Assembly: GCA_022575985.1 (NCBI GenBank)
Contig: JAKSXM010000277.1
Coordinates: forward strand, 372,001 to 436,000
DNA from: Anagrus nilaparvatae
Taxonomy: Eukaryota; Arthropoda; Insecta; Hymenoptera; Mymaridae
Reading direction: 5' to 3'
DNA: 64,000 bases
In this document: positions 1 through 64,000 of the stretch, in pieces
Layout: each line of letters begins with the position of its first letter
Position numbering within the stretch: position 1 is the stretch's first letter
Notes under the pieces: model-generated
What the model was told of the DNA's origin: nothing
Databases searched by the model: none
The model's input: the letters and a program-made list of their open reading frames with translations, nothing else
Translations under genes and position numbers: made by a program

Positions 1-1
1 C

Positions 2-124
2 GATGAATGGAGGTCAGAAGGAGTCGTCCCGGAAACGCTGCGCAGTACCGCGAACTGGTACAGTGTGGCAGAGTACGTATGGGCGACACTGAATAAAAAA
101 AAGGAGGAAGGTTTCCTCTCGTAG
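2..124 (+). pseudogene. R1-clade LINE ORF2, C-terminal end (partial)
   Basis: The window opens inside a reading frame that ends at the TAG at 122-124. Its 40 residues match, almost position for position, the C-terminus of the minus-strand LINE at 2990-3391: both share VPE.LRS..NW..VAEYV.AT and end in KKKEEGFLS. This is the tail after the zinc-knuckle region of an R1-clade reverse transcriptase protein. The rest lies left of the window, so its integrity is unknown. The identification rests on similarity to the other copy in this window and on what is known of R1-type LINEs. Confidence 0.8.
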
Positions 125-390
125 GAAACTCTCCTCCTTTATTGACAGGGTATGGCGATGAACTGCCTTGGATGCATTGTTTCTGGACCTAAGTAACACC
201 TAAACAGGGAGTCCCGGTCCGGATTTTATGATATTGTCATAAATGCAGGAGGGTGGGGAGTTTAGTGGGTATTACCCTAAATTTGAGGTTGAGTCCCACA
301 TAACCTTACAGTACGCGGTGTATGGCATGCGTAAAAGCATTCTTTTCGTCCTACGAAAAAGTCCAAAAAAAAAAAATAAAAATAAAATAA
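125..390 (+). mobile_element. LINE 3' UTR and A-rich tail
   Basis: This follows directly on the ORF2 stop. It is mixed-composition sequence ending in an A-rich tail (365-390), as expected for the 3' end of a non-LTR retrotransposon. Target duplication cannot be assessed because the 5' end is outside the window. Confidence 0.6.
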
Positions 391-399
391 TCTAGTATA

Positions 400-860
400 A
401 TTTGACCTCAACCAGAATGATGATTCTCACTTATATCTAATATGATTTTCAATAAACTGAATAAAAGTATTCAATTTAGCTGGTTTAGAATCTCGCTTAA
501 CAGTTATTTCATTGGCAACTTACTCTGAGGGGCTGATAGATGTAGTAGTAACAGGGTCAATTGTATATGATCTAACATTAATATTGTTTAAAAATTCTTC
601 AAAATGCATCTTAGCATCTTTATTTAATAATTAAACACCATGATAAACTAGTATATCATCCCATCTATTGACTGAACGCTTTAGAAATTTAAAAAAAAGA
701 AACGGATCGGATCATGATTAATACACTTGACTTTTTCGCCCATTATTTATAAAGTAAATATTAATGAGAATTTCTCGACAAAGAGGGCAAATAAATAAAA
801 AAAAAGATACAAATTTTTTACATGTTACGTTCCGCGTGTCTTATCAAACTAAAAAATATT
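400..860 (-). repeat. Inverted uninterrupted copy of the 7.6-8.8 kb repeat
   Basis: Read on the minus strand, this segment aligns with 7628-8057 and then 8746-8790. It shares blocks such as GTCAATAGATGGGAT and AAGTGAGAATCATCATTCTG. It lacks the 688 bp at 8058-8745, so it serves as an empty-site comparison for that insertion. It probably belongs to the BEL/Pao-like remnant next to that copy, but no domain is recognisable in this part. Confidence 0.7.
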
Positions 861-1074
861 TTATGTATTAAATTATTGAGATGACCATTATTTACAATAT
901 TAAAAAAATATATCATACCATAAAAATAAAAAAATTAAATATATTGGTATTGGTATTTGTTTAACCTCCATCTTAAACTTCCATACGGATGTTGTGACAA
1001 AGGTCACCAACAACTGCCCATGCTATCACACCCTGCACTATTTAATTTTTACTATCTAATTTTCTATTTATTTA
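861..1074. other. AT-rich sequence, nothing recognised
   Basis: No coding, RNA or repeat signal was identified by eye. Confidence 0.4.
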
Positions 1075-1442
1075 TCTATTTTAATGGGTTGAGGATGTGA
1101 AAGTGCTTTTTGGCAATTATTAGTGGAGTATTGTTGTATAATTGAGTGTCAGTGTAGCTGGTATTAGCGTTGAACCTATGTTCCAAGAGGTACGCGACCT
1201 CTCCCAAACCCCTTGCCGGCTTATAGTGCCCTAGAAGCACTTCGTACCGCGTTAACCACATAATGTTAATTTTTTTTTTTTTTTAAACATTTGGTGGATT
1301 CCTTAATTCTAGCACCCACGGAAGAAGAACATCAAGCATTTTTCGCTAAGAAAAAAACTTGATGCTGATATAGCCGGGAATCGAACCGCGAACCTTCAGG
1401 TCCGAAGTCCAATACCCTAACCACAGAGCTACCGCGGCTCTT
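1075..1442 (-). mobile_element. tRNA-derived SINE-like copy 1
   Basis: On the minus strand the right end (1370-1442) carries tRNA-like promoter boxes: a box A region GGTAGCTCTGTGGTTAGGG and a box B GGTTCGATTCC. The body (1140-1270) matches the copies at 23549-23866 and 62793-63260, including the blocks near GTACGCGACCTCTCCCAAAC and the A/T tract beside CATAATG. The head differs from the heads of copies 2 and 3, so the family either has varied heads or recombines. No clear target duplication was found. Confidence 0.6.
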
Positions 1443-1954
1443 AAAATTAAATACATACATTATTTATAAAAACATGATAAAATATACATTATTTGAGATT
1501 ATATAACATACAACGAAATGTTCTTGGTCATTGTTATAATACACACTTATAAAAGAGAAGAACTATATTATTGTAAAACAGTATTCCCCCATGTATACGT
1601 GACATACATTCCTACAATCGTTTTAAGAGGAGTATCAGACAATATCTTTTCAGATCAGATCTTACTTGAAATATATTGCTTGACACACTAAAACTATTTT
1701 TTTACTACATGATTTGACTAATTGATTATTTAATTGATTATTTATTTAATTGACTTATTTTGACTGTCTGACCATTTCACTCATATTGACTGCTTGTTTT
1801 GACATGATTGTTGTATATTTTATTTAAGGTTTAACATATTCTTTGTTATTATATTAGTTTTCAAATTTATAATGTATTTATTAATAAGCTATTTAGCATT
1901 TCATTTGAAATGTATATATGTATATAATATTGAATTATTGAAATTTGATTGACC
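1443..1954. other. AT-rich spacer
   Basis: Low-complexity AT-rich DNA. No gene or element boundary was recognised. Confidence 0.4.
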
Positions 1955-2845
1955 CGTCGTGTGGGCCGGATGACAATTTGGTGGATTTTTACCACTATGG
2001 TTGCTTACCGTCTCGCGATATTCTAGCCCGTCGTGAGACAGGGGGAAAACTAATCTTGAAGTCACGTCTAAATGATCCAAAGACCCCCCATAAGTTCGTT
2101 CCAGAATAATGCCCTCAGCCAGAATCCTCAGGAACACATGACAGCTTTCTGCGGCACTTATTTGAGTGCACGATGGTACAAGTACCTAATTAAGAAGCGA
2201 AGGTACAGAGCCCTGTTTATAAGGGCGGCCTAGATGTTCTCAGAGAGCTTGTCTACTGTTGTGGAATATTCTGGCCGCACCTTCACACATTACTAAACCA
2301 GAAAAAACAACCTGCAGTCATGATTAAGCGGGACTCGCGACTACCTTTAATCAGCTACGTCGCTGTGCTCGAGGTGGGATTCTCCCATGCTAGGAGCCAA
2401 TACGTCAGGTCTAAGGCAACCCTGTATGTGGCCTAATTAGCCCTTAGATTGGAGAAAACCTTGGAGCCCCTTTAATGTGCCTCTTCCTCAAGGATAGTTT
2501 TAGGATAGCAGTCTGTGGCTGCATGCTTGTCAAGAATGCTCGAGGGAAAGACAAGGCATAAAACCCGGTTTATAGGGCAGCCTCAGTTATTCCAGAACCG
2601 CTTATAGCGTAACTATGAGCAGTCTGCGGCATTCTTAACATGGACGCATGGGATACAGCATAGAACATGTCCCTAGAGAAATGCAAGGCATGAGACCCGA
2701 TTTATAGGGCAGCCTCAGTTGTTCCAGAGAGCTATATCCTACATCCTTGATTCTAGTTCAACCTTGAAAAAAAGGCGGCCTGAACCACCCTCCTCCTTCC
2801 TCAGCCTTATGAGGCTCCGGGCTTTGGACCGGTTTAGCGGAGTTT
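1955..2845 (-). mobile_element. LINE 5'-region fragment with 132-bp direct repeats
   Basis: The reverse complement of 2140-2260 matches the 5' region of the DUF4780-type LINE at 17780-17900 (shared: CTTATAAACAGGG and GTACCATCGTGCAC). It is therefore an antisense copy of a LINE leader. Within it, the block beginning CAAGGCATAAAACCC at 2552 repeats at 2684 as CAAGGCATGAGACCC, a period of 132 bp. Repeated units in LINE leaders are often promoter modules, but that role here is inference. Confidence 0.55.
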
Positions 2846-2847
2846 TT

Positions 2848-4315
2848 ATTATTATTATTATTATTTTTTTTTTTTTTTTTTTTGCTTGCCCCAAACTGGA
2901 ACTCTCTTTTCAGGTATAATTTCAGTTTGGGACGCGCAGCCCAGGCAACTGGCCGCTGCCTTCCCCCAGCCTAGTGACAGAAGAGCTATCTACGATAGAA
3001 AGCCCTCCTCCTTTTTCTTCAACAAGGTGGCCCTTACGTACTCTGCTACTTTGTTCCAATTTTCAGAACTCCGTAGCATTTCCGGGACCACCGTCTCTGG
3101 CCTCCAAATCGGGAAGGGCGGGCGCCCTTCCACGTAGCGCACACATCCGAAGAAATTGTGCTCCACTGAATCCTTCTCGCCTGGGCAGTACAAGCACTCC
3201 TCTGTTGCCACCTTATGCCAATGTTTCAACATTGCACGGAAGTACCCGTGTCCTGTTAAAAATTGGGTGAGGTAAAAATCCACCTCCCGATGTTGTCGTC
3301 CAGTCCATGCCTGCAGATCTGAAATCAGTCTGCGCCTCCATCGAGCATTTTCCTCTTCGTCTTTTTTCCATCGTTTCTGCCATTTTTCCATGCAGCTGGA
3401 GCGTCTTCGCGGTCCTTTAAACTATCGTAAATGTATTTCCGCTCCAACGCTAGCAGGTCGATGGGTATGACCGATGCTACTGCCTGGATCGCCTCGAGCG
3501 ATACCGTATAGTACGCGCAGGCGATCCTCAGGGCCGCTTGCCGCTTCACAGACGATAATTTATGTCTATAGTTGGCAAATTTGGTGATATCCGCCCAGAT
3601 CTCAGATCCATAAAGCATGACAGAGTTGACAACGGACATCAACAATCTTCGCTTCCCGGGTTTGGGCCCTCCTATGTTGGCCATGAGCCTTGACAAGGAG
3701 GATGCGACCGACGCGGCCTTCTCACTTGACCTCTGAAATTGTTCCCAGAAGTTCAGCTTGTTATCAAGCAGAACTCCCAGGTACTTAACCGATGTCTTGG
3801 CCTGGATCGTGTGAGGGTTTCCACCATCATCGACATTTACATCGATGTCCGTGGAAATTGTTGTTTGACGGGTCAGTAGGTAGATAGTTAGCAGTACGAT
3901 CTCCATTTTTGGGATCGCGAGCTGGAGCCCGTGCTCGCCCATTCAGAGGTCGATCTGTTTCATGACTAGATTCAACCTCTCCTGGATTACCTGCATGTCC
4001 CTACCGGTGATGGTCAGGGCCACGTCATCCGCGTACCCAATCAGGGAAGCTCCTTTTGGAGGTGAACGCGCAACAAGCCATAGTAAAAGGCATTCCACAG
4101 GTCCGGTCCGAGAACCGAACTTAGGGCAATGCTCGCACTCAAAACCCTCTGTCGCCTGCCATCGAGCGTCTCCTACAGCAGTCTCCAGTCCCGTAGGTAG
4201 TCCCTTAGTACGTTACCCAGATACCTGGGTATCCGGAAATCCTACTCGAGAGACCAGATCATGCCATCCCACCTGGCCGAATTGAAAGCGTTTTTGACAT
4301 CCAGCGTTACAAGAA
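2848..4315 (-). mobile_element. R1-clade LINE, 3' half
   Basis: Minus-strand LINE fragment. It runs from within the reverse transcriptase palm (4315) through the thumb and C-terminal domain (2990) to a 3' tail of A and AAT repeats, read as T/TTA runs at 2848-2883. The part from 3943 to 4315 still encodes recognisable RT blocks (VTLDVKNAFNSARWD, SVLGPDLWNAF, ADDVALTITGRD) but carries stops and frameshifts. It is not in rDNA, although R1 elements often target 28S genes. Confidence 0.8.
2990..3942 (-). pseudogene. R1-clade LINE ORF2, RT thumb and CCHC C-terminus
   Basis: Two overlapping frames make one protein region. Frame 1 (3942-3325) has the post-palm block VKYLGVLLDNKLNF and a ...LSRLM.NIGGP...RRLL...SVMLYGSEIW segment typical of R1/I-group reverse transcriptases. 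Frame 2 (3391-2990) has HWHKVATEECLYCPGEKD followed by SVEHNFFGC, a C-x2-C...H...C knuckle. A frameshift between about 3370 and 3395 separates the frames. Upstream at 3943-3960 a stop interrupts the palm, so the copy is dead. Confidence 0.8.
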
Positions 4316-4319
4316 GGAC

Positions 4320-4815
4320 GAAGAGAAACAGAAAAAGTTCTAGTAGAAGTATCAGGAAGAGGCAGGGGCTTCATGTGGATTAGAAGTAAAACTATAACTT
4401 ACGTGAGCTGCTACCTTACGCCGACCAAACCTACACTGGTGTATTATACGAATTTAAAAGGCATAGAAGACATTGCGAGAGATGCGGGTAATTAAATTAA
4501 TTTAATTAATTAAATATGATCGTTGCAGGCGATTTTAACGCCAAAGCTGTTGACTGAAAGGACCAAAGGGGCGTCAACCTTTTAAATGGTATCCAGGCAG
4601 GGACTCGTAGTCTTGAATAACACCACTAAGTTAAGAAGTGCCGGTTACAACGAGAAGATAATTGACGTGTCTTGTCCATCTGAAGGCCTGACACAAGAGT
4701 CAATAACTGGCACGTCATGGAAGATTTCACAGCGAGTAACCATGAGTATATTTCGTTTGAAATCTATTACGAACAACAGAACTCTGTCGTCAGTTATCGT
4801 TTATCAGTTTCTTAT
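4320..4815 (+). pseudogene. R1-clade LINE apurinic-type endonuclease fragment
   Basis: Plus-strand endonuclease remnant. It shows MIVAGDFNAKAVD (the GDFNA block that holds catalytic residues), then GLVVLNNTT, an IIDVSCPSEGL block and MEDFTASNHEYISFEI, in the usual order but spread over two or three frames with stops. An AT-only stretch near 4490-4515 looks inserted. It marks the 5' part of an ORF2 whose RT domain is not adjacent. Confidence 0.7.
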
Positions 4816-4940
4816 AATACTCCAGTATAGGTCCGGTCATCATAAGGTAAAAGCTCACGTAAGTTATAGTTTTACTTCTAACCCACGCGAAGCCCTGCCT
4901 CTTCCTGATGCTTCTACTAAAATTTTTTCTGGATTATCGA
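4810..4940 (-). repeat. Inverted duplicate of the endonuclease fragment
   Basis: The reverse complement matches 4330-4440 (shared blocks CAGGAAGAGGCAGGG and AAGTAAAACTATAACTTACG). It is therefore an inverted partial copy of the endonuclease segment and forms a head-to-head LINE arrangement with it. Confidence 0.7.
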
Positions 4941-6235
4941 TTCAAATAGCTGCTGTTCCGAGTTCGTTGTCGAACCGTTTAGCTAGATTTGGGTAGTACC
5001 CCCTGGGTACTGTTCGCTGATGATTCAAAGGTCTTCCTTGTCCTCCCTCTGAATTTGATACATGAGCTGGTTTGCTGTCCAGACTCTGTGCATGTTTTCT
5101 TGGGCCACATTGATCATTTTGATCAAGGTGGACCTGTGATCGCTTTTTGGAACTCAGCGCATTTCCTAGAATCTGGGAAGTTTTTGAGCTCTTTTTCCTT
5201 CAATTTGGCAGCTTTGCAAAGGAAAAATTTCAGCATCCCTGTACATTCGACTACATTGTAGTTTCCCATCCCACATTTAAACCATAGTTTTCTTTGATCG
5301 GGTCCTTTGCAATTACCTGCTATGTTGCCATACGCTAAACATCTTAAGCATCTAAGTGGAGTAACTATAGGCTACTATAGTCTTAGTCCTAGTTATAGTC
5401 TTACTCTACAACTGTCCAAGCCTTCTTAATCAGCTTGATTGCAGCCTTTCTCTTCCAACTCGACCGTGGCTAATCTTTGTTCCCGAATTTTGAGTTGAGA
5501 TAGCTATCTCAATATATAGCTGTATCGATATATCTATATTGCCCGGTTTCCTTCAGAACGTATTTCAAGACTACTTCTACTTCCTCTTTTGTAGTAGGAC
5601 AATCGATGTCCCGAATCTAAAGTGTTCGACGTGGTATCAGGCATGTGACATTCACGCTCTCTTCCATTGTTGCCTTAACTGCCCCTTCTGCTTTCCCCCT
5701 CACCTTGATAAATACGTTATGAGCTTGGGTTTTTTGAACTGCATAGATGTCAGTTACAGAGGCTTTTCCTATAACGCTTTCCTTAGTCTTCTTCAAGACA
5801 TCCGCGTACGCTCTCTCTTCCGATAGCTTAATCGCGAATGCTTTGTTTCTGGCTCTGGGAAGCTTCGCTTTCCCATTGGCGTTTGCTTTCTTTTTTTTTC
5901 TTTTTCCCTCCTCCTTTTCCCTCTCTGCCTCCTGTTCCTTCGACCAGTAAACTCTTGAAAGTCCTCATTGTCTACGGGAGAAGTTTGGGTGGGTTTTGGC
6001 GTATTGTCTCCATTTCCTTCTACTGCTGCCCTTGTGTTATCTCTTATACCAGTGAATCAGTAAGTCTAGGGTACGTTCGCGGTTTGTTTGCACTGGCAGC
6101 TGAGAGTTGTTTTGCCGCAGATGCAGCAGAAATGACTTTCAGTGCCAAATTTTTTGGACTCTTTTCACCTGCAGACATCTTTGAGTCCTTCCGTCCCCAC
6201 TTGGCATGGAGGGGCTGCAGGTCCCCGAGAGGCTG
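4941..6235 (-). pseudogene. R1-clade LINE ORF1 (gag-like) remnant
   Basis: On the minus strand the segment encodes, with many stops, a gag-like ORF1. Near 5850-5770 is KLSEERAYADVLKKTKESV. Then come VTDIYAVQKTQAHNVFIKV and, near 5600, DIDCPTTKEEVEVVLKYV. Near 5350-5250 are two degenerate zinc knuckles, CLRCLAYGNIAGNC and CGMGNYNVVEC, in which the conserved His is Asn. This order (KTYA/EVL-type motif, RRM-like block, CCHC knuckles) is normal for R1-group ORF1. Upstream 5870-5950 is Lys/Glu-rich coding. It is head-to-head with the plus-strand endonuclease fragment. Confidence 0.65.
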
Positions 6236-6239
6236 AAAT

Positions 6240-7515
6240 CTTAGTCAAGAAAGTAACATCTCTATTGCGTCGGAAGTGTGAAACCTCCATGCCTCGCCAA
6301 AGGCCCTAGTTTACTGAGAAAGCTAGTTTACTGGTGGACTCCAGAAATAGCGGAACTCCGCAAGAAGTGCCACAAGACGCGACGATGGGCGCAGAGACCC
6401 AGGGACAGGTCCGAGGCTGCTACACTTTCCCAGGAACACAAGAATGCTAAGCAACGTCTAGCTAAAGCTATCAATCAAAGCAAGGCTCGATGCCACCGTT
6501 CATTACGCGAGGACGTAAACGAAGACCTTTAGGGTCTATGTTACAAAGTCCTAATGGGCAAGTTGAACCAGGGGTCTGACAACATGATGGACGCGGTGTC
6601 AACCGAACGAATCATCGGCGCTCTCATCCCTGAGCGGCCCATCCAGGAAAACCCGATTAGGGCGATACCCAGGAAGGGAGTGCTGCTATTCAGTGAGGAA
6701 GAGATGGTCAAGGCAATGAAAAATGGCAAGGCGTAAGGAAGAGATGGTCAAGGCCATGAAAAATGGCAAGGCACCGGGGCCGGACGGGATACAAGCGGAA
6801 GTGCTAAAATCGAGCGATCAAAATAATCCCTCGTATCCTGTTAAGCATGTTTAATGCATGCTTGGTGGTGGAAGCGTTCCCAAGGCAGTGGAAGGTGGCA
6901 CGTCTCGTGCTCTTGAACAAGGGTAAAGGTGGCAATTGGAAAGGTGATGGAGACCATGCTCCGGGCAAAGCTGAGAAGATCCATCGAGGAGGGCGTTGGC
7001 CTTTCTGAGGAGCAGCATAGATTTCGTGAAGGGCATTCCCGGATAGACGCCATCCGGCGTGTCCTGGATGCCGTAGAGAACGAGAGGGAGACGAATTAGG
7101 CTATCCGCAAGGACTTCCTCCTGTTAACGCTTGACGTAAAAACGCGTTTAACGTTTTCCAGGTGGGATGACATAATCCGGTCCCTTGAGCAGGATTCTCG
7201 GATAACTAGGTACCTGGGAAACTTCCTGAAGGACTATCTACGGGACCGAAGACTGCTCGACGACACGCTCGATGGCAGGCGGCAGAGAGTTTTGAGTGCG
7301 GGAATTGCGCAAGGATCGGTTCTGGGACCGAACCTTTGGAATGCCTTTTAGGATCGCTTGTTACGAGTTCACCTACCAGAAGGAGTTTTCCTGATCGGGT
7401 AAGCGGATGACGTGGCCCTGACCATCACCAGCAGGGACAAGCAAGTGATCCAGGAGAGTTTGAATCTAGTCATGAGACAGATCAAGCTCTGGATGGGCCA
7501 GCACGGGCATTTCGT
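6240..7515 (+). pseudogene. R1-clade LINE ORF2, endonuclease-RT linker and RT
   Basis: The linker VYWWTPEIAELRKKCHKTRR is at about 6330-6390. The RT domain follows: NGKAPGPDGIQAEVL at 6750, EEQHRFREGHSRIDAI at 7010, LTLDVKTRLTFSRWDDI at 7125, IAQGSVLGPNLWNAF at 7300, and ADDVALTITSRD at 7405 (palm motif with catalytic Asp pair). Stops occur at 6531, 6736, 7097, 7350 and 7400, so it is inactive. The block 6697-6732 is repeated at 6737-6772 (40-bp period), which doubles the pre-palm motif. The fragment stops abruptly at about 7515 after WMGQHG, where AT-rich DNA begins. Confidence 0.8.
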
Positions 7516-7627
7516 ACTATGTTATATAATCTCAAATAATGTATATTTTATTAAGTTACAAATAATGTACATATTTAATTATTTTAATTATATGGTATGA
7601 TATATTTTTTAAAAATTCAATAAATAA
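7516..7627. other. AT-rich junction
   Basis: Low-complexity AT DNA between the truncated LINE and the following retroelement remnant. Confidence 0.4.
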
Positions 7628-8057
7628 AAGATTTTTTAGTTTGATAAGGCGTGTGGTAAACACGCGAAACGTAATATGTAAAAAAATTTGTATCTTTTTT
7701 TTATTTATTTGCCCTCTTTGTCGAGAAATTCTAATTAATATTTACTATATAAATAATGCGCGAAAAAGTCAAGTATATTAATCTTGATCAGATCCATTTT
7801 TTTTTTTTTGAAATTTCTAAAGCGTTCAGTCAATAGATGGGATTATATACTAGTTTATCATGGTGTTTAATTATTAAATAACGATTCTGAGATGCATTTC
7901 GAAGAATTTGTAAATAATATTAATGTTAGATCAAATACAATTGACCCTGTTCCTACTACATCTAGCATCCCCTCAGAGCAAGTCGGCAACGAAATAATTG
8001 TTAAGCGAGATTGAGCCAGCTAAATTAAACACTTTTATTCAGTTTATTTAAAATCTT

Positions 8058-8745
8058 CCCCAATAGCATTATGGCATAAATATGCTTACAATATTATATC
8101 AATTTATGTTGAGGCAAACAGCAAATTTACATCAAAGTGCGTCCTCATATGACGTAAATTTGACATCAAGTAGGTTAGATGTTTTCAAATTAAATACAAT
8201 TTTACAAAAACATAAGATTTTATTATGGAATAAAGTTCTTGATGGAATATTGTATTCATATTTTTGATATGTTTTTTTTAAATGCAATTTTAATTTCTGT
8301 GTTTTGTAAATAATAATTTAAAAAAAGGACCTAAAAATATATTCAATTTACAATAAAATTTTAAAGAATTAATAAGTACATGTCTCCGCATTTTAAATTT
8401 TGGTGTTGCCAAACCTTATATTTATTTATATAGTAAATAATAATATCGTTTAATATTTAATATATAATTTATATAATTAATAATAATATATTGACAATAA
8501 ATTCAAAGCAAGGTGTATCCTCATGTGTTTAAAATTCTTACGTTCATTCAAACAATATAACAGCAATATAATGTCAACATTCATTTCATTATTATTGATG
8601 CAATATTGACGTAATTAATTGTAAGGAAGTTGCTGTAAAATTGAGTAAATTATGTTTTGTTGCTGTTGGATTGCAGAGAAATTGTTCTCAACAATTTTGG
8701 AGCAATCGATGCACCGGTATTGAAATTCAAGAAATGCTATTGGGG
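8058..8745. mobile_element. Small TIR element (MITE-like), 688 bp
   Basis: It starts with CCCCAATAGCATT and ends with the exact inverse AATGCTATTGGGG. Comparison with the inverted copy at 400-460, where the flanks run together without it, shows it as a precise insertion. It contains no recognisable transposase. A short frame at 8082-8267 has no match I know. A clear target duplication is not visible, so the superfamily is undecided. Confidence 0.7.
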
Positions 8746-8945
8746 ATATTAGAAATAAGTGAGAATCATCATTCTGGTTGAGGTCAAATTATTTTAGATG
8801 CTGGACATATGAAGGAGTCTAAGTTTTTTTATTTTATTAAATGTTATTTTTTGCCACATTTTATTAAATGTTATATTTTGTCACGGTTTTGTTAAAAAAC
8901 ATAGCAGAATTCCTGTAAATCCTAAATTTTGCTCTGTTTCCAATG

Positions 8946-9475
8946 GCTTTGCTGAAGATTACAACAAGTTGTCATTAAACAGTATTTTATATTCTGGCGT
9001 AAATTTGTTGTCAGGTTTATCAGAGCTGTTGACAAGCTGGAGAAAATATGAGTTTGTATTCGTTTCTGATATGGAGAAAATGTTTAGATAAATCCTTCTC
9101 CAGCCTGACGATCAAAGATTCCAACAAATACTATGGCGTTATAGTTTAGATGATGTTACTAAAGCATATTCTCTTCAATATGTTATCTATGGTATGGTAG
9201 TCAGTCTATTTTTGACAATTAGGGTCTGGAGACAGCTCGCGATTGATGAAGGCTCAAAATATCCTCTGGCTGTGCAAGTATTGAAGGAGGAAACTTACAT
9301 AGATGATACACTATCTGAAGGACACTCGTTATCAGAAGCCTTAAATAAACAAAAAGACTTTATAGGTATCATAGGTGGTATAAACTTATATAAATGGTTC
9401 ATAAATGACAAAAAATTACTAAATTTCCCTCGTTCAATAATCGCAGAGTCAGTGGACTCATTTTTCGTAGCATAA
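8946..9475 (+). pseudogene. BEL/Pao reverse transcriptase fragment
   Basis: It encodes SDMEKMFR, then LQPDDQRFQQILWRYSL, a Y..QYVIYGM block, and finally LAIDEGSKYPLAVQVL with ETYIDDTLSEGHSLSEAL. The latter pairs the Y-[IV]-DD catalytic motif with the A-x-L helix characteristic of Pao-group RTs. A stop near 9090 and a missing stretch after VIYGM show it is defective. Confidence 0.7.
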
Positions 9476-9682
9476 TAAAACAAAAAGTAGTATCATCAAT
9501 AGCGAAATTATAGCCCCTATAATCATAACTGCTAAAGCGTTCATTTAAAAGCTTTGGCTTGCAAAACTCGACTGAAAGGATTTATGAACCAAGTTTTGTT
9601 GAACAAAAAATACCTACAAAAAAAAGGTATAATATAAATTATTGTTATAATATAATTTATTGTTTTAATATAAGTTAATTCA

Positions 9683-9841
9683 GCAAATGATACAGAACTG
9701 GTGGAAACACTGGTCCAGTGATTATTTACTCTCCTTACAAGCGAGACAAAAGGGGAAATTGGCACAAAGAAAAATTGTTGTCAATGATATATGTGACATT
9801 GTGTTGATAACCGATGAGACAGTGCCCGCGAAGTGGCCGTA
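9683..9841 (+). pseudogene. BEL/Pao integrase C-terminal domain remnant
   Basis: The frame reads WWKHWSSDYLLSLQARQKG followed by GDIVLI-like IVLITDETVPAKWP and a stop. This is the conserved end of BEL/Pao integrases (W.RW..EYL..LQ.R, then V.I.DE..P...WP). It lies about 200 bp after the RT remnant, so most of RNase H and the integrase core has been deleted. Confidence 0.65.
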
Positions 9842-9869
9842 AAGAAAGATAATAAATGGATGAGGCTAA

Positions 9870-9950
9870 AAAATGCATGCCCTAAATCACAGTTTACCAT
9901 CTTCAGCTTCGCCTCGGAGTGTAATTTACGTGCACTTTGGGCCATTCTTT
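9870..9950. repeat. 80-bp dispersed repeat, copy A
   Basis: Matches 14685-14757 in direct orientation (shared: CAGTTTACCA, CTTCGCCTCGGA-like, GTAATTTACGT, TTTGGGCCATT). The two copies flank the Penelope/LINE block. Function unknown. Confidence 0.6.
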
Positions 9951-11174
9951 ATTTTTTTCGCCATGTGCTATCATTTAATATTTTATAATTTAATTTTTTT
10001 AAATATTGGACTTAAATAAAGTTTATAAAAAAAAAAAAAAAAAAAATTATGTGAAAAAAAGCTATAAAAATTTAATACCAAAATCTTTATTTATTTCAAA
10101 TTAATACCTTCTTTGAGAAATATAAATCCTACCGATCCATTCAAATAATTTTGATTTTCGTTGGCCATTTCATGAATTAGGAAAGAATTTTTTTCTAGTT
10201 CATAAACAGTGCAATTTCACTAACAAGGTAAAATTATTACTATTATATGTATTTGAAAATTTGTTTGTGTGTGTGTGTGTGTGTGTGTGAGTGAGTCTGT
10301 GTAAATAAAACCCGTGTTAAATGAAAAAAAAAGAATTGCGAGTGATATAAACTATGATTTTAAGATTCAGCTACCGTACTTTTGAATATATTTAATTTTT
10401 ACTATATTTAGGGAAACTAAACTTTTATAGAAATTTAGTTAAAAACTGCAATATCAAATAAGTATGAAAAAAGTTTACTATAAAAATTGGTTTTTTTTTA
10501 TTTGGCACTAATTGTTACGTAGTCAGTTAAATTATTATTAAAAACGGGTGTTCCTTTAAAATTAATAACATTTTTCTGGAAACATTTAAAAAATAAACCT
10601 GGGAAATAATTTTAGAAGAGTACTAAATAAACTTTTAATTTAATTTAGCAGTTAATTTATTAGTATAAATAAGTTGCTTTAAAAGTAAACATGTAATTAA
10701 TAATTATGCTATGTTAATTCATTAATTGTGATTAACTTGAAAATGAAAATGTAATTTCTGAAACTCCTCGTTTATAATAAATGTTTAAAATTTTAAATAA
10801 AAGGATAATAAATTATAAATTTTATTTTTTAATTATCATTGTGTAATTATTGAATTATTGAATTAGGATAACTAGATTCTTTAGTATTCAGGTAATAAAA
10901 ACATGCATGAAAACATGATTGGGGTATTATAAATTTATTTTTTCACAAAATATTTCATCAAGATTATCTTAAACAAATAACTATGAAAGGCCTTCTAAAA
11001 CACTAGATTTTGTAGAAAAAGCCAGCTTACTGACAAAATCTTTTTATATTAACAAATTTGATGAAATTTTTGAAAACCAGCTTATATATTACTTATAAGT
11101 TCCATCCTTGAAATTATGAAACATAGAAATTGACAAATAATAACGAATGGACTTGTAACCACATCAAAATTAAC
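9951..11174. other. AT-rich region with a (GT)n microsatellite
   Basis: A (GT)n tract lies at 10262-10290 and an A run at 10028-10046. The remainder is AT-rich DNA in which I see no coding or repeat structure. Confidence 0.5.
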
Positions 11175-11460
11175 TTGTTTAAAAGTAGTTTTCCTAAACG
11201 CAACCTCATTAACAAAAAATCACTGGGATTTCAGTCACTATCTTACTAATAACAACTCCTATCATCTATTTAGCATTGCTGAGACTAAATTTTGTCCGAA
11301 ATTAATGATAGTTCTATAAGTGTACCAGGTTACAGTGTAAAAAGGCAAGACTGAAACACTCGTGGTGGTGGCATTTTCGTATACATCAAAGAGAATCTGA
11401 AGGCAAAAATACTCTGCTCTTCAAAAACTCAGCAAACCGGTAAGCCTCTTAAGTTCGAAT
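11175..11460 (+). pseudogene. LINE endonuclease fragment, left part
   Basis: The end of this segment encodes ISVPGYSVKRQD followed by NTRGGGIFVYIKENL. This is the PGY...R..R.GGG...YI block of apurinic-type endonucleases in jockey/CR1-like LINEs. The reading continues at 14176 after the Penelope-like insertion. Upstream of about 11200 the frame is degenerate. Confidence 0.65.
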
Positions 11461-11474
11461 ATCTTTATTGCTTT

Positions 11475-12056
11475 AAATAAATAAAATGAGACGATGTCTT
11501 CCAGCAAAAATATTTTTATTTATAAAAATATTTATAATATTTGTCAATATTTCGGAGTTATTTCACTCCATCATCAGGACTAAAAAATAAAATGTACATT
11601 ATTACTAATATAACAAAAAATATTTACAAAAAATTTTTACCATATAGTCTTAAAAATTAGATGTTTTTATACATAATAAATAAATACTTGTATGCACATT
11701 GATGAGTATGCACTGACTATTTTGTTTACATTTTTATGTACATTAGGATGTATAGGTTTTATACATGTGTAAGATATATTCTTACAAGTCAATATTAATC
11801 AATAATACTCAATACTGTAGACATCTATGATTAATTCTAAATACTAATTATCACATATAACAAATTATTGCAGAACACTAACTTATCATGATATGTTATT
11901 ACTTTCTAATAAATAGATAAGTTTACAATAAGCTGGATGTACTTTGTTAGACTCTTCTTGTTTATTTAACCCATTTTTTTGGCTTTTTATATGAAATGAT
12001 TCTGAAAAGATTCTTTTGTGATAATGCTGTTCAGTATCTAAAACTTTAACACCTTT
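11475..12056 (-). repeat. Penelope inverted terminal repeat (5' side)
   Basis: Reverse complement of 13551-14161, including the last 55 codons of the endonuclease frame (11886 onwards) and the hammerhead-like core. Such a head-to-head 5' repeat is a known Penelope-like configuration. Confidence 0.85.
11535..11592 (-). ncRNA. Hammerhead-like ribozyme motif, 5' copy
   Basis: On the minus strand, CTGATGA (11577-11571), a GGAG/CTCC stem and GAAA (11553-11550) form the hammerhead core order. Hammerhead motifs are established in Penelope-like element terminal repeats. The cleavage-site strand was not resolved, so activity is uncertain. Confidence 0.5.
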
Positions 12057-12084
12057 CATAAAAGCAGCACAACTGTTGCTTCTC

Positions 12085-12971
12085 ATAAAAACTCTTATTA
12101 CAGTAAATTAACATACAAGGTTGTTAAGCGTAATCCGATTGATAAATTAAGAAATTTAAACTCTAATTTTTTAAAAAAATGGAATGAAAAGAAATTCCTT
12201 GATAAAGTTTATCATAATAACTACTTATCCCAAAATGATAAAATATTAGCAAGATTTTATGGTCTTATAAAGTTACATAAAGAGGGATTTCCTGTGAGAC
12301 CTGTAGTTCCCATTATTGGAACACCTACTTATTTTCTGGCTAAATTTATAAATAAGATCTTCACAGAAAGTTTTCAAAAGCCTAATTCATACATTACTAA
12401 TAGTGAAATGTTAATTCATAAAATTAAAGATATTATCATTCCTGAAGATTACGTTATGATTTCTTTGGATGTTAAGGCATTATACACTAATTTTCCTCTA
12501 GATTTAATTAAAACTAGTATTAGAAAAAGATTTGCAGACCTAAAAAAAGTTATCCCTAAAAACATGCTACTTAGAGACATATTAAACGCTGTTGAGTTAC
12601 TTTATAACAATACATATTTTTCATTCAATGGTAAATTTTATAAGCAAACTTTTGGAACCCCTATGGGGTCTCCTGTCTCTCCTATTTTAGCTGATATTGT
12701 CATGGCAGATTTGGAAGAAAAATGTTTAAAAAAATTAAATTATAGTCCTATTTTTTACTTTAGGTATGTTGATGACATCTTAACTTGTATACCTAAAGAA
12801 AAAATTGATTATACCTTAAAAATATTCAACTCATACAATAGTCATTTAAAATTTACTCATGAACTTGAGAATAATAAATGTATAAACTTTCTTGAATTAA
12901 CCTTGATTAACAACAATAGCAAATATTATATAACTGGTTTAGAAAAAACACTTCTTCAAATAGATTTTTAA
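12085..12971 (+). pseudogene. Penelope-like reverse transcriptase
   Basis: The frame is open from about 12085, directly after the inverted repeat. The 5' end of the protein is missing, and the first Met (12294) is internal. Motifs: LARFYGLIKLHKEG, RPVVPIIGTPTYFLAKF, ISLDVKALYTNFPL (first catalytic Asp), FGTPMGSPVSPILADIVM, and FRYVDDILTCIP (YVDD catalytic pair near residue 160 counted from 12294). These are the standard Penelope RT blocks. Around 12930-12945 a one-base shift moves the following conserved WFRK...LNF block into the frame of the next feature, so the copy as sequenced does not make a full protein. Confidence 0.85.
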
Positions 12972-13720
12972 ACTTTAATTCTTGCCATACTAAAGCTCAA
13001 AAAGTAGCCATGATCTTTACATTAGTTGACAAAGTATATAAACTGTCTGATAAGAGTTTTCATAAAGAAAATTTAATTAAAATCAAATCATTCTTACTAA
13101 GCAATGCTTATCCGCATAAATTCATTGATTATTACATCAAAAAAAGACTTGATTCTTTGCATTATAAGGAAATGAACTGTAATGATACAGCTATTATAGA
13201 ACTTAATAATATAAATAAGAATAAAATGAATTTATGTATTCCTCAAAGTAATAACAACTTATTTTATATAATTAAAAGAGCTTTTGGACCATATAATGTT
13301 AATGTAATACCTAAGCCTAATTACTTGTTAAATAACTTAATTATAAGAGGCAAAGATCAGCTAAATAAGTTCCAACAAACGCACAAAGTTTATCAAATAG
13401 AATGCAAAGATTGTGATGCCACTTATGTAGGTGAAACAAAAAGAGAATTAGGTATCAGAATCAGTGAACATTTTGATAACTGGAAACTAGATTCTGATAA
13501 ACATAGTGTTGTTACTGAGCATAGAAAAATAGGCCATAGGTTTAATTGGAAAGGTGTTAAAGTTTTAGATACTGAACAGCATTATCACAAAAGAATCTTT
13601 TCAGAATCATTTCATATAAAAAGCCAAAAAAATGGGTTAAATAAACAAGAAGAGTCTAACAAAGTACATCCAGCTTATTGTAAACTTATCTATTTATTAG
13701 AAAGTAATAACATATCATGA
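12942..13720 (+). pseudogene. Penelope-like linker and GIY-YIG endonuclease
   Basis: Continuation of the RT protein after the frameshift. The conserved coding begins before the first Met at 13010. The C-terminal endonuclease has VYQIECKDCDATYVGETKRE (GIY-YIG variant with a Cys pair), then RISEH and VVTEHRKIGHRFNW, matching the catalytic Arg, His and later residues of the family. It ends at 13720, inside the 3' terminal repeat. It is intact after the frameshift. Confidence 0.85.
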
Positions 13721-14161
13721 TAAGTTAGTGTTCTGCAATAATTTGTTATATGTGATAATTAGTATTTAGAATTAATCATAGATGTCTACAGTATTGAGTA
13801 TTATTGATTAATATTGACTTGTAAGAATATATCTTACACATGTATAAAACCTATACATCCTAATGTACATAAAAATGTAAACAAAATAGTCAGTGCATAC
13901 TCATCAATGTGCATACAAGTATTTATTTATTATGTATAAAAACATCTAATTTTTAAGACTATATGGTAAAAATTTTTTGTAAATATTTTTTGTTATATTA
14001 GTAATAATGTACATTTTATTTTTTAGTCCTGATGATGGAGTGAAATAACTCCGAAATATTGACAAATATTATATATATTTTTATAAATAAAAATATTTTT
14101 GCTGGAAGACATCGTCTCATTTTATTTATTTATTCCAAATATGTCGAGCGTTAAAAATTCA
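13551..14161 (+). repeat. Penelope terminal repeat (3' side)
   Basis: Direct-orientation partner of 11475-12056. It includes the end of the endonuclease frame, about 290 bp of AT-rich sequence, the hammerhead-like motif and a 3' end of TTTATTTATT-type sequence before the target duplication. Confidence 0.85.
14015..14072 (+). ncRNA. Hammerhead-like ribozyme motif, 3' copy
   Basis: CTGATGA at 14029-14035, stem II GGAG (14037-14040) with CTCC (14049-14052), then GAAA at 14053-14056, followed by a small TATT/AATA hairpin that could be stem III. This is the hammerhead core in the right order. Stem I would be AT-rich and weak, and self-cleavage is not proven. Confidence 0.55.
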
Positions 14162-14175
14162 ATCTTTATTGCTTT

Positions 14176-14320
14176 GTTTGGAAAGGTAACCCTACTCCAA
14201 GGCTAGTTGGCCTTGTTTATTATCCACCTAACGTCCCATCAGGTCTTAAAATAACTTCGTTCAACTGCTCGATTCTTACTGTTTCATCCGTAAAATTGTT
14301 ATTGGTGACTGTAATTCCTA
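14176..14320 (+). pseudogene. LINE endonuclease fragment, right part
   Basis: Encodes GNPTPRLVGLVYYPPNVPSG, the VYYPP block that follows the 11400-11460 part in jockey/CR1-like endonucleases. Coding similarity fades after about 14300. It confirms that the Penelope-like element sits inside one older LINE. Confidence 0.65.
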
Positions 14321-14684
14321 TATGCTTATAAAATATGAACCTCTTGTATTGTCTTAAAACCAGACCTTGTTCTTTACAACTACTACGCAAAACACTAGTG
14401 GAATCACTTGTAGTTCCTGACTTAGGTATGAACATATTACCCCGTACAGGATACAACTGGGCTTGATGACTAATTCAGCATTTACTGAGTACCTTGCATC
14501 CTTAGTTATGTATAGACTGGTAAGAATAAAAGAACCCCCGTTCCTCTTACCTCTATTTAACTAACCTATTTTAAGCTAGTAACTAACCTAATTATCCCTT
14601 CTTACGTCTTGGGCTATACAGCAATCGTGCTCACACTAGTGCTAAAGTTTTATGCCCCTTATCCAAAAGAAGAGAATTCCTCAA
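14321..14684. other. Degenerate sequence after the LINE fragment
   Basis: Possibly further decayed LINE. No motif could be supported. Confidence 0.35.
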
Positions 14685-14757
14685 ATCGCAGTTTACCAAC
14701 CTCGGCTTCACTTCGGATGGTAATTTACGTATGATTTGGGCCATTTTTTACTATTCT
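14685..14757. repeat. 80-bp dispersed repeat, copy B
   Basis: Direct copy of 9870-9950; see that entry. Confidence 0.6.
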
Positions 14758-14773
14758 GGATACAGGCTCTTAA

Positions 14774-15551
14774 CCCATTAAGTCCGAAGACCTTTTTTAC
14801 GTGTCGATTTGTAAACCGCTTCAAAAAATATATTAAATACTAGAAATTATAAATAAAATGATGGTCCCTTAAGTAAAAAGAGTTGCTTTTTAAGAATCTG
14901 AGGTCAGATTTTCGATTTAGACTTCTGGAAAGTCAGTACAGCGGGTCAAAGTTGGCCAAAATTATAAAAAAAAACGTTACGTAAAAGACCTGATTATTAT
15001 GTTACAAAACGCTGTAATTTTACAAAAAACCGATACATTTCCATTTATTTAATGTTTAGAACTTACATTTTCACCACAAGAAAAAAATTTAATTTTGGAA
15101 AGTGAAAATATAATTTTTCATTCGCATCCAGAGTTCATATAAAAGTATCTTATACTTACTCGTATATTATCTTTAATTTTAACATTATTAACTTTTTCCA
15201 ACAAATTTTCCTCAAAATTTTACATCCACCATTTTGGAAATTTTTTCTCGCGTTGAAAATATAAGTTTTAAACATTAAATAAATAAAAATGTAGTGGTTT
15301 TTAATAAAATTACAGCGTTTTGTAACATAATAATTAGGGCTTTTACGAAACGTTTTTTTTATAATTTTGGCCATTTTGACCCGCTGCACTGACTTTCCAG
15401 AAGTCTAAATCGAAAATCTGACCTCGGATTCTTAAAAAGCAACTCTTTTTACTTAAGGGATTATCATTATATTTATAATTTTTAGTATTAAATATATTTT
15501 TTGAAGCGATTTACAAATCGACACGTAAAATAGGCCTTCGGACTTAATGGG
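14774..15551. mobile_element. piggyBac-like MITE with 340-bp TIRs
   Basis: Flanked by TTAA at 14770-14773 and 15552-15555. It begins CCCATTAAGTCCGAAG and ends with the inverse CTTCGGACTTAATGGG. The two arms (14774-15115 and 15215-15551) stay complementary over about 340 bp with scattered mismatches, leaving a short centre. TTAA duplication plus CCC ends fit piggyBac-derived non-autonomous elements. The minus-strand frame at 15156-15389 lies inside the arm and is not a gene. Confidence 0.8.
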
Positions 15552-15555
15552 TTAA

Positions 15556-16340
15556 TATACTATTTCGTTAGATTTTCTATATAATTGTTTCATACCATTT
15601 CTTTTATATTCATTTACTATATTAATTAGCGATACAATATTTTCAGATATTTTGGAAACTATAAAAGAGCTTGTATATTTAGTAATCGATCGAGTTATAA
15701 AACGTTTTTATTTTCCGTTGGAGCCTTATAAAATTTCAACTTTTTGGTTCCAAAACTGAAAAACGAAGCGGTCAAAATTCCTTAGATTTGACAGGCTGAT
15801 TCTTTAGATTTTCAGACATTTCGTATATTTTTATCAATCCGTAGTCAACGTCCTTAATTAGATAACACTGCGTAAACTGCAAGGTAGAACTTTACTATAG
15901 TTCACATGCTCCATGGATTTAGGTTGTGTAAACACAAATTGGTTATAAGTTTAATTTTATTTAATTAATTTCAAACATTTAAAACAATTAAATTATTATT
16001 ATTCTAAGTCTCATTAATTCATGTTAATATTATTCTAACTTTTCTTTTTCTTTTCTTTTTCTTATTTCTTTCTCCCCCCTCTTAAATCGGATAAATTTGA
16101 CCCTTTTTTTAAACCGGATAAATTTGACCACCACGACATTAATTTTTAAGTTTTTCTGGTACCTTTTCTATAAGCGTAGTCCATGTTAGTAGTTAATTAG
16201 GCATCAATGACGCAAAAGTTTTGTTACTACCGTGGTTACTAAAACGAGTGCTAGGTATATTCTAAAGATTGGCATGAGTTGCATATATTTACGCTAATGT
16301 CTAAAGCATTTTACCTACACTGTTTACGATATTCTTTTTC
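15556..16340. other. AT-rich sequence, nothing recognised
   Basis: Includes a T/C-rich stretch at 16035-16085 and two short repeats of CGGATAAATTTGACC (16088 and 16119). No gene signal. Confidence 0.4.
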
Positions 16341-16444
16341 TGCCTAAATAAATAACGAGTGAAAAAAATAAAATTCTGGCCGTCCTTGGTATTGCGTCCA
16401 TACTTAAATCGTGACACTCGTTACACTCGTTATTTATCTAGGCA
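16341..16444. repeat. 104-bp hairpin / mini TIR element
   Basis: TGCCTAAATAAATAACGAG at the left is inverted at the right with one mismatch (CTCGTTATTTATCTAGGCA). The complementarity extends a few bases outward. It may be a tiny MITE. Confidence 0.6.
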
Positions 16445-16649
16445 GGAAAAAAATTTTTACAGAGTTTTTACAGATAAAAAACATATGTTTGCAATACCTT
16501 GTGTATTTTCTATTTCTTTACATAAATATGATATTTAATGAAAGATTTCGAAAAATTACAATAAAATGAACGCAAAAAAATTTGTTGCTTAATTATTACA
16601 TATGGGCGATTATTTCTCAAGCCACTCCCCTCTGTCCAAAAATAATAAC

Positions 16650-17240
16650 AACTTGAAAAGATTTTGGTTTTCTAAAATTAACTGGAAAAGGGTTTTTTTT
16701 TTATTTTCATTGGCCTTTTCAACTCTGTAAATCAACTGTGTCCATTTTAGGCATTAACCATTAGGTGGCATGTCCAAATTTTAAAATAAGAAAAATTGAA
16801 ATAAAAGTAGATAAACAGTAAGTTTAAATTTTTTCTTAACAGTTGTTATTTAATAAAATAAAAAAAATGAGACCATTGGCGTAGTAAGCAGTTGATTCCT
16901 TAAAAAATTTTGTAGGTTCTATGTAGTGTTTAAAAACGTCAACTTTGGCTGTTGATATCCCTGAACCTACATATCGATAATAAAAAAGTTTCAGTGAAAA
17001 ATGGTGATTTAACACATATTAAGTGCGCTGAATGACAGGGGATTTGATCGAGTAGCTTCGGATTTAGCAATTTTTGATCATTAATTCTCTTTAAAAAATG
17101 GCTCAAGATTTGTCTCAGGATCGCCCTTTAAAACAGAAAATTTACAGAATTGGAAAGGCCAATAAGAATAAAAAACTATACCCTTTTCCAGGCAATTTGA
17201 GAAAACCAAAATCTTTTAAACTGCTACAAAAAGCTTTCGT
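16650..17240. repeat. Foldback repeat
   Basis: The reverse complement of 17140-17235 matches 16650-16745 (shared AAGATTTTGGTTTTCT and CTGGAAAAGGG). This gives an inverted repeat of about 95 bp around a 400-bp unpaired centre. Confidence 0.6.
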
Positions 17241-17399
17241 CAATTATTTTTAAGATTTTTAAAAAAACAGTCAGGATTAAGTTTTTTTTGGCCCAAACTA
17301 CAAACTTGCTAAAATCACATTACTTTAGAATAATTAATTGACTTTGTAAAATAAGAGTGTAATATTTTGTACTAAAATTGAATTTTGAACTAGAATCGG

Positions 17400-18545
17400 G
17401 AATGTTGGATATGGCTTCTGAATTATCAGAGGCTGCTCTATTAACGGGTCTATGCCCTGTAATTCTTATTGGGACAGTTTCTGGATGCTCTGCACCCTGA
17501 TGCATTCTTTCAACAAGAATGCCACAGAATGCTACCCTTATGAATCCTCCAGGAATCAGCAATCAAAGGTGACCCGAACGGGTCTCCCAATTCAAGTGCT
17601 ACTCAAGCCACTTACGGGTCCTGCTTTAGCAGTGGTCCTAAGTATCAGCTCTTAGTATGGAGATTTCCTGTCTAGAGCACAGCGGCATACACGCTAAGCG
17701 TTAGCTGCGGGTCCGCCATATCATTTAATTGATGGTTATGACCATAGTGTAAAGGTGCGGCTGAAGGACTCAGAGATGCTGGATGAAGCTTTCTAAGAAC
17801 ATCTGTGCCACCCTTATAAACAGGGTTTGTGCCATCGTTTCTAAATAAGGTACTTCGTACCATCGTGCACTTTTAACGGAGAGCAACAGAAAGCTGTCTA
17901 AAAGTACTTTCGAGAAATTTGGCTGGGGGAGTCTGCTTTGGGGGGGACTTAAAGAGGATCCCTGGATCTTTTGGCGGTAATCCCTAATTGGATTACTTCC
18001 CTGTCTCTTGAAGGGCATTTGCGATATCGCGAGATGGTAGCAATCACGGAGGCGAGAGTCCGTCCAAACTGTTATACTACGGTCGAAACCCTGTTATATG
18101 GCAAGTGCAGGTAGGGCAAAATATCGTAAAATGTTATCAGTCATAGTGGTGGAATCCATCGAACTGCAAGACCGAAATTGGACATCACTGTAGGAATGTC
18201 TGGAACCATGGTGACGGCTGACCCGGTCTGCCCAGCCTATCGACAACGTGAAGCAAGCATATTCTGTAGAAGGGGGGTATCCACAAGGTTGGATGCCCCC
18301 TCATGAGGGGGTAATCTCATGCCTAGTGCAGGACTTCAGGGCACATGGGGCCCCCTGATTTATGTGGTAAATGTTCTGTCCTCCCCCTTCTCTCATATAA
18401 GGCGGCTCTGTTTGGGGGTGACGACCCTTTCGACTTTCGTGTGGGATCCAAAATTGATAATCCTAAAAAACAAACCACTACTAACAAAAACCCTGATGGG
18501 AATCCTAAAAAACAACCACTGATTCAGTAAATACTCCTTCTATTA
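17400..18545 (+). mobile_element. 5' leader of DUF4780-type LINE
   Basis: GC-richer than its surroundings and related to the antisense copy at 1955-2260. It ends just before the ORF1 start at 18552. A minus-strand frame (17320-17562) is present but has no recognised product. Confidence 0.5.
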
Positions 18546-18551
18546 AACCAT

Positions 18552-19865
18552 AATGAGAAAACAGAATGGGACTGATAAAGAAAAAGCGGCAACTGGGACC
18601 CAATCTGGGACATCAGGTGGAAGTAACTCAAAACTAGCCGATATCTTTTATAAGAAATCGGCGACCTATACTGGGAAAAAAAACAGGTGGAAGTAATCAA
18701 AAGTTTGCAAATGGAACATCTCCGGGTGGAACAAGCGCAAATAAAAGATCCGGGGATAAAAAGAAAAAGGCAAGGTTAGCTAAAATAGCTAAAAAAAGGG
18801 AAACCCTGGAATATGAGACTCCTTCTCCCAGATCTGCGGAGTCAAGAGAAGTAGAAGTGGGGAAGACACTTTTCCCAATTTTGAGAACCATAAGAAAAGG
18901 AATACGGGATCACCGAAGGCAAAGGGGAACTATAAGCAGGCTCTTGAGAATGGCAACTTTAATGGGATCGTGGTTAGAGGATACCCAGACCCTTTAACTC
19001 ATATAAATGAAGAAAGGAGAGAGCTTATCCAAGAATCGATCTTGAATTACATACTTTAGGACGAGCTTGGGGAAGCTCCCAACTGTTTAAATTACTGGAT
19101 TGCCCATGGCTACCTGAAGGTAAAACATCAGGCGGACAATGACAAGAAGTGGATCGAAGATAGAATAGCTGATTTGAAGCCGTGGGAGGGAGTTATTTGT
19201 CGCGGACATAAATACTTTCCCCAAACACGCTAAGGTCACTATCTATGCATAGGCAACATAAATGTACCAGACACTCTGAAAATTCTGGCCCGACAAAACG
19301 GTACATTAAAGACAGATTTCAGGCTTGATGTCTGGCTAGATCATAGTTTGATCTAGATAGATCCCAGATGTCTGGCTAGATCATAGAGTTCAGACCGATT
19401 CAAATTCCACAGGGGCCAAACTTGATGGTCGTCAGTATGCCAGAACAGCTGGCCAAAGCAAATTCCATAGGGGCCGAACTTGATGGTCGTCAGTATTCCA
19501 GAACAGCAGGTCGAAGTCCTTAAAGGACTGGACCTCAAACCTCCCATTGGATTAGGTAGGGCTGGGCTTACCATTCTCCATAAGGAAAAGAAGACCTTGC
19601 TAGAGGAGACTGACGTCGATACAACTTTGACCTCAGATGAGATGACAATAGTGAAGGTGATGCTCGCAATGGAGACTACACTATTGGGAAAAACCCGGGA
19701 AATCGGGATGCTAAGCTGGACCCTACTGAGGAAGGAGGGAAAGTTGTTTAAATGGCGGACCGGAATCTCAATGATAATGGGACCGAGACTACGGGTAGAG
19801 GGATCAATATACATAGCCCTATGGCTACCGCAAAGATTCCCTTTGCCCAGATTAACTTGCAACAC
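18552..19865 (+). pseudogene. LINE ORF1 with DUF4780-like domain
   Basis: Starts at ATG 18552 with a Lys/Ser/Gly-rich N-terminus (about 18552-18950). A DUF4780-like domain follows: FNGIVVRGYPDPL near 18960, ERRELIQESILNYIL, NDKKWIEDRIADLKPWEG near 19140, LARQNGTLKTDFRLDVW near 19290, and LDLKPPIGLGRAGLTIL near 19530. DUF4780 proteins are gag-like ORF1 products of insect LINEs. Several stops (about 18690, 19058, 19230) and frame changes disrupt it, and a partial tandem duplication (TGATGGTCGTCAGTATTCC versus TGATGGTCGTCAGTATGCC, 19421/19481) doubles one block. The C-terminal 19480-19878 frame is open. Confidence 0.7.
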
Positions 19866-20005
19866 TGTAAAGCAGTAAGTGCACAGTTCACGCTACTGTT
19901 TTAAGCGTGGAGCGCAGGTATAGCCCTTATTCAGGAACCTTGGATTCTACAGAATGAAATCAAGGAACTGAATGAGGCTGGCACGGTATTCCGGGCATCC
20001 GGCAC
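19835..20005 (+). pseudogene. LINE ORF2 endonuclease start, left part
   Basis: Encodes INLQHCKAVSAQFTL followed by GIALIQEPWILQNEIKEL, the first two blocks of apurinic-type endonuclease (N..Q...; QEPW). It ends at RASGT where a TIR element has inserted. The frame resumes at 22165. Confidence 0.75.
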
Positions 20006-20818
20006 ACAGTGGGCTATAAAGGCTCGAAAATGAACAAAATTTGCCTTCAAAGTAATTCGAACGTAAAATAATATTTAAAGCATGGAAATTGTAGGTTTTC
20101 GTATATATTATACAATAAGATACCGCTTTTTATGAAAAGAAGTTTGGGAAACATTTTTTTAGGTGGGATAATCAAAAAAAAATTTCTTTTTTTTTTTTAT
20201 AAATTTTGCATTAAAATGGGACAATTTGAAAAATTTCTACAAAAATATTTTTGGATGATAAATATACATTATTACATGCCGAAAGAAACTATAATTAACA
20301 ACAAAAGTTAATTTTAGGAGTATGTGTGTACTATTGTAGGTGTGTTAAAGAATTTTGTAAAACAATTAAAAAATAAGATAATTAAACAAATTTATATGCT
20401 TGTTATAAAAGTTTTTTTATAGGGTTTTTCGTATTACTCTTGTTTTTCCCTTAAATTTGAGGATATTTTATGTTTGTGTACATGTGTCAATTTGCATTTT
20501 CGTATTTACAGTTCTTTTTTTTTTTTTTTAATCTAGGATAAAGATATTAATTATTAATGTGATAAGTTAGTCAATCAATTTGAGCATATAGTATATATCA
20601 GTGGTAAATATGAACAACGTCACATCTCACAATATGATGTTTTCGAGTAAAACGACTTTAAAGTTAAAAAAAATTATTTTTTTAAATTAGCAAAAAAAAT
20701 TATAATTTTATGATTTTTTTTTTTTATTTTTTAGAAAAATGCTTAAATAATATAACCTGAATTTCATTCTCAATTTTTTATTGTTTATTATGAAATAATA
20801 AAGATTTTAAAAATTGAA

Positions 20819-21786
20819 TTAAAGTAAAACGGCACTTCTCCAGTGGACATCTGCCGTTTTACTTAAAAATGTAATAAAATTTTTTTCTCACCTTAGATAT
20901 AGATATAATAAACGTATTAAAATAAAATATACCTATGGTTCTTAATAATGAAGTAATAAATGAGCAATAAAAAAGTTTCAAAAAATAAATAAAGATTGTA
21001 ATTATTAACAATCAATTTGTTGTAATTTAAAAAAAAATATGGATATTATAATTTTAAACGTTTAACATAAATACACTGTAAAAAGTAAGTTTCTGAAATT
21101 TACAAGAAAAATAGAATTTTTTCGAAAAATTAGTAAATTTTCAAAAAATTTTGTAAATATTCGATAAAAATCGTAAATTTACGAAATTTAGTATATTCTC
21201 GAAAAATTCGAGAAGACTCGATTTTTTTTTGTGAATTTACGAAAAAAGTTGTAAATTCACAACTATTTTTCATAAATTTACAACTATTTTTTGAAAATTT
21301 TCGAAAAAAATAGTGAATTATCAATTAATCTTGCGAATTTACAAAAAAAAATCGAGAATACTCGAATTTTTTGTTAATATACTAAATTTAGTAATTATAC
21401 GATTTTTTTTGAATGTTTACAAATTTTTTCGAAATTTTACTAATTTTTCGAAAATGTTCTAATTTTTTTGTGAATATAAGAGTTACTTTTTACAGTGTAA
21501 AATTTTTAGCTAAAAATAGAAGTAAAAAACAATAATTAATTAATAAGCACCCTAAATAAAAAATAATAACTCCTAATGAAAGTTTATAAAAAAATTTTAA
21601 AATCTAAATTTAATAGATATTAAAAAAAAAAAAAAAAATTAAAATTAAAATAGTTTTAAAAAATTATAGTTCTCTAATATTTTTATAATATATCGCAGAA
21701 AAAAATGTTATTTTGTTTCTCCTTATCCATGCTTACAACCGTGTTTAAATATACTATATAACTGGAGAAGTGCCGCTTTACTTTAT
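20819..21786. repeat. Nested inverted pair inside the TIR element
   Basis: AAGTAAAACGGCACTTCTCC at 20822 is inverted at 21764 (GGAGAAGTGCCGCTTTACTT). The left arm also contains its own small hairpin (GTAAAACGGC ... GCCGTTTTAC, 20824-20871). It may be the ends of another non-autonomous element. Confidence 0.55.
21074..21497. mobile_element. MITE, 424 bp, TA target
   Basis: Begins CACTGTAAAAAGTAA and ends TTACTTTTTACAGTG, flanked by TA on both sides. The interior is a patchwork of TCGAAAAAT and TAAATTT motifs that read similarly on both strands. Non-coding; the minus-strand frame at 21130-21324 is an artefact of this repetition. Confidence 0.7.
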
Positions 21787-22164
21787 AGAAAGGAGATGTG
21801 TCATTTTACCATTTTTGTTTAAAAGTTTAACATTTTTCAAAATTGATTTTCTACCCAAAATTTTTGGATTTTTAGCACCTAACTGTGCTCAAATGAAGAA
21901 TATATATATGAATAATAATAATAATAAAAAAAATCAATTTCCCAAAATATGCGACTTGTGACGTTTTTCCAATTTACAACAGATATGTATATAATACTCA
22001 TATAGTATATATGTATATAAAATGTGTGTATAGATATGTTTTTGTGTGAAAGCTATCATTTGTATTTTTTACTTTTCAGTTCTTATGCCAATTAATACTA
22101 ATTTTACGTTCGAATTATTCTGAAGCCAAATTTTGTTCATTTTTGAGTCTTTATAGCCCACTGT

Positions 22165-22230
22165 TTGGCACTAACTCAAGAACCTGTATTGTAGTCAGGG
22201 GTTTGAAACCCGAGATATACTAATACTAAT
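22165..22230 (+). pseudogene. LINE ORF2 endonuclease, right part
   Basis: GTNSRTCIVVRGLKPEIY then a stop. The R-T-C-I-V-V block directly follows the RASGT of the left part in related endonucleases. Similarity ends at about 22230, where a different LINE begins. Confidence 0.65.
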
Positions 22231-23470
22231 CTAACTACTATCAGAGTTAATCTCGTTTTCTGTAGTAGTGCCGGGTAGCGCCCAGGCAAGGCCTTGCTGC
22301 GAGGAGCAGGGGGGCCAACTATTGCGAGACCACCGCGTTGACTGGCTGCATCATGTCCCGCATTCAACCACATAAGACAGAACAGGTTAGAAGGAAATAA
22401 TTTTTTAAAAAACAAAATGATGAAGCAAAATAATAATGATCAGGTTCAAAGCATGCAGGAACCGCCAATGAACAACAACGAACAGGGCTCCCTAGTCCTA
22501 ACAAACTCAAACGCAGCTGGCCAAGCAGAAGTAATGAGGCTGGATAAGCTAAAAGTGATGCCTAAATGGAGCATAATGATGTCTAGGCTCATGGAAAATG
22601 ATTGCATGCAAGAATATTACGGCAAACTTCTGGTGATCATAATTGAAATGGAGTATCATTTCGGCTATGTTCAGAAGAACGCGAGCATGGTGATAAAAAA
22701 TGTCCGGAAGTTTGCCAGTGTTATTACACAGTAGCAAACACAGTAGAACAGCTGGTATTGATCAAGCTAAGGCAGTATCAACGATACATGAAGCCCTCCT
22801 TAAAGAAATGAATGGGAAAGGCTCGCTTAATAGGGGGCCTATTAAGCGAGGCGCTCGATATCTTCTCCCGAGAGCTCACCAGGAAACGGGGGGCACACGG
22901 CGAATAAGACGAACGAGGTTACCCAATCGAATGCAGAACTGTATGAATTCCATCAGGGAATACAAAATAGAGAGCTCTCAATAAATGAAAAAAACAGGAA
23001 GGAGCTACAAAAAAACTGCAGCTCCAAAAGAAAAACCAGGTACCTGAAATTCCGGGCCAGTTGAAAAAACAGGTCCAAGTAGAGATAATACCCAATAAAG
23101 TGGATACTTCGGAAAAACCCAAAAAGAAGCAGAAAGCTAGGACAAAGAATATTCAGAAGCCAAAAAGGCCTGCTGAAACGGGCAGTATAAAACCGAGTCG
23201 GCGTAGGTACAAAAAGAAGATGGAGGCTCTACTTATAAAACCAGCAGCAGGCCATACGTATGAAGAGACTCTTCTCAAGAGAAGACATGATCCCCATGCT
23301 GAAACTCGAAATTCGAGATTCAGATGGGGTCACGAAAGAACAGGAGATCCAGGAGGCTGTTGCCAAGGCGATAGGTATTGAAAACGGGAAAAACCTTCCG
23401 CACACCATTATCAAAACCAAAGGCACTACGCGCCAAATGACAGTTGTAGAACTAATCGAAGTTGATTAGT
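22231..23470 (+). pseudogene. R1-clade LINE leader and ORF1 remnant
   Basis: After a GC-rich leader (22231-22416) comes an ATG frame (22417-22734, 105 residues, Gln/Asn/Met-rich N-terminus, helical). Then a Lys-rich block (23061 onwards) holds RRRYKKKMEALLIKPAAGHT and YEETLL, the ALLIKPA..TY.E.L motif of R1-group ORF1. The frame at 23260-23469 continues with an EIQEAVAKAIG block and ends VVELIEVD. Frameshifts separate the three open stretches. Confidence 0.65.
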
Positions 23471-23548
23471 CAAGAAAATAACGTCTCTATTGCGTTGGGT
23501 GTGTGACGCCTCCATGCCTCGTCGAAGGTCCTGGAAAAGGTATACAAG
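23465..23548 (+). pseudogene. LINE endonuclease C-terminal scrap
   Basis: Matches 6241-6320 (shared TCTCTATTGCGT and CCTCCATGCCTCG). It encodes the SLLRWVCDASMPRRRSW-type segment that precedes the VYWWT linker. It is joined directly to the ORF1 remnant, so an internal deletion of most of the endonuclease lies between. Confidence 0.6.
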
Positions 23549-23866
23549 TTAATGTGTTTTGTGTAATGATACGTGTTATTAGCGATGTACCTACGGTCCA
23601 GGAGGTACGCTACCTCTCCCAAACCCAGCGCCTTCTTTGAGTGCCCCGAAAGCACTTCGGACTGCATTATCTACAAAATGCCATTTTCTTTAACATTTTG
23701 CGGATGCCTGAGTCCTATAGTAATGATAGAAATAATTTCAGAATTTAATCTTCTCAGAAAAAAAACGTAAATTATTTTATCTGAGTCGGGACATGAACCT
23801 TTAACGTTCAGATCGAAAGTTAATGCGCTACCAACTGAGCTATCTATTCTCTCTAACTCACTTAAT
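23549..23866 (-). mobile_element. tRNA-derived SINE-like copy 2
   Basis: The minus-strand head (23866-23795) reads TAGCTCAGTTGGTAGCGC (box A), then a tRNA-like arm and GGTTCATGTCCC (box B). The body (23680-23560) matches copies 1 and 3 (ATTTTGTAGATAATGCAGTCC-type block). It is a SINE rather than a tRNA gene because the body is shared between copies and no complete cloverleaf is formed. Confidence 0.65.
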
Positions 23867-23884
23867 AGGTATTTCGGGTCACTC

Positions 23885-25200
23885 ATTTCATTACTAGGGC
23901 CACTTTTTAGCTACAACCCCCCGGGAATGAGATATCAACCCTTAAAGTAGGGTAAATTTTTAAATAATGCTTAAAGAAACTTTAGATGTTTTCAAATGCA
24001 AAAAAGTTTTTATTTAGCAAAAAAAAAATTATTACCAGGACTCCAAGAAAAGCATAAAAGTCAAATACGGTTGTATTAGCCATTATAACCATCCCTGGGG
24101 GTGTCTTTAGTAAGCAAAGGGGTGTGTTTTTAAAATAAATGAAAGATTGAATATTTTGGGCTAAAAAACTCAGTTAATAGGTATTTTTTCGTTCAATAGG
24201 TCGTTTCATTTCCGGATCTCCTTTTAAGCTAAAAATCCTACGAAATTATATATATACTCGTAAAATGAGGTACATTTTCAAATAATTATTGTTACGCGTG
24301 AGATGTCCCCAAATGCAAAAAAGTTTTTATTTGACATTAAAAACTATTACCAGGACACAAAAAAGAGAACCATCTTTTAACCATCTCTTGGAATTCCTAG
24401 TAAAAGTTGTTATGCTAAATTTGCATTTGGTAACAACCTAAGTAACCATAAGAATTATTCAAAAATTTACCCCATTTAGGGGTTGATATATCCATATATC
24501 TCATTTCGTAGGGGTAGCTCAAAATGAGCTTCAGAAATGAAAAGAGCTAGCCAAAATACTTTCTGGGTGAGTTTTTCGGTCCAAAATATTCCATCTTTCA
24601 TTTATTTATAAAACTCACCCGTTTGCTTACTAAAAACACCCCTTGGGTGGGTTATAATGGCTAATACATACGTATTTCACTATTAACCTTTTATCGGGTG
24701 TCCTGTTAAAATTTTTTTTTTGCTAATTAAAAACTTTTTTGCTCTTGAAAACAACTAAAGATTCTTTAAGAAATATTAAAAAATTTACCCCATTTTAGGG
24801 GTTGATTTTTCATTTCATAGGGGTTGTGGCTAAAAAGAGGCCCCAGAAATATAATGAGCGATCCAAGATACCTATTATTTAGGTAAGTTTTTTAGCCCAA
24901 AATATTCAATCTTTCATGTATTTATAAAACTCACCCCTTTGCTGACTAAAGACACCCCCAGGGAGAGTTGTAATGGCTAGTTAATACTTATTTGACATTT
25001 AACCTTTTTTTGGGAGTTCTAGTAATAATTGTTTATGCTAAATAAAAACTTTTTTGCATTTGGGAAGAACTTGAGTATCTTTAAGAATTATTAGAAAATT
25101 TACCCCACTTTAGGGGTTGATATCTTGTTTCGTAATGGTTGTATCAAAAAACGGGCTCCAGAAATGAAAAGACTGACCCGAATTACCTTCTAGATGAGGT
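23885..25200. repeat. Foldback with 312-bp sub-repeats
   Basis: The right half has tandem units of about 312 bp (GGCTAATACATACGTATTTC at 24660 versus GGCTAGTTAATACTTATTTG at 24972), each with a TTTACCCCA..TTTAGGGGTTGA block. The left half (23900-24420) carries the same unit inverted. No coding sequence. Head-to-head sub-repeats are typical of Foldback-type elements. Confidence 0.65.
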
Positions 25201-26334
25201 TTTTAGCCTCAACTATGCGGTTTTTATTACCGAAAAATGCAAGTGTCCAAGAAAGGTTGGTTAGGCCTTAATAAGTTTATATTATAAATGAGTCATTCTT
25301 AGTGAATTCAGCAAAAGTTTCCAGGTCGGGTTGCTGAAACCTTCTAAAAAGTTTGTTTTGCCAATTAATCATCCAAAATGGACTATGTTCCCAAAATTTA
25401 GCCCTTGATATTAAAAACTAAGCCCAGGGCGAAATTAAAAAAAAAAAACACGTTTTCATCTTTCTTCAGCTGCTCATTCTTCTTTTATATGTCATTCCTT
25501 CTGGAAACAAATTATGAAAAAGAAGTACTATATAGTAAAATTTTCTCAGGAATCCAGTCTTGTCATTAGTTTTTGAAAATTCCTACACGGGGAACCGCAA
25601 AATCGATAAATTCACAAGCTTTTTTACGGAAGCTACATAAAAATTGTATATCCCAGTTTTTTATTAAGCTTCTCAGAAAAAGAGTGTTTTTATATATATT
25701 TTCGGATGTTATATCAACCTAGATGCGATCGAACTTCCTAGACCTTAATATAATCAAAAAACCGTAAATTTTCCTCAATTTTTCTCATTTTTTTCAGTAT
25801 TTGAATTTTCCCGCTCTAAATGACTGAATGATTTAAATAATGGAAAATTAGGATTAAAAGGGAAATTTTACATACTTTCTTTATTTAAATATTTTTTAGG
25901 CTTTAATGTAAGCGAGCTCGCGCCAAATACCTCAAATACAAAAGTCGAATTTTCATAATTTTCAACAGTTTTTCTGAATTTTCCAGCACTAAATGACCTC
26001 GTACGAATCAAATAAGTTTAGATTTGGATTCTCCATGAAATTTCATATAACTTCTATACTATGAAAATCCTTAGGCCTTTAGTATATACGTACTAGTTCA
26101 TAGCAATACATTTAAAATATTCTGATTTTCCTTGTTTTTTACATTTTTTTGTATTTGTGCGGTAACTCTAGCAAACATAACCAGTAGCACTACTCTCTGG
26201 CTCAGAAAGTTAAAACTCCCTAAATCAAGGAACTTTCTACATTACCTGGGGGTTTTCGAGGTTGAGAAAATCATTTTTATGAATGAAAATTTTAATTTTT
26301 TTAATATATAAATTACCTTTAATTATAATCCGTC

Positions 26335-27285
26335 AGTGACTTCGTTAGTTCATCATTGCCAACGCGTTTCGAAAATAATTAGTTTCATCATCAAGTCAAG
26401 ATAACTATAACAATAAAATTCACACACTAAAATACATAGCAATAGTAAATGGTTACAACTACAACATAATAAACAAATTAAAAAATAAACATAAAAAATC
26501 CAAGATAAAACCTGAAACGAAATACATATCAGCAACTTATGGCAACTACACGTTAACACTAGTAAATACATTCAAGAAATTTAATTACCAAATAAGCTTC
26601 AGAAAGAACAATAAACTACCAAAATTACTAATTAAAAGAGCTCCGTTAACCTTGGACAAAAAATCAGGTATTTACAAGATCACCTGTGATGACTGTGACT
26701 GTTTCTATACAATCAGAACGAAGTTTTGCCGCAAGATTTCCAGAACATTTACCACCAAAGAATCCTAGGACGCCTATAATTCTGGAGAATGTTAAATCAA
26801 ACTTCGCCAAACATATAATCGGTAAAAATCACAGTTGCACTAGCCTATCGAATAATTTAACACCTCTACATTTATGTGATAAAGGCAATATTATGAACGC
26901 ATTGGAGGAGTACAATATATATAAAGTTTTTAAAAATAAAGAACAAAAATACTTTATATTAAATGACCAGCTGATGTTTAAATGCCACTCATTATTTGAT
27001 AAAGCAATAAAAATAAAAAATGATGATATCAACAACAATAATACGTTAAATATCAACAAATAATAATTGTGTGTATAAGTGTGTATAAATATTAGAATTT
27101 TAAAATTCAGTGCCGCGTCGGCTACTTTAGCAAACGCTCAAAATGACGAAAACCTGAAAAAGTAATAAAAAAAAGTGTTATGGGTTAATTATTTCCTATG
27201 TGTTAGTGTTATTTTTTAAACCCTGATTATGAAACTAATTAGTTTCGAAACGCTTTGGCAATGACGAACTAAAGAAGTATCATAT
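26335..27285 (+). mobile_element. Degenerate Penelope-like fragment with inverted ends
   Basis: Ends are head-to-head copies of one terminal repeat: minus-strand TTTTCGAAACGCGTTGGCAA at the left (26400-26360) and TTTCGAAACGCTTTGGCAA at the right (27240). In between is a GIY-YIG remnant. Both ends carry decayed hammerhead-like cores (CTGATTATGAAAC...GTTTCGAAAC at 27220-27250). Confidence 0.6.
26655..27063 (+). pseudogene. Penelope GIY-YIG endonuclease remnant
   Basis: SGIYKITCDDCDCFYTIRT is the GIY-YIG core with its Cys pair (26663 onwards), though YIG has decayed to YTI. After a frameshift the frame 26686-27063 contains SNFAKHIIGKNHS and then GNIMNALEEYNIYK, the C-terminal blocks of Penelope-like endonucleases. 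It ends in low-complexity Asn/Ile sequence. Confidence 0.6.
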
Positions 27286-28512
27286 TAATTAGCATATTTT
27301 CCGATTTTCCAATATTACGGAACAAAAAACATGAATAGTAGAAATATCTATATTACCTAGGGGTTTTCGGGGCAAACGTTTTTTATGAATTAAATAAGCT
27401 AGGGTAAAAATATTTTCATAATTTTTTATATTTTTCATAATATTTTCATAAATTTTTCATTATTTAACCCAGAATATTTTCCGACTTTCCAATATGGCGG
27501 AACGAAAAAAATCAAGAGGAACTTTCTATATTTCCTGGGGATTTTCGAGTTTAAGAAAAATGTCTTGAATTATGAAAATATTTTTACCCTATAGCATATT
27601 TAATTCAATAAAAACCTTTGTCTCGACCCCGAAAACCCCTAAGTAATATAGATATTTTTACTTTTCATGTTTTTTGTTCCGTAATATTGGAAAATCGGAA
27701 AATATGCTAGTGTGAAAATATAAAAGTTTTGATCAATGAAAACGTTTTTCTCATCTAAAATAATCGAAAAATCGTAAATTTTCCTCAATTATTTTCATTT
27801 TTTTTAGTTTTTTGATTTTTCCCGCTCTAAATGACTCCGAATGATTTAAATAAGGGAAAATTCGGATTCCATACTATCTTTCTTTTTTATATACTTTCAT
27901 TATACTTTCATTATTTAAATATTTTTTAGGCTTTAATGTAAACGAGCTCACGCCAAATACCTCAAATACAAAAGTCAGATTTTCATCATTTTCAACAGTT
28001 TTTCTGAATTTTCCTGCACTAAATGACCTCGTTCGAGTCAAATAAGTTTAGATTTGGATTCTCCAGGAAATTTCATATAACTTCTATACTATGAAAATCT
28101 TTAGGCTTTAGTATAAACGAGTCTGATTTTTCTTGTTTTTTTACATATTTTTGTATTTGTGCGGTTACTTTAACAAACATAACCAGTAGTTCCACTCTCT
28201 GGCTCAGAAAGTTATAACTCCCTAAATCATTATTTGATTCGTAAGAGGTCATTTGGAAAATGAAGCTGAAAAATTCAGAAAAACTGTTGAAAATTATGAA
28301 AATTCAACTTTTGTAATTGAGGTATTTGGCGTGAGCTCGTTTACATTAAAGCCTAAAAAATATTTAAATGAAGAAAGTATGTAAAATTTCCCTGGGAATC
28401 CGAATTTTCCCTTATTTTAAATCATTCGGAATCATTTAGAGCGGGAAAATTCAAATACTGAAAAAAATGAGAAAAATTGAGGAAAAATTTACGATTTTTT
28501 CGATTATATTAA

Positions 28513-29104
28513 GGTCTTACGTACGTCAGGATTTTTACCTATCGGCATCTTTGTCTTACACATGTATAAAAGTACGGATTGCAACTTCAAAAAAATAAAA
28601 AAGTTTTTTCAATAATACTTAATTATTACTATTCAGAGCTTAAAAATAAATTTTATTAACTTAATTTTGGCATTAAATAAATTATTTATTATTTAAACAA
28701 TATTATTTAATTATTTATAAAGAAAATAAATAAATAAAAAAATATAATAAATGACTCTACCTCAATAGCAGAATAAACGTTACTTTTTTTATACATTTTT
28801 TTAAGTAAAACCATAAAAAATGACGGTCGATTGTAAATTTTAAAGTCTCTTTTTATTTATTAGGACATTATTTATCAACTGATAAAAAAAATATCTAAGT
28901 TTTGTATTTTAAATGCTTTTTTTTCATTTTTTAAAATTCTCCATAAGAGCCCGTGTTAATTTATTTTTTATTTATTTATTTTCTCAAAAAACTTTTCGGT
29001 CAATTATAAAAAAAAAAAATACATGTAAAATTAAATTATATTTACTTTACTTTCTCCAAGTTTTAGCTTTTTTTTTGCATTTTACCTCGGACGTACGTAA
29101 GACC
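28513..29104. mobile_element. TTAA-flanked TIR element, 592 bp
   Basis: Starts GGTCTTACGTACGTC and ends with the exact inverse GACGTACGTAAGACC, between TTAA at 28509-28512 and 29105-29108. The uninterrupted foldback arm near 25741 shows the empty site (TTAAGGTCTAGG, inverted). An alternative reading is an 8-bp duplication TTAAGGTC with shorter TIRs. AT-rich, non-coding. Confidence 0.65.
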
Positions 29105-29590
29105 TTAAGGTCTAGGAAGTTCGATCGCATCTAGGTTGATATGGCCGAAAATATTATATAAAAACACGCTTTTTCTGAGAAGCTTAATAAAAAACTGGGA
29201 TATACAATTTTTCTGTAGCTTCCATAAAATACCTTGTGAATTTATCGATTTTGCGGCTCCCCGTGTAGGATTTTCGAAAACTAATGGCAAGACTGGATTC
29301 CTGAGGAAATTTTTACTACAGTACCTTTTTTTTCATAATTTTTAATCGTTTCCAGAAGGAATGGCATATAAAAGAAGAATGAGCAGCTGAAGAAAGATGA
29401 AAACGTGTTTTTTTTTTTTAATTTCGCCCTAGGCTTAGTTTAGTTTTAGATATTAAGGGCTAAAATTTTCAATATTAAGGGCTAAAATTTGGGGACACAG
29501 TCCATTTTGGATAGTTAATTGGCAAAAACAAATTTTTTAGCCAGTTTCAGCAACCCGACCTGGAAACTTTTGCTGAATTCCACTAAAAAT

Positions 29591-30095
29591 CGCTCAAATG
29601 CTTTTGAATTTTTTTCTTTTTCGCAACCTTTTTTTTTCACTAATGAACCCATTAAAAAAAATTATAACTGGTTTTACACAACCAACGAGCATGGAACATG
29701 TTTACTCATAACAGTAATATTTCCAAACACCGAAATTAGAATAAATCCCGAAATGTAAATTATCCTAAGTCCAGAAACCTAAAGTATTTTAAGTTCTTGT
29801 TCTTATCAGGGCCTAATCAAGCCCTGATTCTCAATTCAAATTATTAAATCGAAAGTATTTTAAGTCCATTTCACCCCCACCCCCTAAAAAACGTAAGTTT
29901 TTCACCCTTCCCCCTAAAACGTCACTTTTTCACCCCCCCCCCCCTAACGAGACAAGCTTTTTCAAATACCCCATCCAATGAACATGTTCCATGTTAAAAA
30001 AAAATCAAAATTCATTTTATTTTTCAGGTGCTAATCTATCTTGCACCTGCCAATATAAACTTATAAATACACTATATAAGTTTTTGATATCTTTC
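29591..30095. other. Intergenic or intronic DNA with C-rich tract
   Basis: 29868-29950 holds three imperfect repeats of TTTCACCCCC-type sequence around runs of C. GGAACATGTT at 29690 is inverted at 29982. No coding sequence. If the Task7 gene continues to the left, this is the start of its second intron. Confidence 0.4.
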
Positions 30096-31539
<1,444 letters not shown>

Positions 31540-32690
31540 TTTGATGATTTTTAACAAAGGCTATGCCCAGATCTATATATTGAATTGGACCACGAAAGAT
31601 ATTTAAAAACTAATTGTATATGGTCAAAGTAGACCTAAAAAAACTTGGATCCTGAGGTTTATAGACCTCCAGGTACCTTCGGCTCTGATTGGCAGCCTAT
31701 TAATGACAAAAAAAGTACATTTTTAACGACTTTTCACTCAACTTCCAGACTCTCCTGTGGCAAAACGAATCTGCCAAAATGGTCTTAAAAACTCTGATTC
31801 GAAGCGTTATACAATAAACTTTTGGATAAAAAGACTTTAGGAATTAATTTTAGTGCATTGTTTTGCTTGGCTGGGCAGAAACTGCCCAAAATTGAAACTT
31901 TTTTTTTGACAATTTGAACTTTGGCAGTGGTTTAAAAAAAATTGTAGGATATGCACATTTTTTTTATTTTTAACATTTTTGACCAGAAGCCTAAGTTTTC
32001 ATTTTCGACCACCCACGCTAAGATTCTTATGGGGCAACATGCTTAAAAATTCAAAAAACTAAATTTACTTTTTTTTCATTTTTTTCGATTTTATTATACT
32101 CCAGTCAAAATACGGGTTTGGTTGTATTATCACTGACGTACAACAGATTTGTTTATGTATAGATTTTTTGAGTCACTGAACACGAAAATCGGGGTCATTT
32201 GACAGAGAAATTGGGGCTTCACCTTTAAATTTGCAAAAACTATACCCCCAAAAGGGTTTTTTTTTACATATTCTCACTTTGAGCGCTCAGATTTGCACAA
32301 TACGGGTTTTTTGGGTCACTGATAAAGAAATTTGACTTCTTTTTCATAAATAATTAAAATTTCATCCCTAAATTTGCTAAAACTACTCCCCAAAAAGGGG
32401 GTGTTTTTGCTATTTTCGTACGTTTAGCATCCAGGATTTGTCCATATAGGTTTCTTGGATCGCTAATTTCATAAATAATCAATATTTTAGCCTTAAATAG
32501 CTAAAACTACCAATAAAGGAGGTGTTTTTCTCGAAGCCGGAAGGTATACTGGTAGGGAGAGAGGGAGAAGGAGAGCAAGTTGGGGGACTAGGCAGTGGTG
32601 GTGTAGGACATGGGGGCGGGAAAAAGAAAAAAATCTCGCACAAAAAGAACATAATTTGATAAACCAAATGGTTAACCATAAGGTATATTA
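31540..32690. repeat. Dispersed repeat family with degenerate tandem units
   Basis: From 32130 on, units of roughly 150-190 bp share a GCG(C/T)..AG(G)AT..GTCCATATAGGTTT..TTGG(A/G)TC(A/G)CT block and a TTTTCATAAATAATTA block. 32430-32690, including a purine-rich GAGAGAGGGAGAAGG tract, recurs inverted at 60750-61050. The minus-strand frame 32479-32679 is an artefact of the purine tract. Confidence 0.6.
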
Positions 32691-32699
32691 TTGACCCAA

Positions 32700-34350
32700 A
32701 AAGGTTATTTAAATATTTTCTGATTTTCCAAGATGGCGGACCTTAAAGCATTAACAAAGCAAGTTTCTTCATTACTTGGGGGTTTTTTGAGGTTGAGAAA
32801 AGTTTTTATGGATAAAAATATTCATTTTTTCACCCAAATGTATTTTCCGATTTTCCAATAAATAACATAATAGGATGAACTTTTTACTTCTTGGGGATTT
32901 TGGAGGATGAGAGAAACGTTTTCATAGAGGAAAATTTTTATTTTTTTACCCCAACATATTTTTCAATTTTCCAAGATGGCGGACTAAAAAGTATTTAAAA
33001 AGCAACTTTCTACATTACCTGAGGATTTTTGAGGATGAGAGAAATGTTTTCATAGAGAAAAATTTTTATTTTTTTATCCGAACATATTTTCCGATTTTCC
33101 AAGAAAGTGGACCAAAAAATACAAAAAAGTGAATTTCCTGGGGAGTTGAAGGTTTAGAAAAATGTATATATGCATGAAAAGGTGCACATATGTACCCCTT
33201 TATATTTTCTGATTTTCCAAGTTGGCGGACCAAAAAACATAACTGAAATTCATAATTTTCAAATTACTTTTTACTTTTTAAAATATTTTTAGATTTTTAA
33301 GGTCGAGAAGACGTTTATATGGATGCAAATATTCATTTTTTCACCCCAAAATATTTTTTCTAATTTCCATGATGGCAGATAAAAAACATAAAAAAGGGAA
33401 CTTTCTACACTAAATATAGAAACTTACCTTTTTAATGTTTTTTGTTCCACCATCTTTGAAAATTGAAAATACGTTGGGGTAAAAAATTTTTTTTCTATGA
33501 AAACGTTTCTATCATCTTTAAAAATCCCCCATTCACCCAAATGTATTTTCCGATTTTCCAATAAATAACATAGTAGGATGAACTTTTTACTTCTTGGGGA
33601 TTTTTGAGGATGAGAGAAACGTTTTCATAGAGGAAAATTTTTATTTTTTTACCCCAACATATTTTTCAATTTTCCAAGTTGGCGGACTAAAAAGCATTTA
33701 AAAAGCAACTTTTTACATTACCTGAGGATTTTTAAGGATGAGATAAACGTTTTCATGGAGAAAAATTTTTATTTTTTTATCCGAAAATATTTTCCGATTT
33801 TCCAAGATGGTGGACCAAAAAATATAAAAAAGTGAATCTTCTTCATTTCCTGGGGGATTTTTAAAAATGATAGAAACGTTTTCATAGAAAAAAAATTTTT
33901 TACCCCAACGTATTTTCAATTTGAAAGATGGTGGAACAAAAAGCATTAAAAAGGTAAGTTTCTACATTTAGTGTAGAAAGTTCCCTTTTTTATGTTTTTT
34001 ATCTGCCATCATGGAAATTAGAAAAAATATTTTGGGGTGAAAAAATGAATATTTGCATCCATATAAACGTCTTCTTTTTTGAAATTCACTTTTTTGTATT
34101 TTTTGGTCCACTTTCTTGGAAAATCGGAAAATATGTTAGGATAAAAAAATAAAAATTTTTCTCTATGAAAACGTTTCTCTCATCCTCAAAAATCCTCAGG
34201 TAATGTAGAAAGTTGCTTTTTAAATACTTTTTAGTCCGCCATCTTGGAAAATTGAAAAATATGTTGGGGTAAAAAAATAAAAATTTTCCTCTATGAAAAC
34301 GTTTCTCTCATCCTCAAAAATCCCCAAGTAATGTAAAAAGTTCATTTATA
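32700..34350. repeat. Foldback built of GATGGCGGA units
   Basis: Repeated units of about 130-140 bp read ATTTTCC-GATTTTCCAAGATGGCGGAC, a TACATTACCTG(G/A)GG block, and GAGAAAACGTTTTCAT. The left arm is itself partly duplicated (32840-33130 and 33540-33840). The array inverts at about 33970-34030. Frames seen here (e.g. 33713-33946) are repeat artefacts. Confidence 0.7.
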
Positions 34351-35451
34351 CTAGATACGGGTAGAGCGAAGCAGATCATGTTAAAAAAAAGCAAGAGAAG
34401 AGTTTCAGTAATTTTGGGATTTTAAAAATTTTGATTTGATTGAGTTGAATAATAATGTTTAAATAAGACATAAAAAAATGTTAAGCATAGTTAAAATTTT
34501 TAAGTATTGGCCAAAAAGGACACAAAAATACGCCCCTTATTTTTTAACCTTGTTATTTGTTTGCTGAAAAAATTTCAACCAAACTTTTGTTTGCGGAACT
34601 TTGTAATTACGTGCTTTTTCCATAATTTATAAAAAAAAAAATTTCTATGAACTCTAATACCCCTCAATTCACTTAATTACCAAATTAATATTACCCTCAA
34701 GTCAGAATGTGGTGTAAGGGTTTCCGAATTCGACAACCAGAATTAGAAAAAGTCTTCTGTAGCTTTTGGGGTCCTACTGAAAACAGGATTCTAGCCTCAA
34801 CGTGGTGAAGAGTTTTAAATCTGTATATATTTACGAAAGTATTTTCATACTACGAATAGCGTCTAATATTGTTATGAACCTCTTATTCGGGAGGCAAATC
34901 CGCTCTATACAGGGCGATCCAGAGCGCGATGCTTGTTTGATTATTAGTTAACCAATCACAGCTAAGATTACAAGCATTAACAAATAGCAAAAAGCCTAGT
35001 AAAATAAAATTTACGTCCAGCTTGGATCACAGTGTATGCAAGTATCTCTATTTACATATAATCGCGAGATTTAATCCCCTAGACCACCGCCGAAGCGTTT
35101 TTAACATATTTATTTAGTAAATAAAAAAACAGGAGTGGGGACAATTTTTTTTGTTGAATCCTGAAAAAGGCGTGTACACGGTCTTTGGATGCTGGACGTG
35201 TTATTTTTAAAGTCAAATAAAAAAAAAAAAAATTAAAGGGTTTGTGGCATTTACACACACTAACACTATTATATCGTAGTATAAAAAGTTAACAAAGTTG
35301 CAAAAAAGGCGCAGATTTTGTGGGTTTCTTTTTTGCTTTCAGTAACAAGAGACCGCTACCATTAGGAAACCAAATTACAAATTACTACTTTCATTAATAT
35401 ATTGAAAAAAAAAACCCTGATAACCTCCGTTTATTCAAACTGGCCTTCTCC
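34351..35451. other. Unclassified sequence between foldbacks
   Basis: Mixed AT-rich DNA; the 34840-35100 part is somewhat GC-richer. No coding or repeat boundary was recognised. Confidence 0.35.
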
Positions 35452-38400
35452 CGTATCGAAATTGTCGATCGACGTTCCGATCGAACTTTCGATCGGATTT
35501 CCGATCAGAATTTGATCGACTTTCCGATCGAAACACCGATCGAGTTTCCGATCAAAAAATTTCGATCGAAACACCGATCAAAAATCAAAATTCCGATCGA
35601 CTTTCCGATCAAAAATTTCGATCGAAAATCCGATCAAAAATCACAATTTCGATCGAGTTTCCGATAAAAAATTTTGATTGAAATTCTGATCAAAAATTAC
35701 ACTTCCGATCGAGTTTCCGATAAAAAAATTTTTATCAAAGTCCTGATTGAGGCATAATTTTTAAATTTTCATATAAAACAATTTTCCGATTTTCCAAAAA
35801 ATATGAAAAGAGAACTTTCTGCTTTACCTGAGGGTTCATGAAAACGTTTTCAATGATTCATATTTTCATTTTTTTACCCAACCATATTTTTCAAAGAAGG
35901 CTGAAAAAAACACGAAAATTAGAAGTATCTATATTACCGGAGGGTTTTCAAGGTTGAGAAAAACGTTTTCATAACTCATTCAAGCATATTTTCCGGTTTT
36001 CCAAGATGGCGGATTAATCAAGCACGTCAAAATAAGCTTTTTACATTGCCTGGGGGTTTTTGAGGTTGATAAAAACGTTTTCATAGATGAAAATTTTCAT
36101 CTTTTTACCCTACCATATTTTCCAATTTTCCATGATGGCAGACCAAAAAACATGAAAACAAAAACTATCTACATTACTTGGGAGTTTCCGGGGTCGAGAA
36201 AAACTTTTCTATTAATGAAAATTTTCATTTTTTTGCGTTAAAACGTTTTTCTCAACCTTAATAATTTGTAGGTAATATAGAAAGTTCTTCTTCATGTTTT
36301 TTGTCCCATCATATTGGGAAATTGGGAAATCTGTTGGGGCTAAAAAATTAGAATTTTCATTCATAAAAACTTTTTCTTCGACCTCGAAAACCCCCTGGCA
36401 ATGTAAAAAGCTTATTCTGAAATGTTTTTAGGTCCTCCATATTGGAAAATATATTGGAATTAAAAAACTAAAATTTTCATAAATAGAAACGTTTTTCTCG
36501 ACCCCGAAAACCCCCAGGTAATGTTGTAAGATTTATTTTCATGTTTTTCGCTCCGGCATCTTGGAAAATTGGAAAATATACTGGTGCCAAATAATGAAAA
36601 AATTTATTAATAAAATCGCTTTTCTCAAACTCGAAAACCACCAGGCAATTTTAAAAGCTTATTCTGCAATTTTTTGGTCCACCATCTTTGAAAAACGGAA
36701 AATATGCTGGGGCAAAAATTAAAATTTTTATCAAGGAAAATATTTTTTTCAACCTTGAAAATCCCTAGGTAATGTAAAAAGTTACTTTTTTCATGTTTTT
36801 TGTTCCGGCATTTTGGAAAATTGGAAAATTGTTTTGGATAAAAAATTAAAAATTACGCCTCCAGGATAACAGTTTTCCCTCGCACGATTCAATTTCATTC
36901 CGAAGGTCTTATTCGAGGAGATTACAGAAATTTCAGGGAGTTAACTCTAAAAAGTATAAATAGTTTTTAATAGGAGAGTTACAAATCTTGCATAAAATGC
37001 TTTTTATAAAAAAAAAGTAGTATATACAATTGATATATGCATAAGTTAGGGCAATATTATCCTTACTTACCTATACTCTTGATTTAAAATAAGTGGTTGG
37101 AGATAAATATAAGTATAAAATAATACATCCATATTTGACCCCTGATATCCTATCAACCTTGATAACCCCCAAGCAATATAAAAAGCTTATTCTGACATGT
37201 TTTTTTGTCCCTCCATCTTGGAGAATCGGAAAATATTCTTGGGTGAAAATATAAAAATTTTCATCAATGAGAACGTTTTTTTCAACCTCGAAAACCCTAA
37301 GGCAATGTAAAAAGCTTATTCGAAAATGTTTTTTTTCCGTCACATTGGGAAATTTAAAAATATTTTAGGATAAAATTTTATTCATTGAAATGTTTTTTTC
37401 AACCTCGAAAACCCCCAGGCAAGGTAAAAAACTTGAATGAATATTTATTTCATTATCAATAATATTTTCATTTTGAACTTAATCATGAATTTTAAACGTT
37501 TGTAATGATTTTTAAAATCTAAAAATTGATTTTTTTTTAAATATTTTTTATTAATAAACTTTTGTGAACGTAATCGCTTTTGTGACTTTCTTCTATTATT
37601 CATTTTACAACTTTATTTAAAAACTTTTAAAAAAATTTATTTAAAAAAGAAATAAACAAATATTGGTTTCAAAAAAATAAAAATAATAATTTTTTTTGTG
37701 TTTATTTTACAAATAGCCTGACAGTTAAGTTTTATTTTGTTTATTATTATTTTTACTTATCAAATATGATATAAGTATACAAAATTTATTGTTAAAAAAA
37801 GACAAATGCATGACAAAAAATAAATACCTATATATACTTTTATAAATTTGTTAAAGTTCGAAAATAATTTCACCAAAACTCGATTTCTTTGTGAAATTAT
37901 TAATCAATATATTTCTTAATTTTGAAATAAAATAAAATAAATAAAATAAATTATACATTTTTCAAATAACTGCAATTTTTTATAAATGCTTAGTAGATGA
38001 AATTATAAAATAATAAATCCAAAATGTAAAATATTTTTAAAGATTAATTAATTAGCTAAATAATTATTTCATCAACTTTAGACCAATTTTTGTAACCTTA
38101 AGGTTACAAAAGTTTGTTTTAGTAAGTAAGATAAAATGATATTTTTCTTTTAATTAAAAGCTTATTCTGACGTGTTTTTTTTATCTGTGCTCTTGGGAAA
38201 TCGGAAAATTTTCATAATTGAAAATGTTTTTCTGAATTTTGAAAACCACCATTAGTAATATAGACATTTCTACATTTTATTTTTTTGTTCCGCCTTATTG
38301 GGAAATTTGGAAATATTTTGAGATAAAAAAATGAAAAATTTTATTTATTAAAATGTTTTTTCAAACCTCGAAAATCCCCAGGCAAGGTAAAAAACTTATT

Positions 38401-39073
38401 GTAACCTTTGTAAAACTTATTATAACCCTTTTTTGGTCCACCATCTTGGAAAACTGGAAAATATGGTAGGATAAAAAGATGAAAATTTTCATCTATGAAA
38501 ACGTTTTTATCAACCTGCAATGTAAAAAGCTTATTTTGACGTGCTTTATTAATCCGCCATCTTGGAAAACCGGAAAATATGCTTGAATGAGTTATGAAAA
38601 CGTTTTTGTCAATCTAGTGTTTTTTCAGCCTTCTTTGAAAAATATAGTTGGGTAAAAAAATGAAAATATGAATCATTGAAAACGTTTTCATGAACCCTCA
38701 GGTAAAGCAGAAAGTTCCTCTTTTCATATTTTTTGGAAAATCGGAAAATTGTTTTATATGAAAATTTAAAAATTATGCCTCAATCGGGACTTTGATAAAA
38801 ATTTTTTTATCGGAAACTCGATCGGAATTGTAATTTTTGATCAGAATTTCAATCGAAATTTTTTATCGGAAACTCGATCGAAATTGTGATTTTTGATCAG
38901 ATTTTCGATCGAAATTTTTGATCGGAAAGTCGATCGGAATTTTGATTTTTGATCGGAGTTTCGATCGAAATTTTTTGATCGGAAACTCGATCGGCGAAAA
39001 TTTCGATCGGAAAGTCGATCGAATTCCGATCGAAAGTTCGATCGGAACGTCGATCGACTATTTCGATACGGGC
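35452..39073. repeat. GATCG-rich foldback element, 3.6 kb
   Basis: The outer ends are inverse copies: CCGTATCGAAATTGTCGATCG near 35454 and CGATCGACTATTTCGATACGG near 39050. Inside each end lies about 300 bp of dense 10-20 bp units TTCCGATCGA/TTTCGATCGAAA. Further in are the GATGGCGGA-type units seen in the neighbouring foldback, again in mirror order (35790-36840 against 38160-38800). The centre (36850-38150) is AT-rich, single-copy and non-coding. The small minus-strand frames at 38841-39169 are translations of GATCG units. Confidence 0.75.
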
Positions 39074-39132
39074 TAGGCATAAAAATATTGTGCAAAGGCA
39101 TTTAATTTTTTTAATATAGAGTTTATTGGTAA

Positions 39133-39175
39133 CTAGGGGGCAAGCCCCCTGCGCTTTAAAGCGCGCCAACCCCCT
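39133..39175 (-). terminator. Helitron 3' end hairpin
   Basis: A 6-bp GC stem with loop CTTG abuts the terminal CTAG. In Helitrons such a hairpin marks where rolling-circle transfer ends. Confidence 0.65.
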
Positions 39176-39605
39176 CAGGTCATTTCATGTTATATTAAAT
39201 AATAATAAACATCAGTTATATTACAATTTCAAGAGTAAATTGTGTTTGCCTATTCATATTTTTTCATATTGATCGTAATCGATCCGTTAATGAATACCAA
39301 TAATTGTGCTAAAGCGCGCCAACCCCCTCAGATCATTAGTCATTCAAATTCATTTATCATTTCAAATTAAATAAAAAAAAAAAAAAATTTATAAATCAAT
39401 TTCATTTTAATTATATTCTTACTACCTAAATCATATAAAGTTGATATTCTACGTTAAATTGAAATATATGAACATAATAGGCATAAAGAATAACAGAAAA
39501 GAATGACATTTTAAACTTGGCGTTCAAATTCAAAGTTCATAATAAGAAAGTCTGATACCCTTAAAAGTGGTTGAAAAATTTATGTTAACTCCTTGCAATA
39601 GTTTG

Positions 39606-40817
39606 TCATGTATACATTTCACTAAATACGTAATTTTTTACTTTTCTGTTAGCATGATTTACACTTTTATTTAAAAAAATTTTTAATCCTTTCTGTGATC
39701 TAACTCTAGATAAGGCAACGTAAAGTTGACCGTGTGCATAAACGTCTTTACGAAGATCTATACGAATTTTTTTAAAAGTCTGGCCTTGTGATTTGTTTAT
39801 TGTCATAGCAAAAGCTAACCTTATGGGAAATTGGCATCTTTTAAATGTAAAAGGATAATCATTTTCGCAGTACAAAGTAATACGATTTAGAAAAATAATT
39901 TCTTTAGCTCTATCTCCTGTTAAGATTTCGCATTTTAGTAAATGATTTGAAAAATCAAGAATTCTAAGACGTGTTCCATTACACAAACCTTCTTTGATAC
40001 TTATATTTCTAATTAACATAACTATAGAGTGCTGTCGAAGTCTGAGTTCATAGGGTGGTAAACAAATGGGAGATAGTGAGTTTAAGTATTCTGGTAATAT
40101 AGCTTCAGATATATCACCATTATCATCACAATTTTTTACACTATCAATGCTAGTGTAAATGTTCTCAGTACTATCATCTAGTAAATTAACAACATTCTTA
40201 TTAATTTCGTCAACATCAATATTTCTTGCAGACAATATTGCACAATGAGATAATTCTTCATAATTTTTATTTTTTATTATATCACCATAAACATATTCTT
40301 CTATGCCCGTCTCTTCAGTGGCGATAAATGTTTCTGGCAGTTGCATATTATTCTGAAGGTCATTATTTCTTCCATCACCAACACTTAACAAATATTTAGA
40401 AAATTCAATCTCGTCAGGTAATACTCTCATATTTTTGGTTAGCTTAAAGTGTTTGAAATTTTTCCATAAATGACTATATTTTATTGAAAGATTTACATCT
40501 TCACTTCGAGTTCCTCCTATTTTTACAGGTAGTAACTGTCTAAAATCTCCACCTGAAATAATTATTTTTCCACCGAAAGGTAAGTTATTATTCATGAAAT
40601 CTTTTAAAGCTCTGTCTACAATCTCTAAAGTATACCTAGGTGCCATAGGAGCTTCATCCCATATAAAAACATCTGTATCTTTTAGTAACTGAGCTTCCTT
40701 TGATTGAGCTTTAATATTTGATGTCGAATCTGAATAAGTTGGAACGGGGATACCGAATGTTTTATGAGCAGTTTTTCCTCCAGGAAGTAGAATAGCTGCA
40801 ATTCCTGTGTAAGCCAT
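39606..40817 (-). pseudogene. Helitron PIF1-type helicase, C-terminal part
   Basis: Open for 403 codons. Motifs: FIWDEAPMAP (Walker B/motif II), IIISGGDFRQLLPV (motif III), then FAMTINKSQGQTFKKIRIDL and GQLYVALSRVRS (motifs V-VI). These are the standard order for superfamily 1B PIF1 helicases, which unwind DNA during rolling-circle transposition. It is separated from the N-terminal part by a one-base change in an A9 run at 40830-40838. The protein ends at 39606. Confidence 0.85.
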
Positions 40818-41235
40818 TGAACAAACTGCTTTTTTTTTCAGATTTTAATAAATGATAAATTGTGGAATAAACAAAAGTTTTTCCAGATCCTCCTGGACCT
40901 TCAAGGAAAAAGTAACGCGGTTGATTAGGACAATTTTTTTCTAGTGCAGATTTTAAAACCATGTCAACAAATTCTTTTTGTTCTTTGTTAAGTAAATTAT
41001 ATTGATCTTCGCCTTTTTTTTTATGCTCCTCGGGTGATAAATCATCACTATTTTCAGTAATAATTTCTACTGTTTGGTCCATTGACGGAAAATCAGATAA
41101 TGATCGTCCTTCTGCAATTAACATATGACTTATATCTGCATATGCCTTTTTCTCTGCTATCAAAGATGAATATTTTTTAGCATAGACTTCAGCCATAGAA
41201 CTTTTAAATTCTGACCATAGCTCTTCTGGGTGCAA
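40762..41235 (-). pseudogene. Helitron helicase, N-terminal part with Walker A
   Basis: Contains EQKEFVDMVLKSALEKN and FFLEGPGGSGKTFVYSTIY (Walker A GGSGKT). After SEKK the frame runs off into nonsense because of the A-run frameshift, and the other frame continues with the helicase. Upstream it is in frame with the preceding Rep part, separated only by a TGA at about 41236-41238. Confidence 0.85.
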
Positions 41236-41241
41236 GGGTTG

Positions 41242-42192
41242 TCAATGAATTAAAATACGGACAAACAATTGTCGCAGGCTTTTTGGCATCATCCAAAGAC
41301 TTGCTTCTTGTAAAGCTTTTCGCCATTCTTCATCATCTTCAATAAGCCCTAATGTTAAGCAGGTAGCCACAAAAGTAGGGTATATAACTCCATCAATAGT
41401 TCTTAAATCAATGAAATTTTTTGCCCCTCTGACATGCAACAACAATACTCTGAAATGGAATAGCTCAATTTGAGTTGGACTTACGGAATACATTCTTCCA
41501 ATAACATCGAACTTTTGCTGGCGTTTTTCCCATTGCATTTTATTGCTACCGGGAACTTTTTTAAAGGTATAGTAATTCGGAATGTCAGGGTATATATATT
41601 GTCTAGCTTCTGGATCTCTTTCGTTTAAGGCAAAGTAATCCATTAACATTGTTACTTTATTTAAAGCATTTTGAAGCTCTTCATCATTACCATCATTTTC
41701 AATAATTATGCTTTGTTCTTTGGGTAAATGCACTGGTAATCGAATTATGCTGTGACTTTTTTCCTGTAAAGCCTTGTTTAAAATACGCCAGCATGCTTCA
41801 GTAGGACCAACGTACCTGGCTTCAATGTATTGTTTTACTTCGTCGTGTTCAATTATGCTTTCATCAGAATTCTCATTACTGAGGATGATAGATGCTGCAT
41901 CATGCCCTTTGTAAATATATTTATGAATGTATTTTACTGACTTTATGCTTGATACGGCTACTACGTTAATATGACAATCAAAAGTCAGTAATAATTCTGG
42001 ATTATATGGAACAACATGTCTGTTATCTACAATGTAATTGTTTCGTTTCTGATACGTAATTCCAGTATTCCGTCGCCTATAAATAGGATATCCATTTTCA
42101 TCTAATATTGTTTCATCTTGGAAATCCATTGGATAATGTTTAGAACATTTTCCGTTATTTTGGCACCAATCTCCACAAGGGCCATGAATCAT
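41242..42192 (-). pseudogene. Helitron Rep, catalytic-Tyr part
   Basis: Begins MIHGPCGDWCQNNGKCSKH and includes VKYIHKYIYKGHD. This is the Helitron Rep tyrosine block (Y...KY..K), whose two Tyr residues cut and join single strands. It ends at an in-frame TGA, after which the same frame continues as LHPEELW. The stop is therefore a point nonsense mutation rather than a gene end. Confidence 0.8.
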
Positions 42193-42199
42193 ATGAGTG

Positions 42200-43942
42200 T
42201 TAATTCATTAACACTGCATTGTGTAACCGTAAATTCTCTTCAGGTGTTGGAATTTCGGCACAAATATATTTATTAACAATATTGGGAGTTGTAAGTTTAA
42301 ATTGTCTTTTCAGGGTTATTAATAAGTGAATATGCGGTAATCCTCGTTTTTGAAATTCAATAACGTACACATAAGCCAATATCCCAAAAAATTTTTTTTT
42401 AATCATAGAGATCAATTCATTTTTTTTTTCATTAAAAACTCGGGCAACTAGATCAGGACGATCTGCAGCGGTTTGTTCTGGTAATAAATTCTCTTTTATT
42501 TCCGGCCAATTCGGATTACATGTCATCGTTAGAAATATATCCGGTCGGCCATACTTTCGAACGATAGCCATGGAGTCTTGATAACATTGGGTCATATACC
42601 TTGGAGATCCTATGAATGTTGATGGTAATATAACAATTTTTCCAACATGGCCATTGGAACTTATAGCTTTGTTATTTAAATGATCATTTAATCCCTTATA
42701 CGTATCAGCTCTAAGTTTTTTTTGATTAGCTTTAATATATTCAGTTTTGTCATGCTCTATTTTAACATAATTATCTACGACATACTGTTGAGTTAATCTA
42801 CGAGCACAGATAAATGGATTAAATTCGTTTGATCTTATTGCTAATTTATATCTAACATAAGCACATCGAGAAACCCTGCGATTGCTATTTAATCGTTTTA
42901 AATTTCGATGCCAACCTCGATTTCCATATGGATAAAGTAAAGGATATACCCATGGTTCAATGTTTGGATCCATTGAGCTAACATACTGCAATTTATTCGA
43001 ATGAATATTTGTGATTGTTACATAAGATTCCGGAATTTCGCCGTCAGCTGTGGTAGTAAAAACTGCAGCAACTTCATTGCATCTTTGAAAATTAAAACGT
43101 CTTTTATCCGTTCCTGGTTTTAAAGTAAATAATAGCTGTACTTCAGGTGCGCAACTATTGTCATTGTTTGTATTTAATAACTTTTGTTGTTCTTCAATTT
43201 CTTGATTCATCATTTGATAAGACTGAGCAAAAATATTATTCTCTCTGATAAACCCATCTAAAGTTCTAAGAAGTTCGGGATCTAATTTAACTTTTGCATT
43301 TTGATTTATTCTTTGAGTAAGAGCTTCTTTTGGATCCGTAATAAAGAGTTGTCCATAAGTAGGATTTTCATTAACCGCAGGATGCAAAGCTGTATTGATT
43401 CTATTATATATTTGGCCCTGGACTTTAAAACAGTAAGGACCTGGTCTTGTTTTTTTAGAATCCTTGAAAATTTCTCCAGTTTGAAAAGATGCAAAAGCGA
43501 GTGAATTATTGTAAACTCGAATACGTTGGAAAAAAGTGTTCGACTTTTCATGCGAACCATTAAATAAAGATTTAAGGAATACGGGAAACTCGGGCATGGG
43601 TTCTAATTTTACAGCACCATGAGAGCAGCAGTCATTAAATGAACATCCTTTATTCGAAACCTTTTCTGACTCAAAATGCAATGCTCTACAGTAGATACAT
43701 TTGACATTCAATGAACCAAGGTGATGTTGAGTAGGGTTTATATTTGAAAAGTCGATTTCTTCAACATTTCTCAACAGACTATTTCCGCGTTGCATTTCTT
43801 CTTGCGGCACGGAACTAAAAATTCTGTTTGCCTTTATACGATCATACCGACGTTTTTGGGCTAGGGCATTTCGCTCACGCTGTGCTTTTCGAAATTTTTC
43901 CTGTTCTTCAGGAGTTCGATTAATTCGTGGTCGACCCATCAT
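42200..43942 (-). pseudogene. Helitron Rep N-terminal and HUH domain
   Basis: 580 codons. The N-terminus is basic (RTPEEQEKFRKAQRERNAL). A Cys-rich zinc-binding block follows (CIYCRALHF...CC), then YPYGNRGWHRNLKRL, the block PDIFLTMTCNPNWPEIKENL, and FQKRGLPHIHLLITL. The last is the HUH-type metal-binding motif (H-I-H) of Helitron rolling-circle nucleases. The frame breaks at about 42195-42205, right after RLHNAVLMN, and the Rep continues in another frame. Confidence 0.85.
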
Positions 43943-43960
43943 AAAAAATTTTTTTAGTTG

Positions 43961-44589
43961 AAATCAAAACAAAGTTAAAATATCTGTATAATTAAAATGG
44001 AAATTAAAAATATACTTGATAAATTTAGCTTTAATTATTGTATTAAAGAGACAATGAAAAAAATTTCTTTGTGTAAATGCAATTAAACTGTATTATTATT
44101 TTGGAAATTATAGTTAAAATTTTTTCCGGTAACGATATTTTATATTTATTATATTTAAATTTATTATGTGATCTAAATTATTTTATATAATCGAAAAATT
44201 TAACAAATAAGATTATGCATTAAATTTAGAAAACTTGTAAATATTAGGTCTTGACTAAATAAATTCTTTATCTAACGAAAAATCCTTTCATAAATTTAAA
44301 ATAATACTTTTAAATTATATTTTGTTAAAATTAAAAATAAGATTGAAAATTAGTTTAGGATAAAAATTACCCAAAATTTGTAATGATAAAATAAAATAAT
44401 AATATATTCGGTAAATTGAAATATTTAATAAGATTTTCAAATTAAATTATATTATGTATTTATCAAAAGCTATATTTTTTACGTTTTTAAGTATAAAAAT
44501 GAATACCTACTTTGAAACAGTAAATATATATATTCTTGTTATCTCGATTGGAATAAGCTTTTATAATTTATAATATTTATAATTATTTA
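43961..44589. other. AT-rich Helitron 5' flank
   Basis: Should contain the Helitron 5' end (minus-strand 5'-TC), but no defensible terminus was found. Otherwise featureless. Confidence 0.4.
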
Positions 44590-46322
44590 TAATTTATAAT
44601 AGGCTGATTCCATGTGAAACGTACGTTGACCTCCAGATGGGGTCTTCCGATTGGGCTGTAACTTTGCACAGGTGATTATATATATAAAATGTCCTCACTC
44701 CCCAAATTTTACGTCGTAAAATCGCTTCTAGCCGTCTCTGTGAATTTTTGAAAATTGGGACCGATTTTAAAGCTCTCAGCCACCAACTTTTGCTTCATTA
44801 TATAAAAGCATGAAAAAATGTTTAAAATATTATTAGAAAAACGGTTTCGATCGGAAATTTCCCTGGCTATCCGAATTTCTAAACCATTTTTTAAAATTTT
44901 TACGTGGAAAGCCGGCAAATTGGAAAATGTGAGCCGTACCGTCTGTAGCTCATAACTCAAAACCCGTCACTTCAAATAACTTCAAACTGGGAGTGGAGAC
45001 TGAGTATTCCATATACTTTCACCTGATATTAATATGGGTATGGGTATTTTCACATACGGAAAAGTTATAACGATAATTAGTGAAATTTTCCGATTTTGAA
45101 AATGCAAATTTAGCGAAAAAAGCTATATTTATATGCAAATTTAGGCAGAACCGATTTCATATGTAAAATTTATCATAAAATAAATTATTTTTTTATGCCT
45201 TTAAACCTTTTCTATTGATATATATAGTCAATTCTACGAAATTAGACTTTTTATAAGAAGCTATTCAAGTAATTCTTATTGAAAATGACCTAATAGGAAA
45301 ACGAATGTCTGGAATTTTGAAAAATCAAATTTGGCTGGATTTAGTATGTTAAAATATGACACCTTACCAATTTTTATGGTTCTGGATTAAAAACTTTTGA
45401 AATAACAGCTGTTTTTTGAATTAAAAATATTTTCCAATTTTTAAAGAAAATCTGAGTAAATTTTCTTTTTTAATTTTTTTACACTCTGAACAGAGCTCAA
45501 AAACTATTTTCAACCATAAGAAATAGCTGAAACTTCTTACTGAGAGTCATTTTGGCTGGCAGTTTTTGGAAAAACATCGAGGAAGCAGAATAAAACTAAA
45601 ATTCTGAATAAAAATTTTTTTTTAATGTGGATTTTTCAAACACTGGGAAATTCTTTTCTTTTTTGTTGCACTTAAAATTACTGTTCTTCAAAAAGAAAAT
45701 TTTAATTCTTTTTTAAAATTTCTATTTCTGGGTATTTAACCTTTTTAGTTATGAAAAACTTAAAAAACAAATAATTATAAAATATAGTAATTAAAAATCC
45801 ATATTAAAAAAAAATTTTTTCTTTAGAATTTTAGTTTTATTCAGCTTTCCTCGATGTTTTTCCAAAAACTGACAGCCGAAATGACTCAGTAAGAAGATTC
45901 AGCTATTTCTTATGTTTGAAAATAGTTTTTGAGTTCTGTTAAGAGTGTAAAAAAATTAAAATAGAAAATTTACTCCGATTTTATTTAAAAATTTGAAAAT
46001 ATTTTTAATTCAAAAAACAGCTGCTATTTCAAAATTTTTTAATCCAGAACCATAAAAATTGGTAAGGTGTCATATTTTAACATACTAAATCAAGCCAAAT
46101 TTGATTTTTCAAAATACCTGATATTCGTTTTCCTATTAGGTCTTTTCACTAAGAATTACTTGAATAGCTTCTTATAAAAAGACTAATTTCGTAGAATTGA
46201 CTATATATATCAATAGAAAAGGTTTAAAGGCATTAAAAAATAATTTATTTTATGATAAATTTTACATATGAAATCGGTTCTGCCTAAATTTGCATATAAA
46301 TATAGCTTTTTTCGCTAAATTG
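44590..46322. repeat. Foldback repeat with 500-bp arms
   Basis: 45110-45640 is the inverse of 45800-46322 (shared: ACCGATTTCATATGTAAAAT, TGACACCTTACCAATTTTTA). The centre lies near 45720. The left extension 44590-45110 is unpaired, which suggests the right end was truncated by the hairpin repeat at 46322. Confidence 0.7.
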
Positions 46323-46475
46323 TAGAGAGTAAGAATATTGTACTTACTCTGTACCAATTAAAGAAATTCTTGATCTCTGCCATATAATAAATAAATTAAT
46401 TTTAATCAAATATTTCTTTAATTAATACAGAGTATGTACAATATTCTTTAAAATAACAGCAATGAATTTTCCAAA
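46323..46475. repeat. Hairpin repeat, left flank of the virus-like element
   Basis: GAATATTGTACTTACTCTGT at 46332 is inverted at 46430 (ACAGAGTATGTACAATATTC). The block continues to TTTTCCAAA where the Polinton-like element begins. It is a copy of 55590-55760 on the other strand. Confidence 0.75.
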
Positions 46476-46616
46476 AGTAGTATATAAAAGCGGGAGGTTT
46501 GCTCCCGCATGGGGTTTTTTTGGCCTCAGGTACGGATTCTGCTCCCGCATGGGGGTTTTTACGTATCTGCACCCGCATCTGTATAAAGTTATGGCTATGA
46601 AGTTGCTGGTTAAGCG
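46476..46616 (+). repeat. Left terminal inverted repeat
   Basis: 141 bp, about 90% matched to the inverse of 54684-54824. It contains a TATA box at 46481-46490 and three GCTCCCGCAT-type motifs at 46501, 46541 and 46569. Confidence 0.9.
46481..46490 (+). promoter_or_regulatory. TATA box in the left TIR
   Basis: TATATAAAAG, a near-ideal TATA box, five bases inside the element end and pointing inward. The same box is in the right TIR. Transcription from it is inference. Confidence 0.55.
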
Positions 46617-46871
46617 GCACGTGCAAATTTCCAGATGGTTCTATGTTTAGCATTGTAAGTTTTGCTCCCGCATACGGGAAAATTCCTGCACATGTACTTT
46701 TTAACTTTATGTTTGAGATCAAGAGTTCAATAATCTTTTAGTTGTACCCGCTTTTATATGTAAGTTTTACTATTGAAATACTACGTAAGCGGGATTTGAA
46801 AGATTTAGTGTTTACTTCTGCTCCCGCATGTATATTTTCAGTTTTGCAAGGTTCATTTTTTGCTCCCGCAT
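46501..46871 (+). repeat. GCTCCCGCAT motif array
   Basis: Copies at 46501, 46541, 46569 (GCACCCGCAT), 46664, 46820 and 46862; the last three lie inside the TIR boundary on the unique side. The right end has GCCCCCGCAT (54799-54790), GCTCCCGCAT (54759-54750) and GCACCCGCAT (54731-54722) on the minus strand. The last of the left copies sit in a larger direct repeat (46661-46705 and 46859-46904) that adds CCTGCAC(A/G)TGT. These may be binding sites for a replication or transposition protein. Confidence 0.7.
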
Positions 46872-47107
46872 TGGCTAAAATTCCTGCACGTGTGCTTTTT
46901 CAAAAAGTTTGGACAACTAACCCCCCCATTCTTTATCCAATATACTAAACTGGGGGAGAGTTCTTATAAAAATCGAGACGCCAAACGTTTCTTCTTCATT
47001 ATTTTTTTGTCCTCGGCTTCAATCGAGTGTACGAAAAATTATTTACAGTTTATTTAAAATATAAACTATTATTTTTACAGACATTTGAATAAAAAATATA
47101 ATAAAAA

Positions 47108-47814
47108 ATGAAACCCCTAAGGTAAATATTAAAAAAATTATTTTGTAGTTTATAAAAAAATTATTTTAGTTTATTAAAAAATAAAAAAATTTATTTGTTT
47201 ATAGACTTTTGGGAAGAGCATACGATGTTAGCTCATCATGTGAGTTGATTGTGGGCATTTTGATATCCGATGAGCCTGTTGTCCAGATCGTGCTTCGAAA
47301 CTCCAAAGGTTTTGAGGTTGTTTTTGATGAAAATGCTTGGAATGATTTGACAACCAATCGTAAAATTATGGACTATTTTTTTGGGACTAATCCAAAACCT
47401 GACATTTCAAATTTTAATGATTCTGACATACGTATTACATTTATGAAGGTGAAAAAACAACTTGCAATTTCATTTGAAAAGAACGAGCAGAGGGTTACAA
47501 TTCTTGGAGCTACGTATTTTAATATTTTATTCGTAAGCACTGCAGCCAGCATGATATACGAAAGATGCAAGAACCATACCACGGAGATTAAAAATAAATT
47601 TAATGAATTTATGAATGTTATTGATATCAATGATAATAAACATGATGCTTTTAACAAAATTATTCAATCAGACAAGTATCAGAAAAATAATATTATTGAT
47701 TTAGAGGTATCGGCTCTCTGTCTCGATCAAATGCGTGAATACAAAAAAAAAATACTTGAGCAGCCAAATTTTCTGCATCCATTATTAGCTGGATTCCATC
47801 AAAATGGATTATAA
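47108..47814 (+). CDS. Orphan element protein A (spliced, 207 aa)
   Basis: Exon 1 is only 14 nt (47108-47121: ATG plus 11 nt), followed by an 83-nt intron (47122-47204) with GTAAAT donor and TTTATAG acceptor. Exon 2 is 47205-47814. The joined length divides evenly by three and supplies the Met that exon 2 lacks. The protein has no catalytic motif I recognise. It is mostly beta-rich in the first half (ELIVGILIS, VVQIVLRNS) and helical and polar towards the C-terminus. Proteins of this type seem to recur in insect elements of this kind, but I cannot assign a role. It is the only gene on the left that reads rightward, so it may be driven by the left TIR TATA box. Confidence 0.65.
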
Positions 47815-47996
47815 ATATATATATATTTTTTTAATGCTTTTTAAAAAAATGTAACCTGATATAATAATAATAATAATAATAATAATAGTAATAGAGTTTT
47901 CTAAAAAAATAAAATATGTATAACTTTTGTATGAAAAAAAAAAATTAAGGGATTTAAATAAATTGAAAAATATATTAATTTCAAATAAAAGTGTTT

Positions 47997-48491
47997 TTAT
48001 TTCTTTAAAAAAAAAAAAAAAAAAAAATTACAATACATCATTTTTTTCCTTAAATAAAATACATTTCTTAATGCACATATTGGCGATCCCATATTTCCAT
48101 GTTTTAAACACAAAAGTCCTTGATTACAATCATTCTGGATTCTGTATTTTATGTTTAAATCTTCCACATTTATTGCACTGATTCCTCTTTTTGCCAACCA
48201 TATTTTTTTTTCCAATCCTTTTACATAAATTTTTTTTGCACGTCTTAAACTATCGAATAATATATTCGATATTTCTTTGTAAGGTATATAACCTTCTTGC
48301 CATGACAAGCTATGATAATTATGTTTTAACCAATTCACTTGTTTTCTATCTTTTTTAGACAATTTTGAGATATGAAATGGTGGCTTGAATATAAAATGTT
48401 GAATGCTTGATTGACCACTCAAAATAGCCAATTCCTTAAGAATGAAATCCTGACCATGCTTGAAAAATTGTAAATCCACGTAGAAAGACAT
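47997..48491 (-). CDS. Orphan element protein B (about 155-164 aa)
   Basis: True ATG at 48491. It starts MSFYVDLQFFKHGQDFILKE and contains SWQEGYIPY and AKKIYVKGLEKKIWL, a pattern I associate with a widespread uncharacterised insect mobile-element protein. The early Asp-x-Gln on a predicted strand hints at an RNase-H-like fold, but this is speculative. The reading frame has no natural stop after its Cys/His-rich C-terminus (CLKHGNMGSPICAL). It runs through the poly-A tract at 48002-48027 and ends there, so the real C-terminus may differ. It lies 17 bp downstream of the major capsid gene on the same strand. Confidence 0.65.
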   Translation of the reverse strand: MSFYVDLQFFKHGQDFILKELAILSGQSSIQHFIFKPPFHISKLSKKDRKQVNWLKHNYHSLSWQEGYIPYKEISNILFDSLRRAKKIYVKGLEKKIWLAKRGISAINVEDLNIKYRIQNDCNQGLLCLKHGNMGSPICALRNVFYLRKKMMYCNFFFFFFLKK

Positions 48492-48508
48492 TTTGCGACT
48501 GACTAATT

Positions 48509-49726
48509 TTAGACTTGTTTTTCTATTAAATTACTATACGGATTGTAATAAATAACCCGATCGTATAAAATTAAACAATGAGCAACGGTTTTGTTAGGCA
48601 AGGGTGCTGCGAACTCAAATTCAATTCTCAAGTCAATGCTGGAAACTTTTATTGTAGGATCTGAATTAGAACAATTGAAAACTATTAAAGGTGAATCATT
48701 TTTGTAGTCAGTCATGCTTAATTTTTGTTTGCCACTTTCACCGTAATAAGCCAATTGAAATTCAGTAAACATTTGATAGGCTGTTACATATTTTCCACTA
48801 TTAAAGTCCAAATCTAAATTTTCACTGGGATATTGTTGAGAATTTAAAAATAGTCTGCAGTTTCGCAATTGACAATGATCAAATTTACTCATGTCAGCAT
48901 GAATATTTTCATTTCTGTTAGTCTGAAATCCTACAATTACAAATAGTGGTTTATCTATTGGATTGAAATTTCTAATTTGCCAGACTGCTCGATCGTTTGT
49001 AGTAAGATTTGGATTACTGTAATGATCCCATGTTCTGAAAAAAAGAGGAACTTTACGCCCACTCTCTAATATTTTTAACATTCTCAATTTATACGGATCA
49101 ATAACTTCGACTTTAGGCAAACGCCATGCCATTTTTATTATTTCTATATCAAGATCTGTAATAGGCGTCTGTCCAGCACCGACCTGTTGATAAATGCAAT
49201 TTTTGTCACTTCGACTTCTGACAAAAACCAACTGCATCGGACTAAATATAATTATTTTATCGAAATCTTCAAAAATACCCATCAATTTTTTCATTGGCAC
49301 GCATAGATAGATCATTTCATTTTTTACAACAGTCATTTGACTGGTACCCATTTCACTCAGTTGTGCAGTCTCTGCATAGGTCTCTGAAACTGCTGATTTC
49401 ATGGATACTGTGACTCCTGGGTTTCGAATCTCATCAATTGTATGTCCATTTAATTCAAGTCTTATTTCGCTAAATAAAAATAATAAGAAATTTTTTGACA
49501 ATGTAACTTCGTTTACGGTTGCTGGAGCTATATCTTTTAATTTTGCTTCTATGTATAAGTAACTTTCGTGCGGGTATATGAAAGATGACTGATCTTGAAC
49601 GGCAATTCGTATCTCATCGGATTTCTTGAGTCCTGAATTGGCAAACGGTAAGAAACTTTGAACTTGTATTCTTGTTATACTTTCATCTTTTTTTATAGGA
49701 TCAAGTATATTTAAAATGTGCGACAT
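48509..49726 (-). CDS. Major capsid protein, double jelly-roll type
   Basis: 405 aa from ATG 49726. It fits the capsid protein of Polinton/adintovirus-like insect elements: DEIRIAVQDQSSFIYPHESY near residue 36, LFSEIRLELNGHTIDEIRNP near 88, a mid-protein SGRKVPLFFRTWDHYSNP, and the C-terminal strand pair VSSIDLRIEFEFAAPLPNKT followed by YDRVIYYNPYSNLI. Such proteins form the hexon-like trimers of the shell. The frame is intact, with no stop or shift. It is encoded just upstream of protein B and downstream of protein C in a leftward gene block with the minor capsid, protease and PLA2 genes. Confidence 0.8.
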   Translation of the reverse strand: MSHILNILDPIKKDESITRIQVQSFLPFANSGLKKSDEIRIAVQDQSSFIYPHESYLYIEAKLKDIAPATVNEVTLSKNFLLFLFSEIRLELNGHTIDEIRNPGVTVSMKSAVSETYAETAQLSEMGTSQMTVVKNEMIYLCVPMKKLMGIFEDFDKIIIFSPMQLVFVRSRSDKNCIYQQVGAGQTPITDLDIEIIKMAWRLPKVEVIDPYKLRMLKILESGRKVPLFFRTWDHYSNPNLTTNDRAVWQIRNFNPIDKPLFVIVGFQTNRNENIHADMSKFDHCQLRNCRLFLNSQQYPSENLDLDFNSGKYVTAYQMFTEFQLAYYGESGKQKLSMTDYKNDSPLIVFNCSNSDPTIKVSSIDLRIEFEFAAPLPNKTVAHCLILYDRVIYYNPYSNLIEKQV

Positions 49727-49738
49727 TTTTATTTTTTT

Positions 49739-49948
49739 TTATAAGTATTTTTTTTTATAAGTATTATTAACAATGTAACCCAAGGATTTTAGAAAAAGCA
49801 CGTTTTTTTGAGATAACGTTTTAATTTTTGCTGGGTTTGAAATTACTGGTGCTGCTGCTGCTGCAGATGCGGATGATCTGTTTTCGACACTTGTCGACAA
49901 ATTAATGACATCATCGTAGCAATTTCTTTGATTATATATTATTGGCAT
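49739..49948 (-). CDS. Small conserved-looking protein C (69 aa)
   Basis: ATG at 49948 overlaps the last codons of the minor capsid gene by 10 nt, which suggests translational coupling or a shared transcript. An Ala/Ser-rich middle (SSASAAAAAPV) leads to a C-terminal KTLSQKNVLFLKSLGY, a short motif I have seen in proteins from related elements. Possibly a minor virion component or peptide. No function can be assigned. Confidence 0.55.
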   Translation of the reverse strand: MPIIYNQRNCYDDVINLSTSVENRSSASAAAAAPVISNPAKIKTLSQKNVLFLKSLGYIVNNTYKKKYL

Positions 49949-50664
49949 TTTCGCAGATGTAAAAGAACTACAGAATTTTCACCTCTGAAATCAATTAGCG
50001 AATCGGCTTGGTCGCAAAGGCGAATTTGAATGTTGTCGATCGTTCGAGTGTGAATCGGCAAATAAATTACATGTGTTGGATTCTCGATTATTTTATACCC
50101 TGGAGAGACATTGGGGAAAAATTCATACAATGTATGTGATGCTTCTCCATTACTAAAGCTATTATGAACTATATTGCATTGAACACGTATAGATTCGACG
50201 TTCAATATATTTACGAGATTTTGAGACTCGTATTTTTTAAATGCATCTAATTTGACTGGGTCAAAGCCCAAAATCGAACCAATATTTCTTTCTTTTTCAA
50301 AGTCAATTTTATATCGAGAGTAGACTTGCGAGCGCAACGTTTGATGATTAGCAGTAATGTAAAGCGGCTGGTCAATAAGCTCTTTCGGTGCGGTTTCTGG
50401 CAACGAATTATTCTTATGGCGTTCCTTCAGCTCGAGGTTCAAAAAATTTTCAATATCTTCCAATTCGTAGCTGCCTTCTACAATTTCTATATGTTTATTC
50501 TCGTCATACCAAAACAAATTATTAGTTTTATTTATGTTTGCAATCGAGAACCAACAGGATAGTCCTGTTAGACCAATTTCGTAATCACATGTCAAATTAA
50601 TCGGGGGAAAAAAATCCGCTGACAGCACCGATTCGGTACCATTAAGTTGTATCGTAAAACTCAT
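49939..50664 (-). CDS. Minor capsid (penton-like) protein
   Basis: Start chosen at ATG 50664 (MSFTIQLNGTESVLSADFFP); the frame is open a little further but without ATG. 241 aa. The C-terminus carries LYEFFPNVSPGYKIIENPTH and VIYLPIHTRTIDNIQIRLCD, then DFRGENSVVLLHLR, the signature block of Polinton-type minor capsid proteins. These form the vertex (penton) with a single jelly roll. Intact. It sits between protease and major capsid genes, the usual morphogenesis neighbourhood. Confidence 0.78.
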   Translation of the reverse strand: MSFTIQLNGTESVLSADFFPPINLTCDYEIGLTGLSCWFSIANINKTNNLFWYDENKHIEIVEGSYELEDIENFLNLELKERHKNNSLPETAPKELIDQPLYITANHQTLRSQVYSRYKIDFEKERNIGSILGFDPVKLDAFKKYESQNLVNILNVESIRVQCNIVHNSFSNGEASHTLYEFFPNVSPGYKIIENPTHVIYLPIHTRTIDNIQIRLCDQADSLIDFRGENSVVLLHLRKCQ

Positions 50665-50693
50665 TCTTGTAAATGAAAGTTTTTTCACTCAGC

Positions 50694-51008
50694 TTAGTCT
50701 TTTAAGGATTTTAAGAAGCGTATACAAAGCTGGCCACAGTTACTTGAGCCAAAAGTTTGAAATTGATTGCGATTGTATATGATGGTTACTTTAGGCCCCA
50801 TGTAATCAATAAATTCCACTGGTGGTTCAATATTTCCAAAACTATCAAAATATTTTACTAAATTTCCACGTTTGGAGTAGGAAACCCAGTGGCTACCTTG
50901 ATTAGCTGACGAATCTAAATTTAATATGCCATCCTCGTTTCTGTATGGTTTATTCGGCAACCTGTCTTTCATAAAGACACCTCGAAAGTATTTGATCCCT
51001 TTGGTCAT
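50694..51008 (-). CDS. Maturation cysteine protease, adenain/Ulp1-like
   Basis: 104 aa from the only Met (51008). Catalytic residues are in place: His40 in GSHWV, Asp55 in YFDSFG, and Cys91 in SNCGQLC. YFRGVFMKDRLP is the family's N-terminal block. Such proteases mature the capsid by cutting scaffold or core proteins. The conserved sequence begins before the Met: the frame is open upstream through GPTTDEQLIS and into an A15 tract at 51055-51069. The same tract is read by the preceding PLA2 gene in another frame. The true N-terminus may therefore come from a frameshift or slippage product or an unseen exon. Confidence 0.8.
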   Translation of the reverse strand: MTKGIKYFRGVFMKDRLPNKPYRNEDGILNLDSSANQGSHWVSYSKRGNLVKYFDSFGNIEPPVEFIDYMGPKVTIIYNRNQFQTFGSSNCGQLCIRFLKSLKD

Positions 51009-51021
51009 TGAAATGAGTTGC

Positions 51022-51771
51022 TCATCGGTTGTGGGACCTTTTAAAGAAGGTAAATTTTTTTTTTTTTTTAATGCATTTGGTCTTTATCTTTTTTTTTCTG
51101 ATTCCTGCTCCTTTTATTTTTTTTTTCTTATTTTTCTTGGATTTGATACCACTGCCTGCATATTTCTTGTACGGTTTGAGATGCAATCCCTTACCTTGCT
51201 TTTTTTTCATCATATCGCGTATCGTTTTATATAAGGTTACACCACCTACAATTCCATGAATAGCAGGCAAGAGAAATCCTCGTCCGAGTTTCGATTTTTT
51301 CGCTTGCTTCTTGCTCCTTTTTTTTCGCATTCCCATGCCTAAGAATTTTTTTGCTCCGATTATCGAGGTAACACCAGAGGCAGCGAGTTTTTCGCCAAGA
51401 CTTGCGTCCTTTGCTCGTATCCTCTCCTTCGCTGCTTGAATCAATTGTTGATCGGCCTTATGTCGAGTTTCTAAATCCGAATTCTCGTAATAAGCAATAT
51501 CATGTAGTTTGCACGCTGAATCAAGTGGATTTATACCTTTATCGCCTCTAGCCAATCTTTCAGGAACCTTAGTCCCCGGCCCGCACCTAAGGTGGAGGGG
51601 AGGGGATGGTTAGCATTAAATAAATTTAATTTTAAATTTTGATTTTTTGAATTTTTTTTTTTTTTACCAATTATATCCTTTTATGTGAAATTCCCAGGGC
51701 AACTTGTTAATTATTGTATTAATAATTCCCCTACCTCTTGGTCTAGCAACTGATAAATTTCTACTAATCAT
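51022..51771 (-). CDS. Phospholipase A2, parvovirus VP1u-like (spliced)
   Basis: Exon 1 is 51771-51668 (34 codons plus two bases), the intron 51667-51587 (81 nt: GTAAAA donor, branch-like GCTAAC, pyrimidine tract, TTAG), exon 2 51586-51022. Total 669 nt, 222 aa. The Ca2+-binding loop Cys-Gly-Pro-Gly follows immediately after the splice junction. The catalytic His-Asp pair lies in LDSACKLHDIAYY. Virion-associated PLA2 domains of this kind breach endosomal membranes in parvoviruses; here that role is inference. The C-terminal third is very basic and Lys-rich. Without the intron no start codon precedes the Ca2+ loop, which supports the splice model. Confidence 0.78.
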
Positions 51772-51891
51772 AACTGCTTCATTTGCTAGCCTTTTATACA
51801 CTATCAAAAGAACGCTATTTGCACGCGATTATATAAATCATTAGTAATGCAATTTTTTATTTAGTTTAAACGTAACATTGAATCCATCAAA
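51772..51891. promoter_or_regulatory. Divergent promoter region
   Basis: Only 120 bp separate the start of the leftward PLA2 gene from the rightward ATPase start. The interval is AT-rich and includes TTTTATACA (minus-strand TATA-like TGTATAAAAG at 51801-51792) about 20 bp upstream of the PLA2 ATG. It probably holds both promoters. Confidence 0.45.
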
Positions 51892-52575
51892 ATGAGAGTT
51901 GTGCGTCAACCTTCGAAAATTGAAATAATAAATTTTGCTGTTTCTGACAAGCACAAGCTCAGGCTTTTTCAAAACGTACCAAATAATATTAGGGCTATCG
52001 TTTCGGGGCCAAGCAACATTGGAAAGACATACGCTTTAGTCAGTTTATTGTTATCTGAAAATGGTCCACCATTTTTAAATTCATACTTATACTCGACAAC
52101 TTTATTTCAAGATATTTACAATTATTATAGATACGTTTTAACGGGAATTGAAGGGTTTGGTTATTTTGAAAGCCCAAACTGTGATAACGTCGTTAGACCA
52201 AGTCAGGCTAAACCTTTTAGCGTAGTACTTTTCGATGATGTGTCTGGTGAAGATAAATCAGTAATTAATGAATATTTTACTCATGGAAGGCATTATAATC
52301 AGAGCTGTTTTTTCTTATGTCAAAGTTACACCTGTTCCGATAAGCATGCAATTAGAGATAATGCAAATTACCTTGTAATTTTCCGACAAGATGAATTAAA
52401 TTTGTTAAACTTATATAAGAATCACGTAATTGGAGACATGACATTCAAACAGTTTGTAGACATGTGCTCGTTTGCCTGGAATACCGAAGAGTATGCTTTT
52501 CTTGTAATAGACAAAGAACTCGGATTGGCGAATGGGCGTTATAAAGTAGGATTTAATGATCATATAATCCTGTAA
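51892..52575 (+). CDS. FtsK/HerA-type genome packaging ATPase
   Basis: 227 aa from ATG 51892. Walker A GPSNIGKT at residues 39-46, Walker B VVLFDD at 111-116, and a later FFLCQSYT segment near 140 in the sensor position. Size and motif spacing fit the A32-like packaging ATPases of Polintons, adintoviruses and relatives, which pump DNA into the capsid. Intact. It heads the rightward gene block, with the next gene 37 bp downstream. Confidence 0.85.
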   Translation: MRVVRQPSKIEIINFAVSDKHKLRLFQNVPNNIRAIVSGPSNIGKTYALVSLLLSENGPPFLNSYLYSTTLFQDIYNYYRYVLTGIEGFGYFESPNCDNVVRPSQAKPFSVVLFDDVSGEDKSVINEYFTHGRHYNQSCFFLCQSYTCSDKHAIRDNANYLVIFRQDELNLLNLYKNHVIGDMTFKQFVDMCSFAWNTEEYAFLVIDKELGLANGRYKVGFNDHIIL

Positions 52576-52612
52576 AAATTAGCAGTTTGCAGTCAGATGT
52601 CAAACTATCAAC

Positions 52613-53166
52613 ATGAATTTTAAAGACGAGAAAATAGCTGAAGAAATTGAGCGAACTCAACAAATTATACGAAAAAAAATGAACGTGCTGAAAGAAAAAT
52701 ATTCAAACGAGGACGCAAGTTTTGCTAAATTATACAAGCCAATTATTGACCCGCTTGAAAATATTGCTAAAAAATATAATAATAATGATAATAATAATAA
52801 TATTAATAATAATAATAATAATAATAATGTCAATAGTGAAATTAAAAGTTCGGATAAAATAAAAAATGATAGTAAAAAGAGAAAAATTTTTGACGTATCT
52901 TCAATTTTAGCATCACATTCAAAATATCCAAATAAAAGACTCCATGAAAATCCTGAGTTTGAAAACGCGGAGTTTATAGCACTTGACAACAACAACAATA
53001 CAAATTTTGAACAGCATGCAAACGCTGCTTCAAATTTTAATGTTAATGAGCAGCGTGACATACATGAAGCGCCTCAAATAAATGACGTTGATGATGATGG
53101 CGTTGGAGTTGACGACGACGAAGACGTCGTCGACGTCGACGCCAACGACGACAATGATGATGCTGC

Positions 53167-53198
<32 letters not shown>

Positions 53199-53916
53199 AT
53201 TATTACGATGATGCAATGGAAACTTTAAATCTATCTGATTATTTGGAAACTATACATCCCTTGCCTCGCTCATATCTCGAAAATTTTTACAAAAATTCGA
53301 AAAATTCTGACTCGGTTTATGGTCCATACGTTAAAGATGACGAAAGGCTTTTTTTAGGTAACAAGTCATTGACATTTGCATCAAATGGAGATGTGGTAAT
53401 TGGTAATGAATTCAGGTATCCGGCTAGCAATGGTTTATATCATTTATTATTTATAAAGGAACCTGTACGTGACAGGTACACGGATTTGGATAAGGAAAAT
53501 TACCTTGAAATAATGAGACATACTGGTGCACATTTAAACAAAGCAGGTCGCATTAAAAGCAGTGTAAATGAAAAGTATAGAACATTAATTTCAGCATTGT
53601 CAAAAAAAAAGACAAAAAATAACCACACAGGGCAGGGATTATTTGAAAAAAAAAAAAAAAATTGGAAAGATTCAATGGGGTTTTCGTTGAAATGCCCAAA
53701 TTACAGACTAATGTAGTTCGACTGGATGGGAGACCAAAGCAATTTGTTTACTTTGACGATCCGAATGAGCTTGTCCAACGTCTCAGACTTTTGGTTAGCG
53801 AAAAGCAGGCGGGAAATACGAGCGTTGACTCAGAAATTGCATCCATTATAGAAGAACTCGCTGAGCTAAAAATTATTATAAATAAGAGTGCGAGAACAAA
53901 AATTATGTCATTTTAA
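52613..53916 (+). CDS. Orphan element protein D, frame broken at an A16 tract
   Basis: Frame 1 (52613-53716) starts with a helical block IIRKKMNVLKEKY, then Asn runs encoded by (AAT)n, then an Asp/Ala-rich acidic middle (GAT/GCT repeats). A conserved-looking half follows: SDSVYGPYVKDDERLFLGNK, NGLYHLLFIKEPV, and TGAHLNKAGRIKSS. After GQGLFEKKKK the frame becomes meaningless. The conserved ending VYFDDPNELVQRLRLL ... IIEELAELKIII lies in the -1 frame (53662-53916). The switch is in the A16 run at 53646-53661. Related insect proteins have both halves in one chain. Role unknown; the gene follows the ATPase. Confidence 0.65.
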
Positions 53917-53918
53917 AG

Positions 53919-54257
53919 ATGCCTGTAGACAAGTTTGGATTGAGTGAGGTTAAAAAACGAAAAGGCGACTCATTTTCTTTTTATGAATCTGGAAAATGGC
54001 ACAAGTTTTATAAATCCATTACGCTTGAGCAAGAAATTATAAGCCAAAAAATCAAGGAGCTCGCTAATCAAGTTAGCAGTTTAAACATTAAAAAAATTTA
54101 TGAAGTTGAAAATTTAATTAAAAACGCTATCAATTCTGGCATAGAAAAAAATTTTAAAAGTACTCTTACAGCTCAGCAACTTGAGTTTCTCTTAGGAAAC
54201 GATGAAAAAGTGAGAAAAATTAGAGAAGAATTTGAAATAATTCTAGTTTTATATTAG
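53919..54257 (+). CDS. Orphan element protein E (112 aa)
   Basis: ATG 53919, two bases after the stop of protein D's second frame, so it probably shares its transcript. Starts MPVDKFGLSEVKKRKGDSFS. The middle is a probable coiled coil (LEQEIISQKIKELANQVSSL). Some Polinton-like elements have a short protein beginning with a DKFG motif, but no function is known to me. A fibre- or tail-like structural protein is one guess. Confidence 0.5.
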   Translation: MPVDKFGLSEVKKRKGDSFSFYESGKWHKFYKSITLEQEIISQKIKELANQVSSLNIKKIYEVENLIKNAINSGIEKNFKSTLTAQQLEFLLGNDEKVRKIREEFEIILVLY

Positions 54258-54555
54258 AAATAAAATAAGATTCGTCTTTGAAAAATAAAAAATCATCGAT
54301 AGTATTAATATCTAACATATGAATAAAGTGAATAAAATGTCTTGATGCAATTTCTTGAAGACTGCGAATTTCATTTATTTTTAAACAATTACACTCAATA
54401 TTCATTTTTTTTAGCAAGAGAAACTCAAGACTGCAAGGTACGGGCCAACAACAAAATATTTTTTTCATCTCTTTAACAGGTTTTCGCCTCTTCCTCTTAA
54501 CGCACGCGATTTTTATACGTGTGTTAAAAGAATCTATACTTTCGATCGCGAGCAT
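54220..54555 (-). CDS. Hypothetical protein F (about 111 aa)
   Basis: ATG 54555 (an upstream GTG extends the frame by 7 codons). It overlaps the 3' end of protein E on the other strand by 38 nt. The sequence is basic (VKRKRRKPVKEMKKIF) with a CNCLKINEIRSLQEIASRHF segment that faintly recalls a SOCS-box start. I would not claim that. It could be a chance frame, but its position just inside the right TIR mirrors gene A at the left. Confidence 0.3.
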   Translation of the reverse strand: MLAIESIDSFNTRIKIACVKRKRRKPVKEMKKIFCCWPVPCSLEFLLLKKMNIECNCLKINEIRSLQEIASRHFIHFIHMLDINTIDDFLFFKDESYFISNIKLELFQILL

Positions 54556-54629
54556 AAATTTTTTTTTAAAATACACGTGCAGGTATTTTTTTCTTAGCGG
54601 GTCAGGCTTAAAACCACGAGTTAAAAATG

Positions 54630-54646
54630 GGGGGGGGGGGGGAGGG
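54630..54646 (+). repeat. Poly-G tract
   Basis: A run of about 14 G interrupted by one A. The left subterminal region has a matching but shorter C7 run at 46919-46925. Both lie near a CCTGCACGTGT sequence (left 46884 region, right minus strand 54585-54575). Confidence 0.5.
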
Positions 54647-54683
54647 GTAGTGATTAATTAATTGCATTAAAATTTTCAAGTCA

Positions 54684-54824
54684 CGCTTAACCAGCAACTT
54701 CATAGCCATAAGTTTATACAGATGCGGGTGCAGGTACGTGAAAAATCCCATGCGGGAGCAGAATCCGGACCTGACACCTAAAAAACCCCATGCGGGGGCA
54801 AACCTCCCGCTTTTATATACTACT
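54684..54824 (-). repeat. Right terminal inverted repeat
   Basis: Inverse of 46476-46616, with the inward TATA box at 54819-54810 and three GCNCCCGCAT motifs. Confidence 0.9.
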
Positions 54825-54830
54825 TCCAAA

Positions 54831-56760
54831 TTTAACAATTTAAATATATTTTTCTTAAATCTCCATTTTAATTAAAGAAAAGAAATATATTTTAATTCTG
54901 TAGAATAATGAAATGAGTATAAGGTAATGCAAGCATTTCAACCGTACTCTGAGCTTCGAGTTTCGAAGGAACATTTATTTTTACTGAAAAAAATACTGAG
55001 ACTCGAAGCCCAGAGTACGGTTGGAATGCCTGCATTGCCCTTCACTCATCCCTTTATGCTCCAGATTTGAAATATATTTATTTCTTTAAAATAACAATGG
55101 AGATTTAGATAAAGAATATTGTACTTAATCTGTACCAATTAAATAAATACTTGAATGTAATTCATTTACTTATTATATTGCAGGGAGGATGCAGGGATCA
55201 ATAAGTATTTCTTTAAAATTAAAGTATTTCTTTAAAATTAAAGAAATACTTATTGATCCCTGCAATATAATAAGTAAATGAATTACATTCAAGTATTTTT
55301 TTAATTGGTTCAGATTAAGTACAATATTCTTTATCTAAATCTCCATTGTTATTTTAAAGAAATATATTTCAAATCTGGAGCATAAAGAGATGAGAGAAAG
55401 GCAATGCAGGCATTCCAACCGTACTCTGGGCTTCGAGTCTCAGTATTTTTTTCAGTAAAAATAAATGTTTCTTCTAAACTCGAAGCTCAGAGTACGGTTG
55501 AAATGCTTGCATTACCTTATACTCATTTCGTTATTCTCCAGAATTGAAATATATTTCTTTTCTCTAATAACAATGGAGATTTCAGAAAAATATACTTATA
55601 TTGTTAAATTTGGAAAATTCATTGCTGTTATTTTAAAGAATATTGTACATACTCTGTATCAATTAAAGAAATATTTGATTAAAATTAATTTATTTATTAT
55701 ATTGCAGAGATCAAGAATTTCTTTAATTGGTACAGAGTAAGTACAATATTCTTTAAAATAACAAAAATAAATTTTCCAATTTTAACAATTTAAATATTTA
55801 TTAGCAATATATTTTTCTGAAATCTCTATTGTAATTTTAAAGAAAAAAAAATATATTTCAATTCTGGAGAGTAATGAAATGAGTAAAAGGCTATGCCAGC
55901 ATTTCAACCGTACTCTGGGCTTCGAGTTTAGAAAGAACATTTATTTTTATTGAAAGAAATTCTAAAACTCGAAGCTCAGAGTACGGTTGAAATGTTGGCA
56001 TTGCCTTTGACTCATTTCATTATTCTCCAGGATTGAAATATATTTCTTTTCTTTAATTAAAATGGAGATTTCAGAAAAATATATATAAATTGTTAAATTT
56101 GGAAAATTCATTGCTGTTATTTCTGTAACAAGTACCAAGTACAGAGTGTGTTTATTTGTTTTTTTGACATCATAATTTTGGGCCTTTTAAACAAAAATTA
56201 ATATTTTAGTCTCTCAAATAAATAAAAAATCTAAAAAATTTAAATAACTTTATGCTCATGTGCTTTAATCGAAAAATAAATATTTACTTACCAAGATGAT
56301 GCAATAGATAATCCTAAATTTTTACAAAAATTTTTTTGGAGCACTACTAAAGACTGCAATTGTTGCAAAAAATTTTGTGTGGCACACTGTATTTAATTCA
56401 CAATTACAATCAATAAATTTTTCAAATAATATTTCATTAATTAATAAATTAATATCTCTTATTTATAAAAAACATAAGATATAGCAATTCAGAAGAAAAC
56501 ATTTTATATATATGATGCAATCATTTATTTATATGTATTTGTTGCGTATAAGTGACGACAACAGCGCACCGGTTGAAATGCTTGCAGTACCTTTCACTCA
56601 TCTCTTTATGCTCCAGATTTGAAATATACTTCTTTAAGATAACAATGGAGATTTAGATAAAGAATATTGTACTTAATCTGAACCAATTAAAAAAATACTT
56701 GAATGTAATTCATTTACTTATTATATTGCAGGGATAACCTAAAGATCACATGGAGTCAAA
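54831..56760. repeat. Hairpin/foldback repeat array, right flank of the element
   Basis: Several head-to-head units. CAACCGTACTCTGAGCTTCG and its inverse CGAAGC(C/T)CAGAGTACGGTTG form 100-bp hairpins at 54944-55024, 55419-55500 and 55908-55990. A larger palindrome is centred near 55230 (54885-55225 against 55235-55580). 55590-55760 is the inverse of the left flank 46330-46475 joined to the right flank and gives the empty site. The 55465-55740 frame is a repeat artefact. 56130-56560 is AT-rich, and 56570-56745 is another partial unit. Confidence 0.7.
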
Positions 56761-57907
56761 TGTGTCTTATTTAAGGGGGGAGGTCCAATAGATAAATTTC
56801 GATTTAGGCACTTAGAATAATCTGGGTTAGGGACTTTAAATAATTTCTATTCAGAGACTTAGAATGATTTACTTTTAGAGGCTTAGAAAAATTCAAGTTT
56901 AGGGACAAAAAAATCCGGGTTTAGAAATTTTTCGAGTTGAAGAACTTAAAATATTTTCGATTTAAGGACTTAGAATAATACAGGTTTAAAGAATAAAAAT
57001 AATTTGGGTTTAGAATCTTAACATCTAGTAAAGGTGATAATTACAAATTATAAGAATATCGATTTTATTGTAATGTTGCTTAGCCTTTATGTACTATAAC
57101 TAGTACTATAACTAGTCCTTTTTAGAAGTTTAGTTTTCACGTCCTATAATTAGTCTTATAGCCCAGTTAGAGCTTGTAATTATTGAATCCCAATATTTTC
57201 CTACCTTTTTTTCAAAAAAGGCAGTTAATTAGATAATTTTAGCTCTGGTTCCAAAATATTGCAGAATATACTAAAATGGGATAGTTTTTGCTGATTTCAT
57301 CCCAATTTTTTTGTTTTGTTTTTTTTTGTACCCCAAATTGCGTATTTCAGAATCAAAGCATACCTACTTTTGTATTCTAATTTTTTTGGTCGCATGTTCT
57401 AGAAAAGTTAACTAATTTAAAAAAAAAAAAAGAAAAAAAAAACTGAAATTATGACACTCCGGAATAGACTAGATTTTTATATTAGGCCAAAACTTAATTA
57501 ATTTATATCTAAATTTTTTGGTATTTTGGTTTTGGAAGGGCATGTCGGGCTATTGAAGACCTGCCGACCTATAACTTTTTCCAGAACACGCGGCCGAAAA
57601 AATTAGGATACGAAAGTGTATGTATTTAGTTCTTGAATATGTCTGTGCCAAAATTCAGCTGTCACACTTACAGGCACTTAATACCATACCATTATTATTA
57701 CCAGGATCCTAAATTTTTTTTTATTTACTAAAATTACGCTATTTAAAAAAATCGGTTTTTATACAACCGGTTTTTTTTCAATGAAGTAACCTTCAGAATA
57801 ATTAAAAACTTATTAGTTATTAGTTTCTAATCAATTTTTCAAACTGATCAATGCATAAAAATAAAAAAATTCAACATTAATGGAATTATACATAGAATGC
57901 ATACTAG
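56761..57907. other. Degenerate 30-bp tandem repeats and AT-rich DNA
   Basis: 56797-57030 contains about eight imperfect units of the type GGGACTTAGAATAATTTGGGTTTA. 57090-57115 has a small doubling (ACTATAACTAGT). The rest is AT-rich with no gene seen. Confidence 0.5.
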
Positions 57908-58450
57908 TCAAGGCGCCAGCAATGTTAAATGCATCCAAAAATTTTATCAGCACTAGAATGGATGCACCTCTGTGAAACGTATGTATTTTCGATTTTGAGG
58001 TTAGGAATCCGTCATTTTTAGTCCGCTATTTTGAAAATTAAAAATATGACCTCAGAATCGTTATAATTGGTCCGAAAAACTTATTAGGCAACGTAAATAT
58101 GCTTAAAACAGCATAAATCGCCGTTTCTGAGGTTAGAAATACACGATTTTGAGTCTGCCATTTTGGTTTTTATAAATCTGTATTCAAAATTGTGATCAGG
58201 GACCTCGAAAACCTTATTGGGGTACCAAAAATAGGCTCAATTAGCAATTGTTCTCAAGATATTACCAATCTTGCTAATTTTTCGCCGATTTTCTATTATA
58301 TAGCATCCATTACTCAAAACTGGCCATCCTAAAATTGAAGAAACCTTCAAAATCGGTTTCAGCGATCAAAAATAAATACGTTTCACAGAGGTGCATCCAT
58401 TCTAGTACTGATAAAATTTTTGGATGCATTTAACATTGCTGGTGCCTTGA
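57908..58450. mobile_element. MITE with about 85-bp TIRs, 543 bp
   Basis: Begins TCAAGGCGCCAGCAATG and ends CATTGCTGGTGCCTTGA. Complementarity continues inward for about 85 bp (through GATGCACCTCTGTGAAACGT). No transposase. The target duplication is not clear. The frame 58383-58580 starts inside it and is not a gene. Confidence 0.7.
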
Positions 58451-59029
58451 TTATACGGATAAAGTTCTTTGAACTAGGTTTTTCGAAAAAAATATATCTT
58501 ATAATACTTAAAATTTTACGTGTCGATTTCTTTTTGAATACTAAATTAATTTTAAAACCAATATTTATGTAAAATTCCAAAAAATATTACGAAAAACAAA
58601 TAATCTAATTCAGCTTATTTTTCGTAATTTTTTTGAAATTCTCCATCTGCCATTTTGAAATTTAAAAAAAAATCATTCAAAAAAATATGTCCTAATAAAA
58701 CACACAATAAATGAAAATTTTATTATTATTAATATACCTTTTTTTTATTTTTTACAATACTGATAAGCACGTGTCGATTTTTTTTAGTATCCAACTTTTA
58801 CCCTAAATTATAAGTTTCCGGTTTATTTTACAGTAAGTTTGAAATCATATTCTGATAATAGAGATTTTTTAACATATTGATACATTTTTAGAAAAATAAA
58901 TTTTGGTTTTAAAATTAATTTAGAACTCGTAGATAGGCTCTTGGGCGTTAAATTTTTAATTCAGTAAAATTCGGATTAATTAATAAATAATAAAAATCAC
59001 AAAGAACTATTTTCAGACACGATCACATA
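58451..59029. other. AT-rich sequence, nothing recognised
   Basis: No supported feature. Confidence 0.4.
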
Positions 59030-59337
59030 TTTATTGAATATTTTCTCTTTAATAACATTGATGAGATCCACACCCACATAAATTGAAAACTATTATTTAT
59101 TATCACATACCAAGGCAATATAAGAACGTAGAGGCATCGGAATGACCTGTAGACCAAATTTCTCCATAAATTGGACAATTTAAATACTTTTTTGTTTTTA
59201 ACCTAATGAACTTTTAAGGCACGATTTCATTTATGTATTGCATACATAATGTGATCGTGCCTAAAAAATAAATTTTAATTAATTTAGTTATTGTAGGTCA
59301 TTAACCATATTTTGGATGTATTAAATTCAAAACCAAT

Positions 59338-59616
59338 TCATTTTTCACAATTTTTATCATTTTTTAATAATTTTTTTAAATATCTGAAATCAATTTTTTG
59401 AACATTTCTATGCAAGGACTTAATAAAATCACTTGAAATTGAAAACCCTGCAATTAGATCTGATTTAAAAAAATTTGGTCTAAGGGATTCTTGATTCATC
59501 GAGTTGTTTCTGAGATCTTGAGGATACACTTTCTCGAACCACATCCCTATACATGCCAAGGCAATATAAGCATTTAAAGGCATCGGAATGACCTGGGGAT
59601 CAAATTTTTCCACCAA
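59338..59616 (-). CDS. Hypothetical 92-aa frame, copy 1
   Basis: Starts MVEKFDPQVIPMPLNAYIAL. A hydrophobic stretch ALACIGMWF is followed by a polar helical tail ending FRYLKKLLKNDKNCEK. Not recognised. It may be a gene fragment carried by the duplicated unit. The identical copy at 59785-60063 shows only that duplication was recent, not that the frame is under selection. Confidence 0.3.
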   Translation of the reverse strand: MVEKFDPQVIPMPLNAYIALACIGMWFEKVYPQDLRNNSMNQESLRPNFFKSDLIAGFSISSDFIKSLHRNVQKIDFRYLKKLLKNDKNCEK

Positions 59617-59784
59617 TTGGACAATTTGGAAGTTTTTCCGTTTTTTGACTTGACAAACTTATAAGGCACGATTTCATCTATGTATTGCATACATAGGGTG
59701 ATCGTGCCTAAAAAATAAATTTTAATTAATTTAGTTATTGTAGGTCATTAACCATATTTTGGATGTATTAAATTCAAAACCAAT

Positions 59785-60063
59785 TCATTTTTCACAATTT
59801 TTATCATTTTTTAATAATTTTTTTAAATATCTGAAATCAATTTTTTGAACATTTCTATGCAAGGACTTAATAAAATCACTTGAAATTGAAAACCCTGCAA
59901 TTAGATCTGATTTAAAAAAATTTGGTCTAAGGGATTCTTGATTCATCGAGTTGTTTCTGAGATCTTGAGGATACACTTTCTCGAACCACATCCCTATACA
60001 TGCCAAGGCAATATAAGCATTTAAAGGCATCGGAATGACCTGGGGATCAAATTTTTCCACCAA
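59785..60063 (-). CDS. Hypothetical 92-aa frame, copy 2
   Basis: Identical in protein to 59338-59616; see that entry. Confidence 0.3.
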   Translation of the reverse strand: MVEKFDPQVIPMPLNAYIALACIGMWFEKVYPQDLRNNSMNQESLRPNFFKSDLIAGFSISSDFIKSLHRNVQKIDFRYLKKLLKNDKNCEK

Positions 60064-60214
60064 TTGGACAATTTGGAAGTTTTTCCGTTTTTTGACTTGA
60101 CAAACTTATAAGGCACGATTTCATCTATGTATTGCATACATAGGGTGATCGTGCCGAAAAATATAAGTATCTTGTATTATTTTAAATTTCTATGATATTT
60201 CACCGATGCAAAGT

Positions 60215-61060
60215 TCATACAAAAGCTTGAAATTTATTGCGCAGTTGACATTTATAAGGTTTTTCACCTCTGTGAAGCAAAAATACAAGAATAAACATGC
60301 TTTTAAAAACACCAGATTGGGCCCAAAAACTATAGGTTCCATCAACTAGATAAAAGAAACCCAGTTTTAAAAAATGAAAGTAATCCAATTGATCGTTGAT
60401 GAGATATCGTGCCCACAAGGTGTCGATTTTTGCATCCATTACGGTAGAGCTTCGCTCTATAATTATTTGGTCCGCCATATTGGAAAAACGGAAAATCTGG
60501 TGGGGTGAAAAAATGAATATTTTCATTGAACAAAACGTTTTTTTCAACCTCAAAAACCCCCCAGATAATGCAGAAACTTGCTTTGTTAATGCTTTTAGGT
60601 CCGCCATCTTGGAAAATCGGAAAATATTCAAATAACCTTTTAATATACCTTATAGTTAATAATAAACGTTTAATATACCTTATAGTCAATAATATTCCTT
60701 ATAGATATCCATTTGGTTATCATATGGAAAACCTTTATGGTTCTTTCTTGCGAGATTTTTTTCTTTTTTTCGCCACCATGTCCTACACCACCACTGCCTA
60801 GTCCCTTGCTCTCCCTCTCCCTCTCTCCCTACCAGTATACCTTCCGGCTTCGGTAGTTTTTGTTATTTCCACACTTTGAGCGTCCAGGATATGCCCATAT
60901 AGGTTTTTTGGGTCGCTACTCAAGAATTACGACTCCTTTTTCATAAATAATTATTTCACCCTTAAAATAACTGAAAGTACTGAAAAAGGAGTCGAAATTC
61001 TTGAATAGCGACCTAAAAAACTTATATGGGCATATCCTGGATTCTAAAAGTACGAAAATA
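60215..61060 (-). repeat. Inverted copy of the 32.4-32.8 kb repeat
   Basis: On the minus strand 60640-60480 matches 32700-32830 (AAGATGGCGGACC...GCATTAACAAAGCAAG), and 60850-60750 matches 32530-32630 (GCCGGAAGGTATACTGGTAG, the purine tract, GGCAGTGGTGGTGTAGGACA). 60930-61050 contains a small palindrome around a CACCCTTAAAATAACTGAAAG centre. Frames at 60215-60689 are repeat artefacts. Confidence 0.65.
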
Positions 61061-61559
61061 CAGGGCCGGACTTCGCAAAATTTTTCCCTGAAGCAAAAAT
61101 TTTCTGCCATCCCCTTAAGGAGAGCAAATGTTGATATTTTCTAATAAAAGCAAAAACAATTGAATATTTAGTATCTAGCGAATTTTCACTTTCATCAGTC
61201 TTTTTTTTTATTTAAATTGAAAAATATTTAAAGTTTAAATTAAAAATAAAATGAATGGAAGAAATAAATTGCATTTTAATTTAAAAATTTTTATTAAGAA
61301 AAAAAACTTTAAATGTTTACTAAAATTTTACTTAAATAATCATAATTTTTAAAATAAAAGAAAGTAATATATAGCTTACATAAAATTGAGTTGCTTACAA
61401 AAATAATAATTATTTAATAATAAATATTTATAAGATACATATATTTATAGCTATAAGTAAAAATAACATAATTATTTTTAAGTAATACTTTTAGAGCTTT
61501 TTTGTGTGCAAAGTCTTCAATTAACTCGTCAAAATTTTTGTCCAGGACGAGTTCTGATT
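61061..61559. other. AT-rich sequence
   Basis: No feature seen. It could contain the 3' end of the neighbouring hAT element on the minus strand, but no TIR was found. Confidence 0.4.
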
Positions 61560-62779
61560 CTATGCATAATAACGCTTAAGAGCTCAATCTCTCATCATCT
61601 TGTGTTGATCTTAAATAATTTTTAATGCGTATCAACACTGAGAATGATCTCTCGCCTGTACAATTACTCACCATCATACTCATAAAAATACGTAGTGCAA
61701 TGTGCACATTTGGATATACTAGGTCATAGTGATTTTCACAAACAAACTTGCACATCTCAAAATGAGATGCTTTCTCCATAAGATTGATTTGCAAGTGTTC
61801 TTTGAAATGTAACAACTCAATATATAGATTTTTATCTAAGTCGTTTGGGTAACGCTCCTTCAGATCAAATAATTTGTTTTTTAATTTTTCGTTATCTAAA
61901 TTTTTCAACTGCGTCAAAAATCCAAAAGAAAAATTTAATGCACCATATACTTCATATCTCTTTTGTAAATTAAGTAAAAGACTATCCAAAATAACGTAGA
62001 AAACATTGCATCTTATATTATTTGATCCATCAAAATGGCTTTCATTGGTATTATTGATTTCATCAAATGGAGTTTTTCGAAGTCTTTGTCGAGAAATATC
62101 TTTTTTATATTGATTTACTCCAATTTTTTCTTTTGCCTTTGTTTCATAATCAGTAAATATAGTTTAGTCATAACGCATATTACTATAAAATTCTATTAAT
62201 GATTGGTAAAGCTGTACTACAATACTAATGTCAGCAGTTGGAGATTGCAAAAGCTTACTTACATTCTATTACAATCTATTTAAAATATCATTCCATACCA
62301 AATTATGAAACAAAATTCTAAGGAATTAAATTTGTTATGTAATCCCCTAGCTTCTGATCGAACAGCAGGCTTTTCTGTTTTATCATTTTCAAATATACTT
62401 AAGGAAGAAAGAACTTCATCCCAAGAATCTTGCAAGCTTTTACAACCATCAGCGTGTTCTAACCATCTTGTTGTAGAAAGATTTTTTATGCAATTCTTAT
62501 TTGGCTTGCAAGATTCAAGAACTTCCCATCTATCAGTAGATGCAGAAAAAAAAGTATAAATTTTTTGAATTGTAGAAAAATAAGTTACTGCTTCTGTACA
62601 ACATTCTGCAGCACATTTTCCAACTAAATTAAGAGAATGAGCTGCAGAGGGAACATAATCAGCTTTGGAATTAATTTCACGAATACAAACTTGAACCCCT
62701 GTGTATTACTGACATATTACTCGCATTATCATCAGTGCTGTTAAATCGGCGGAGTTTTGCTCCTGAAATATATTCTATG
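61560..62779 (-). pseudogene. hAT transposase, C-terminal two-thirds (broken)
   Basis: The open part 61989-61576 carries the hAT dimerisation block: YPNVHIALRIFMSMMVSNCT, then GERSFSVLIRIKNYLRST. Upstream, in other frames, are FFSASTDRWEVLRSC, STTRWLEHADGCKSLQDSWD and GLHNKFNSLEF, which belong to the same ZMYM/DUF4371-type hAT transposases (RNase-H-fold DDE core plus dimer region). Stops and shifts near 62160 and 62280 inactivate it. Upstream of 62780 a SINE has inserted. Confidence 0.75.
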
Positions 62780-62792
62780 ACTTTAGAATATA

Positions 62793-63260
62793 TGGTTATG
62801 GTTATGGTTTTTATGAGAGATGTAAGGCTTTTTGCTTTTATCTCTTGTTTGTTATGCTTGTTGTATGATTTTTATTATGCTAGATTTACTATGTTGCTTT
62901 TTTTATAAGGTCTTTCATCCTTAGTGTGTGCGAGTTTAAATGTTTGTGTTATGTGAATGTGTTATGTGTGTTGTTAACCTATGGCCTCAGAGAATCACGC
63001 AATTTCTCCTGTCCCCATGCCTGCTTATAGTGCACATGGTCGCACTCCGTACTGCGTTATCTACATAATGCCATTTTTTTTTTTTTTTTTTTTAATAACA
63101 TTATGCGGATGTCACAGTCCTGAGCAATGATAGAAAATAATTTCAGAATTTAATCTTTTCAGAAAAAAAACTGAAAATATTTTTGTCCGAGTCGGGCGGC
63201 GAACCTGTAACGTTCAGATCGACAAGCTGGCGCGCTACCGACTGAGTTATCAAAGCTCTA
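62793..63260 (-). mobile_element. tRNA-derived SINE, copy 3, with 13-bp duplication
   Basis: Flanked by ACTTTAGAATATA at 62780-62792 and 63261-63273. The minus-strand head at 63260 runs through TAACTCAGTCGGTAGCGCGC (box A) and GGTTCGCCGCCCGAC (box B). The body matches copies 1 and 2. The 3' end is a short AACCATAACCATAACCA repeat. This copy defines the full SINE length of 468 bp. Confidence 0.85.
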
Positions 63261-63273
63261 ACTTTAGAATATA

Positions 63274-64000
63274 AGTAGCGCCGTTAACGGCAGCGCGCGT
63301 AATATATTAGCGGGAATTTGAATTTTAAGTAAAAAAAAGTTAAAAATAAGTAAAATATTAACAAACAACGTTATAAATAATTAATTTTACTTATTTGTTG
63401 TATATGTTAATCAAAATAATTTTTTTTTTAAATATTTTAGTAAATAAATAAATACATATAAAAAATTTGTTTAAATTGGACATGAAAATTTGTTTAAATT
63501 TTAATGTTTGTCAATAAAATAGAAAGAAATATAATTTAAAAAAAGAAATATTGTTTCAACACAGTGTATAGTATTTTAATGAATAAATATATATATATAT
63601 ATATATGGGCACGTCCAGGGAAGAACGACCAGCCGAAAAATAAAAAATGAAAAAAATTTTTTTTTTGTGTCACTTTTTACCTGAGATTTGTGAAACCGCT
63701 CCTATTTTAGACTTCCTGATGCATTATTTTGATATATGGCTGCTCCAAAGTTGGATTTTTTCATTTTTTTGATTTCAGCTGCCCAGTTCAACCTAAAATA
63801 ACTCTGAACCATTTAACTTTTTATATATACATATGATTGGGAAAAAGTTTTATTTTTACCTGAACTACTAAAAAAAAAAAAATTTCCATTTTGACTTATT
63901 CCACTTCTTTTTCTCCTCGACGGTAGCTTTCAAACATCCAGAAAATTTGTTTCGCCATGATTTTTTTCAACTTATTTCTTCTCAAAATTCACTTCAAAGG
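63274..64000. other. AT-rich sequence with (AT)n
   Basis: An (AT)n tract at about 63587-63606 is followed by AT-rich sequence without recognised genes. Confidence 0.4.

What the first reader, a model, noticed from the sequence alone, without database searches (positions are those of the whole stretch)
46476..54824. Complete-ended 8.3-kb Polinton-like element with virion genes but no polymerase or integrase
Both ends, the target duplication and the empty site are present, so this is a whole unit rather than a fragment. It has major and minor capsid proteins, maturation protease, packaging ATPase and a PLA2, yet nothing resembling a family B polymerase or RVE integrase fits the remaining space. 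Either it is a satellite-like packaged element using another element's replication proteins, or one of its orphan genes replaces them.
Basis: partly seen in the sequence, partly recalled or inferred. Interest (0 to 1): 0.92.

Follow-up and report, generated by a model that had tools for sequence, protein, structure and literature searches.

The report
Small capsid-only Polinton-type viral element
A complete 8.3-kb virus-like DNA element, probably in an animal genome, has genes for a virus shell but no recognisable enzymes to copy or insert itself, so it probably borrowed them from a larger relative; genomes of similar content have been noted before.

Summary
Window 46476-54824 (8,349 bp) is bounded by terminal inverted repeats beginning AGTAGT, an end motif reported for vertebrate Mavericks (Polintons), and by a 6-bp target duplication. 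A pre-insertion site 95% alike over 240 bp lies 0.7 kb away. It carries a double-jelly-roll capsid protein, a packaging ATPase, a PLA2-like protein and a weakly supported protease. All 28 listed ORFs of 50 aa or more overlapping it were scanned; none resembles a polymerase, integrase, Rep, primase or helicase, and no gap between predicted genes exceeds 632 bp.

New here: protein A is probably not a replacement replicase. Its low-confidence model best matches proteins of two insect-associated adintoviruses. Homologues of A and of the capsid protein lie on contigs of equal length (6,579 bp), probably one contig. Nine TGCTCCCGCAT-like motifs occur in the window, all in the element's ends, pointing inward. 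Two introns are predicted.

Best reading: a non-autonomous, virion-module-only relative of Polintons/adintoviruses, replicated and integrated in trans. The decisive test (longer sister copies in the host genome) could not be run: the genome search did not complete. A one-off internal deletion remains open.

The parts
46470..46475 (.). left target-site duplication TCCAAA
46476..46630 (+). left terminal inverted repeat, begins AGTAGT; TATATAAAAG (TATA-box-like, recalled) at its tip
   Evidence: 133 of 145 outer positions identical to the right end
46500..46871 (+). six inward-pointing TGCTCCCGCAT-like motifs (46500, 46540, 46568 with 1 mismatch, 46663, 46819, 46861); the first three lie in the terminal repeat
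   Evidence: 9 in the window, all in the element's ends; 0.18 expected
47108..47121 (+). predicted first exon of gene A (ATG), donor AAG|GTAAAT
   Evidence: inferred from sequence, no transcript
47205..47814 (+). gene A, main exon; PUR/Whirly-like fold predicted at low confidence, resembles proteins of insect-associated adintoviruses
   Evidence: homologue P0047, 50%; model; fold matches
47997..48491 (-). protein B, 164 aa, no family found; 3 of 200 random sequences have a stop-free frame of 164 or more
48509..49726 (-). [quoted passage not shown]
   Evidence: PF21738 E=9.1e-82; 46 homologues; Faustovirus capsid chain 5j7o only at E=0.18
49739..49948 (-). 69-aa ORF between the capsid gene and the 249-aa gene
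   Evidence: no family above cut-off
49939..50688 (-). 249-aa protein, candidate minor capsid (penton) by position only
   Evidence: no significant match
50694..51008 (-). candidate Ulp1/adenain-type maturation protease; the ORF's first ATG may not be the true start
   Evidence: Peptidase_C5 E=0.059 (below cut-off); 6lj9 E=0.027; the open frame runs upstream of the ATG
51022..51586 (-). PLA2-like protein, second predicted exon
   Evidence: PF08398 E=1.3e-6 on the ORF 51022-51555; acceptor CCTTAG|GTG
51668..51771 (-). PLA2-like protein, predicted first exon (ATG at 51771); 81-bp intron 51587-51667
   Evidence: inferred, no transcript
51772..51891 (.). 120-bp divergent gap between the two gene arrays; the likeliest single breakpoint if this is a deletion derivative
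   Evidence: inference
51892..52575 (+). packaging ATPase, FtsK/A32 type, 227 aa
   Evidence: Pox_A32 E=2.1e-6
52613..53716 (+). protein E, 367 aa, low-complexity middle; its frame ends shortly after a 16-A run at 53646
53662..53916 (+). protein F, 84-aa ORF that probably continues E in another frame
   Evidence: described only, not read through
53919..54257 (+). protein G, 112 aa; its length alone is not significant
   Evidence: 84 of 200 random sequences have a stop-free frame of 118 or more
54670..54824 (-). right terminal inverted repeat, with three inward-pointing motifs at 54722, 54750 and 54790
54825..54830 (.). right target-site duplication TCCAAA
55489..55728 (-). paralogous empty site, 95.4% over 240 bp across the insertion point

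Best explanation
This is a complete, once-mobile but non-autonomous element of the Polinton/adintovirus kind that has kept only the virion module (major capsid, packaging ATPase, PLA2, probably protease and minor capsid) and an accessory protein with a possible nucleic-acid-binding fold. It was copied and inserted by the PolB and integrase of a co-resident full-length relative acting in trans on its ends, the integrase leaving the 6-bp duplication; its DNA could then be packaged in its own capsid. Shown: the ends, the duplication, the empty site, the capsid and ATPase genes, and the lack of any recognisable polymerase or integrase. Inferred: use of a helper's enzymes, packaging in its own shell, and the role of the terminal motifs as recognition sites.
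For: AGTAGT/ACTACT ends with a 6-bp duplication are a motif and duplication length reported for vertebrate Mavericks (PMC8097293), so a Polinton-type integrase probably inserted it although it encodes none. No polymerase- or integrase-like ORF (28 of 28 scanned) and no room for one. Capsid ORF intact and 97% identical to P0001, another copy or allele. A capsid relative (57%) and a gene-A relative (50%) both lie on contigs of 6,579 bp; if this is one contig, the pair has persisted through long divergence. Nine motif copies confined to the ends. The capsid clade of 11 of 47 rows has 100/100 support.
Against: No helper with the same ends was seen; the TIR patterns found nothing in viral contigs and the host genome could not be searched. 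Gene content is known for one copy only. E and F are in different frames next to a 16-A run, and the left and right repeats differ at 12 of 145 positions, so this copy may be ageing. The gene layout fits a single central deletion at 51772-51891 as well.
Confidence: 0.5

Rival explanations
1. One-off internal deletion of a normal 13-17 kb Polinton: one deletion between the two divergent gene arrays removed PolB and integrase together. The copy was inserted with its relatives' enzymes and is not a lineage.
For: The two arrays point away from each other around a 120-bp gap. Intact vertebrate Mavericks keep PolB with the ATPase in one array and integrase with the capsid genes in the other, both arrays usually facing the centre; in one toad they point away (PMC8097293). 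My reading: in such an outward layout both genes could lie centrally, and one deletion would suffice. A distant capsid relative (L001, 29%) is followed by a 620-aa ORF that looks like a PolB N-terminus (this name is recalled: Pfam found only a Rho_N domain and the PDB nothing significant).
Against: No fragment of polymerase or integrase was found; the L001 ORF has no tblastn match in the window (N-terminal part only). The genes on both sides of the gap look complete, including a predicted start exon for PLA2.
Confidence: 0.3
2. One segment of a divided (bipartite) Polinton: a partner element with the same ends carries PolB and integrase, and the two travel together.
For: The reciprocal state exists: in a set of 72 Polintons, nine without a capsid gene also lack protease and ATPase (PMC4028283). 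Segmented genomes occur among PolB-bearing bidnaviruses (PMC11071296).
Against: No partner seen; nothing here separates a partner from an ordinary helper.
Confidence: 0.08
3. Autonomous small virus: B, E/F or G is an unrecognised replicase or recombinase.
For: B, E/F and G have no usable family match.
Against: All are small (164, 367 plus 84, and 112 aa), E is partly low-complexity, and the Maverick-type ends and 6-bp duplication are better explained by a Polinton integrase (inference).
Confidence: 0.07
4. Assembly artefact: a collapsed or misjoined longer element.
For: AT-rich sequence with several homopolymers; the reads were not seen.
Against: Perfect 22-bp ends, exact duplication, matching empty site and tightly packed genes.
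Confidence: 0.05

Closest known systems
Polintons / Mavericks (Polintoviricetes)
   Same: AGTAGT ends, 6-bp duplication, double jelly-roll capsid, packaging ATPase, probable Ulp1-type protease, two gene arrays on opposite strands
   Different: No PolB, no RVE integrase; 8.35 kb against 12.7-24.6 kb for intact vertebrate elements; two predicted introns, whereas intact vertebrate Mavericks had none (PMC8097293, passages)
Insect-associated adintoviruses (Drosophila-associated adintovirus 2; Bos-associated insect adintovirus)
   Same: Protein A's model matches their uncharacterised protein and 'MOSUB' best in BFVD (E 2.6e-4 and 5.0e-4, 16% identity each)
   Different: The three Drosophila-associated members are 13.3-14.6 kb; no. 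1 encodes PolB and integrase and no. 2 an almost identical set (PMC8363768, passages); this element has neither
Meldviruses without recognisable PolB and integrase (PMC11071296)
   Same: Adenovirus-class virion proteins without recognisable PolB or integrase (passages)
   Different: The example in its Figure 7 legend, Meld19810, has a primase-helicase and a tyrosine recombinase instead; none is found here
Polinton-like viruses and virophages of protists
   Same: Small and capsid-bearing; Polinton-like viruses mostly lack PolB and RVE integrase
   Different: Those mostly encode other replication proteins (PMC11071308, passages); none found here

Membership tests
Polinton/Maverick | AG-type terminal motif (AGTAGT) and 6-bp target duplication | tested here: met
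   motif as given for vertebrate Mavericks in PMC8097293
[quoted passage not shown]
   PF21738 E=9.1e-82
Polinton/Maverick | FtsK-type packaging ATPase | tested here: met
   Pox_A32 E=2.1e-6, above Pfam's cut-off
Polinton/Maverick | Ulp1/adenain-type protease | tested here: inconclusive
   E=0.059 in Pfam (below cut-off), E=0.027 in PDB
[quoted passage not shown]
   249-aa ORF in a fitting place, no significant match
[quoted passage not shown]
   28 of 28 ORFs scanned, longest gap 632 bp
Polinton/Maverick | RVE integrase | tested here: not met
Polinton/Maverick | size of intact vertebrate elements, 12,723-24,620 bp | tested here: not met
   8,349 bp; range from PMC8097293
Polinton/Maverick | intronless genes (reported for intact vertebrate elements) | tested here: inconclusive
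   two introns predicted from sequence only
Adintovirus | PolB with OTU-like domain, and integrase with chromodomain | tested here: not met
   definition from PMC11071296
Adintovirus | hexon recognisable by BLASTp to adintovirus hexons | not tested
   no named adintovirus hexon was on hand
Satellite of a Polinton helper | dependence on a helper that shares the ends | not testable with these tools
   The genome search unanswered in 16 of 16 tries
Polinton-like virus of protists | alternative replication protein (SF1/SF3 helicase, primase, other polymerase) | tested here: inconclusive
   no such Pfam match in 28 of 28 ORFs, but B, E/F and G are orphans

The most novel reading that the evidence does not exclude
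An animal counterpart of virophage-type parasitism inside the Polinton world: a stable lineage of short elements that carry the virion genes but use the polymerase and integrase of sister elements with the same ends, possibly as one half of a divided genome.
Probability: 0.25. Interest if true: 0.85.

Novelty: new variant of a known kind. Interest (0 to 1): 0.52.

Why it matters
Polintons have been read as viruses that also transpose. Loss of the virion genes with retention of the rest is on record (nine elements, PMC4028283); this is the reverse state, with both ends and the integration scar. That survey removed elements shorter than 10 kb as incomplete (PMC4028283), so this class would have been filtered out of it. 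If other copies share the layout, animals host packaged Polinton parasites, and one can ask in a single genome which helper moved them.

Tried and rejected
Host genome search for copies: the same request, with the capsid protein as query, was sent 16 times and never answered. Viral contigs: all 8 scans used (capsid protein, capsid alignment, two TIR patterns, L001 PolB-like ORF, ATPase, A alignment, PLA2): none confirmed a relative. Bacterial/archaeal contigs: 1 confirmed locus of 39 stretches that matched a pattern (L001).

The protein search with E failed (6222 candidates, none at E<=0.001), probably because its middle is low-complexity. The model of B (163 residues, made without its first residue and without an alignment) is poor (mean pLDDT 50.6), and its BFVD matches (best E=0.57) mean nothing. 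Weak names set aside as chance: CAGE1 (E=0.0051), Phage_RpbA (0.028) and M3, DUF2076 (0.01, on the PLA2 protein), AnkK (E=0.00041 but 19.1 bits against a cut-off of 650), immunoglobulin-binding protein A. That sequence-profile search of A in the PDB gave no PUR or Whirly protein, so the fold match has no support from sequence. In plain Foldseek the lowest E-values for A went to a chain of an NHEJ complex (0.012), myosin/XRCC4 and XRCC4 entries, with TM-scores near 0.15; I set these aside because I think they follow the low-confidence helical part. Faustovirus capsid (E=0.18) is in the expected direction but not significant. From memory I thought that B and E/F resemble proteins common beside such capsid genes in invertebrates; no call confirmed it and I do not use it.

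Considered and rejected: dating the insertion from the differences between the two TIRs, because their divergence at insertion is unknown.
Full report
Anatomy. The element spans 46476-54824 (8,349 bp). Its two ends are inverted copies: the outer 22 bp are identical, 133 of 145 outer positions agree, and similarity fades after about 155 bp. The outermost bases are AGTAGT. TCCAAA lies on both sides. The element sits inside a cluster of diverged inverted repeats, and another arm of that cluster, at 55489-55728 on the minus strand, matches the joined flanks at 95.4% over 240 bases across the insertion point. This is an insertion with its scar and an unoccupied paralogous site.

Genes. Leftward array: PLA2-like protein, protease candidate, 249-aa protein, 69-aa ORF, major capsid protein, protein B. 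Rightward array: ATPase, E/F, G. Gene A lies alone near the left end, pointing right. 6,598 of 8,349 bases (79%) lie in predicted coding parts. Within the arrays neighbouring ORFs overlap or are 2-37 bp apart (one predicted 81-bp intron aside); the largest gaps are 632 bp (left end), 567 bp (right end), 182 bp and 120 bp. The capsid protein is the firmest call (PF21738 E=9.1e-82; 46 homologues). ATPase and PLA2 pass Pfam's cut-offs. Protease and minor capsid remain candidates. By length alone capsid, E, the 249-aa protein, ATPase, A and PLA2 exceed the longest stop-free frame in each of 200 random sequences (175), and B's stop-free frame (177) just does; G and the ORF at 54220-54576 do not.

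Introns. The open frame of A starts without an ATG, but an ATG exon ending in a donor (AAG|GTAAAT) is separated by 83 bp from an acceptor (TTTATAG|A) that joins in frame. In the PLA2 gene, an 81-bp GT...AG stretch separates an ATG exon from the exon that contains CGPGTK, which looks like the calcium loop of such proteins (recalled). These are predictions. Intact vertebrate Mavericks were reported without introns (PMC8097293).

Missing enzymes. All 28 listed ORFs of 50 aa or more that overlap the element were scanned against Pfam, at E up to 1 or 0.1. None matched a polymerase, integrase, Rep, primase, helicase or recombinase; weak chance-level names are listed under Tried and rejected. PHROGs and NCBIfam scans of 10 of these ORFs each gave none either; the nearest was a terminase large subunit at E=0.014 for the ATPase. 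The PolB-like N-terminal ORF of L001 has no tblastn match in the window at E up to 1, while the L001 capsid protein does (2.5e-46). No integrase sequence was used as a query; its absence rests on the Pfam scans and on space.

Cis signals. TGCTCCCGCAT (up to 1 mismatch) occurs 9 times in 64 kb: 6 in the left 400 bp and 3 in the right repeat, all pointing inward (0.18 expected, 0 of 100 shuffles reach 9). These are candidate recognition sites for whatever replicates or integrates the element. Three on each side lie in the repeats and are copies of each other, so the 9 are not independent.

Relatives. The tree of 47 capsid rows (window, 45 of 46 homologues, L001; P0005 was dropped as shorter than 380 aa) puts the window with P0001 (97%) in a clade of 11 rows with 100/100 support; none of the other ten has an organism name. 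Three of the 46 homologues bear an organism name: Psylliodes, Aquatica and Diabrotica, all beetles (recalled). The host is therefore probably an arthropod, not proven. The alignment A1 used 26 of the 46. The clade is diverse, but the neighbours of its other members could not be read.

Mechanism. The ends and the 6-bp duplication match those reported for vertebrate Mavericks (PMC8097293, passages). Since no integrase is encoded, one from another element most simply made the insertion. Replication by a helper's protein-primed polymerase on shared ends follows by analogy with the family. Packaging by its own ATPase and capsid is inferred from gene content. Whether the present short form is a propagating lineage or a single deletion product is not decided; I give 0.5 against 0.3.

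Prior knowledge. Passages read: PMC11071296 notes adenovirus-class virion proteins in genomes without recognisable PolB and integrase, and lists, for other replicase-less viruses, alternatives like those considered here (host factors, unknown replicase, undetected segment, parasitism on another virus's replicase). PMC4028283 removed elements below 10 kb and describes nine Polintons lacking the virion set. PMC8097293 gives sizes, ends and layout. PMC8363768 gives Drosophila adintovirus sizes and genes. PMC11071308 gives the gene sets of Polintons and protist relatives. A search for phrases naming non-autonomous or defective Polintons/Mavericks together with a second such term returned no paper, and the listings (titles and abstract starts) showed no report of a complete-ended virion-only element in animals; these lists are partial where they were capped, and only open-licence PMC papers are covered. 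The Starrett adintovirus paper was not held, and Repbase was not searched.

Noticed in passing
window 39606-43942 (-): Helitron remnant or copy: Helitron_like_N (E=2.9e-62) and PIF1 helicase (E=1.8e-44) in separate ORFs.
   Followed up: partly
window 12294-13720 (+): Penelope-like retroelement: reverse transcriptase ORF followed by a GIY-YIG ORF; the family name is recalled.
   Followed up: partly
window 61576-61989 (-): hAT transposase C-terminal piece (Dimer_Tnp_hAT E=2.1e-6).
   Followed up: no
window 54825-56735 and 46331-46475: Cluster of nested, diverged inverted repeats (arms up to 260 nt, 75-99% complementary) into which the element inserted; it may be a foldback or MITE-type array.
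   Followed up: partly
window 53646-53661: A run of 16 A's where the frame of protein E passes to that of F; it could be a mutation, an assembly error or programmed slippage.
   Followed up: no
L001 246-4120: 4.1-kb contig filed in a Balneolales MAG encodes a double jelly-roll capsid protein of this family and a PolB-like N-terminal ORF (name recalled); probably contamination by eukaryotic or viral DNA.
   Followed up: partly
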